Assembly: GCA_019096065.1 (NCBI GenBank)
Contig: JAGUCH010000005.1
Span: 5,022,001-5,086,000 of the forward strand
Source: Paracyclopina nana
Taxonomy: Eukaryota; Arthropoda; Copepoda; Cyclopoida; Cyclopettidae
Length of the DNA: 64,000 nucleotides
Reading direction: 5' to 3'
The position numbers were made by a program, and so were the translations under genes. The notes beneath the pieces are model-generated. The model was not told the DNA's origin, searched no databases, and saw nothing but the letters and a program-made list of their open reading frames with translations. Below are positions 1-64,000 of this stretch, piece by piece; position 1 is the first letter of the stretch, and every line of letters starts with the position of its first letter.

Positions 1-1656
1 AACCTCTGCTTGCTTGGCTCGCCTTGTCAATTTGGCAAATTATAAGGGATGCTTGTACAACATGCCATAATTATGCCTTAGATGAGAAGACATTGTGGAC
101 ATAACTAGAGTGGTGTGCGGTTTCTTTCTTCAGCTGCTTTTGACCGCATGCAATTTTCTGAGACAGTGTAAATATAGGAGCGAATATCGTAAATGCACTA
201 TTACGAATTCGATTTAGAAGGTCTTTTATATGCACGCCTTTTTTTGTAGGCCTTAAGTGAAAAAAGCTTCTGTATTACATAATACCATTATAGGGCTATC
301 CGATAAAAAAGCTGTTAAAATTGGCAAACTTTGATGCTCTTTTCACTTTAGAGCAAGAGTGACTATAATGGAAATAACCTTGCATTTTTCCCCTTTTATT
401 AATAAAACTCTCCCCCTGCTGAGCTGTAATTGTTGGCAATGAAATCAATGTGTAGCAATCAGCTCTTTTTGGCTGTCACTTTGTTCTATACTTTGCGATC
501 GCGAATTGTTCTGCTGCTCAAGGTTGGAATTGAACATTTTTGACAAAAAAACGCCATATGGTGTGTCAATTCGTTCGCAAAGTTGCCTATTGTCAAATTG
601 CAGAAGAAGCTAAAACTTGGACTAATTAAGCATATGCGACGTGAAATAAATTCAATTCATTAATTACAGGCAATTAGCAAATTCGCTTTATGCGTGCCGA
701 TGACAAGTTTTTTTCCTTTGATTGTTGTTATTTATTTCGTGGTGCTGACAAAAATGGTATGATAAATTGGCGAATCAAAGTTGCATTAAAGCATGTAAAA
801 GTGGATCGACACGCTCGTGATGTAAACCACAGCTAATTGATTTTCTCAATTCTTTTCCAATTTTTTTAGATCAAAGTGTCAATTTTGCCATTAGAAATCC
901 CTTCTTTTTGAGGAAATATCACCTTGCTCCTGGCCCAACTAAACTGTGCTAAATGATCTTTTAATCTATGGTTTGATTGCGAAAATGCTCGGTACAAATC
1001 TTGCTCTTTTTGCTGCTACTATCATCAGCCCTTTTGAGCCTAAATTACTGCTTTTCAGCACATAATTTTGACTGATCTGAAATCCTTTTGGCTTCGCTCC
1101 TGATGACTTGTGCCAAAAGGGGCTTCGTAGCATTATCATGAACAAGAAAGTGCAAGTCATCAAAGGTTTGAGAAGGTCGGCTTCAAACATCTCACATTTC
1201 GCAATAATCAAAGCATTTTCTTCTCGATTTGAATGCAATTGTGAGAAAAAGTGAATTTGTGTGCCGACAGACAAACCGAGCGGTGATTAAGTGCCCGTAG
1301 CAATATGTATACGTGCTTTTGCGCGGTGATTTCATATATTACTAAAAGACTCACTCGCCGCATTGCTTGCTGCATAGTAACTTTCCACATGATCGAGTTA
1401 ATAATTTTTCATGGCACTTGCTCAACTTGGCTACCCTCGAGCTTGCTCAACTAATAAATCACACGCGTTAATACTATAGAACGGTTGTACTGTTTGATGC
1501 TAAACGCAAATCGCGAGATGATTTGGCAACCGTTTTAAAGGAGTATTTTGACGAAAGGCTTAATTTGGCTTCTTATATTCAGCCACAAGATTAACTTTGT
1601 GTGTCTCAAGGATGCATTTTGTTAATTATGTAGTGCTTCTGCGAGCAAGGAGTAAT

Positions 1657-1944
1657 TACCCAACCAGAAATTTTCCCAAGTTTTCTGAAAGTTATCGTGA
1701 CGTGTTAGCACTCCTTCGTTTTACCCAGGTTGAGTTTATGTCGTTATGTAACATTAACTTCCATACCACCTATGTAAAAAATTGGAAAAAATCGAATGTG
1801 ACAAGGAAAATGGGTATTTGCGATTTTACCTAGGTGTCAAGGCAGTTAATGTTACATAATGACTAAAACTCAATGTTGATAAAACGTATAAGTTTCACTG
1901 AGAGTTTTTTTGGCGTATGAGTGCTCAGAATTTCTGGTTGGGTA
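1657..1944. mobile_element. Foldback (MITE-like) element, about 290 bp
   Basis: The outer 16 bases (TACCCAACCAGAAATT) reappear as their exact reverse complement at the other end. The inner arms, roughly 1690-1780 and 1820-1900, also pair with mismatches; both contain TTATGTAACATTAACT in inverted orientation. The two arms make up nearly the whole element with a short loop. It has no coding capacity. TA at each edge would fit a mariner-type target site, but it could also be part of the repeat itself. Confidence 0.7.
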
Positions 1945-4900
1945 GGGGCTTTTAAGACAGGGGTTGAAGTGGAGCATTCAATGTAGCAAAATTTTGGAAG
2001 GTCACTGAGGCCCCCTGATTTCGGACGACGCCGCCGTAATAGACAGTGACGCAGAAGCCGCGTACGTTCAAGTGCGTACGGTACTGCAATTTTCCATGAA
2101 AGACTGCTGCGTCCAGTGTCTGTGATTGCTGAGATCAGAACCGAATTTGCCGAGTTGATGCGAGAAACGCGTATCGAGGCAGTTTTTATATTTGCAGCCA
2201 CTGCTTAAACTGGTCAGTGCACAGCCTAAAGTGAACGAGGGCACAAGCGTAAAAATACACATATAAATACCAGAATGGAGAATTTTTTGATAAAGGTAAG
2301 AAAGGAAGACTCTCAACACTTTCAAGCTTTTACCATCACCCTTTTGAATTCAAGCAACAATGCAACGCATAGAGTTCTACTTTTACAATGAGAGACAATA
2401 ATGCGAAAAATGCCAACGAGGAACTTTTATTTTGCCTTGATGCAAAAATAGCAAATCTCTAAATATTGCAAAACCTTATAGGAGAATTTGATGTGGCAAG
2501 GTTTATTTATTGCCAGAAAAAAGAGCTGATGAAGAGTGACAAAAAATGTTTTCAGGGATTTCCAAAGTCCAATATTTTTCCTGACCAAAAATGTGACTTT
2601 GATACGTTTGACAGCAATCAAGTAAGATGAAAGTTGTGACATTAGCATATTATTTAAAGACAGGTTAATTACATATTACTACTACCATAATTTCTCACTT
2701 TGCTTTACATCAGCCTGAAGGAAGGAATTTTTTAGGCCTTTGAGCCATTTCTTGTAAACCACAACAATTGCGACAAGGAAAAAGTGGTAATCGGGTGATT
2801 GATTGTTTTTCTTTTTATTGCTGTAAATTCGAGTATATCTCTTACATTAGAGTGCAAATATGCTGAATCAATATATTAAAGCATATGGAGCAATTTTTGT
2901 AGTAGGCCCCGTGCAGATTTCATGGTGAGAGGATGTCACCAGATCGTGAAGCCATACGAAACGCATCCCTGATTTTGAACTGTCCACACCATTTAGAGCA
3001 CATTTTTTATCCTACCTCATCGCCGCAAATTCATTATTTTTTCCGCCGTCCAACTCTATGTTTTGAATTGGCATGACGGATCTAAATTTAACTCGTTTCG
3101 GCTGCTAGGATTTCTTGCTGAAAAGTCCATTTGTTATGAATTTGCACTCTAATTTTGGATGACAGCCAAAATGGTGTGTAAAAAGTTCAAGTGATTAATT
3201 AAAAAGTAATCTAGCATTCCATCACAATGCGCGTTCGTCAAATCTCGCAACATATTCCCACAGTAGAATATTTTGGAAAAATACGGCAAAAATTGAGAGA
3301 AGATCGAGGGTACAGCCAAAGTTAAGCTCTGGACTGAAAAGCAAAAGCCCCAGGCTAATTTGAAGGTGAATGAAAAATCTAGCGGTTAAGGGACTCAATT
3401 ATTTGCAAAAATATGTGTCTCAATAACTAGCCCTAAGGTTGTCTTTTTTTCACAGATAAATCGCTCCAAATTAATCACACTTGACAGCATCAAAGACCAC
3501 TGGCGTATTGTGATCTCGAAAGAAATTGAAAAAAGCTTATTTTGCTGTCATTATTTTTTAAGTCTGTGCTGCTCGTGAAAACCTTTTTGACAAATGCTTC
3601 TTTTGACCCTGTCAGCTGCACATTTGCCCGTGATTGAATGAAAAGGTGCGAAAACGCATTAAATCACACCGTGCTTCCATTCTAAATTAACCAGACGCAC
3701 AGACAGAGTTATGTCAGAAATGCAATGCTAATAATACTTTATGACTCATAGCTAATAGAGTTGCTTCAGAAATAGAAAGTTCTTTTTTAAAGGTTTTATC
3801 TGAGGCTGAATGACAAGGCTCTAAATCTTAAGACTGTGACATCCACATTATAGTAGGATTAGCCATTAACCCCAAGCTAAGATAGTGCCAGGGCGTCTAA
3901 AAATGTATCCATTAAAGCTAAATTAATACCAAAAAAATGTGAAAATGAAAAAACAGTTAGTTTGCAACTACTTCTAATTTGTTTACTAGGACTTTGGACA
4001 AACGGGTCTAAACTAATAATATCAGAAACTCATTTAAACACATACGAGCTTTATATGCTTACATTTATGGTAATTTCCCCTCAGTTTCGTTCACTCAGCC
4101 ATTAGAGGCTTATGGTTACCAGCAGATTCTCAGCTAAGCTTACCAGGCAAGCTTAAATTGGCTACTTTATTACGTAATTTCAAAAGAAGAGGCAAAGAGT
4201 TCTCATAACCCAGGGATGTACCCTAATAAAACGTGCGAGGCGGTTCAGAGTAGAATCAACCTTTAAATAGCCATGAACGCTTTTAATATTTGTGAATTAT
4301 ATTTCGAAGTATTCATAAGAATTAAAGAAATAGACTTGGATGCAAATATTAGCTGAACCGAATATTACCTTAATTTATGAGATACGTATCTAATACGTTT
4401 AGAATTCATAGTAGAAAGTACTTTCTCACCACGTGGTTTTATCTTTGAAATTTGTCCATTCCAGTAGAAGTTCATTATTTTAAACGCGCAGACACTTTTT
4501 AGAAGAATTCCTGAACTCGGAATCAGTAGACTCGAACAAAACAGGGCCAATACTGAGAAGTAAACAAACGCTCGCTGAAAGCTTCCAGTAATGGGTGAAA
4601 TGAAGGTGCCATGAAAAATGAGCCACGTTGTGAAGCTTACTTTCACTTTATTGCTTTTTTCCCCATTATGAGGGACGGGTTAAATTCCTCATATAGAATA
4701 GGAATTAGTCATTGACTAGCGGTCGTTCCTGGCAACTGGTTACCAAAGGAATTCAGTGAAAAAAACATGGTAAATGCTGTTTTTCATACGAGCTATCTGG
4801 CTTGATTAAACAGTAATTAACGTAATTAGTTTTGATTCTCCTCTCTTGGTCTCTTGTGGTTTACTGGTCTAGATGACCCCTCGTGTCGAACGAATTCATG

Positions 4901-5444
4901 GTGGTTAGATTTTAATATGGTGTATACAAGAATCTCGCACCTAGCCAAGCGTAATCATCGTGATTTGGCTTACTCCTATCTATAGATTGAACATTTTTCC
5001 AAGCCTGCGCTATTGAGTGGTCATTTTCCACAGATATTCATATCACGATAGCTTGTCATCATCTGGATATCAAATATCTAGCTGTTAAGGCCGAATGATA
5101 TCCACCAGTTATAAAATGACCTATTCTGAATTGTTGCAGTAATTGGTAACCAAAGCCTCAATTAAATTGAGGGTGAAGTATGTGATATGTGAAATTGTGC
5201 ACCCCAGGGTTATAAACGCATTAATCATATCTTTTTCTCATCCGTGCAAGCTAGCTACATACTAGTAGTACTATAGGGACAATTTGAACTCGGAGGAGCT
5301 TTTTGCGCAAGAGATAAACACAGTCACTTGCATCAATCGAAATGACCGCGAATTAGTGGCAATCAGTGACACACCTTCTTTGGCAAAAAGTACTCTAGTG
5401 TGATGCTCATACGTGTGTGAAGTGTTATATTTATTGCTATGTAC

Positions 5445-5601
5445 TAGCCCGGTTCCAACAATGAAAATCAGTATAGTATAGACACCTTACTTATACTTAT
5501 AAGTATAGTATGGTCCGTGCTAGCTCGCGCGCTCAGCTGCACCATACTATACTGGTTAATCGTACTTATACTATACTTATTTTGTTGTTGGAACCGGGCT
5601 A
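5445..5601. mobile_element. Short palindromic element with 16-bp terminal inverted repeats
   Basis: It begins TAGCCCGGTTCCAACA and ends with the exact reverse complement. The interior is rich in GTATAGTATA-type runs that also pair across a GC-rich centre near 5520-5540. An ACT on each side may be a 3-bp target duplication. It is non-coding. Its right end lies five bases from the start of the next element. Confidence 0.7.
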
Positions 5602-5606
5602 CTATA

Positions 5607-6328
5607 CAGTCTGTCCCGTAGATTTCTGTACACTTTGAAATCAAAAGTTTGTGCTACAAATTCGGGATATATTAGAGACAATGGATATCATTGGAAAGCT
5701 TGAATCGTTTGCCATCTTTTTTTGCTTCAATGGATAAAATAAATTAAAAGTAAAACAATGAGAAAACTTTATTTTCCTGAGGTACCCTTAATTTTTCTCC
5801 CAAAAAAAGCAAATTTGCCAAAACCGGCTATTATTGACCAAATTTTCAGCTAAGCTAATCCTGACTATTTTTTTTACATTTTTTCATGAAAAAAATCTTG
5901 CAGCACTGTGCTGGCTCATCAAAAAGGTGGATGATTGGAAAGGATATTTTTCAGTAAAATGAAAAAGACAATAAGGCCACTGCCTGCTAAAAAAGTTTAA
6001 AAATTAGTGTTTTAAACATCACATCTTAGGGATTTTTTGCTTATGAAGATCAAATGTTTAACCAATTTTATGTAAAATTGAATAAATAATTTTTTTGCGA
6101 AAGTGACTTTTCATCAAAAAAATCAGTGAAAATGGGCGTGAATTTGGAGTAACTATCAATTTTGTGGTCTAAATCAAAATTTGAATTAATACTTTTTAAA
6201 AATCTCAAAACTAAAAAAGATGGCTTAAGTTTCAAGCTTTCCAACAGTATCCATTGTGTCGAGTATTTCAAGAAGTTTTAACACAAACTTTTCATTTCAA
6301 AGTGTACAGAAATCTACGGGACAGACTG
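5607..6328. mobile_element. Tc1/mariner-type MITE, 722 bp, TA target duplication
   Basis: The ends are CAGTCTGTCCCGTAGATTTC and its reverse complement, flanked on both sides by TA. The first 35 bases of the two ends are identical, and similarity continues for about 120 bases (roughly 5607-5730 against 6205-6328) with substitutions and small gaps. CAGT termini plus a TA duplication are the hallmark of Tc1/mariner elements. The interior encodes no transposase, so this is a non-autonomous derivative. Confidence 0.85.
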
Positions 6329-6959
6329 TATACGAGAGGAAGCTAGTCAAGCAGAAAAAGTGTGTTCTGTTTTTGACTGTTGCTTATATGAGTGAGAGGG
6401 CCTTTTTGCTCTTTTTTTCTGAATTAGCAGATAGTTTCTTTCGTTTAGGTTTGCTTTTGCTGTTGTGATGAAAACATTCTCACAATAAAAGAAAGGTCGA
6501 AAAACATCAATTGAAAAGACTTTTCGATCTGGGAAATTCCAGATGATCAGCATTCATTTTTAGAAGCATGAAAAAAAAAGTTGCTGCAAGACTTTTTTGT
6601 CTTTCATGCATTAATTTTCGATTCTTTTTTAAGAGGCTCTCTAGCTGTATAATTTGGTTAGATCGTAGTTAATCGTGTAGTAATCGTATTGTCATTATGT
6701 ACCAGTTTCTTGATAGCGCAAGGTCAATGGCAATCTTCTGAATTTTCTCGAGAACCGGCCATGGGAATAGGGAAAATTGCCTTGGCCAATTAGATCATGG
6801 CGAAGAACGTTCGCGCGCGCCGCGTTCATATTATAGATAATGCTCCGAAATTATTTATGCGCATGGAAACAAAGACAACATCTGGTAATGCAATAAATCT
6901 CGAGCTTCCAAAAAAAGAACGTAGCAGTTTCTCATATGAGGGGAACTTTTTTTGTCCTA

Positions 6960-7562
6960 AAGTCAAGTTATAAAATGTCCGACAAGCCAAGTTGCAAAAT
7001 GACCGACATCTACTGCCTTTTTTGCCCGACAGATTTGTCATAGTTGTAAAATGTCCGACAAATAGAGTGTTAAATGATCGACAGGTTTTGACAAGTTGCA
7101 AAATGTCCAACACGACCCAGTTGTAAAATGTCCGACACATACTTCAGTACGCATCTTAAGTTTTTTTATTTGTATAAAGTATATCAGCTTCTGGAAAAAA
7201 TTGTAGACAGTAAGATTAATTAAAAAAATTCCATGTAATTGTAGTTGAGTCAGCTCTTGCTCTAAATGCAATAATATTTTTAGCCCATACTAGGTTATGA
7301 AATAGGCAGCTAAAACATTTAATTGTTGTGCAGTCTTTAATAGGTAATGAACTTACAAAAATGTGTCGGTCATTTTGCAACTATACCAGTTGTGTCAGGC
7401 AAAACATGTACCTGTTGCCAATTTGTGTCGGTCATTTTGCAACTATACCAAATGTGTCGGGCAAAAAATGCACCTGTCGCCAAATTTGTGTCGGTCATTT
7501 TGCAACTATACCAAATGTGTCGGACATTTTGCAACATGGCGAAATGTGTCGGACAAAATGAT
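6960..7562. repeat. Two oppositely oriented clusters of a diverged short repeat
   Basis: The left cluster (about 6960-7140) has six or seven diverged copies of a unit like AGTTGCAAAATGTCCGACA. The right cluster (about 7362-7556) has about seven copies in the opposite orientation, built on TGTGTCGGTCATTTTGCAAC and alternating with a TGTCGGGCAAAA variant. About 220 bp of unrelated AT-rich DNA separates them. The short reading frames across the array are repeat translations, not genes. Confidence 0.8.
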
Positions 7563-7690
7563 GGAGCCCCTCATATGCTGCAACTGTAAAGAATTTAGAT
7601 TGAAAACTCACAGCAGCAGCTCTTCATATGACATATACGTATAATATACCAAGAATTTGCAGATGAAAATTCCTATTTGACTCCTTGCAG

Positions 7691-9154
7691 GTGCCATGGT
7701 CAAGGAGATCTGCCTACATGTTGATCTTGGCTTGCTACGTATCCTCAGTGCTCACTGAGCCCAACATTGGAGGTGGCGAGGGCACACCTGGTGGAGAGCA
7801 CAGCCATTTGGACGCTGATGACCAGGACTTCTCTGGCATCGTGGACTTTAGCAATGCAATTCCAGGCCCGGACGGATCATGGTGCATTACCAAGACCAAA
7901 TACGTGGACCACATGGTTCGCGACCAACTGAAAGAGTGCTGGCACCAAAATGTCAGCCAATGCCATGACACGTATGTCACCGAGTTTTTGCCCAGCCAAG
8001 AGCAGAAATGCGAGGAGACGTTTTGGAAGTCGTGCAAAATCGACTTCAAAGAGGCTCCGTACAATTACACGATGAAGCAATGTCACACTCCACTAGTGAA
8101 GGAATGCGACCCTCCCTCGTATAATCCGAGCCTGCAGGAGGCCAAAATCGTCTGCAAGACCTGGTTCGAGTCCGAATGCAACATCACCATCGTGGAGACG
8201 TCACCAGCCAAAGATGACATTCCTAACACGTGGTGTAGCAAGGTTCCGCGGAAAATTTGCGCGCCTGACAACTGCAGAATGGTGCCAGGGCCGGAGCAGT
8301 GCAACCAGAAAATGATGGTCTCCACCATTGAGCAGCCCTCGGAAATCTGTGATTTGCAGCCGCAGACGCATTGCCGATTGATCACGAGATTGGTGCCACA
8401 CCTCATTCAGAAGGAGGTGTGTCGGCTGGTGCCGAAGGAAATGTGCCATTTGGCACTCGCGAACCCTCACATGGTGAAGAAGCCCATGAGGTTGAGGTGG
8501 TGCACCAAAACGCCGCCAGAGGGCGCCTCCACGCCTCAATACAAACCGAGCTATCTCCCACCTCCTCCACAATCAGGGAACAATGGCAGATCTCCTCCTT
8601 CACCACCTGTGAGGTCATCCACACCTACGCCTACGTTCACACCTACCAGCTTCCAATTGCCACCTGAAATTGGAGGAGGACCCTCGTTTAGCTCTCCCAC
8701 TGGACGGCCTTCGTTGCAGTTCCAGAGGAGATCTCAATTGGAGCCAGTCTACGAGACCAAGTTCAAGCCCATTTTGCCAAGGAAGCCAAGTACAGCCGAG
8801 GTGCTCAAGCCTGAACGGCTTTCACAGGAGAATCCCAAAAATATCCTCATTGAGGATTTCTTCGTGCAAAACAGTGCTGAGGACTTGGAGCTCATGACCA
8901 AAGTACACCCACCACAACCACTGGTACATACTACCACCACTGAAGCTCCTCAAGAGGAAGAGGAGCCAGCAATTGATGCCAAAGAAGACACCGAGGTCAG
9001 CTCAGAGCCCATGGCCTTACTGCCAAAGCTTTTGAGGCCAAAGAAGCCATCTGTTAATATTCCATATCATGTTTCAATATCAGATGAGCTTTCAGAAGTG
9101 GACAGCTACCATCACATGTTTGGCTCGAATAATGGGGATGAATCTGTCCTTTAA
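7691..9154 (+). CDS. Secreted cysteine-rich protein, paralogue 1 (main exon)
   Basis: This protein has a hydrophobic signal segment (LILACYVSSVLT), then a block of about 250 residues with many regularly spaced Cys and motifs ECWHQNV, TYVTEF, VCKTWFES, PRKICAPD, HCRLI and VPKEMCHLALANPHM. A Pro-rich, then acidic tail follows. The same block occurs in the gene at 25 kb, so the two are paralogues. I recognise the Cys pattern as one recurring in arthropod secreted proteins of unknown role. The exon starts after TTGCAG, and the paralogue has an intron at the matching place, so a short upstream exon with the true start is expected. The first in-frame Met inside this exon is at 7718. Function unknown; extracellular location inferred from the signal segment and Cys content. 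Confidence 0.85.
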   Translation: MPWSRRSAYMLILACYVSSVLTEPNIGGGEGTPGGEHSHLDADDQDFSGIVDFSNAIPGPDGSWCITKTKYVDHMVRDQLKECWHQNVSQCHDTYVTEFLPSQEQKCEETFWKSCKIDFKEAPYNYTMKQCHTPLVKECDPPSYNPSLQEAKIVCKTWFESECNITIVETSPAKDDIPNTWCSKVPRKICAPDNCRMVPGPEQCNQKMMVSTIEQPSEICDLQPQTHCRLITRLVPHLIQKEVCRLVPKEMCHLALANPHMVKKPMRLRWCTKTPPEGASTPQYKPSYLPPPPQSGNNGRSPPSPPVRSSTPTPTFTPTSFQLPPEIGGGPSFSSPTGRPSLQFQRRSQLEPVYETKFKPILPRKPSTAEVLKPERLSQENPKNILIEDFFVQNSAEDLELMTKVHPPQPLVHTTTTEAPQEEEEPAIDAKEDTEVSSEPMALLPKLLRPKKPSVNIPYHVSISDELSEVDSYHHMFGSNNGDESVL

Positions 9155-10486
9155 TTGTTGCATAAGCAATGCGTGCATTGTTCTCTAAATATTATTATAA
9201 AATGTATGATGATGCATCTCCATCCTGGGATTATCTGCTTGCAACCTATGAAGGCAGTGTAATTTGCTACAAAGCGTATTTGCATGTAGATTTAGAATAT
9301 AGTAGCTAGCTTTGGTTGAGAAAAATAAATTCGCTCCTTTTAAACATCCAATTTCGCTAATTATTGGTAAAATCACAGCACCGTGCGTTGCATAAATTGC
9401 CTGAGCTCGATCGAGGAATATATCCAATTTGAATCGAACCTGTGAAACTTTTCAGGGTCAAGGCTAATTTGCCTCCGCGTAACAATAGATAGTGCATTCA
9501 CGCAACCTCGTCACCAAGAAAATTATGCATTTATAATGATGGCAATTACGAGAAAAATTCCAAACAGCTAGATTTCTTACGATGACTATATGCGGTGTAA
9601 AAGAGCATTGAGGAAATGCTTTGCATTATTATAAACGAAAATTCACTTTGGATGGGTTGAAAAATATTGATATTGGCCAAGAATTTCAAATGGCTGTTGA
9701 CCTTTCTCCGCCGAGATTCTTGACAAATCTGCCCAATGGTAAAAGTTTTCCTTTCAGTTATCTGGCTACGCCAAAGTTGTGGCCAAATTTCTAGTTTGTC
9801 AATCCGAAGAGAGGAAATTGAAGCTACCCCACATCAAGTTGCTTTCCATGAAAGCTTGTTAGCGAGCAAAATCAACAAATCTGCAGCTAATCAATTAATG
9901 TTGCGACAGCCCTTCTTAACATCTCAATGAATCTGACAAATGCTAAAAAATGTAATTTGTGACCATACGGAAGTTTTTCCCCCAAGCTGAAACGCTTTCA
10001 AGAGCCATCAAATAATTACCTAGCTAGCAAACAGAAAGCAGATATACCATATACCGAATATGAGAAAGGTTGTATTCTACGTGAGCATTACGAAAAGAGC
10101 TCACTAAGTCATCTTACTCTCATATCAACGACGACGAAAACGAGTGCCCTGACAACGGCTTTGCTCATACCATCACAAAAATACAGCGCTAGGCTCTTTA
10201 TATACCAAGCATAGCGCGAGAAGAGAAAAGCCGCGCAAAGTGGCAGCCGCAGTTCCGTCAGTTAGCGTTCAATATCCAGCAAGACCACTTCCACTTGGCC
10301 ACTTGTGGTCCAGAGTAGCTCATTTTTCCAACCATGCAATATTGATCTTTAACGACCTCAAGAGTTTGATTGGAAAGCACAATTTGTATTGCTTCAGTAT
10401 GTAGTAGACAATTAACTATACATGAAAACAGGATGTGAAAGCTGGTGCAACAAGTGCTTTTTCATTTCTCTGCAGTAGCCAAAAAT
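9155..10486. other. Intergenic region with likely 5' leader of the channel gene
   Basis: No coding segment was found. A TTTATATA box lies near 10198 and an initiator-like TCAGT near 10258, but their spacing (about 60 bp) is too wide to pair with confidence. A good acceptor (TTCTCTGCAG) just before the channel start codon suggests that the 5' leader is spliced. Confidence 0.45.
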
Positions 10487-13400
10487 ATGGGGTACATAGC
10501 AGTTCCAATCTATCTCGTGGCCCTCGGCTTAATCAGAGCTCCAGTGGAAGTGCTCTCTCAGGCTAATTCCAAAAGGTAGGAAAGAACATGCTTAAAATTC
10601 TATGGATCGAGGTTGCAATCATGTTGTAAAATTCGATTTTGCAATTTTCAGCGAACACACCAATGCTCTCAACATATTGGACTCACTGCTGGGAAATTAT
10701 GACAGACGAGCCACACCAACGAACCACTTAGGTCTCTAGAGAAATTACCATGATTTTTGTAGCTCTATAACATCTAGAGTATTACACAGTGCACGCGTTA
10801 CTCATCAGCTCACTGAGATCATGCAGACGAGATGCACTATAAATTGCTCAGCTCATCAAACTTCGCGATTTATAAACATTGAGCAGATGTAGTTTATGCT
10901 GCAATTATCTTTTTGTTGTATAGGGGTTGCCACTGAAGTGGAGTGCAAGCTGTACGTGAGGAGTCTTGGATCGATCAATCCTGATACCATGGTAAGAATT
11001 GATTTTTAGCCCTTTTCTCTAAAAGATACTACGCAAGTAGAATATACGAGCCTGAGTAGCTTAATGTAGTACTATAGGTGAGTAAAGTGAAAGCAGAAGT
11101 TGAATTTCAATAACGACTTCAAAGAGATTTACAAAGTGCTCTCACGAATGGCAATTCGAATAGAAATCAGACCAACTTTGTTTCTCCACTAAGAGCAAAA
11201 AAACCAGGCCCGTCCACCAAGGCATGCCTTGACGCAACTTTTTTAAGCCTCACGCAACTAAGATTCTGTCATTACTTCGAGGGCGCCACAGTCGTCCAAG
11301 TACATAAAAAAAGGCGCTAAATTCAAAATCAGATTCTGCTCCCCCTTTGCTCGCGTGAAGTTGAGCGCACGCTAAAGAATGATGCAAGTGACGTATTAAT
11401 TTGAGCGACCAGATTTGGCTTTTTTCCCAACAAATTTGCCCTCATTTGACTCTTTCTATAAGTGACAGATTTTTTTCTAATCAAAAAGAGTAGCTCTGCC
11501 CGGTTATTTCCACAGAATTCTATTTATTCTGTCAGAAGCCCTTCCATAGCATAGTTAGACTCCGTGTTTAGATAATTTCAGCTGGTAGTTCACCTTACAT
11601 TCTAGATCATCTTGAAAAAAACCACCTTTTTCGTTTTGTACTTAATTAGCTAGTTGATTGAGAAACATATGATTGGCCTTGATAAGCGCCGAGAAACTTG
11701 ATTGAGTGATTTTTTTGCAGGATTACCAGGCTGATTTGTACTTAATTCAGCATTGGTCTGACAAGCGGCTCAACCATGCTGAGCTTGTTGATCCATTGGA
11801 TTTGAACGACCCCAATTTAGTGAAAGCCATTTGGAAGCCAGAAGTTTACTTTCCCAATGCGAAAGATGCGGAATTTCAATATGTCACCGTGCCAAATGTC
11901 CTCGTAAGGATTGATCCGGGTGGCCAAATATTGTACATGCTTAGGTGAACCTAGCTTCATAATTTATTACGGAATCACATTTACAATAGGAATTTGCTCA
12001 ATTTCAGGCTCAAGTTGAAGTTCTCCTGCATGATGGAGCTTTCCAAGTTCCCACTAGATGAGCAAATCTGCACCATGGAAATTGCCTCATGTGAGCTAGT
12101 GGAGTGTAGCATGCTTTTTGCAGTACATTACTCTGTAATTCCTTGCTTTTTTCCTTCCTCATACAGTTTCCAAGACTACAAAGGAACTCGTACTAAGGTG
12201 GAAAGAAGACAACCCTGTCGATATTTCGAGTGAGGTGAAAATGCCTCAGTTTGAAATATTTAAAATCGTCCCCGCTCGGTGCCAGGAAACGTTCCATATA
12301 GGTAAAAAATCGACTCTTAATCAGAGCTACTTTGATTACTATCACTATACAAAGCTTCTGACAAGTTTCTTGATGGAAGGAATAATAAATGAGTAAATGA
12401 GTTGGAGGAAACTTCTTCCTGCAGGAAACTATAGTTGCCTCCTGGCAGAATTGCATCTGAAGCGCAGCTTGGGCTTTCACATGGTCCAATCCTACTTGCC
12501 CACCATACTCATTGTGGTCATTTCGTGGGTCTCGTTTTGGATGGATGTAGATTCCGTGGCTGGTAGGACAACCTTGGGAGTGACAACTCTCCTGACAGTC
12601 TCCAGCAAAGCATCAGGTTCGTTTCCATCTAAAGAAAAGTGATCTCCATCGTAATTGCAATAACTGTCCCCAATATTGATATCTCCTATCATATCTTTTT
12701 GTGAATCTGATCACTCTTGATCGTTTCCTTTTATGGTGCACATTTTCCATTTGCTGGCCTGGCCGGTCTTTCAAACAAATGCATTTTCCTCCTTTTTATC
12801 TCCTGAAGATAAAATATAAAATAATAGTATGTTTGTGTACGCTTTTGTGCACATGGCTTTGTACCTTAATGTAAACTGATTGTAGCAAGCTGTCAGACAT
12901 CCCATCATATTGATTAATCTAGCTTAACCATATTCAGCATTTTCCCTTTACATTGCAGATGTGCAGGCAGAGGTTCCCTTGGTTTCCTATGTCAAGGTAA
13001 GAAGGACATATCCGTTTACCACACGTGGTAGCAGATAATTATTACAATTAAATGTATTTTAAAGGCCATTGACATATGGATGGGTGCTTGCACAGGATTC
13101 ATTTTTGCTGCCCTGCTTGAATTCACTCTCACTAACTACATTTGGCGGACTGGGCAAAAATACAAGCACCGCTCTAATTATGGCGGCAAAAGTGGCGGAA
13201 GTGACGTAACGTCAGCTGAGGCCGAAATTGGGCGGCAAACGATGGCAGACAACGGAAACGGCGGTTTCGGGCCGATGGCAGCTGCTGCAACAGCTGCAGC
13301 GTCCGGTTTTGACCCGTCGATGTTTACACAAATGATGGCAGCTGGTGCAGTAACGGGAAACGTCATGATTGGCAATTCTGAAGGCTTTACCGAGACTCTA

Positions 13401-14156
13401 GACGAGCAAATGCCCCTCACATCATCGCCAACTAGCAGTTTGCTCAAGCGCAGGAGCTTTCAGCCAACCAGGTCCAAGTAAGAAACTTTTTTAATCATCT
13501 CAATGGCCTGTAGCGCTATTTTTGCAACCATACTGACCATTTGCAAAGCAAGCTCTTCAAAGTTTTGAAAAACAACCTGGAGTAGCCTGTTTTTTCAGCC
13601 CTAAACGAGCCATATTTTTTTCTTTCCTTCTAGGGAGTCTTTTAAGTATGCTGATCATATGGAGCTTCAGCAGCAATGCGAAAATGCAGCCCAGTGTGGG
13701 CAAAATTCACCCACGGGTATTCACATGCAGGCGTCAAATGGGTCCCAATTTTCAACAGTTGACACAGAAGTGGTAAGAAAGCTCTTATACTATGTACTAA
13801 CTTTTATCTCTCGTGAGATCTACGTAGGAACTTTTTTTGCCTCCTAAAAATAGGCCCTCGCACTACTTTGTGCAAGAATTTGAAGGAGCATTTTTTCACT
13901 CAGCGTTTCATCTCTGTTACAGATTGGGAAAACAGCTGGGTCAAGAAAGCCTGCGAATTGTCGGGTGGTAACTTTTGAAGGGTCTGACAATAATAAAGTA
14001 CTGCGCAAAAGTGGTGGTGGCTTCAATCGACCTGATGGGCAATTTTACTGCCGTCTTGCTGTACATATTGACGAGTTTTCTCGCTTGCTCTTCCCAGTGG
14101 CTTTTACAGTCTTCAACATAATTTACTGGAGCTACTACACGCACTGGAGTAAATAG
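10487..14156 (+). CDS. Cys-loop ligand-gated (anion-type) channel subunit
   Basis: Eleven exons join in phase to 564 residues: 10487-10575, 10652-10731, 10924-10991, 11721-11944, 12008-12090, 12167-12301, 12425-12616, 12959-12996, 13065-13477, 13634-13772, 13923-14156. A signal peptide is followed by a ligand-binding domain with the 15-residue Cys loop (Cys161-Cys175) and the second Cys pair of glycine/glutamate-type chloride channels (ARCQ, NYSC). M1 is about 246-266, M2 275-290, M3 305-328, then a long low-complexity cytoplasmic loop, and M4 near 540-559. By family it forms a pentameric plasma-membrane channel. Sequence style resembles invertebrate pH-/glycine-like or GluCl channels; subtype and ligand cannot be fixed by eye. 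The residues just before M2 read Val-Ala-Gly-Arg instead of the usual Pro-Ala-Arg. Confidence 0.92.
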
Positions 14157-16374
14157 ACAGCCCAGAGGTCAGAAAAATGCACACACAATTTCCCTGGAAT
14201 AACCCACGTGTTGTTAGTATTACCTTCTGGCTGTTTATTTTGGTTGCAGGAAAGTCCGTACGTATGAATCGTGAACGAGGCAGGCTGACTGTGATTGGTT
14301 GACTGTGACAATCAGGCATCTGAACTTAAGTTTGCATGGATGAATGGACCAAAGTACTACTACACCTACAACTATGAATGTGAACCAAAAAAATTATGTG
14401 TGTGTGTGTGTAACATGCCTCACTGACTTCTGGACTCCAATAATACATATGTACTTATGACTTCCAGTTCTGCTACTATTATTGTACTGCTGCACTGCTA
14501 TTGTAGACTATATACTGAGAAGGAAGAAAAAAGAACTTGGACAGAACTCCTTAAATTAATGATTATGCTGAAAATATAACAGGTTGAATTGAATTAACGA
14601 GTGCTTTCAAATTGGAGAAAAGTATCAATATACTGGGTTTTCCTCTTAACGAATTGTACATGTGAACATGAAAGCAAAAGGAGAGCTAGAGTGTGAGGCC
14701 TCAAATTTAAAGGGTAAAGAGCATTCCCTACAAGTCTTAAGCCTCTCTCTTTTTACCACAGTAGCAATAACATAGCAGCTTTACACATTAGGTCATTAGG
14801 TGTGAGCGCCAGAGCCTAAAATAGGTACCAATTTGGATTTGATCACTTATATAAGCAGGGCCTACGAGATGTTTTCCTGGACAGAAAATAAACCTTAAAA
14901 AAGAATCCAGAAGAGATAATCGGGTCAAGCAAACAAAGAACATGTCAGTTACATGACAGCAATACTTGAGATTCTTGCTTATTTGTTCATCAGTCTACAT
15001 CCGGGGAATTAAGGCACTTGCCGCATTTTGAACCCAAAAAAACACGCATGCAGTATAAAGGCCAAATAATTACCCCCATTGTCGCATGCCAAAGAAGCAT
15101 TTTAGAAGGACTCGCCAGAAAAAAACCAATTTGGAATCAAGCACACCCTTGCCAGGAAAAAGAGGCCTTTATGGATTATCAGTAAATATGGGATGCACAA
15201 CGTGTATTTTTTCTGAGTCATTCAATCATTTGCAGCTACGATAAATAACTTGGTTTGGCCCATCACAAACGAGTTCGACATTGAAACGTCATTTGCGCAT
15301 ATTTTAGCTCGAGGCAAAGAAAAAATAGTGGTTTATGCAAATGACCAAACAGTCACCTTGTTTTTGTCTTAATATTTCAGCTTGGTAGTCATCTAATTTT
15401 TGCTTTGTCTACGATTTTTATTCCAAGATCCACAGTTGCGTAAAAAAATACCTTAAAATCCATTTTGAGTCACATTAAAAAAATTCACACCGATGCAGTC
15501 GGTGTGTTATTGAAATGTCAGCGTGTAGGGTTAAAAATAGGAATCTTGAGGCAAGATAAATAGTGTGCAAGCGGCTCCTCTTTCAAACTGACTCTCCAAG
15601 GAAAGGGAGTGCATTATAAAAAAGAATAGTACTTTCTATGATAATTTTCCTGCTCATTCAATGTTTATCCTCATTGTATAGTGTAGAATAGAGTATACAG
15701 ATCTCGTGGGCTTTAAGCGGATTCAATTCACCTGCAAAGTTTTTTTTGTTGGCTGCATGAGAACACCTACTGTGTTTTTCAGCTCTCCATGCCACTTCTT
15801 GGCAACAAGCTGCATTCAATCACATCCGGGTTGAATAAAAGCCTCAAAATAGCCCACGAGTCATTTTCCAAGAATGGATTAAGGGATTCCAAAGAATTAA
15901 GAAGGGTGACGATTGCCAAAATAGTAGAACAATTGCATTGATTTGAAAAACAATTGCCACTTGGCAAATTGGCCAGAACCGAATCAATCAATAAAAATGG
16001 CTCACAAAAAGGTGCATGATTTTATGTCCATCTTTTCATATCCTTATGATTTATTAAGAGCTGAGGAAAACGATTAAAGCCACTTGCTCACGTTTTAGTA
16101 ATGGCAAAAAATTAATTCGCAAATAGATTAGCACAATACATTTTAAAAATTTGTTAAAAAATGCAGGATTTAGCCGCAAGCTAAGCATGCGCGTAAGTAG
16201 CGGCCAGCTTGGACGTTGATGCATCAAAGCGTATCAATCTTTTGCGAGCGTGCCAAGAGCCAAAACAGAATTTGATGGGCCCAGGCTTTATTTCTCACCT
16301 GAAGCTAAGAGAATCAGGATGCCAAGAAGTTGCCAGCATCAGTGATTTTTTTGGGTACAACTTAAAAGAAAACC
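14157..16374. other. Intergenic region
   Basis: It contains the channel 3' UTR, a short TG run near 14395 and no convincing coding segment. One perfect hairpin is listed separately. Confidence 0.6.
15486..15506. repeat. Perfect 8-bp stem hairpin
   Basis: CACACCGA, a 5-base loop TGCAG, and TCGGTGTG form an exact inverted repeat in otherwise AT-rich spacer. It could be a palindromic protein-binding site. No gene is near enough to assign a role. Confidence 0.45.
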
Positions 16375-19300
16375 ATGAAGCTTTTGAGGGTCCAAGTGCT
16401 GTTATCTGTGCTTCTATCCCTGAGCTCGCCTTCGATTGGGCAAAGGGTGTACCATTTCTGCACAACATCGTTCACACGTGAAAGGGTTCCGGGTGTTTGT
16501 AAGCCTTTGGTAAAGTGTGTGCGATATTTTCAAGACATTCCCAAACTGGTAAACAATCCGTGCACTCTCAAATCGGGAGAGTTTGGAGTTTGTTGTCCTC
16601 AGTTCACCTTCATCAAAAAAGGTGTGTGATCCAGCTAAAAAAGCTTTTAGGGTACTTTTTCGATTGCATCCACGTGAAAGCTCCAGATTTTGAAGCGTGG
16701 GCTGCAGTAAATCTTTTTAATGCCATCAAAATCATTGCTTGTCAACTCAGCTAAAAACATTTAGAAACACAATTTAGCTAAAATATTAGGAATTTGCATT
16801 TGGACAGCCTTCTGCAGACAAAATAACCCACTTCTGCATGAATCCATTTAGCCTAATTAAATATCTCATTTTCTTTTAGTGGTTTACTACACCGTGAAGC
16901 AAAAAAAGTGTATGAAATTACCTAACCTTACTAATCCTATGACTAACACTGATTTCAACTGATCACAATGTCTGTATAACTGATGAAAAACACATAAAAA
17001 TGATTTGCTCAATTTCTTTTCTTTACAAACTTTCAGGCTATCTTATGATCTCCTTTTCTGGCAAATTGGTCTTTATTATTAGCCCTCATGAACGACTCAT
17101 TGACTCTCTCCTATTGAAATGACACAAAAAACTGGTTCGAGGCAGAAAATTCAAGACTTGAGAGCACATTTTTCTTACTTGAAATTGGGATCAGTTTCCA
17201 CAAGTCTCAATTTTCCCTTTTTCATGCTTGGTTGCAGCTGTACTCTTTCGTAATTAGATGCCACAAAATTAGTGACCACTTTTAAAAATAAAAACGTTAT
17301 GATTCCAGCTCAGCCTCGTTTGCTCACTCCACCACAGCCTCCTAAAGTGGAGATTCCCCCTATAAAAACAAATGACATCAATGCAGCAGCGAAAGAAGCG
17401 GATAATGTGAGAAAACAAGTGCGAAGCCTGGAGCTGAATCTCAGGCAGTCAGGCATTGTAGCTCAAGATCAAGGTCCCTCATCAATCCATAGACATTTGC
17501 AAAGAAGCAGCAAAAAATCCAGGCAATTAAGCCAGCAAGCCACAAAAATCGTTGATGCATCTCAAAACCTCATGGAAAAGTAAAAAAATGCCAATTCCTC
17601 CTTTGCATATTGCTTTAACTTGAAGCTAATCTTGTTTCTTCAGATTTGCACTGTCCAAGGATCAAGGTACCTTTGCTTTGCCCACTTTCAAAACGAAAGG
17701 CACCAACTTAGCTGTGACTCGTTCCACTGAGGCCTCCGATTGCTCCACTTTGGAGTTGAGCCCCACCAACTGTCAGACCCTCGTTTCCAGTAAATATAGA
17801 AGTGAAGATGGATCCTGCAATAACCTTGGTCATCCCTTCTGGGGCAGAGCAAATACTGCACTTACCAGGCTATTGCCTCCAGACTATGAAGATGGTATAC
17901 ATGTCATAACAATTGGTCATTGGGCATGTATGATTTGTTTTTTCAGGAATATCTTTACCCAGGGGAGCATCCAAAAATGGGACGAGTCGATTGCCCTCCC
18001 CCAGACTTTTGAGCATGGCTCTCATTTCCCATGAAGATAAACCAGACGTCGAGCACACTCTTCTGCTCATGCAATGGGGTCAATTTCTCGATCATGACTT
18101 GACTCATACCCCTTTGAATAAAGGTGAGTTCAGTCACAACAAAATAAGTCAAAACTGCTTTTTACATATTTATTAGACTTACTTTAAAATAAGCTTTGTG
18201 TTGCATTATCAAAAATTCTATTTTTTAAGACCTGCGAAAATAACCGCAAATGTTCCGAAAGATAGGTTGCGTGAGCATTCGCAGTTATTTTCTTGCGATC
18301 ACAACATACCTCTCAATTTTAGATGATTGAGGTGAAAACTGAGTTTTACGCAAATAGCCTTTTTTCAGGATCTTCCGAGGATGACGAGGGAGTGAGCTCA
18401 AATTTGGTGGAGGAGAAGACTGAAATTAAATGCTGCCAGTCTGGACTGAAGCTACCCGCCTCATTACTCCATCCTGAGTGCTTTCCAATCGAGATTTTGC
18501 AAAACGACCCCTTTTATGGGCGATTCAAGCAGCAGTGCATGGAATTTGTGCGTTCCATGCCTGCAGAAAGGCCAGATTGCAGCCTTGGCCCAAGGGAGCA
18601 GGCATGTTTTCCCCATCCAATAAATTAAGCTCAAAATTATATTGCTTTATGCTAATTCAGGTTAACCAAATCACTTCGTATCTGGATGGAAGCAACGTAT
18701 ACGGCTCTGACTCATCCATTTCAAGGGGGTTGAGGCTGGGTCGTCGAGGCCGTTTGAGGGTGACGAGGATAGAAAAGGAGGATTTGCTGCCATTGGCTCC
18801 AGAAGAGTGTGCAAATCATGCCAAAAGGCAGTACTGTTTTGCAGCAGGTACACAACATGATGACTTTTATGGCTTGTCCTTATATACTATACTTGATATT
18901 AAATTTTGTAATGTCCTCCTCTCAAGGCGACCTCCGATGCAACGAGCAGATCCAGCTGACTGTGATGCACACAGTGTGGCTTCGTGAACATAATCGCATT
19001 GCTAGCCAACTTTTGCTGTTAAATCCTCATTGGGACGATGACAAAGTTTACCAAGAAGCTCGTCGGATTGTGGTGGCTGAAATGCAGCACATCACCTATA
19101 ACGAGTGGCTCCCCATCATCTTAGGCATGAAATATATGGATGACTTCAGCATGAAGCCCACTGAGAGTGGATTTAATCAGCTTTATGACCCAGAAGTAAA
19201 TCCCGCTATCACCAACGCCTTTGCCACGGCTGCTTTCAGATTCGGACACAGCTTGGTCCAAGGCAGAATGCAGTAAGGCTTATTTTCATATTTTCTGTGA

Positions 19301-20379
19301 ATGCTTCATTTCCGAACCATTTCATCGTTCTAAGAATTGCGTACATTATTTAAGCATGCTCGGTTGAGCAATAGGAGGTTTATTTTTATTATAATGCTCT
19401 ACATATGCTACTTTCCAAGAGGAACGAAGAAAATCTGCATAAATCCATCTATATACAGGAATATCGGCATCTTTGGTGATCTCGTCAAGTCCCTTGAGCT
19501 CCACGAGCACCAGCTGTCACCGTTCGCCATTTACGAGGAGCATTCTATCGATGGGTTTGTCAGGGGCCTAGCGACTCAACCTGTCCAGACCATGGATGCC
19601 AGCTTTTCGGAGGAATTAACCGGTCGACTTTTCCAAGGCGTGAACGAAACGCATGGCATGGATTTGGTAGCTTTGAACGTTCAAAGAGGCCGAGATCACG
19701 GGCTTCCCTCGTATTTGCAGTGGCGAAAAATTTGCGGCCTTCCAAAGATCTCCAGTTGGAGAGAAATGGCACCCGAAGTGAATGGGCCTCAGGTAATAAT
19801 ACAGCACAACATTTTTCATTCTCCACAAAAGCAAAAAAAGGGAGGGAAAAAAGAAAAGTTCTTTCCATCTTTATGCTCTATAGTTGGTGCCAAGATTGCA
19901 GAGGCTTTATAGACGAATTGAAGATGTGGACCTTTTCATCGGGGCCATATCTGAAAAGCCAGTTGCAGGCTCTTTGCTTGGGCCTACTTTTCAATGCATT
20001 GTCGGTGACCAATTCAGACGGTTGCGACTAGGCGATCGATTTTGGTACGAGGAGCCGAATCAGCCGGGATCTTTCTCCCTTGGTACTATGCCGCTAAAAA
20101 GATCCATCTTGTACGTATCCGAATCTGTATTTTCATTTCCAGCTCAATTGGAGGCCATTAAAGAGGCCAATTTGGCTAGAATTTTATGTGACAATTCGGA
20201 CGCCATCCAGCTCATGCAACCTTTGGCTTTCAAACAGCCCACAGCTGATATGTAATGAATAAAATGACTTCGATGTATTTCAAAATTACATCTATACATT
20301 ATGTATTTTCAGGAATCAACGTGTGGATTGCAAGAGTCAAGCCATTCCTCGTGTGGACTTAAGCGCGTGGAAAGAGTGA
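16375..20379 (+). CDS. Haem peroxidase with N-terminal CLIP domain
   Basis: Eleven exons join in phase to 818 residues: 16375-16621, 17273-17579, 17644-17894, 17947-18123, 18369-18601, 18661-18847, 18927-19272, 19459-19792, 19884-20082, 20143-20251, 20313-20379. A signal peptide (about 1-22) is followed by a six-Cys CLIP-like domain ending VCCP, a basic linker, then an animal haem peroxidase domain (about 210-800). Visible landmarks are the distal-His motif QFLDHD (His318), LDGSNVYGS, the Arg-rich helix before YNEWLP, the proximal-His motif FRFGHSLVQ (His575) and RGRDHGLP. By family it is a secreted peroxidase using hydrogen peroxide; chorion or cuticle cross-linking or immunity are options. 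The second exon start (after AAATTAG) is the weakest junction. The intron after 18601 appears to be GC-AG. The stop codon overlaps the end of the GPCR gene on the other strand. Confidence 0.93.
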
Positions 20380-22504
20380 TGCCTTCATTTTCTTCCATAA
20401 GCTTGCCTTAAATATAGTATCTGTATTTTGTCCCACTACATGTGTCGAGTTCTCCTTTTCCATTTCAGGCGTTTCCAGCGCCATCTGGCGGCGTCTGAAC
20501 CAAAGGCAGCAAGTCATTAGGTGCCAAGCTTGATCGCGAATCTCCTTGTTGCACAAGCAATACGCGTAAAAGTTGAAGGATGCAATGCTTATCTCCAGCA
20601 TGTTGGCAACAATTCTCAGCCGCTGCAATACAATACTTAGGCTTGCGGTTATTACGTAGGAAACTCAATGTATTTTGTGCATTACGCGCCGTTTTGCCAT
20701 AGCTATAGGCCTGTTGACACAAGACTTTTAAAAGCCCCTTTTGAGAGCACACTTTGAAAACATAATAATATGTATATTTTTGTTACTTATGTAATGAGCC
20801 AGATTGAATAAGGGCAACTTTTGTAATTAAAAGCAGACCATGAAAAAAATTGGTTTGGTCACCATTGAAGCCCGACTCATACAAGATTTAAAAGCGAGCA
20901 AGGGAAACCTAATTTAGAACGTACCTGAAAGGCTAAATGAGTTCTGTACTTTTCTCCATCGAGAATTCTCACGACCGAAGAGGGAATGTTGCAGACAGTG
21001 AACAAGAGAGTAATGACTGCGAGTATAACCATGACACTTTTTTCCTTGCTATGGATAATTGTCAGAGACAATCTTCGAGCTCGATTGCGCCTCGTCGTTG
21101 CGACCGCAACCTCAGCAGTCGACTTTGCAGGGTTTCGAGCAATACAATCATTGTCTGCATTTTGATCATCCGCAGGAGCTTGTTGGTGTAATTGCATCGT
21201 TTGGAAGTTCAACTGCTTTGAACTCCTTTTTGCCTCGTGCAGCGGTTCAAGGCTGCAGCTATCTTTTCTGCCAGATATGGCAAAAGGCCTGGAATACATT
21301 ACTGAAGCGTGTAATTACTCTGGAGCAGCTGTACTATGTATTATACTGTACCTGGGTGTAGCGGATACTTCCGAATGGCCTACTCTGATATTGGAGAAAA
21401 ACTTGGAAGATTTCGGATTGAGTTTGCTCGACGTTCGATGCACGAACCTCGAAGCCATCAACTTTTTGCGACGTCGTATGGATACATTGAACTGTCTAAT
21501 CATGGCTATATTGAGGAAATTGAGGATGACCGTCGGACAGAGGCGAGTCAAGAGTTCATTGATGATCAAATATGCCAACCAAATGGGAGAACTTGCGAGG
21601 CCTTTAATGGCCTGCTTCGTATACGAGCACTCAGCAGGACCTTCGACAAAAGTTAGATTGAGTTGAGTCACATTGGGAATCGTTTCCAGGCAAAGGCAGA
21701 GGAAGATGGCGGATCCATTCTCGGATTTTTCCTGTGGCCAGAACGCCATTGTACTATTGTTAAAGTCTTCCGCCGCTGCGGTGGTGGCCATTTTGTCGTA
21801 ATTTAGAACTGGAGTAAAACAATGCGTGGCTGTGACGCGTTCCGACCACAATCTCGGCAATTGGAGAATGAAACCGAAGAAAAACGAAAGAGCTACATCC
21901 ACCCAAGGATTCTTCATTTGCCTGTGCTTCTGGTATTTCGTGGGGTGACATATGGCAAAATACCTATGAAGCAGCACAAATATATAGCGGAAAAAGGCAG
22001 CAAAGTTGAATTTATGGCCTACCTGTCGAAAGTCATGCAAACAACGATGAAAACAGATGCTGCCAAAAATCCATTTGCTATGGGCTTTTCAAAGTGTACA
22101 CGGTAGTAAAATGCTACGTAATTTGGGTCCTCCACGCCTGTGGAATCTTCGTGATTGTGCAGAAGATTCGTCACAAACGATATGGCGAATGACAAGAAAC
22201 CCAGGTCAGCGAAGGACAGGCCTTTCAAATAGACATAGATTTTGGCTGAAAACTTGGAGTTGCTCAAAATGATGAGATTGGCCATAGTGCCAAAGAGTCC
22301 CAGGGTGAAGAGTACAGGAGAACACAGCTTGTAAGCCCTGTATTGGGCCAAAGCTATGGCCTCTTCCACTTCGGTAATGTTGTCATATATTAAGGCCATC
22401 CTCAGTTGAACTGATACATTCTGTAAATGTATCTCGTGAATGCGCAGTTGTAGCTCATATGCTATCTTTATTGTTATACTGCCTAAGCAATCTTTTTTTA
22501 GCAA
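20359..22504 (-). CDS. Class A peptide-type G-protein-coupled receptor
   Basis: Four exons in transcript order are 22504-22023, 21963-21352, 21288-20925 and 20622-20359, giving 573 residues in phase. Seven hydrophobic segments are visible. TM3 ends in DRY (split by the first intron) followed by FAICHP. TM6 contains VITLLFTVCNIPSS. TM7 has N-F-Y-A-Y in place of NPxxY, a form reminiscent of insect FMRFamide and myosuppressin receptors. The N-terminal part carries NIT and NVS glycosylation sequons, and ECL2 is long with several more. The tail is basic (CCLWFRRRQ). Start choice: the first Met is used, but a downstream Met (near 22399, MALIYDNIT) could be the real start. Ligand unknown. The last seven codons overlap the peroxidase stop region. 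Confidence 0.88.
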
Positions 22505-24957
22505 TTACTGCCAGCAAACATTTCTAATCAAATAGAATACAATGGAAGCATGAATAAATTGTCCACATTCCACTTTTTCTCATTTAGACATTGGAATCAC
22601 AAAGCGTGCCAACGTGTCAGAAAAACTCCGATTGACGAGTGGTGCATCATCGCGTAAAAACTGTACTTTTTTCCTCAATAATTAACTTCTGAGGGTTATA
22701 CTCGATCGAAGTGTAATTTATTGCGACAGTTAATCACCCTACAAGGAAGTGCAGAATTCCCAAAAATTAGATCATCACAAAATGACATTTATTTCTGGAC
22801 CATTGTTTGCGAATTAGATTTGAAGAAGCCTCACACAATTATCCCCGATTATTAAAATAGCCGCACTCACATAGCATTATGCGAAATGTATATATGGCCG
22901 GAAATTGGCAACAGCCATTGTGCAAAGACTTCCAACGATGACGCCATTTTTAAGCTAATTTTTTGGTTAAATCGGAGGAAATGACTCGGATTTTTTCATG
23001 ATAGTTGTGATCTCAGATATGACTCTAATTGGCCGAGTAACCTTTTTGGCTTACTTGCTCGCAGATTCATCTAATTTCGTCCTTGACTAGGCATTGTAAA
23101 TGCAATAATGATGGAAAACCTACTCTGTCACCCTGCTTAATTGTTACTATTTATCCTGCAATAATTTCTCATACTACCTGCAGTATTTTAAGCTTTTTCT
23201 TCGCGACACAGGTGGCAAATGCCGCCAATTAAAGAGAGATTAGCAAAAGGACAAAATCACTATAGCTGCTAATTGGGCTGATGCAATATACCAGACTTTG
23301 TGCATCCATTTGTCAATACCAAGTATTAATGTGTATATGGCAGACTGGAAACAGTGCTAAATTTTTTTCAACCTTCATGACCACAACATCATCTGAAATG
23401 AGGCCTTGAAAAATTGACTGGGACGACGACGACAACGACAATTATTTAGAACACATGTGTATAGTATGTTTAGATCAACTTTTGATGGCAGTGTTTAAAA
23501 CCAGTGATCCGTTTCCAAAATTCCCTCATCTTTCTTTTTTGGCCTGAAGCAACAGCAAACTGGCTAATAATAGTAATAACACGAATGCCTCCTAATTGGA
23601 AGGAAGGTTTGGAAATGCCATTTCTCTCAAGAAATGTGTCTTCCAAACAAGGAAGGATTATGAAGCACAACAGCATGCGAAAAAATTGACCTCGAACACT
23701 TGAAAATGTCAAATTAAAATAGAGTTCTTTGACACTTTTGGCACACTTTTCTCACGCCTTGAATTTTGTTCTCTTTTGATTGAATTACATTATAAGGCTA
23801 ACTTATTTTGGCGTGAAGGATGATCCGCTATGTAGATGGAATATTCTTTTTTATCAAAAAGCATAGTATAAATGCTGCTCTGAGCTTTATAAAACTACTT
23901 GTTGAGTTTAAAATTCAATAATGGGTGAATATTTCTCCAAATGCGTAGTTCGCTCTTCTTTTTTAGAGTGGAAGATGAATTTCATAACTTGGGATCTTCT
24001 GATGATTTCAAGTTCAAAGGTCTTTGGAAGTATGCTGTATGTATTCTGAGTGTGATGCTAATGATGTGCCAAAATTATAGCGTACACTTCATCATGACTG
24101 CACTGCTATCTAATGATGCGGCAAACCAATTCGGTCTTTTGTGACAAATATGATTTGATGATGCAAATTGTATTGTTACGTTTCCAATCAAGAAAGTTAT
24201 TGAGGCTCTTGCGGCCACGGGTTGCGGTCAAATTGTTTCCGCGTACTTTACACATCTTTACCAGTTTCAAATCGGTCAAGATTATATTGCCATTACACGT
24301 AGCGGAAGCTGGTACCAATCTTGCCATCTTCTCAAGATTTACTCTTGCCAAAGCAGGTGCTGTTGCATTCCTTTTTTTCAGCAATTGTGCAACACTTTGA
24401 TAATGCCTTTTTCGCTCACTTCATTTATTAGCGCATATTATGAAAGTCGTAAAGCATAAGCATTCAACGAGGTTTTTTATAATTTTCTGTGTATATCAAA
24501 GAAAGCCATTTCAAAGGTTAAATGGTAAGTAAAACATATTTATAAAATGGGCCCTAGATGCGCAGTTTCTATAATTTACGTCTCTAAATTACTTTGAGAT
24601 TCAAGTTCGAGTTGAAGATTCAGTATATGAAAATGGCAAATTATTCGCGAAAATGTGATGTGTGAAAAAATAGCGAGCCGCATTTGTTGCCTTTTCAGGA
24701 TTTGGCCATAAAAATTCAAAGCACATTCAGGCCTAATTAGGCAAAGCAGACCTAGTTTCAAGCAGTCAGTGAAGAGCAGTAGTAATTGGGATGAAAATGA
24801 TTGCATGCGGAAGATCAATTCGATTAACAGCGTTCGCCACTCGCGCGCTATTTGCCGCGACATTGAATATCAAGACCCGTCGTAACTTTGGAAAACATTT
24901 CAATCGGCGTTTGGACCTCACCGAGATTGCAGCACACATACTACATAATTCCCTTGC
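22505..24957. other. Intergenic region
   Basis: No coding exon, RNA gene or clear repeat was recognised. It probably contains the promoters of the divergent GPCR and Cys-rich genes that flank it. Confidence 0.55.
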
Positions 24958-26109
24958 ATGATGGGACCATTACGCTTCAGAGTAAGAACTTGTAATTTTG
25001 ATTTACCTTGATCCACGACCGCAGCTTTACTTCGATTGTGAGACCACTACACAGAGAAAATTCCATACATATCCATGTTTAGGCATTCATTTTTTTCCAT
25101 ATCTTTGCAGGAGTTCTTTTTCCTTTTCCTGGCTGTGACTTGCCCACAATTGGCACGTGGAGATGTCCTGGCCCAAGGCTCACGGCCCAACTTCCCCAAT
25201 GACAGCGATGTCATCGATGAAGAGCCAAATGGAATCATCGATTTCAGCGAGGCCGTGCCCCAACCCGACGGCTCGCTTTGCATCACCAAGACCAAGTACA
25301 TCGAGAAGATGGAGAAGCAACCTGTGAACGAGTGCTGGCACCAAAACGTGACTGCGTGCCATGAAACGTATGTGACGGAATTTCGGCCCAACCAGGAGCA
25401 AGTTTGCGAGGAGAACTTTTGGAAAGCCTGCAAAATCACTTTCAAAGAAGTTGGCTACAATTACACGCTCAAGTCATGCGCGAAGCCTCTGATCAAGAAA
25501 TGCGAGGAGCCGAAGCCAACTTCGTATGGAGCCCCGCCCCCCAAAGAGCCCAAAGTCGTGTGCAAAACCTGGTTCGAGTCCGTCTGCAATACAACATATG
25601 CGCCCTCGCAGGGGGCAGCTCCGGGTGCGAGCCTCAAGCCTCAGACCTGGTGCCAGAAGGAGCCTCGCAAAATTTGCGCACCAGACTTTTGCGAAGTGGT
25701 CGAGGGGCCAGAGGAGTGCCATGACAAAACGCTGACATCTACCATTGTCAAGCCAGAGGAAGTCTGTGACCTCCAGCCCTCAACGCACTGTCGACTCGTG
25801 ACCAATTTGGTGCCACACCTGGAGTCCCAAACGGTCTGCAAGGAGATCCCCAAGGAAGTGTGCCATTTGAGGCTGGCCAACCCTCATATGGTGAAAAAAC
25901 CAGTGACTCTGAAATGGTGCACCAAGCCCAAAAAGGCCGACGCTCCTCCAAGCTACCTGCCCCCGCCCAGGCCCTCCTATGAACCCGTGGCCCAGCCCCC
26001 AGTGTATAAGGCCCAACCTGCAGCCCCTGGAAGCCCCGTGCCCACATCCTCGCCTGTTTATTTCAAGCCCGTGCAGAGCAACAGCGGAGGACGTAGAAAT
26101 CGATACTGA
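24958..26109 (+). CDS. Secreted cysteine-rich protein, paralogue 2
   Basis: Two exons (24958-24981, 25111-26109) give 340 residues. The short first exon encodes MMGPLRFR. Joined in phase to EFFFLFLAVTCPQLARG, it makes a standard signal peptide; donor AGA|GTAAGA and acceptor TTTGCAG are both good. The Cys-rich block repeats that of the 7.7 kb gene almost motif for motif (ECWHQNV, TYVTEF, VCKTWFES, RKICAPD, ANPHMVKKP). Its Pro-rich tail is shorter and lacks the acidic extension. An AATAAA lies about 110 bases after the stop. Function unknown; a secreted structural or matrix role is only inference. Confidence 0.9.
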
Positions 26110-26514
26110 TTGACAGCACTGAGAATCTGGTATATCTTGCATGGCTAACTCAAGATTGCATGCTGCTGCTATTTATTATACATATTCATACGTATTATAT
26201 ATATTTGTAAGGTCTGCACAATAAACCATTGATAATTTCATTGTTATATAACATTTTGTCCTTGCAAACGATATACTCGAGTCGATAAATTATTCATTGG
26301 CATAGAAAAAGCCCAAGGCCCAGCAATCAGGGCATCAGGCCTTTTTTAAGCCTTTTAGAATGCAAATTATTGTTATGTATTACTGATTGTCCCGTGTTCA
26401 GTAGATCTTCTCAGATATGATGGAAAAGTTGAGAGAAGTTGTTAAAAGTGCTCAGAAAACTAAAATTATCAAAATAATTATGCCTAATCATGAATTATTC
26501 AAAATTGCACTCAC
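26110..26514. other. Convergent intergenic spacer with candidate myosin 3' exons
   Basis: It holds the Cys-rich gene 3' UTR with poly(A) signal and, on the minus strand, two possible terminal myosin exons. One follows ATAATTTTAG near 26471 and would add FSEHF. The other follows TATCTGAG near 26415 and would add KIY. Reading through the last donor gives a third ending, VSAILNNS. Confidence 0.45.
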
Positions 26515-29500
26515 CGGAGTTTCACTCCTGAAAACACTCCTTGCTCTCAATTTGCCAACTGCGTCCTCAGCCAAATTGGCCCTTTTTTCGGCCTCTTCGA
26601 CGTCACCTTGGGCCCTTCTGAATTTAGCAAGATTCAGAGCAGCAATCTCCTCGGCATCCTCAATTTGCTGCTTGAAATTTCGCAATTTATCCTGAAGCTT
26701 TTGGTTCATCTCCTTCAAAGTACCGCAATTAATTATGATTACAACCATTATTTCTGAAACTTGATTTTTCGAACCTGCATTCTTTCACAGTTTTTGCGCT
26801 CCTCCTCGTACTGAAACTCAATTTCGCGATATTTCCGTTCAGCCCTTCGCAAATTTCTGTTGAAATCTGCCTTGATCCTTTGCTCGGTGTCCAATTCAGC
26901 ATTGAGGTGTCGCACCTGAGCTTCCAATTTCTCAATGATCTTTTTGCCTCCACGCAGAGCGTTTTCTTCAGCCTCTTCTAGCCTGATTTGCAGCTCTTTA
27001 ACGACGGCCTCAGCGGCCTTTCTGTCAGCCTCTTCATGATCCGCTCGCGTCTGCTGCAGCCTCACCTCTTCAGCAAGTGTCATAGCATCCAAAGCAGCCT
27101 TTTTGGCCTTCTCCTCCGAATGCTTCAAGGCTGCCATCATTTCGTCCAGCTCAGCTCGAGTGGCTGCAAAATTGTGCTCAAGGGAGCGATTATGCGCATG
27201 TAGGCTATTCAGTTTCGACTCCATTTCACCAAGGGCCTCTTTGGTGTGGCTCAACTCAGCCTCAGTCAGCCTTTTTGATTTCTCCGCTGCTTGGTGAAGT
27301 GTTCTGGCCTCCTCGGCCTCCAAAGAGGCTGCAGCAGCCTTCCGCTCCGAGGCCGCGGCTTGCTCTCGACATTGGTCCATTTCAGCCTTCAAAGCATCAA
27401 AATTGTCCCGAAGCTCGCGCATTTCTGCAAGGTGCCGCCTGCAGTTGGCAACTGCCTCAGCATTCACCTAGAAGCAAAAAAAGGCCATTATATTGAATTG
27501 GCCCTCATCGCCAGTGGCCTTAAGATAATACTCGACTCGCATGATCCAATGCACTTTCAAGCTCATGAATATCCGCCTCCAATTTCTTCTTTGTCCTTAT
27601 GACCTCGGCCTTGCTCCTGCTCTCGGCCTCTAAAGATGCCTGAAGAGAGTCATTATGTCGCTGGAGGTTCTTTTTGGAAGCCTCGTATTCATCACTTTTG
27701 TCACGAATTCTTTTTTCAATTTCCTGCCTAAGGAAACATAAGAGGGAAAATTAACAATTTACACATTGTTCAAAATGTAGGCTTTTCTTTTTCCTTTTCT
27801 TCAAGAGTTAGAGAGCAGGTATTTACTTGAGAGAAGTGAGCTCAAATTGGGCTCTAATGACCCTGTTTTCCTCAGCTTCCAAAGCTAGCTCAGCCTCGTC
27901 CAATGCATTTGCCAGCTCCTCCTTTTCCACTTCCAGCCTCCGTTTTTGACGTTCCACCTCGTGCAAGCTGCGGCCACCTTCTCCCATCTGATCGAGCAGA
28001 TCTTTGACCTCCATTGCCAAATTCTTGTTCTCCTTCTTTAATGTATCCATTTGGTCTTTTGCATCCTCCAATTGAGACCTGGTGCGGAAAACCTCAGCCG
28101 CACTCTCCCGATGTTCTCGTTGACTCTGGTCAAGTTGGCCAGTGATATCGTCCACTTTGGCCTTCCACTCGGCTATTATCTTATCAAAGTACTTGGCCTT
28201 TTTGTCCAGAGAGGCTGCCATCTGATTTGATGCATCGACTTGCAGTTGGAGGTCCTCAATTTCTCCCTGCAGCCTCTGCTTGATTTTCTCGAGGCTGGAG
28301 CATCGATTACCTAGCTCTTCAATGGTGTCTTCTGCCTCAGCTAGCCTTGCTTGTAGCTTCATCTTGGCATGCTCCAAATCATCAATGCGGCCCACAGACT
28401 CAGTCTCGTACCTATTTATGTGAAGAGCTAAAGTTTTCCTTTTCCATGCGATTTTATGCTTACTTGGCTCGCCATAAACCAGCCTCTCCATTAGCTCTGG
28501 ACAATTGTCTCGCAATTTCCTCTTTACTTTCAAGAGCATCCTCAAGGTGTTGCCTCATGGCCTCTCTGTCACTCTCTATGGCACGAAAACGCGACAACAG
28601 TTGCAGCCTCTCCTTGGACTCTTCTTCTGCCATTTTGACAGCATGAGCCAATTGGGTCTCCAAGCTAACCTTGAGCTTGCTCAATTGTGACACTTGAGAG
28701 TCAGCCTCATCTAGCTTCCTCTCAAGATCACCATTCTCCCCACTCAATTTGTTCCTGGAGGTCTCCAGGTCAGACAAATTGCGAGAGGCTTCCTCCAGCC
28801 TCAGCTGAGAATCATGCAATTTGGAGGTCATCGCCTTGACATCACGCTCCATTTGGGACCGTTCAACGTTGTACCGATCAGCAAGAGCTTTGCTGTCAAG
28901 CAGTTCATTCTGCAGTGAAGCCTTTTCCCTCTCTAACCTTAAGAAATAGGATTTTATGTAGCGCAACATTATACCGCAACTCACGCAACCTTCTATACTA
29001 GACTATAATATTAATTTCGCGTACTTTTGCCTGGTGTGATTCGTCATCTCGATTTGTTGCTCCAAATCGGCCATAGCCTCGTTATGCTTTTTCCTCAAGG
29101 AGGCCAGGGCAGCCTCTCGTTGAATGACAGCCTCCTCAGCCTCTCTCTTGAGCTTGAGCAGCTCAGACTCTCGTTTTTTACTCAATTCAATATGGGCCGC
29201 AGTGGCACCTCCGGCTTCCTCCAGACGTTCTTGCAATTCCTGAAGCTCTTTGGCAGCCTCGGACCTTTGTTGTTCCGCTTTGAGCCTAAAGTTTCTTTCG
29301 CCCTCCAATTCTTCTTCAAGGTCGCTTATTCTCACCTAGAAAGAGCAAAGACGAAAGTAGTGGAAAAATCAAATTTCACATGTACACTGAGCTATGCGCT
29401 AAAAGGCAACAGCAGCTCTTCATGATTTGGCCTCGGTTATGGCCTTGTTGACAGAGAAGAGGATACATGTGCGTACATACCCCGCATTCTTTGATTTGCT

Positions 29501-30339
29501 TGGTGGCTTTTGACAGGCTGGTTTGCTCACTGTTGAGCCGATCGTTTAAGGCCGCAATCTCCTTTTCACGCCTTTGGGCTGCGGCCTCGATTTCTTTCTT
29601 TGACCTCTCAATAGCTGAGATTGCAGCCTGCATGGATTTCACTTCAGCCTCGGCTTTTCTTTTGTTACGCTCCTGGTCAACCCTGGCCTTCTTTTCCTTT
29701 TCCAGAGCGTCCTCCAAGTCATCCATGGCGGCCTCCATTTTGGCCTTGACTTTGGCAAAGTTTTGGTTCTTGTCCTCAGCAATTTGGAGGTCTTCAGCAG
29801 CCTTTTGACTCTGCTCCTGCAAATGCTTCTTCTCCTTGTTGAGCCTTGCTATCACTCCGTCCTGCTGATCCAGTTCTTCTTGGAGGCTTCGCACCTGATG
29901 CTCTCGTTCCATCTTGGATTGTTCACTCTTGGCGACCATGGCCTCCAAATCGCGCATCTCCTCCTTCATGCATTTGATTTCTGCCTCCACCTTTTTCTTG
30001 GCTTGCTCCAGAGCCACCTTGGATTCTTGTTCACGCGCAAGCCTCTCCTGAGCATCCTGGACATAATATGAACCAATTATTTACTACGTTATACGTATGT
30101 GACTTAAACGAACAGGGAAAAGAATTATTGAGAAAGTTGCAGGTGGAAATGTTTTAAATTACTTCACACTCGAAATCTCTCTGCATGCTATCTTCGTAGC
30201 AGTCACTTTTGTTTGATCTAATGCTGCATGTGGAATCTGCCCCAGAAAGTGTAACCATGCTTGAGCTTTCGTCAGTGGGAGTCTCTTCAAAGCCATTGTT
30301 CAATTCAGGTTTCAACTCACTCTCCTCAGTAACTGACAT
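26488..30339 (-). CDS. Candidate myosin rod protein isoform (internal first exon)
   Basis: Inside the intron between 30566 and 30056, a 59-codon open segment (30339-30163) starts with Met, is Ser/Glu/Asp-rich ([16 protein letters not shown]...) and ends at a GT donor (GAA|GTAATT) in phase 0. That phase matches the next myosin exon, whose acceptor is also used by the full-length transcript. The result would be a motor-less protein of about 1,070 residues made of a unique head plus the rod. Drosophila Mhc is known to encode such a myosin rod protein from an internal promoter with a unique N-terminal exon in the corresponding part of the gene. A TATA-like TTTATAC (minus strand, near 30423-30417) and a CATATG E-box (near 30495) lie upstream. 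Inference, but well supported by phase, composition and position. Confidence 0.65.
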
Positions 30340-33300
30340 GTTTCAAAGCACTGCAGCGATTCACTTGCTGCTGCTAATAAACGTCGAAGGCCGACGAACG
30401 CTCTTGATTTCATGATGTATAAATGCTCTGGCGAATAAAAAGCCCATTTTTACTTGCATGCTACATAGCCTTTGTGATAGCTTTGCAAACACAGCATATG
30501 GTAGCGAAGGAATTCAAAGCATTTGTGAAAAATGGTTAAGCTACTATTGCTTGCTATATATATACCAATATTTCTTCTTCTTTATGTTTGGCTTCAAGCC
30601 GCATTTTAGCCTCGCGATTCTCAATTTCCTCCATGGCGGCCCTTTGTTCTTCAATTTCCATCTGAAGTTTCTGCTTCTCTTCAAGGGCCCGATCGAGCTC
30701 ACGTTCGAAATGACTGAATGGAGAAAAAGTGCAAATCTGCTCAAAAAGACCCTTTTTAATTGATTACTCCAATTTCTTTTCCTCCTCTTTCATGGCCACT
30801 TTCTGAGTCTCCACCTTGCGCTCCAGCTCTTTGATCCTATCTTCAGTGATGCCCACATTAAGAAGTGGCCTCAGATATGACCACAAACGCCACCAAAGCC
30901 ACAGCCTCATGTTCATGTGCAACCGAATCACGCGCTGCAGCACTGTCACTCCCTCCCTAGAAAGGAACTTTTTAATATCTTAAAATCTTAAAATTACTAC
31001 TTCTGGTGAATTTCTGGGCTCAAAATGTACTTTGCCTTGACAAAATGCCATCTCATGTCCACGTTGAGGTACATTTTTTGCCAAGAGCTGTAATCTCTAT
31101 TTACCTCTGATCAACGAGCTTCTTGAACCTTTTCTTGGCCAAATACGTCCGACATTGTGCCTATACACAAAGAGGGAAAAGGTGACACTTTCATCACACA
31201 ATACATGGATACATAGATAAAATACCGCCTTACTTGGATTGACTTCATCATTTGCTGAATTTTCTCTTCGCGCAGCTCCTCCATATAAGCAACAACTCCA
31301 GTCCTAAAAAAGAGCTTCGAATGGCCAAGCCTGTATTTGTCTTCCTCCAGGCCAATGGTTTGAAAACATATAGCTGCTGCATCCTTGTCAGTAGGCGCTG
31401 CCATCATTGCTGAAGAAGCCAGAACCAAATATCTAGAAAATCAATCCCGCCCATTACTTCTTTCATTTGAAGCTAGCCCAAAGTAAATTCACCTTTGACG
31501 AAACTCTTTATACTGCATTCGGTTAGGGAATCCTTTGCGACAGATACGTATGCCTTCCAAGACACCATTACACGTTAATTGATGCATGACAAGCTTCGAG
31601 TCAATTACACCTGAATATAGTAGTACACGTCATTCATCAATTAAATGGAAGCAAAATAAGGGTAGCGCATCACTCCTCTAATATGGATGTACCACACATT
31701 GCTTTCATCTGCTGAACGCAAAAAGGGCTTTTCCCTTTAAAAGAGCTTTCACTTGGCAGTATGTAATTTTACTCAATTGGTCACTATAACTTTCAAGTTT
31801 TTACCTGCTTCTTTGTTTTCGTTTGGGATGATGCATCGTATGAAATGGGGAGAAGTTTTCCTCAGCGTAGCCATAAGATTTTCGACTTGCTCCTATGATT
31901 GTGAAGGAATTTGACATAAGAAAGGAAGCCTTGAACTGCTACATTTTTGTGCTGTACCCTGTATAGAGCAGATACAGTTTGAAAAGTTGATCCCTTGGCA
32001 CGCTTCGCTTTTGTTCCTCCAGATTCCAAGGCAGCATCTTCGAAGAGCTCTGTCAATAACTTCATTCCACCTTTTCGACATTGCTCAACTACAGACTCAT
32101 TCAGAGGATCTTTGTTCTTCTCCAGCCATCCAGTCACATTGTAGGGCACGGTACCTTGATAACGTCACGCTCTGAATTGAGATTACCTAAGAAGTATTTA
32201 ATTCATACCTGCGTAATGCATAATGGCAAAGTGGGCATCTTTGGACGCCTCTTTCCCACTCCCCTTGGGCTTGACAAAATTGGACGTTTTCCCCATATGA
32301 TTGTTTTTCAGCTTTTCCTCAAAGGTTTTGTCAGATGCCTTGGGAAACATGGATTCCTCCTCCAGAATGGAAAATATGCCCAGGGGCTAGTGTAACAGTA
32401 ACGTACTAATATATAATAGGTTATGGTGCTAATTATGCACGTACCTTTTCAATCAAGTCAATGCATGACTGCAAGTCCAGCCCAAAATCGATGAAAGTCC
32501 ACTGGATTCCCTCTCGTTGGTATTCTTCTTGCTCCAAGACAAACATGTGATGGTTGAAAAATTGCTGGAGCTTTTCATTCGTGAAATTGATGCACAATTG
32601 CTCAAAACTGTTGTGCTGCAAGTAATGGAATCAGACTTTCTTTTAAAGAAGAAGTGCTCTATTACATAAGCAAAAATGGATAGTTACCTCAAAAATTTCA
32701 AATCCTGCAATATCTAGGACTCCAATAAAAAAGGATTTCTTGGACTTGGTGGATAAAGTGAGATTACACCGATTTACGAGCCATTTGAACAACTTGTCAA
32801 AAATGGCTTTGCAGAGACCGCCGATGGAAAGGAAGACTTGATCCTTGGTCCTGCCCTGAGTGACAAATTCGTTGCCAACCTTGATCTTGGGCTTGAGCAG
32901 ATTCCTGTACAAATCGTCGCAGTCGATGTCAAGAAGCTTCGCCACTATTTCACCTTCCTATGTCAATAAAAAAGGAGGAAAATGGAGTGAATTTACAGCA
33001 AAAAAGAGCTCAAAAATAGATGTAGGCAAATGGAGGCACATGCATCATAGTAATTGAAAAGCTCAAGTTCTCACGAGCAAGCCTTTCTTCAATGAGATAG
33101 GCACAAATCACAAGGGAGCACTCTGAAAAGTTGCACAAATTGATGAAAGCTATCTCCATTAGGCAATCGGACAAACAAGTTCCTGAATCGTTCCCTTGGA
33201 GAGTATATTGTATTTTTTTTTTGGGGGGGCTCACCTTCGTTCCATCTGCTTCAGCCTGCTCTTCACGACCTCTCTGCTTGAATTTCATGGTGCCAAGATG

Positions 33301-36300
33301 CATGACAGCAGCTGCAACCTTGTAAATGTTCAGCTTTTCCTCAGGTTCGAATCCTAGTACATCCATGGAGTGCTTTAATCAGAAAAAAAAGAATGTATTT
33401 ATAGCTCAAAAGGGAAAAAAAATATTTCCAATTTTTCTCATAGCTTCATCATTATCGTACACACATAGGATATAAGTGAGTTAAGAAAATTACATCAGTG
33501 ATCTCCAGCTCTTCTTTTTCGTTGACTCCATCAATTTCCGTCACTCCCATGGATTGATTGGGGAAATCTTCCCAATTGTCAGTCAAATGAAGTTGCTCTG
33601 CATAGAAAAATTACAATTCGAAGTACAGTGTAATGTCGGGAACCATGGAAAAGCTAGGAAAGAAATGGCCTGCACTAAATATAATTTTTCATGTGGGGAT
33701 TTACAAGGGCTAACCACAGTTCTATATTAGCTATTCATGATGTTACGAGATGTATCGTTGCAATTAGGCCAAAAACGAATGCTACCTGCCTACAAAGCTT
33801 TGAAAGTAGCTTTTAAAAAGTTCATGCTTAGCTTGTTAGCACTAATAGTGTAGCTAAAATGAACAGCGAACAAAATGCCCACTTAAAAGTTTAATGCTAC
33901 CTCTTTTGGCTGTCCAATTGGAAATCCAGCCCAAAGAAGAAGGCCAAATTGCTTAAGGCAGCCAACTTATAAAAAAAGATAAATTGACAAAAATATGTGC
34001 ATTAATTAATGGTAGGAAAATAATAGTTAACAATAAATTAATAGTGTTCAGTGAAATAAGGAATGGCAGAAAGTTTTTTTTTTATTTTGAACAAGTGTGA
34101 TTTTTATGTTACGATTTGCAGACCAATTCAATTTATTTTGAGTCTTGACAATATTAGCTCACGATTATTAAAAGAAAAATGCGATTTTAATCATATTGAT
34201 GCAAGCATCCCAAAACGGGATTTATTGCAACCTTTTGATTTGTTTTGCATGAATGAATTCACAAAGAAATCTGATTTACTGATGTCCTTTAAGAAGAGTA
34301 CAAAAATGGATGAGTCAATAATGGCTAGTTTTGTCTGCGACTTAGGAAGAAAACTGGCAGGCAAAAAGCATTTTTAAGTGGTGGCCGCTAAGCGGGCAGA
34401 AAAATCTGTAAAAAAGAGGGGTTTTGTTTTTTAAAAATCTAGGAAATACTTAGCTTTCTTTGTTGCGCTTTACTTCATTTCAGGCTCAACGTTTTCACGT
34501 CAATTTTAGTTTCAACAGTTAACCTTTCTCCATTCTAATTTAAGTAATTTTGTCAACAATCAGGTAAAGGTGTAGAGTAGAAGTAAGTAAGTAACTGAGA
34601 TGATGCGACCATATAAAACTTCTGGTTTCATATTTTAGGTCCATTTTAAAGCAAAAGTTCGACCAACAATGTAATACTGACCAGTCGATTTCCTTATTTC
34701 AAGGTGACTAAATTTACTAAATTAAAATCTTCTTCACTTACATAAATTACTCCTGTGTTTACAAATTCGCCTGAAAACGGCAGAATTTTCCTAATTAATG
34801 GCCGAACGACTCAGCACATGTGTTACTACCTTTTCTACTACTTTACAATCAGCGAACTGAGATAAAACAAAAGTTGAGCAGAGCATCAAAAAGTAGACAT
34901 TTTCGATCTCGTCCCTCGCTCACTCGTTGAATCAATGAAGCTGAGAAATTGAATCAGCCCAAAGTAGGGGCGAGCCTAAGTGAGCTAAACAAGCTACTAG
35001 GTGCAATTTTTCAATTAACCCTTAATAGTGGCATCTTTGACCATGAAATGGCGAAAAACAAAACATTAGTAATCAACTTGCTGTTACTGGTTCTCTGTTT
35101 AGAAGAGACTCCATCATGTGTGCGAGTGTTTATTTTTTGTTTTTGATGGAGTTCCTTTATTATTTCATTTTGCTAGTATGAAGACTTTTTACACATCTTT
35201 CGGCCAAGGTAAGCAATAAAAAATTCTTTATCTACTACCATTTTACGCTCTAATTTAATGTACTTAGTACTGAAGAATTGGTAATGACGCATACTACTCG
35301 TCAAAACTGGTTTCTGTTGCCATTCTACTTTCGTATTTTGAAATGTTAACTAATTTTTAAAAAGGTTACCATTATTAGACTTTTCAAGACAAATCTAGTT
35401 TTTGAGGCCATGATTGCTTAATCAATATCTTACGAAATCACCAGAGGTATCCAACATTATGAGTGCATCTATTGGAGTTTGATATTGAACAGCTTATCGA
35501 CTCATTTCTTTGTGAATTCATTATTTAGTAGCTCAAAGCAACGATTACTGAGTTAATCTTCTAACAAGCACCTGGATAGCAATTTATTGTTGTTAATGGA
35601 TCTTTTTGAGGGGGTGCCTCTTTAGAATGCACAATGGACTGTATTGGGCTCTATGGATTACAATAATATTCAGCCTTTATAGTGTCATCAAGTTATTTAC
35701 CTTTGAGTCCTGGAATGGCCCCTGACATGAGCTGATAGAAAATATGGTAGGACCTTTCCCCTGGTTGTTGAGATATCACCCTTGCTTTCTCCAAAAGGTC
35801 TAAAAAGCAAATGGCATGGTCATGTGATGGAAAATTGTGCCCATTTTTATTTCGAAACTCACACACTTCTATGTCTGCACCAGCTAGCTTTCCATTTGAC
35901 ATGAAATGAATCCTAATGAATTTCCCCTGCAAGTTGATGTTAATGTCTGAGGCGCATGATGGACTAGCATGTTTGAAATTCTTACAAATCTGGATGAGTT
36001 GTCGTTTCTCACGGTTTTTGCGTTACCGAAAGTCTCCAGTACAGGATTCGTTTGCACAACTTGCTCCTCTAGGTTGGCTTTCTTGGTGGAATCTCTGTAT
36101 TCGTTGGCACCCACAGAAGCAAAGTAAGAAATCACCTTTTTGGTGTTTTCTGTTTTTCCTGCCCCTGACTCTCCCCTTAAATATGGAATAAATGATAAAC
36201 ATGCTCTAAAGGCAAAGTTAGGATTAAAGCAACCTACGTTATTAGCATTGACTGATTTTCCCTATCTGAAAATGGCGAAATTGAGTTATTCATTGTGTGA

Positions 36301-37255
36301 ATTGTGCAGCAATTGAAAACTCTCACTATTCAGCATGTCAGAGTAGGCTCCATCCGATACAGAAAATACATGTGGAGGCATTTCTGTCTTCCGTTTGCTT
36401 CTGTACATGTTCACCACCCTCGGGGTGTATATTGGGTATCTCCTGTAAGGGTTGACCGCGACGCAAAACAATCCAGAATACGTCTAGGATGAATACATCG
36501 ATAATACAGCAATACACAGGCAGTTGGCGATGATTGAAGTGCCTCTATGCGGTAAATTGACCCCATCTCCTATGGCCATGTTTTGATGTATCAAAGGAAA
36601 CGGGTCGACAATGTACCACAAAGCAACACCAATCTGGCAAATCTTCTCGCACTTCCAAAGCTAACTTACATAGATGAGCTTGTTGTAGTATCTGTCTTTG
36701 AGGTTCCATAGGACTGTCGCGTCGTTCAAGTACGTCAAGTTGGACATGTCCTCCATTTTTTCGAATTTCGGAGGGTTCACCTGTAGCACATTCTCCTTTT
36801 TCAGCGTCTGCTCCTGAAATTGGATGGTCAGGAAACATTACAACAAGTTCACCTAGGGAAACGAGTAGCAACAGTCGTAGCTCTATTTCCTTACGCAGCA
36901 CATAGAGTAGTCCCAAAGGGACTCTGGCAAAAAGTTTTTCCAACATTTTGAGGCGCAAATGAAAAAAAGGCTTCTGACATTCTGTCACAGCTATAGTGTA
37001 CTAGTATCTATTAGGCTCTCTTTTTTTAAGTGAAACAAATGGGCCTGTGTTTACCTTATTCTCTGCAAAAACTGTGATCTGATCCCCCTTGGCAGCCCTA
37101 ATTTCTCCAAGGACGTAGCCCTCCTTGGCAGATGGCACCCAGCAGGATTTTTTGGCATCGTAGGGCTTGGCTGCTGACTGCCTTTTGGCCTCCACCGAGA
37201 CATAGAGATACTCAGTGGGATCGGGGTCCGGTCCCACATACTTCTCTTTAGGCAT
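26488..37255 (-). CDS. Mhc: Muscle myosin heavy chain (class II)
   Basis: Twenty-six exons join in phase to about 1,925-1,933 residues, the family's normal length. Exons, high to low: 37255-37055, 36813-36670, 36483-36327, 36265-36238, 36175-35986, 35926-35863, 35799-35701, 33597-33494, 33372-33235, 32957-32688, 32615-32445, 32386-32209, 32154-31958, 31892-31805, 31610-31493, 31432-31234, 31160-31105, 30956-30768, 30713-30566, 30056-29481, 29335-29025, 28937-28464, 28411-27827, 27727-27532, 27467-26775, 26712-26515 (or to the stop at 26488). Landmarks are P-loop GESGAGKT (178-185), switch I NDNSSRFGKF, switch II DIAGFE, the SH2/SH1 region with Cys690 and Cys700, a light-chain-binding neck ([12 protein letters not shown]) and a full coiled-coil rod ending [15 protein letters not shown]. 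It is the actin-based motor of thick filaments. The proximal S2 segment ([13 protein letters not shown] onward) looks divergent. No duplicated alternative exons were seen. Confidence 0.95.
33598..35700 (-). other. Largest myosin intron (2.1 kb)
   Basis: This is very AT-rich intronic DNA between the exon ending in GLK and the exon beginning EQLHLTDNW. No spare copy of a neighbouring myosin exon was found in it. It contains a 104-codon plus-strand open frame (34063-34377) of uncertain origin. Confidence 0.55.
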
Positions 37256-37332
37256 GACGACCGTCCTACTCCACTGCCATTTGTTGACTCCGAAGCTCGC
37301 GTGAAAGCTGCTCGGAAGATTCTGGGGCTAAA

Positions 37333-37340
37333 TTTTTATA
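37333..37340 (-). promoter_or_regulatory. Possible TATA box of the myosin gene
   Basis: TATAAAAA on the minus strand lies about 80 bases before the myosin start codon. If used, transcription would begin near 37305 and give a short unspliced leader containing a five-codon upstream ORF (ATGGCAGTGGAGTAG). Muscle myosin genes often have a distant non-coding first exon instead, so this is tentative. Confidence 0.35.
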
Positions 37341-39084
37341 TTCATGAACTCGATCTCTCATTGCGCGACATTTGCACCGTCTTCACTCTCCTCATGGGGT
37401 GTCATATTTAGATCATGATGCTCCTCTCTGGAGTTCAGCCTCGTCATTCCTTTCCGACAACTTTGCTTTCTTCCTAGCAAAAAAGCATATAAAAACAGCC
37501 AATTTATCAGCTTGCAAATAAGCTGGCAAATCTCATATTTTCAACTTTAGTCATTTCAAATTTTAGGTGAAATCGAATAGTTTCCCTAGCTATTTTTCAA
37601 AAAGCTTTTGTTATTGCAATTAAGTTGTAATTGAAATGCACAGGTAGGATTCACTTAGGTTGACATTTTTTAAGTGTCAGTAGATAATGAAGGCTGTTGT
37701 GGTACTAGCTTCTTGAAACTGTGATTTTTTTCAAATCTTAGAATTTGATCGATTTTTGATGACAATTTTATTTGACACTTCCATACGAAATCTCATTTAT
37801 GCGAGCAGTCTCGTCTCGTTGCACCTGTAACAGAAATGGTAAATATGTTAGTCTTGCTATCGTCATGCATACATATGTAGATACTATGCGTGCTACATCA
37901 AAAAAGTGTGGTGCAGAGAATTCGAAAAATTTTGTTTGATGCTCAACACTATTAGTAGTTCTGCCTCAAACGAAGGAGTGAAAATTCAATCATGAAGTAA
38001 GTTTCAAAAATCTAAAAAAAAGTGGCGAATAGGGAACGTGATTTGAATAATGAATCAGAACTTTTTTCTTGTGTCGTAGAAGCCAAAAGCTCTTTGGTGA
38101 TTAGCATTAATATAAATTAGCCTTTTTCAATAAAGGGTCTAAATTAGAGCATTCAACTTTGAGTAGGCACTGAATAAATTGGTGACACGCACTTTCGCTT
38201 AACTTGCGTCCATGGGGGAAAGTGATGTCAGTTTCCGCGAGGAAACTGCTAATGTATTTTGGCAGCCAAAACTCCAGTTTTGCCGAAATGAGTCGCCAAA
38301 TATCGCCGTAAAAATCGTGTCGTCTTTAGGCTGGAGTTGCAAAACTAATACCCAAACACCTGTCCCTATCATAAGAAAAAAAGCAAGACGAGCTTGCGTG
38401 AAAAAGGGAAATCTGCTGTAGGGCGTAACAGCGCAGCAGTCTACTATAATATAAGAGTTGGAATCTTAAAATGCCAAGACACAAAAATTGGAGCAAGGAG
38501 GCCAGAAATCATTCTGGGATGTCATATTTCCCTACTTCTAAAGCAATTTTTGGGCTACTTACCCCAACTTGATCTTTTGAATTTAATACTAGTTTTTGTA
38601 CAATTTGAAATGTGCATGACGAAGCAAAAAACCTGAGCTGATTTTACTGCTGAGATTCTTCTTCGTGCTTGGCGGACAGCATAACTTGATATATTGAACA
38701 TTGCTAGAAGCAAGGCGAGGCCAGAAAATACGTAGCATTTAGGGCTGAGGCCGCGCCCGAACCACAAAACTTATAGCTCCTCTAATTATTGCCTTCATCA
38801 TCAGCCAGATTTATATACTGCACCAAAAGATGGCAACTCTCATAAAGAAACCCTGCATGAATGGGCCTAACTTTGGCTTTTCGGTGTACTTCACAGTCAA
38901 CTTGGAGGTCCCTTTCACGAGAAAAATTGCACTTAAATAAACTATTGAAAGCAGAGGCTGAATGGTCACCTTTTGGTGTGGTATCTAGAAGTAGTAGCCA
39001 ATTCGTGTGAAGATGCTCGAGCGTCTCGTTTTCTCTGCTATTTCTTTACTTCAAAAGTTACGCGGAGTCCACGATAAAGGAGAG
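37341..39084. other. Intergenic region
   Basis: It lies between the divergent myosin and repeat-peptide genes. No coding segment or RNA gene was recognised. The AT-rich sequence probably holds regulatory DNA for both. Confidence 0.55.
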
Positions 39085-39124
39085 TATAAAAGCCGAAGAG
39101 ACTCGAATTGTGTCGTTGTAGTCA
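39085..39124 (+). promoter_or_regulatory. Core promoter of the FSRILR precursor gene
   Basis: TATAAAAG at 39085-39092 is followed about 30-37 bases later by TCGTTGTAGTCAACC, which offers initiator-like start sites. A non-coding first exon then runs to a good donor (TTCTGAG|GTATGC) at 39222. The next acceptor, TTTGTCAG at 39902, brings in the exon with the start codon. Confidence 0.65.
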
Positions 39125-39922
39125 ACCATTGCAACAGGGGTTGGCGACACCTTCGCGCTTTACTCAAACAAGGGAATACCTGACTAAGCTCTTGCCATAT
39201 TTCTTTACAATCATTTTCTGAGGTATGCAGACCTTTTTTAAAATTGCTAAAACAAAAGTAGCGTTGCGCTCGTATTTTTTGTACTTTGTACGAGGCTAGA
39301 AAGCTGTGGCAAAAAATTCTGAAAAAAAGCGTTGTCTCTGTCTATTGAGAGTAAGCACAAAAGGGTGGTAATTTCGCACCTTTCACGAGCCTGTTAACTT
39401 TTGTTTGTAGCGGGCTCACACAAAAATGCATCATTTCGCGCACTGATTACATAAAAGCCAAAGGCTTTCTTCATTCTAACGCTATCGATGCGTACCTTTA
39501 GCATTAAGCTACATACATAGTAGCATGGTAAAACGTAAAGGTCTCTCTTGACATGTTGGCATTCTTAAAATTCGTAGCAGAAGCTTCTTCTTAGCCTGAA
39601 AAGTTCAACTGAATATAATCGACTTTTAAGAGGTAATTTACAAAATTCACGACCCTACTTTAAAGCCGAGGAATTTTGGAGCTTGTTTGTTCACCTGACA
39701 TCATTGATTTTTAAGACCTTTTTCAATTTTTTGTGTATTAACTGAACACGTGCATTTTAGATATGCCATTAAGCAACAGCTTTCAGACTTATCAAGTGTG
39801 GCCGTAAGATATAATTAATTTAGCTTGCTCAGTGTTAGAAAGGCGCCAACTTCTTTAATTATTTCACGCCCTGTAAAAATAGCCACATCTTCTCTTTGTC
39901 AGGCTAACCTGAAAACCCCGCA

Positions 39923-40690
39923 ATGAGCCCCAGCAAAACAGCTTTAGGTAAGCTCTTAGTTCTTTGCTTAAAAAATCACCTTTTCATTCCAATTTTTTAT
40001 TTTTAGGAACTTTTTGGGTCTTGGCTTTCCTCGTCGTCTCTTCGTATGCCATAGAAGACCTCAATGAGCCAAAAGAGGTAAATATCTATGAATGCCAAAG
40101 TTATACATAGTAGCTCTCAAAACTTGCTTAATCGCTAGGATAAGAGAGCGAATGAGTTTGACCGCATTTTGCGCTCGTCGGAATTTGATCGGATTCTGCG
40201 GAGCGGTGAGCCGTCAAGCTTCTCCAGGATCCTAAGATCGCCTGAAATGGACGAATCTTACGAAGAACAAGATGCAGATAAACGCTCGGCTCCTCGCTCA
40301 TTTTCACGCATTTTGCGATCTGGCCCCAACTCCTTTTCGCGTATCCTGAGGAGCACTTTTTCGAGAATCCTGAAGAGAGGTGGCGGGAGTCCCTCGACGT
40401 TCTCGAGGATCTTGAAAAAGCAAAGCCCCTCCTCATTCTCCCGAATCTTACGAGACCCTGACACCTTCTCTCGGATTTTGAGGTCATCGTCTTACCCTAG
40501 CAGCCATCAGACATATGAAAGGAGCATGAGAGATCAGCATTTTTCTCGCATCCTCAAAAAGAGCGATCCGATGTCGACTCAAGACGAATTCTATGAAGAA
40601 GGTCCCTATGAAGAAGAAGGATATGAGAGACCAGTTCAAGATTTCAGCAGATTTCTAAGGAGTGCCAGCTTTTCCAGAATTCTCAGATAA
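39923..40690 (+). CDS. Secreted precursor with twelve FSRILR-type repeats (putative neuropeptide)
   Basis: Three coding exons (39923-39947, 40007-40077, 40139-40690) give 215 residues. A signal peptide (about 1-23, FWVLAFLVVSSYA) is followed by DKR, a classical cleavage site, then copies of a short motif: FDRILR twice, FSRILR or FSRILK nine times and FSRFLR once. Many are preceded by Ser/Thr and followed by Ser. Acidic spacers (ESYEEQDADKR and EFYEEGPYEEEGYER) separate the repeat groups, as in neuropeptide precursors. Dibasic sites (KR, KK) occur in several spacers, but most repeats end in a single Arg without Gly, so products would mostly not be amidated. Codons differ from copy to copy. I do not recognise the family. 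A distant resemblance to orcokinins (F-D-x-I-x-R-S) is possible. The N-terminal organisation and TATA promoter support a real, highly expressed secreted product. Confidence 0.85.
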
Positions 40691-41432
40691 ACTTGTGATA
40701 CCCCTTACATACGCCCATAATTATCCTCCCTTATTTTTCCCAAAAAAACACATAATTACAAAAGGGGGATCGAAAGAAACTTTTGATCAAAAATTGTGCA
40801 CTTTTAAATGAGGAGGAGAGTGACTGCAACAGTTTCACTCCATGATGACCTTGATTGTTGACAAGCTTGACGAAATCGCGAAAGCTACTGTACTCTACTA
40901 CTGTAATTATTTTGATTCCAATAAGACAAATGCTATAGGTACGCCCAAGTAGGGGTTGAAATCATCTCCAAATATTTACTTGCACTAAAACAGCAACTTG
41001 TGTTGATGACTGTGTAAAAACATGTGTATTGTTCCAATGCTATTACTTAATAATCTATTAATTGGTCAAACATCATGCCCATGCACTACCACAATTAAGA
41101 CGAGCCAATCTATATATTTCCCAAGAATGTAATTATATCAGAAAGAGAAGAAAAAATATGATGCAGGCTTTGTATAATAATTCTGTCGTGCGCTTTCAAT
41201 TATGATGATGTTTAAAAAATACATTCCAGGAGTAGCGTTCATCGTTGCATTTTTACCTCGCTAAGGTTGCGTGATTTCTCGTCAAAAAGTTCCGCAACTA
41301 AGTTATACAAGTTCCGTCAACGGTTGCGTGAATTTGTTGTTTGACGGAACAAAAGTGTAAATAAACAAGACAGTGAAAATCGACACAAACTGAATAAGGA
41401 GCTTTTAAACTTTTAAGGCGACCATTGGCACA
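40691..41432. other. Intergenic region
   Basis: 3' UTR of the peptide gene followed by spacer. No gene was seen. The 5' leader of the FASTK-like gene begins somewhere before 41433. Confidence 0.55.
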
Positions 41433-43529
41433 ATGATTCGCTCCTTGTTAGCGTGTAACCGGTCGGTGGCCTTTCGAGGCTCCAATTTTCAGCTGAACTC
41501 GTTACAAAAGGCTGACAAGCTTACTTTTGAGCGGTGTTGTGCTAGCCTTTCTGCCAGTGAAAGAAGTCAAGAAGATTCGGCCAACTTGAATGACTTTCTC
41601 AACAGGTACCAAAAGATGGCCAGAATCAGGCCTTTTGATGCTTGCAGGCTTATTATCAAGATGGCTGAGCATCGGAAAGAACCAGGCTCACATAGTGAAC
41701 TTTATGAGAAGATAAAAACAGATGCAGAGGTATCTGAGCCAAAAATTCTTGTGAAAGCTGTCAAAGCTCTGGAGCAGTCACAGTGCGAAGAGGTGGAGAC
41801 CAAAATGATTGTAAGCCTTGTAGTAGAGGAGATTTTTCAATTTTTTCATTGCCCTATTTAGATTTCAGCTCTGAAGTCACTGCATTCATTGGGAGTGCCC
41901 AATCACATGTTCATGGTCAAGAATCTGGAAAATGCATTGACATGGCGCTGTCGAACTTGCAACATCAAAGAAATGCCAGTTATGCTGACGTTTGCGCTAA
42001 AGCGTCGCGGATACGGGGAAACTTCGGAGAAATTCTACCAAGAGGTGATTCAAACACTCGAGCGCAGATGGGTCGAAATTGAGGATCCAGAGCTGATTGG
42101 CACCTTGTTCCGCTACTCGAATTTGTTCAAGGTTAAGTTCATTGCCAAGTTAGAGGATCGAATGATTGAAAAGGCCGAGGGAATGTCCACTGAAGCCATG
42201 ATCATCGTAAGCTCTATGTAAGGCCATTTTGAGCCTATTGTTAGCCGACTTTCCTATTTTCAGTTGCTCAAAACTTTGGCTCAGAGCAGAAGGCGCACAG
42301 TTCCGTTGATAAAAGCCTTGGTGTTCCACCTCACTCGCAAGACTGATTTGAACGACATCAAACTCGTCTCGGATTGTCTATACGCTTCTTCGAACTTGGC
42401 CATCAAGGATCCGGATTTCCTTGAGTCTCTATGCAGCAAGTGTGAAGCCATTTTCTTGTCGCTGGAGGCAACGCATCTCTCTGATGCAGTTGTCCGATCG
42501 ATTATCACATCGATTGGTCAATTGGGCATATATCACAGTCGAGCTCTCAATTCGATAAGTGCTTGGTACTCTCAGAGATTGCAGCAAGAGCCACCACTGG
42601 GTTGCAAAGATTTGGCTGCATTTGTCCTTACAACCGGATCAATCAATTTTGTTCCCGACAATTCAGAGCCTATCTTCAAGGTAGACCAGAAAATTTACTT
42701 AAAAGCCGGAGAATGAAAAATTCATTTTTAGGCTGCTTTGGAGCAACTCAGCTCTTTATCGGTTGGCGATAGCATACTTTGGCTGAACATCGTATGGAGC
42801 CTGGCTGTTTTAGGAAAAGCTGAACCTCGCCATTTTGAGTCGGTGCTCACTTCCGATTATGTGCAAAATATGACAGGTAATATTCAGATCGTGTCAGTAG
42901 CTTTTGCAACGTTGTTATTCTTCCCCACAGCTTTGGAAGACCCACGGACGGAAAGCTGCAAGCAGAAGCTGTTGAATGTCAATGCTGCTGCCATGTTTCT
43001 CAACAAAGACTACAAAGGCTCGACAATTGACACTGTGAACAATTCAATCATCTCCAGCTACAAGCCATCGCAATCAGCTAGTCGTATTAATTTAAGCAAA
43101 ACTGTTTTCGACTCCTTCCATGCTTTGGCATCACCTCCGAATTTCCTCCTGAAGAATATCAACACGCAAATGGGATTCCTTCTGGATGCTGAAGCTGTGT
43201 TTGAAGTGGCAACCGCCAAGCCGATCGGGCCTATTTTGGACTATTCAGAATTAGGTCGATTAGCGCTATCGCAAGACTCGTTACCATCGCCGGTCAAAGA
43301 GGTGCCCAAAGGCTCAAAGAAGGTTGGTGTTATGATATTGGCATTCCACGATTGTCCCATTGGAACCTATACCCACCTCAGTGGAGCTGTGTCATTGCAA
43401 AAAAAGTTGCTTGAAGCGAGGGGATACAATGTGATGTTCATTAGGCACGATGAATTCGGACAGAATCGGAACAAGTTGCAGCAAGTGAAGCTGTTAGAAT
43501 CAAAGTTGCGCAATTTCCTTAAACAATAA
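41433..43529 (+). CDS. FAST kinase domain-containing protein (mitochondrial RNA binding, RAP domain)
   Basis: Five exons (41433-41810, 41862-42206, 42264-42680, 42732-42876, 42931-43529) give 627 residues. The N-terminus (MIRSLLACNRSVAF) is basic and lacks acidic residues, as expected for a mitochondrial targeting peptide. The body is helical-repeat-like with a FAST-type segment (LWLNIVWSLAVLG). The C-terminal 70 residues (from about 550) form a RAP domain (GVMILAFHDCP, GYNVMFIRHDEF). Length and layout fit the FASTKD4/TBRG4 type, which stabilise or process mitochondrial transcripts. Which FASTKD member it is cannot be settled by eye. The last intron is only 54 bp, a multiple of three, and has no in-frame stop, so an unspliced form would remain in frame. 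Confidence 0.88.
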
Positions 43530-44364
43530 AAATGTGCCCTTCTGCGGTCATGCCGATTATTCTACATTTTCATGGCTCCATGGCAAACACCATAAAATGA
43601 TGACTATTAATACTGAAAAAGTATGGGAAGGTGATTTTTTTAATTTATCCAAAAAGAAGCTCACAATGTGGGAATAGGCCCAATTTACCAGCTACTTTTT
43701 GCTCAAGTTTGCAAAATATCCCTTTTTGTCAGGGCTGCATATTAAGCTGAAAGCTGACTTACTATATACTTTTGTGGCCCTGTTCTTTGACATAAAGGAT
43801 TTATTTTTGGTGCTTGTTTAGTGGCTCCTTTTTAGCAAATGACCACCAATAATCGAAGAACCATCACGATGAGTGTACCCATAAGTGGTTATGCAATCTT
43901 GTATTCATGTTGCTTAAGCTGGTCCAATATGTCTTAAGAAGAGCTGGTGGAACTATTTCTCACTTCCATCCTCAACATGCTCAGCTTACAGGAAATCTAT
44001 AGAATGCGCACGTTTTGACCAGATAGCCGTTTTCTGGCGCTGCTATTACGAAGGCCAACATTACTACGTACATACGGTATACTACTATCATACTGAATAG
44101 TATCAACATTTATTATGGTAATCTATATTATGCATATTGAATGAAGTGGTCAGCTAAGCCTTTCTTCTTAGGCCTGGCCTTATGTTTTCTGTACTATTTT
44201 GTAGTACTATTGTATTTTTGTGTGATTTTGCTCTACACCGCGTTGTATACTATTGCGTAGCATAATGATACGATAGCATGGCCTTGGTAGAGGAAAGATC
44301 CGGCAAAAAGTTTTATTAGTCGTCTTCCAATTGTTAGGAGTCATGGTTGTTAGTTACATTCATA
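43530..44364. other. Intergenic region
   Basis: No coding segment was recognised. It probably contains the promoter of the EF-hand gene close to its right end. Confidence 0.55.
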
Positions 44365-45225
44365 ATGGCAGCCAAAGGAAAATCAAGTTCGGACCCATCA
44401 ACCACTGCCAATAATAGCAGCAACGTATCTATAAATGTGGTCAACGAGTCGTTTGACGATCCTGCTCAAGCTTCGAGGAAAAAGTCCAGGTGGAAGCATA
44501 AGCGCAAAATCAATTACTATCTTAGCAAGGAAGACATTCAGTTCCTCATACAAAACACGAGATACACTGAGCAAGAATTGAGGTAAAAATAATTGCTTTC
44601 TAATTTTGTGATGCATTTATCATTCTCTGCTCGCAGAGAATGGCACCAAAATTATCGGGAAGAGTGCCCAGAAGGAGTTTTGGACAAGGAGCATATTATA
44701 AAGATATACGACGAGATTTCGCCCTTCGGAAGCTCGAAAGACTTTGTCGACCAGATTTTCAGGATTTTTGACAAAGATGGCGATGGCACCATTGATTTCA
44801 AAGAATTCATGCTTGCAACGGATATGACTTCCTCAGGGACGCCCGAGGAAAAGCTCCGTTGGGCATTCAAGGTGCTTTTAAAAATTCCTGCATAATTTAT
44901 AGCCTTTATCTTTTCTTTGCCCAGAGCTACTACACCGTTTAAAGTTCCCTTGCATATATTATAGATGTATGACAAGGATGGAAGTGGCACAATTGAGCTG
45001 AATGAAATGATCGAAGTGATGTCAGCCCTCCAGTTGGGCTTGGAAGGCCAACGAGCTCGCGAGGACGCAGAACTGAGGGGCAAGCGAATTTTCTCTGAGC
45101 TCGACATCAACAACGATGGTGAAATATCGTGCGAAGAGTTTGTGCGAGGCTGCATGCATGACCCTGAGTTAGTGCGAATCATTACTGCTGGTGGTATTGA
45201 TCCAATGGAGGCCGATGCGGACTGA
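44365..45225 (+). CDS. Neuronal calcium sensor-like EF-hand protein
   Basis: Three exons (44365-44582, 44637-44871, 44965-45225) give 237 residues. The core has the NCS layout: WHQNYREECPEG (a degenerate first EF-hand with the Cys-Pro signature), then three canonical loops starting at Asp118 (DKDGDGTIDFKE), Asp154 (DKDGSGTIELNE) and Asp198 (DINNDGEISCEE). It should bind calcium in the cytosol. Differences from typical members are the lack of Met-Gly, so no N-myristoylation, a Ser/Asn-rich then strongly basic 50-residue extension (RKKSRWKHKRK), and a linker between EF3 and EF4 that is shorter than in neurocalcin. The upstream ATG at 44343 is in another frame. It may be a lineage-specific member of the family. 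Confidence 0.9.
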
Positions 45226-46041
45226 CGAAAAACGCGAAAATAAAATTAACTTTTCCAGACTCAGCTACGCCATACTTATTTTTCAGAGATATGCAATCTC
45301 ATGTTGGGCATTATTATCCTACAGCTCAGTTGGGAAGTTTGAGCAATGCACGCAAGATATCCAGCAACGAGGTTGCATGCACATTTTCCTAAAAAACATA
45401 CTATAACTATAGCAGCAAAATTAGAAAACAGGCTGTCCATTATTTGATGGAATAGCCTGGATCAAACTGTTCAAGCTGATTTTTACTTGGATGTCGCTAC
45501 AGAAGAAGGGACAAAAGTACCAGAAGTCTTTGCTTCGCTATTTAACCTATTCGGCTTTTTTGACGGTAAAATGGCGAAAATTGCCTACTATGCAACACCC
45601 GCAAAACCAAATCGCAGGCTGCTCCACCTAGCGGATTAGTACCGCTCGTGTTTTGCTGTAGCCTTTGCGTGAGCTCTAAAAACGGCAGTAATTGCGGGAC
45701 AATCTGTATGCTGCACTTTATGGGCATAATCTAAAGTTGTCCCCATCCATCATGAGGTGCTTTTACTTGGGTGAAAAAAATACGGTTCCCTAAAAGGTTC
45801 CTTCACACGGAGCTACAAAACGTATATAGTGCTATATTAAAAAGCATGGGTATCTATCTAGCTTTATAGGAAATATGCGCGTCGATATTAAAATAGAGCT
45901 CCAATCCTCGCTTCCTCAGCTGAGGCTCTCGCATCCTCGAAACCAGTCTGAACTGGGCATCTGCGAGATCCGCATCGGCCTCAAAAGCCGAGACATGGAT
46001 GATTTCCCGCCTACAACATTTGAGACGTATCCTTGGTCGCA
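45226..46041. other. Intergenic region
   Basis: 3' UTR of the EF-hand gene and spacer. Nothing further could be supported. Confidence 0.55.
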
Positions 46042-48256
46042 ATGAAGGCAGCACTAAGAAAAAGCCAGTCCTTCAGTTGTTTTGTCGGTGTTTTTGTGAT
46101 TACAATTGCAGCCAGCGTTTCCCGAGCGTTAGCTAGCAAAAGTGAAGCTAGCAATGACAGCCAGAATAAGAGTAAGTGAAGGCTTTGTCTGAAACTTTTT
46201 TTTTGGTTGGCTGAAGACTTGCGAGCTGACCTCACCACTCAAAATGATTGATTCCAGGCACTGAAGTCGTCGATCTTGGGCCCAGGCTAAGGGCGATTGC
46301 TTGTACGAGTCCTCGAGACTGCAAGGACGTGGATGGTACTTATTGTGATGCAGATATCAGGCTGTGTTTATGCAAACCTGATTATCCAGTCACAGATACG
46401 AACGAATGCTACAAAGGTTGAGTATACTCATGGAATTCTGTTTGCTCCACTCTTTCGCAACTTGCCTTCTTGCATGCTACTTTTGCAGAGTCAAAATATG
46501 ATGAGTTTTGCCAGTTGGATATTCAATGTCAGAGTCGAGACAAGAACACCAAGTGCAATCGAGACTTCAATCTTTGTGAGTGCCAGCCAAGATTTATAGC
46601 GCAATCCTACACAGATGGACAATTCTGGTGTGTTCGTAAGTTGTCTTCTTATTTGCGCTATTCTTTATTGCTTTCGTAGAAGATTGCTATATGCTAGTAC
46701 ATTTGGTCCAGCAATAGACTATATATACGCGTGGATGAGTGCTACAACAACAATTTCTAGTGCGCAGTAAATGCCACCTTGCAAGGCCCACTCTACTACA
46801 GAATAAAAGCAAGTGACAGGGGGATCCATTCATTTCCTGACAAAATACTACGACACCTAGCTTATCACTTTAGCCCATGTTTCACCGTCTTTTCGAGCTC
46901 CAATATACTAGGAGACTAACACACTACAAAGCTTTTCTGGTCTTTACCCATTTTCACTATAAATAATTACTGCAAAAGCGTATAATGTATGCTTTTTACG
47001 CAATTTATTCCACTGAAATAACGGATCGAGCTTAAATAATGACAAACTCGAAGGAGAATGGGAGTTGATAGTTTTACAGAGTGAAATGAGATTGTAATCC
47101 ATGTGCTACGTAAAGAAAAGACTTTCTCGTGGAAAGTAGCAACTTGTACTAGCTTTCAAGTTTTGTTTCTTAGAGCCTTCAACTTCTCAAACCACGGACA
47201 CCTCGATTGGCTCCTATGTGGATCCCACGCTGTTCGGCATCATGGGTGGATTAGCACTCATGTTTATCGTCATGTGTGTCGTCCTTCGATTATTTGCCAA
47301 GTAATACGATTCTTACTGCTTTATGAGGAAATGTAAGCAAAAAGCTTTTACAGTGCCCAATTCGCGGAAAATCGAAGCATTTTCAACACGCCCAACCCGA
47401 GATTGATGAATGTGTCACTCTTGAAAGATAGTAAGTTAGCAAATGCATCAACCAAAAAGAAAGCATCAACACGGACGGCCTCCATATCCTCTGGTGCAGG
47501 TGGGAACAGGATCTCACAAATTAGAAAGGACTCACTAAACCCTAAAAGTGGTAGCTATCTTTGAAACACACACGTAGTACACAAGCTCGCTTTTCTTCCC
47601 ATTCATACATATCAATGTTGCTTGATGTTCCATCCAATAATGGGAATTTTCAATATGTGAAGAACATGTTTTTTTCTGCTTGCCACTCAAATATCACACT
47701 AATTATGATTTTGTGCATGATTCCTAAAAAAGGAGCAAAGAAGTTGTGCTACTAAATTCCATGTAAGCGTGAGAACTGGGAAAATGTTTTCGCCCCTGAA
47801 AAGTGCATTTGAGTGAAAAAGTTGCAACAACTGTTTGTGTTTTTGCATGCACACCAATAATCGTAGCATATACAGTATGCATATACAACCTGATTCAGAG
47901 AATTGAGAACTTTTGGCCAAAATGAATTCTCCGAATGAGACAATATGTTATAGCAATAATACAGCATTATTTCCTGTAAAAAGTCCTGGTGAGCCCTCTT
48001 CCACTTGCTCTCATACATACGCAGCATCCAATATTCTAAAAATAGTCTGCATGCTGATATCCCAGTACATATATATAAACATCTGGTTAATTTTTCAGGG
48101 GCCGACGAACCAGCGCACGTCTCAGTAGGAACCAGCAGTGGAAATGCATCAAATAATCGCAAAAGAAACCATGCTGCTCCAAAGCGAAGAGCCTCGTCTG
48201 TCGTTCACGAAAACGAGGACAACATTTTACTCGAGATGAAAGACTCGCAGGCTTGA
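46042..48256 (+). CDS. Single-pass membrane protein with EB/EGF-like Cys-rich ectodomain
   Basis: Six exons (46042-46171, 46258-46416, 46489-46635, 47174-47300, 47354-47499, 48099-48256) join in phase to 288 residues. An N-terminal signal segment (about 12-31) leads into two small Cys-rich modules (about 61-145, with CLCKPDYP and LCECQPRF) that look like the EB or EGF-like modules of arthropod and nematode proteins. One membrane helix (about 164-185, GIMGGLALMFIVMCVVLRL) follows. The cytoplasmic tail of about 100 residues is basic and Ser/Thr/Asn-rich. Type I topology is likely. No specific function is recognised. Two introns exceed 500 bp. Confidence 0.83.
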
Positions 48257-48451
48257 ACACTGTAGTAGCACGTAATACTGTAATCTAAAATGAATTTCTC
48301 CTCAATTCTTCCATTTGCAACCTATTGTAGCTTCGAGGTTTTGGCCCACTATCATGGGGGAAGTGATTCTAGGCCAAAACCTTTACGCAGCGACGAGTGG
48401 AAATGTGCTTGAAAATACATAGAATTTCGCTTTTTTAAACGGCCTCTTTTT

Positions 48452-51400
48452 CTATACGAGAGATTCGTCGTCACTCATGGTAAGATATGGAGGTGTGAGA
48501 TTGCACGATCGCTCTATAGATTTCCTGGCTGCTGCTGCTGCTTCTAATCGACCTCGAGGCCTGTAAGGAGGGGGATTTATGTAGCTTGGAGGCTGCGATC
48601 GAGATCTGCGCCCCGTAGCATTAGACGAACTGTGGAAATAGGTCCTATTATCGCTTTCCTCTGAGGCTTCTTTTTCAGCTGCCACCGTAATTTGGGGCAA
48701 TGATTGTTTGTCTACTGAAAGAGGAAAACAAAATCAGCACTCGCCTTAACGGAAAAACACGAAAATGACCTTGACCTTGATTATTATTAGCTATCACGCG
48801 AGCTAGTGCAGGCAAGTACTCATCCTCATCTTCATCAGTTCCTTGGCCAGCAGCCGCCATTGCCGTCGCATTTTCCATATGCAGCCTCTGCTGGAAAATC
48901 TTCAATTGTTGCCAAGCATCGAATTGTGCCAAATCTCGGCCAAGTTTCCGCGAGCTGCTCAAGCTACACAAACAAGCCTTTCTCTAGCATCTAAAAAGCA
49001 CGCGTGGAATTCTGCATTACCTCTTGTTGTTGGAAGTGCCTCGACTTAAGCTGGTTTTAGCACTTAATGGAATGCACAGTGGTTCAAAATCCCTTCTAGA
49101 CGCGCACGGGGAAAAAACTCGCGAAATCGTCGAAGTCAATTTTCATAGGGCTCTAAGCTAAAAATTGACTTTCAGAGCTCCCAATTCCGCACATTTCCGC
49201 AGCCAATTTTGATGAATAATCATTAAATGGGGTCTGATTATCATGATAGCAATAATATCTAAATGTCATTCAATGTCAAAGGAAAGTTATAGAATCCTGA
49301 AAGTAGGCAAAATTTGCTGTTCTACTGTTTTTCCTCATGGAAACTTTTTCAAACAAATTTTCATTTTAAAGATGAATTTCAACTCTTTTCTGTCATTTTT
49401 CACTAATTTGAGCTATTTTCATGGCTAAGAAGCTCTCCCAAAAAGAATCTGAAAATTGCCGTTAAAATGAGAATTTGGCGATTTGGCGGAATTTCACATG
49501 AGCGTGAAAATGGCTTTTTGAACCACCGTGGAATGGTGATCTGCTTTGCAGAAGAAGCCTGCTCCGATTTTGGCGAATGAGATTCCAACTTTTGAGCTGC
49601 GGCTCCTGCCAAAGATGTCTGATCCTCTTCGGTTGACGAGGCTGCAGAGAACGAGCAGCTCTGCTGCTTTCCTATGCTTTTTCTAATTGCTTCAATTCGT
49701 GGCCTGGCTGCAGAGGTCGGTGGTGGGCTGTTGTTGTGGTGATTGCGTTTCACCTTCGTTTCCGCTTTCAGCAGCCGCTGCTTTCTAATCGCGGAATGAG
49801 GTCGGCCCATGACTTTTTCATAAGCCATGTAATAAATCTTCTTCTTCAGATCGAACAAAAGGAATATAGTGATTCCCTGTTGTTGCGGAATCAGCATATT
49901 TGAAAATAGAACATATTATGTTGACTTTGCATACCTGCAGCCCTTGAAGGATGACGAAAGGATACCAAAGGTTCTCGTCTATGTTGCTAAACACTTTGGC
50001 AAAGGCCACCACCCAAGGGACGCCTAAAATGAGGCCTAAAAGGCCATAGCTGCCAAACCTGAGCGTTAGCAGTCTGGCCTGGGCTTTAGCCTGAAATTCA
50101 GACTCTTTGAATTTGACACCTTGGTCTCTGACATCGACCACAAATCCGTCCTTGCTCTCATCTTGACCCATTTTTCGCTGTCGCACTCTAACAGACGTCT
50201 GCGAAGTTTGGCTTGAGTGATCGCCTGGCAAAAAGAAGAATTTACTGCGCTCCTAATAAAGGCACTTTCACCAGCTTCCATACCCTGAATGTAAGCCTGT
50301 CTTTGGCTTTGCAAAAGACAGATCACCGTGATCCCGATGAAAATGGCATTTTCCAGCAAGAGGGTCGCCATCGGCAGGGCAAAAAACAAGGCCAGGCCTG
50401 AAATAATGCACTTGCCCTCGTTAATTTATGAGGACCTTGGCCGTAAATTTCATCTCACCAGTTTGGCTGTTGATCCAGCAAAAAGTGCGAGCAGCGTAAT
50501 CAGGGCTGTAATCGCGTAAAATCTCCAGGTTACCGCACAAGTGACCTCCACTCACGATCAATACTGGGATTCCCCAGGCGTAGTAGGAATACATCTTGAA
50601 TCGAAATTTGGCCCTATTGGCTTCTCTGGCTGATGAGGAAACTTTGTTCAAAGCGCTGCGCTTGAAGCAGACTCGACACAAATCAAAATGCAGAACATTC
50701 ATCCAAAATGCAGCAGCCAAAAACAGGTAATGCAAGCAAGTGGCAATGAAGACGCATATGGAGTGAGAAGCCTCGTAGCGGAGCCCTGCTATCACCAAAA
50801 GTTGAGCAGGGCACAGTGAACAGGTTAATGCGAGCAGGTTTTGCGCTGGGGGATTTCGCAGCTTTTTCAGCGCAGTGAAAATCGAGATATGCACCACTTG
50901 GCAAATCACTGACATCCATAAGAAGGCTGATCCCAAGGGACCTGAAATTGACGATTGGAAAGAATAAGTAGATAATTAAGGTACTCAAGATGTTTAGATT
51001 CGGCATTTTTTCGCCACCACTTAAAAGATGGCGCCACCGTAAAGTGGGGCAAAAATACCAGACGTGGATTTCATCGAAATGTCCACTTTTGGCACTTTTG
51101 ACGGCCGGCTGGTGATAATAATTTGGCATCATGTTAAAGCACGTGTTTTGCGCACACCTTGAATAATGTTGACGTCGAGCAGGTAATCTTCTTTGAATGC
51201 AGCCCCGCAAACTTTATAGACTCTGCTCGCGCTTTTGGACGCCTCTGCCTGCATATGGAAAATTTCGTACTCTTCCAGCTCGTAGAGAATCTTCTTTTTG
51301 TAATGAAATATAGATCCGTTTGGGAATTCTCTAGAAGGCGAAATATATGAGAAAAGTTGGAGAAGGACGACGCATGTGGCTGGCCAAAAAGTTGAAACCT

Positions 51401-52634
51401 ATACCTGACTTCCCATCTCCTCAATTCCGCGGTGTATTCGCAATCGAGGCTCCTTTGTCTTGTGACATTTCTGAAACGGCATCCGCCATCACGACTGCTT
51501 TCAAAAAAGAACCCGCAACTGATGTTGTAGCACTGCTGCTCCAGAGGGTCCCAAAATTGGATTAATGGATCAGTTTTGCAATTCGACTGGAGCTGCAGGA
51601 AATCCAGTTGTACGGACAAAAGTTGGGCTTCTGCGCCAGTTTCCCAAAAGCTATTTGTCAAAAAGTTTCGACTCCTGCTGATAGAGTTTGCAGACCTGGC
51701 TCCACCTTCGCCATGATGAGGGCTAACTAGAGGGGCAAGCATAGAGCATGGGGAAAAGGGTTAACACGGTTACTTGGGTATCCTTTCAAGCTGGAAAAAG
51801 TTACGCTTTCGAGCAGGCTGACGGCAATTTTAATTACCTGCAGCAGCCGAGCAAAGGGTGTCATTCAACCGTATCCCTTGACATTTAGCACAGTGAGGGT
51901 TCACGTAGCGATAACCACGTGGTCCTATTATGGGCAGTGCGTATAGCTTGCAGTAATAATAGTGATGGTCATGCATTTCACGCGGGCACTCGTTAATGAC
52001 CCGGGACTTGTCCTTGCAAAACCTCACATTTGGCAACGCTTCTGGCGTAAAACTCATCGAACATGTGAGTGAGTAGCTGGCGGAATGCGAGCAGTTGTTC
52101 AGCGGATCGATGCCATATTGGCCCAAAATACGAGTCCATTGCAGATGCTTGGGCCCATAATTATCCGGGGTAAGAATGTCCCTCAGGGGAGAAATGCCAC
52201 AGTCCTCGAGCAGGTCCTCATTGTTGCACTTTACGAGGCCTCTAGGCACCGTCACATTCATGTCATTGTGGCAAATTGCACAGAAGAAATTCGCGTAAAC
52301 TTGATGCGTCAATGCACTCTCCACTGGGATATCTTGCATGTAAGAATGGCTCGCTGACGGGCCGCTAGATGCGCATTTCTGCCTCACAAGTGCATTTTCG
52401 TAGTGGAGCGGACATTGGGATATCGCAAAGATATGCAGCTATAAATCAATCAATCGTTATCATTAAGGCTAATTATGCAATTTCATGACATAACCCACAT
52501 CGCCCATCCATTGAACGCAGTTTACTACGTCTTTGCTCTTCAAGTTGAGCGATTTGGTCTGATTGTGGTGCTTTCGTGCGTAGTCGAAGCAGCAGTCTCC
52601 ATATTCGGTGCACTTGGGCTCACAGCTGCATAGC
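48452..52634 (-). CDS. SMB-domain methuselah/secretin-like GPCR (5' end not found)
   Basis: Eleven exons join in phase, high to low: 52634-52499, 52438-51838, 51726-51405, 51330-51158, 50941-50459, 50397-50284, 50224-49935, 49876-49527, 49095-49021, 48954-48770, 48714-48452. The first seen exon carries the core of a somatomedin-B domain (CSCEPKC, YGDCCFDY). A large Cys-rich ectodomain with many sequons follows, then seven hydrophobic helices of 7tm_2 type in the 50941-49876 exons (SVICQVVHISIFTAL to GITIFLLFDLKKK). The tail is long, basic and Ser-rich, and includes RDFEPLCIPLS and PPSYINPPPYRP. Last-tail exons follow a weak donor (CG|GTGGTT). If it is not used, the protein ends at a stop at 49403. 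The signal peptide and first SMB Cys must lie further upstream, beyond or around the tRNA gene. Ligand unknown; cell-surface signalling by family. Confidence 0.87.
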
Positions 52635-52719
52635 CTAAAATAGGACTTTTCAATCAATTTTGAATTTTTACAGTATGAATAATTTTTCAAAATGTAGTTC
52701 ATTCTGCCATGTCAGCGAA

Positions 52720-52793
52720 GGCGCCGTGGCTTAGTTGGTTAAAGCGCCTGTCTAGTAAACAGGAGATCGTGGGTTCGAATCCCGCCGGGGCCT
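52720..52793 (+). tRNA. tRNA-Thr-AGT: tRNA-Thr (anticodon AGT)
   Basis: The 74-nt cloverleaf is clear: D-arm with TTAGTTGGTTAA, anticodon arm CTGTCT-AGT-AAACAG, T-arm GTGGG-TTCGAAT-CCCGC. Internal A and B box sequences (TTAGTTGGTTAAAGCG and GGTTCGAATCC) match Pol III promoter elements. A run of T follows at 52795-52799 as terminator. There is no encoded CCA and no intron. The acceptor stem has one G-G mismatch at pair 4:69. Confidence 0.95.
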
Positions 52794-53446
52794 ATTTTTC
52801 TCTTTTTTTATCACCCTTTCAGAAATGCTGTTTCTAGTAGGGTTGCATTTAACAATCAGTTTTGCTTAATGTATTGCATATAATGTGACTACAAAGCATT
52901 GCCAAGAATGGCTCTCTTTATTATGTAGATGTGCAAACAATGGCATGGCTGAGAATAACTTAGATAAAATTTCGCGCAGCAAACTGGAAATGGTAAGCAA
53001 ATTTCAAAATATAGATTTTCCAGGAGAAAATCTTATGTACATATAATACCGTACCCGTTCGAATTTAAGTCGGACTTGAATTTAATTTTCGCTCGGACCT
53101 AATTTCTTCAATAAAATTCATAGGCCCGGTTCACCTAAAAATTACGGCCGAAATTATGGCACAATTTTTTCTGAACAGAGTAAACTGCTGGGTTTGAAGC
53201 AGCCTTAATGTTAAAAGTGCAATTTCGGCCTCAAACTGGCAAATTTCATCGAAATTATTTTTCAAAAAATTATTCTCTATCGGACCTAAGTTAGCGCGGG
53301 TACGGTAAATATCACCATTCATAGCAGGACATCAAGTACATTCATGATTGCGCTAGAGAAGAGAAATTCGGTAAGAAGCTAAAGAAATGGTGGACGCTCG
53401 CTTGTTATTTGCTAATAGCTGCTAATGGCTGTTATGTAGTGGTATC
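52794..53446. other. Spacer with possible 3' exon of the small membrane protein
   Basis: AT-rich DNA after the tRNA. Minus-strand acceptors near 53370-53390 could supply a short last exon for the gene at 53447-53815. Nothing else was recognised. The missing first exon of the SMB receptor may also lie here. Confidence 0.4.
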
Positions 53447-53815
53447 TTACTTTTTCGTTGCGTTGCCTTTAGTGTCACGGAAGCACAGTAGTTTGTCTTT
53501 GTCGCACTCGCTGTCCGCAAGATAATTATCGACTTGAAGCTGCAGTGCTTCCCAATCGAAAAGTCGCACTTCTTCATTGTTGCTGGCCAGTGCGTTATTG
53601 GCCGCAATTAACCAGAGCTTGACGATGATGATGCGGACTAGTAACATAATTATGCCAGCAGCATCATTAACTGCGAAAATAGATCCGTGTACAACAGAGC
53701 TAGGCTTGTGCGCGAATACTTTTGCTGCAGCTTTGAAGGCTTCATTCACTCTTATGGGCCCAAAACTGTTTACCCAAAGTGTCTTTCGTGAAGCAAAACT
53801 TATGCGCTCAGACAT
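53447..53815 (-). CDS. Hypothetical small protein with one membrane segment
   Basis: This is an open frame of 122 residues from Met at 53815. It has a hydrophobic stretch (GIIMLLVRIIIVKLWLIAA, about 54-72), a mixed basic N-terminus and an acidic C-terminal part with two Cys (SECDKDKLLC). The stop follows directly after a strong donor (AAAAA|GTAAGATA). The real protein may therefore continue into a short exon to the left, and the listed end may be intronic. No family is recognised. Balanced composition for its length argues that it is coding. Confidence 0.45.
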   Translation of the reverse strand: MSERISFASRKTLWVNSFGPIRVNEAFKAAAKVFAHKPSSVVHGSIFAVNDAAGIIMLLVRIIIVKLWLIAANNALASNNEEVRLFDWEALQLQVDNYLADSECDKDKLLCFRDTKGNATKK

Positions 53816-58245
<4,430 letters not shown>

Positions 58246-58748
58246 AGAAGCTGTGTGTGCAATACAACCCACTGCCCTTTTAAACCGCGTAGACGAAAAG
58301 GTGTGTGCATGAAACGTTTTCCTCCTTTCCATTATACGTTACGTTTCGCCAGTCTTTCCTATTCCAATCATGCTCCTCTGCCTGAATTGATTTTTCGTTC
58401 ATTTGTCAACATATTCATTCGGCTTTCTATTATTCAATCCAACTCGATGATAAATATGACCCTCAGCAAGCTGCAGCCAACTACTACTACCAACACTTTT
58501 TTGTAATATTTAACAATGACAGTCATCGTCCCATATGCTTTTCTTTTTTTTTTCGTGTCGATGTCGCCAAGTCTCATACTACTTATACTACTATATTAAT
58601 ACAATGCGAAAGAATGAATCGTTCTTCTACCACTATATACTGTGAATTGTAATGGCCAAGTTTTTTTACCGCAATGATGTCCTGCTACACATTATCATCA
58701 TCATCATCGTTCGTAATAAAAAAAAGCTATGCGATGTTCACCACTTTG
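58246..58748. other. Convergent 3' UTR spacer
   Basis: T-rich 3' UTR of the kinase gene running towards the end of the homeobox gene. No gene was seen here. Confidence 0.6.
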
Positions 58749-60882
<2,134 letters not shown>

Positions 60883-62262
60883 GGTTACTGAAGTTGGAAT
60901 CTCTTCTTCTGCTTCTTTTGGTGGTGGGAAATCATGGGTGAGCGCTCATGGCACCTCTCCAATATACTCATGAGTGCTAAAGAGGCTGGTGGGACGCCTG
61001 CAAGGATATGATGCTTACTGCTCTATGTAATTACACCTTTCACGTTTTTTGCAGCAAAAAGAGTTGTTCACCGATTCACTTTTAAAGCGCTTTAACACAC
61101 TTTTTTAGATGGAGAAAAAATACAGGTGTGCTGATGCTGTTACTTAAAATGTTTGTGTCATGTGCATATCATTCGCATCAAATTGCGTGCAAATGTGCAA
61201 ATGTGTCAATCCGGGCTCGTAAAAGTTGCTCTCTGTGCAAATTCGATTCGGCTTTTAAAAGTGTATCTGGATCCTCACAGCAGCATTTAAGTGCATTATT
61301 GGCCATAAATATTGAGGCGCAGCGCAATGAAAGGTGAGACCACCATGGTTAATAGTGGTGTAAGATTTATCATGGATGTGCTTGGTGAAAGCAGGTGCGA
61401 GTGACTGTCTGGATTCCCACAAAACCACTAAACTTCCTCAAAGCAGATTTGCTAAAAGCTCTCTCACCTCTATGGTCTGCTCGCGTTCAACTAGCAACTT
61501 TTTCGTCCATTATTATCGAGGATTGAACGCATAAACTGATGACGGCCATTATCCTTCATCATAAGGTCCACAAGAGTTCAGATAGGGAACATTGGAAAAG
61601 CATGTACCTTTTTTATCGGGCGTAGAAATCTGCGCATACGAAATCGTGCCAATCAAAATTCAATGCAGAAAAGCAAGTGTTTTTTCGCCTTCATCAGCTG
61701 CTGAAAATGCAAAAAATCCACGCGCACTTATGATGGAAAAAAAGCTCTCTTTTCATTTTTAAGTAAACGTGCCCAAGAGAGCCGCAATTTGTCATCAAAA
61801 CTTTTGTGGTGGATGAAAAGTAGCTGAGTATGCTAAGTAATAGTCGAGTGTCTAACAACAATGGGATACAAAGTGGTCCTTTTCTAGGGATCTTCTTTTA
61901 CGGTGTCATGCCAAGTTGCAATCAGAGGTGAGAGTAGGGCCATTAGAGTTTTGCTCGAATGTATTATGTGCCCCTCCACCTGTTTAAGGACCAAATGGCC
62001 TCCATGATGGAGAGGATGGGAATCTCAGCATCTGCTTCACACCTTACAGAGTACAGTGAGCACGGAACCTTTTTTTATAAGCGGTGAAAGCAAGTTTGGC
62101 AACTGCGCTGTAGAAGTAAACCGCAGTAAAAATAACGACGCACGCCGTACACAATTGGAGATGATTCTCAAAAAGGGTACAGTAAACTATAAACGAAATT
62201 GGTTTTTGCTTTCCATAGGCACGAAAGAGCTGCACACCGCTCGCTGCTTTATTTTGACCTTC
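60883..62262. other. Intergenic region upstream of the homeobox gene
   Basis: No coding segment was recognised. Developmental homeobox genes usually have upstream enhancers, so regulatory DNA is expected, but no specific site can be named. Confidence 0.5.
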
Positions 62263-63969
62263 TCATTGCTCCAAAAAGGCGGCTTTCAAGCTTATTAAGT
62301 CGGGATTCCAGTAGATCTTGGTTCGCACCAAAGACCAGGCATAGGGCACAAAAAAGTCCTCAGGCTGCTCCTCTTCAACATACTTGAATCTCAAATCCGG
62401 AAATTTCTACGGAGAAAAAATATTAGTAAGGTAATTCAATGGCAACGACTCAAATGTTGAATACCTTGAGTTTGTCTGTTGGGAATTGAATGGCAGTTTG
62501 CCGTATAAACTCTTGCATTTCATGCACACTGAGGGAGCCTTCTTTCATGGGCTCAAGCTTTCTGTTGTAAAATTCGATGACTACTGAAATGTTCTGCAAA
62601 AGATCTTGGAAATTGGGGTGGGACTGAAACGGCTCAAAAATTTGCTGCTGATACAGTAGGGTATAAATAAAGTTGGAATTTGCTTTGTTCTGTGATATCA
62701 GTGTCGAGTTGATAATCTCAAGCACCATCCTCAAAACCTCTTCGAGGGCGGCAACGTCAGAGGCAACATCACAATTGCGTTCCTTGTCTTCTTCTGAAAA
62801 CAGAACGTGACATCTAAGACGAATAACACTATTATTTCAGAAGTACCAGTAAAATTGTCCATGTTTTGCAAGGCGGAAACCACCCGATAATACCGCTTTG
62901 ACAAGGCTTCGAACAGGGCCAGAATTCGTTGGCACACATAGGGATGGAGGTTTTTGAATTGACTTGACATATTGGCCAAAGCCGCCAGACAATTGGTGTG
63001 CAGGTACTTGTCCCTCATCTTGAGCATATTGTGCTGAATTGTACGGATAACAACTAGAATGATGAGTCCACCGAGGCTTATTTCCCCCAGCACTCGCTCG
63101 CCGTACCATTCCAGATCCTTGACAAAGTTGTCGTGCACATACCCATTGAATAACTCATCCTCACTCAGAATTAGAAGGATAATCAATGACATGTACGTGT
63201 GGTTGTTGTTTCGCTCGTTTGCTGAATACAGCGTTTTTAGCAGTGGCACCACCAGCAAGTCAATGTCCGAGGAGGCCAATACAAAGGTCTTGAACGCATC
63301 ATTTCGATGCAGCAAGGTGTAAAGCAATAAGGTGCCCTCTTCGGTGTTAGTGGATCCATTCAAGGCATGGAACAGTTTTGTAAAATCCACTACGAATGTG
63401 GTTTTCGACGAGGGCTCGCTAGTTCTCTCTTCACTCTCTGAAATGGTGGAATATCAAATAAAGTTTCCTTCTTTGGATCTTTTCAATTACCTTTATGTGA
63501 ATAGCAACGGTATAAAGCCAGGCGAAAGCAATGGTCGTCTGGTATTGACTCGGTGGTAGTAGCTTGTGATGAATGGTTTATTAGCAGGAGCACAAGAAGC
63601 ACTGCAAAGTCAGCGAGCGGTTTTTTGCCCCACATTTCTTCGTCAATGTCAAGATCTGGAATCCCGTGTGATGGAGGTGGTGGCACGACGTTGCTGTAGC
63701 CGAAGGTCAAAATGTTCCAAAGTCCAGATGCCAAACTCAGAACCAAGCTGCCGTTGCCAACTTTGTCATTGCCAGGCTCGTAGATATCAGGAGGAGCAGG
63801 AGTGGCGTTGATGAACTTTTCCGTCAACTTTTGGACAAACGATGGAGCCATGTCAGCCATGCCAGTCAGCATCTTGTCAAAAATCTTTGAATGCCTTCCG
63901 TGCAACGGAGAGGACAGCACCACGATGATCAACTGGGCGGACTCGACTTGCAAATGGTACGAAATTCCT
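62263..63969 (-). CDS. Dym: Dymeclin, C-terminal part (gene runs off the right edge)
   Basis: Four exons in transcript order (63969-63491, 63437-62847, 62793-62465, 62406-62263) join in phase and encode about 514 residues up to the stop. The upstream exon(s) lie beyond the window. Recognisable blocks are [17 protein letters not shown], the [21 protein letters not shown] region, [20 protein letters not shown] and the closing [13 protein letters not shown]. Dymeclin is a peripheral Golgi protein involved in vesicle traffic; its human homologue is mutated in a skeletal dysplasia. Hydrophobic helices are part of its helical fold. The N-terminal portion is missing only because of the window edge. 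Confidence 0.93.
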
Positions 63970-64000
63970 CTGCAATAAAAAAGCCATTAAAATGGGAATT

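Follow-up and report, generated by a model that had tools for sequence, protein, structure and literature searches.

Proctolin and the orcokinins are receptor ligands that are not amidated, and both share features with the precursor described here. Orcokinin and pedal peptide precursors likewise contain several copies of an unamidated peptide, and a resemblance of the type FD.I..S is seen in the first two copies of our precursor. However, the latter lacks NFDEIDRSGF, its peptides probably end at FSRIL, and their release is predicted to occur mainly at a single Arg. Proctolin is also short and unamidated and contains Arg and Leu, but its sequence is different, and its precursor carries one copy, in contrast to 3 to 14 copies of the strict core F-x-R-I-[LM] in each of 63 complete-looking relatives of the FSRIL precursor. 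The PxFVRIamides of molluscs and annelids, of which we know no arthropod member, have the string S-S-F-x-R-I in common with FSRIL peptides, but they carry an amide and have no Leu at the C-terminus. FxPRLamide pyrokinins have a similar F-S-x-R-x-L look, whereas FSRIL peptides contain no Pro and none of the cores in 111 related proteins is followed by an amidation Gly.

The DNA analyzed was a stretch of 64,000 nucleotides of the Paracyclopina nana genome (C5:5022001-5086000), called the window below; genome-wide searches covered 92 Mb in 10 contigs. Spliced translation of positions 39923-40690 on the plus strand predicted a three-exon gene for a secretory precursor of 215 residues with exactly twelve copies of F[SD]R[IF]L[RK], in agreement with the coordinates and copy number given in the initial annotation of this locus. 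The splice sites of the two GT-AG introns were taken from the sequence, and the predicted signal peptide is joined to the repeats only once both introns are removed (Table 1). The N-terminus of the precursor is hydrophobic and, judged by eye, represents a signal peptide (MSPSKTALGTFWVLAFLVVSSYA) that is likely cut after SSYA, the codon ending at 40050. It is followed by a short acidic stretch, a KR site, and then the twelve copies with variable, partly acidic spacers between them. The previously noted signal peptide (by the same visual criterion), dibasic sites and acidic spacers were all present in the translation.

Table 1. Predicted features of the FSRIL precursor gene (window positions).
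Feature	Position	Strand	Basis
Exon 1, ATG start and N-terminal portion of the signal peptide	39923..39947	+	in-frame ATG, GT donor at 39948
Intron 1, 59 nt, GTAAGC...TTTTAG	39948..40006	+	read from sequence
Exon 2, remaining signal peptide and acidic spacer IEDLNEPKE	40007..40077	+	spliced translation
Intron 2, 61 nt, GTAAAT...CGCTAG	40078..40138	+	read from sequence
Exon 3, all 12 copies and acidic spacers, stop codon 40688-40690	40139..40690	+	spliced translation
Dibasic KR preceding copy 1	40142..40147	+	translation
Copy 1, FDRIL-R	40157..40174	+	translation
Copy 2, FDRIL-R	40184..40201	+	translation
Copy 3, FSRIL-R	40220..40237	+	translation
Dibasic KR closing acidic spacer SPEMDESYEEQDAD	40280..40285	+	translation
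Copy 4, FSRIL-R	40301..40318	+	translation
Copy 5, FSRIL-R	40334..40351	+	translation
Copy 6, FSRIL-K, then R (KR site)	40358..40375	+	translation
Copy 7, FSRIL-K, then K (KK site)	40400..40417	+	translation
Copy 8, FSRIL-R	40436..40453	+	translation
Copy 9, FSRIL-R	40466..40483	+	translation
Copy 10, FSRIL-K, then K (KK site)	40541..40558	+	translation
Copy 11, FSRFL-R	40643..40660	+	translation
Copy 12, FSRIL-R, stop codon immediately after	40670..40687	+	translation

When the part of the precursor after the signal peptide was shuffled 20,000 times, 22 shuffled sequences contained one copy of the motif and none contained more. The DNA of the twelve copies was on average only 62% identical (range 39-83%), and differences were mostly at synonymous sites, with a pS of 1.03 (saturated) versus a pN of 0.16 (pN/pS 0.16). 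Six codons were used for Arg at position 3, and five for Leu at position 5. These values indicate that the protein and not the DNA is conserved, as had been suggested on the basis of copies with different codons (TTTGACCGCATTTTGCGC at 40157 and TTCTCCAGGATCCTAAGA at 40220, both confirmed).

The core was followed by a single Arg in eight of the twelve copies, by KR or KK in three, and by Arg and the stop codon in the last, so that a predicted convertase-type basic site follows 11 of the 12 cores. Gly was not found directly after any of them. The earlier statement that most copies end at a single Arg without an amidation Gly was thus correct. The added comment that this would be unusual for receptor ligands holds less well, as the unamidated proctolin and orcokinins suggest that a free C-terminus is not so odd in such a ligand.

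Relatives were sought in two protein searches. The window protein as single query identified at least 80 related proteins at E <= 1, and a profile built from 17 of these matches at least 109 at E <= 0.01; pooling gave at least 111 distinct proteins, most of them with the layout of the window precursor. Both searches scored only about 8000 candidates sharing most words, and the family counts, which include close relatives and machine-predicted proteins, are therefore lower bounds. When the relatives were clustered together with the window protein by single linkage at 70% identity, at least 47 clusters were obtained. Species names were available for three relatives, all from copepods, and lacking for the other 108. 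The named proteins were from Tigriopus californicus (P0057, LOC131877555, "uncharacterized"), Lepeophtheirus salmonis (P0081, a uniref entry, uncharacterized) and Caligus rogercresseyi (P0090, "uncharacterized, partial"), and thus from at least two copepod orders, Harpacticoida and Siphonostomatoida. None of the at least 111 matches was named as a non-copepod protein, and hence no characterized neuropeptide supports the proposed role by homology. Four relatives had a source label without species, namely "hypothetical protein" in three cases and "histone H3/H4" in one, the latter not borne out by the protein's sequence. Relatives without any label were nearly all from short contigs. The source merc is presumably assembled from marine metatranscriptomes, which would speak for transcription of the relatives found there.

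Across all 111 proteins, fragments included, the number of strict copies ranged from 0 to 14. Among the named relatives it was 6 for P0057, 5 for P0081 and 1 for the partial P0090, and with a looser pattern 7, 8 and 6, respectively. A hydrophobic stretch of 11 residues ahead of the first copy was present in 72 of the 79 relatives that were eligible for this check, i.e. that began with M and had at least 30 residues before the first copy. The protein without any strict copy was P0103 (365 aa, from an ena contig of 2768 bases, E 3e-6 in the profile search), which has many repeats of the types HRMMRS, FDRLMRS and YDRLAR and no terminal copy. It was counted among the 111, but is a doubtful member of the family and possibly represents a branch of FxRxx precursors.

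In an alignment with seven chosen relatives, the cores of the window protein were identical at 57/60, 54/60, 48/60, 49/60, 45/57, 40/57 and 40/45 positions, and the remaining protein past the signal peptide at 52/111, 40/111, 40/97, 44/100, 34/86, 34/75 and 29/81 positions. The resulting contrast between cores (70-95% identity over aligned positions) and spacers (36-47%) is somewhat flattered, because the aligner favors matching cores. Spacers also varied in length and sequence among the relatives, and the context R-x-[ML]-R-x-Q-[HQ]-FSRILK of copy 10 was common to several of them.

The relatives also point to the end of the mature peptide. All 656 internal strict copies in the 111 proteins were followed by R or K (single R in 554 cases, two basic residues in 101, single K in one). 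In 88 of the 111 proteins, a last copy identified with a looser pattern lay no more than three residues from the C-terminus; nothing came after it in 79 of these, R in five, RR in two, and other residues in two. No terminal copy was present in the other 23, many of which look like fragments or wrong models. On the level of clusters, 28 of 47 had a member whose C-terminus coincides with the end of the core, and seven, including the window's own, ended in R or RR after the last copy. The 12 clusters without such an end (hand count) included apparent fragments or wrong gene models, and also Lepeophtheirus P0081, which lacks a terminal copy and yet is not obviously a fragment or wrong model. Since a terminal copy needs no cut, its end is likely the desired one, and we conclude that the mature unit, rather than being FSRILR, probably has the form x-FSRIL and a free C-terminal acid.

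Since Arg was itself part of the pattern used for terminal copies, a second pattern that made no use of Arg, with [IVL][LFMQ] as the last two residues, was applied. It selected 81 proteins, and 79 of these had Arg as the third residue from the end. The tails of the two exceptions, YTEVL and SSDVQ, were not copy-like. Retention of Arg in terminal copies, where no cut follows, suggests that this residue matters in the peptide itself, and that it is probably wanted there beyond its use in cleavage. The minimal furin-type motif is R-x-x-R, and an internal R-I-L-R would qualify as such a site. This would account for the release of peptides where only one Arg follows the core. Cleavage at a single Arg is less certain than at a dibasic pair. 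The layout suggests economy, with one Arg serving both the mature peptide and its own release site.

Taken together, a multi-copy secreted peptide precursor, as originally annotated, was the best reading of the locus, supported by the 111 related sequences. We consider it likely that the gene specifies a copepod prepropeptide and that its cleavage yields about twelve peptides with F[S/D]R[I/F]L at the C-terminus, which act as neuropeptides or hormones. The gene structure, the repeats and their conservation, the family, and the C-terminal pattern are features of the sequences, and from these we infer that the precursor is cleaved, that the peptides are released from neural or endocrine cells, and that they have a receptor. 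The precursor would enter the regulated secretory pathway and lose its signal peptide. A convertase of the furin/PC type would then cut after R-I-L-R, with the core Arg as P4 of R-x-x-R, or after KR or KK, and a carboxypeptidase would trim the trailing Arg or Lys. This would set free, together with the acidic spacers, about twelve peptides with the common end and a free C-terminus, eleven of them with predicted lengths of 7-12 residues and one longer if its spacer stays uncut. The released peptides would act as neuropeptides or peptide hormones, most likely through a class A GPCR recognizing the FSRIL end that they share.

The same processed peptides might instead act outside the nervous system, as exocrine, reproductive or epidermal signals, or as antimicrobials in haemolymph or gut. 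The core places Arg beside bulky hydrophobic residues, and multi-copy antimicrobial precursors exist. However, the net charge of the eleven short predicted peptides (-1 to +2) and that of the twelfth (32 aa, -8) is low for antimicrobials. Moreover, the C-terminal register is conserved in 28 of 47 clusters, or in 35 when a final R or RR is tolerated. Such conservation, with variable parts ahead of the core, is as expected of receptor ligands, and we regard a non-neural role as unlikely. Repeats and a signal peptide alone would also fit a repetitive secreted protein with a structural or adhesive function that stays intact. We consider this very improbable, given the basic residue after every internal core, its absence after the last core in 79 of 88 proteins, the variable spacers, and the lack of a Pfam family above cut-off for the precursor.

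An orcokinin relationship had been left open in the initial annotation. In favor of a diverged orcokinin or pedal peptide precursor (F-D-x-I-x-R-S), orcokinins lack an amide, and copies 1 and 2 read FDRILRS, which is loosely similar to FDEIDRS. The genome, however, has a distinct orcokinin gene on contig C7 (locus L012, at about 2.54 Mb), with orcokinin-A repeats such as NFDEIDRSGFNNFVKK and NFDEIDRSGFNNF on the minus strand of L012 at 1372-1698, so that the FSRIL gene is not the orcokinin gene of this genome. Furthermore, the NFDEIDRSGF-type core was absent from the 215-residue window protein, the E-I-D-R-S-G-F part occurs in none of its copies, and the mature FSRIL peptide would end where an orcokinin continues. 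We therefore rejected orcokinin membership, and consider even a diverged precursor of this type extremely improbable. On the same strand of L012, about 1 kb upstream of the orcokinin-A repeats, four LDSIGGGNILR repeats were found within 2756-2980, which we take to be orcokinin-B-like; they likewise end in IL-R.

Pyrokinins, FMRFamide-like peptides and other amidated families were rejected as well, since no core is followed by Gly in either the 111 proteins or the window protein. A pyrokinin-type search of the genome resulted in 9 matches, of which the two best were inspected. The best, L014, was on the strand opposite to an open frame whose predicted product is acidic and repetitive. The second, L015, turned out to be an EDRF-G-KR precursor instead: positions 1309-1731 (C1, about 2.09 Mb) encode a multi-copy precursor of the amidated type with about eight repeats of GDEDRF-G-KR or EDRYGKR. 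The string GDEDRFGKR was not found in the literature searched.

Pfam had no family above cut-off for the window precursor or four relatives, NCBIfam none for the four relatives, and the PDB nothing above cut-off for the 17-member profile. A DUF3874 match of the window protein (E 6e-4, 20.5 bits versus a cut-off of 28.3) and a ribosomal L4 domain match of P0103 (E 1.4e-4, 22.3 bits versus 27) were regarded as fortuitous. Scanning the whole genome with a degenerate DNA pattern was of little use, with 238 matches versus 182 for the reversed control.

A genome search with the FSRIL protein recovered two exons of its own gene and, apart from these, a single weak match on contig C2 (E 0.63). This match is part of a precursor of 141 aa with one intron of 56 nt (L011 1364-1845, C2:13967156-13967637), a signal peptide by eye (MRGVLSIFLLCLLGIHFIAA), and eight copies, HFLRSLK, HFMRALR, HFLRALR, DLQRILR, EFNRGLR, HFLRSLR, DFMRMVR and HFLRSLR. 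Among 20,000 shuffles, 1,002 had one and 14 had two matches to [FL]xRx[LV][RK], a pattern chosen after the copies had been seen, and none had more. Profile comparison with the FSRIL alignment gave a probability of 95% over only 32 columns with 22% identity, which for repeats this simple is no proof of common descent. Unlike most FSRIL precursors, the C2 precursor does not end in a copy. A genome search with it identified no further locus, and matches to FLRSLR in the literature searched were unrelated by title. The C2 gene and the FSRIL gene may be distant sisters. Tentatively, and with doubt slightly outweighing confidence, we suggest that copepods have a peptide signaling system of their own, an FxRxL superfamily to which at least two precursors of this genome belong (FSRIL on C5 and the HFLRSL type on C2), with unamidated peptides, a core that would be both ligand end and R-x-x-R convertase site, and presumably a lineage-specific receptor group.

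The label "undescribed" held within the literature searched, where no description of an FSRIL-type motif as a peptide was found; an earlier one is possible in the work of Christie from 2014, which is said to deal with the Tigriopus and Lepeophtheirus peptidomes. Matches to the string FSRIL were unrelated according to titles and the beginnings of abstracts, and mostly concerned Sri Lanka ("of Sri L..."). The strings FSRILR, SRILRS, SRILRG, FDRILR, SRILKR, FDRLMR and HRMMRS were absent from the literature searched, as were the record names of three FSRIL relatives and one neighbor-gene relative, and no title on an FSRIL peptide was among the matches listed for copepod neuropeptides. FSRIL is a conserved and apparently unnamed peptide family with a plausible processing logic. 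Copepods, to which the salmon lice belong, rank among the most abundant animals, and a seemingly unnamed family in at least two of their orders would provide an orphan ligand for orphan receptors and an entry point into their physiology. In male Oithona nana, genes for neuropeptide maturation and receptors, including seven FMRF amide receptors, were reported as upregulated (PMC8301441), suggesting that copepods offer receptors to test.

The window also contains, about 17 kb away from the FSRIL precursor, a class A GPCR-like gene that comprises at least two open frames (21315-22504, minus strand). Its 7tm_1 matches (E 2.6e-6 and 0.006) were both below the Pfam cut-off, and when one of its exons was compared with the PDB, the class A matches were all weak (best E 0.11). 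We considered it as a partner of the FSRIL peptides, but proximity alone speaks for a link. Two Cys-rich, probably secreted proteins without Pfam match (7685-9154 and 25075-26109) are alike by eye. The second had 109 relatives at E <= 1e-10, of which the five entries with a species name were all from copepods: two from Tigriopus californicus with identities of 64% and 54%, one from Eurytemora carolleeae with 60%, and two from Lepeophtheirus salmonis with 52% and 38%. Another entry, labeled TCALIF, looks like Tigriopus. These matches point to a copepod as the most likely host of the window. Directly downstream of the FSRIL precursor lies a gene at 41433-43529, whose last open frame (42738-43529) is FAST kinase-like, with FAST_1 just above the Pfam cut-off and FAST_2 and RAP below theirs. 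Finally, positions 7359-7555 form a tandem repeat array with a period of 62 and a 29-base substructure.
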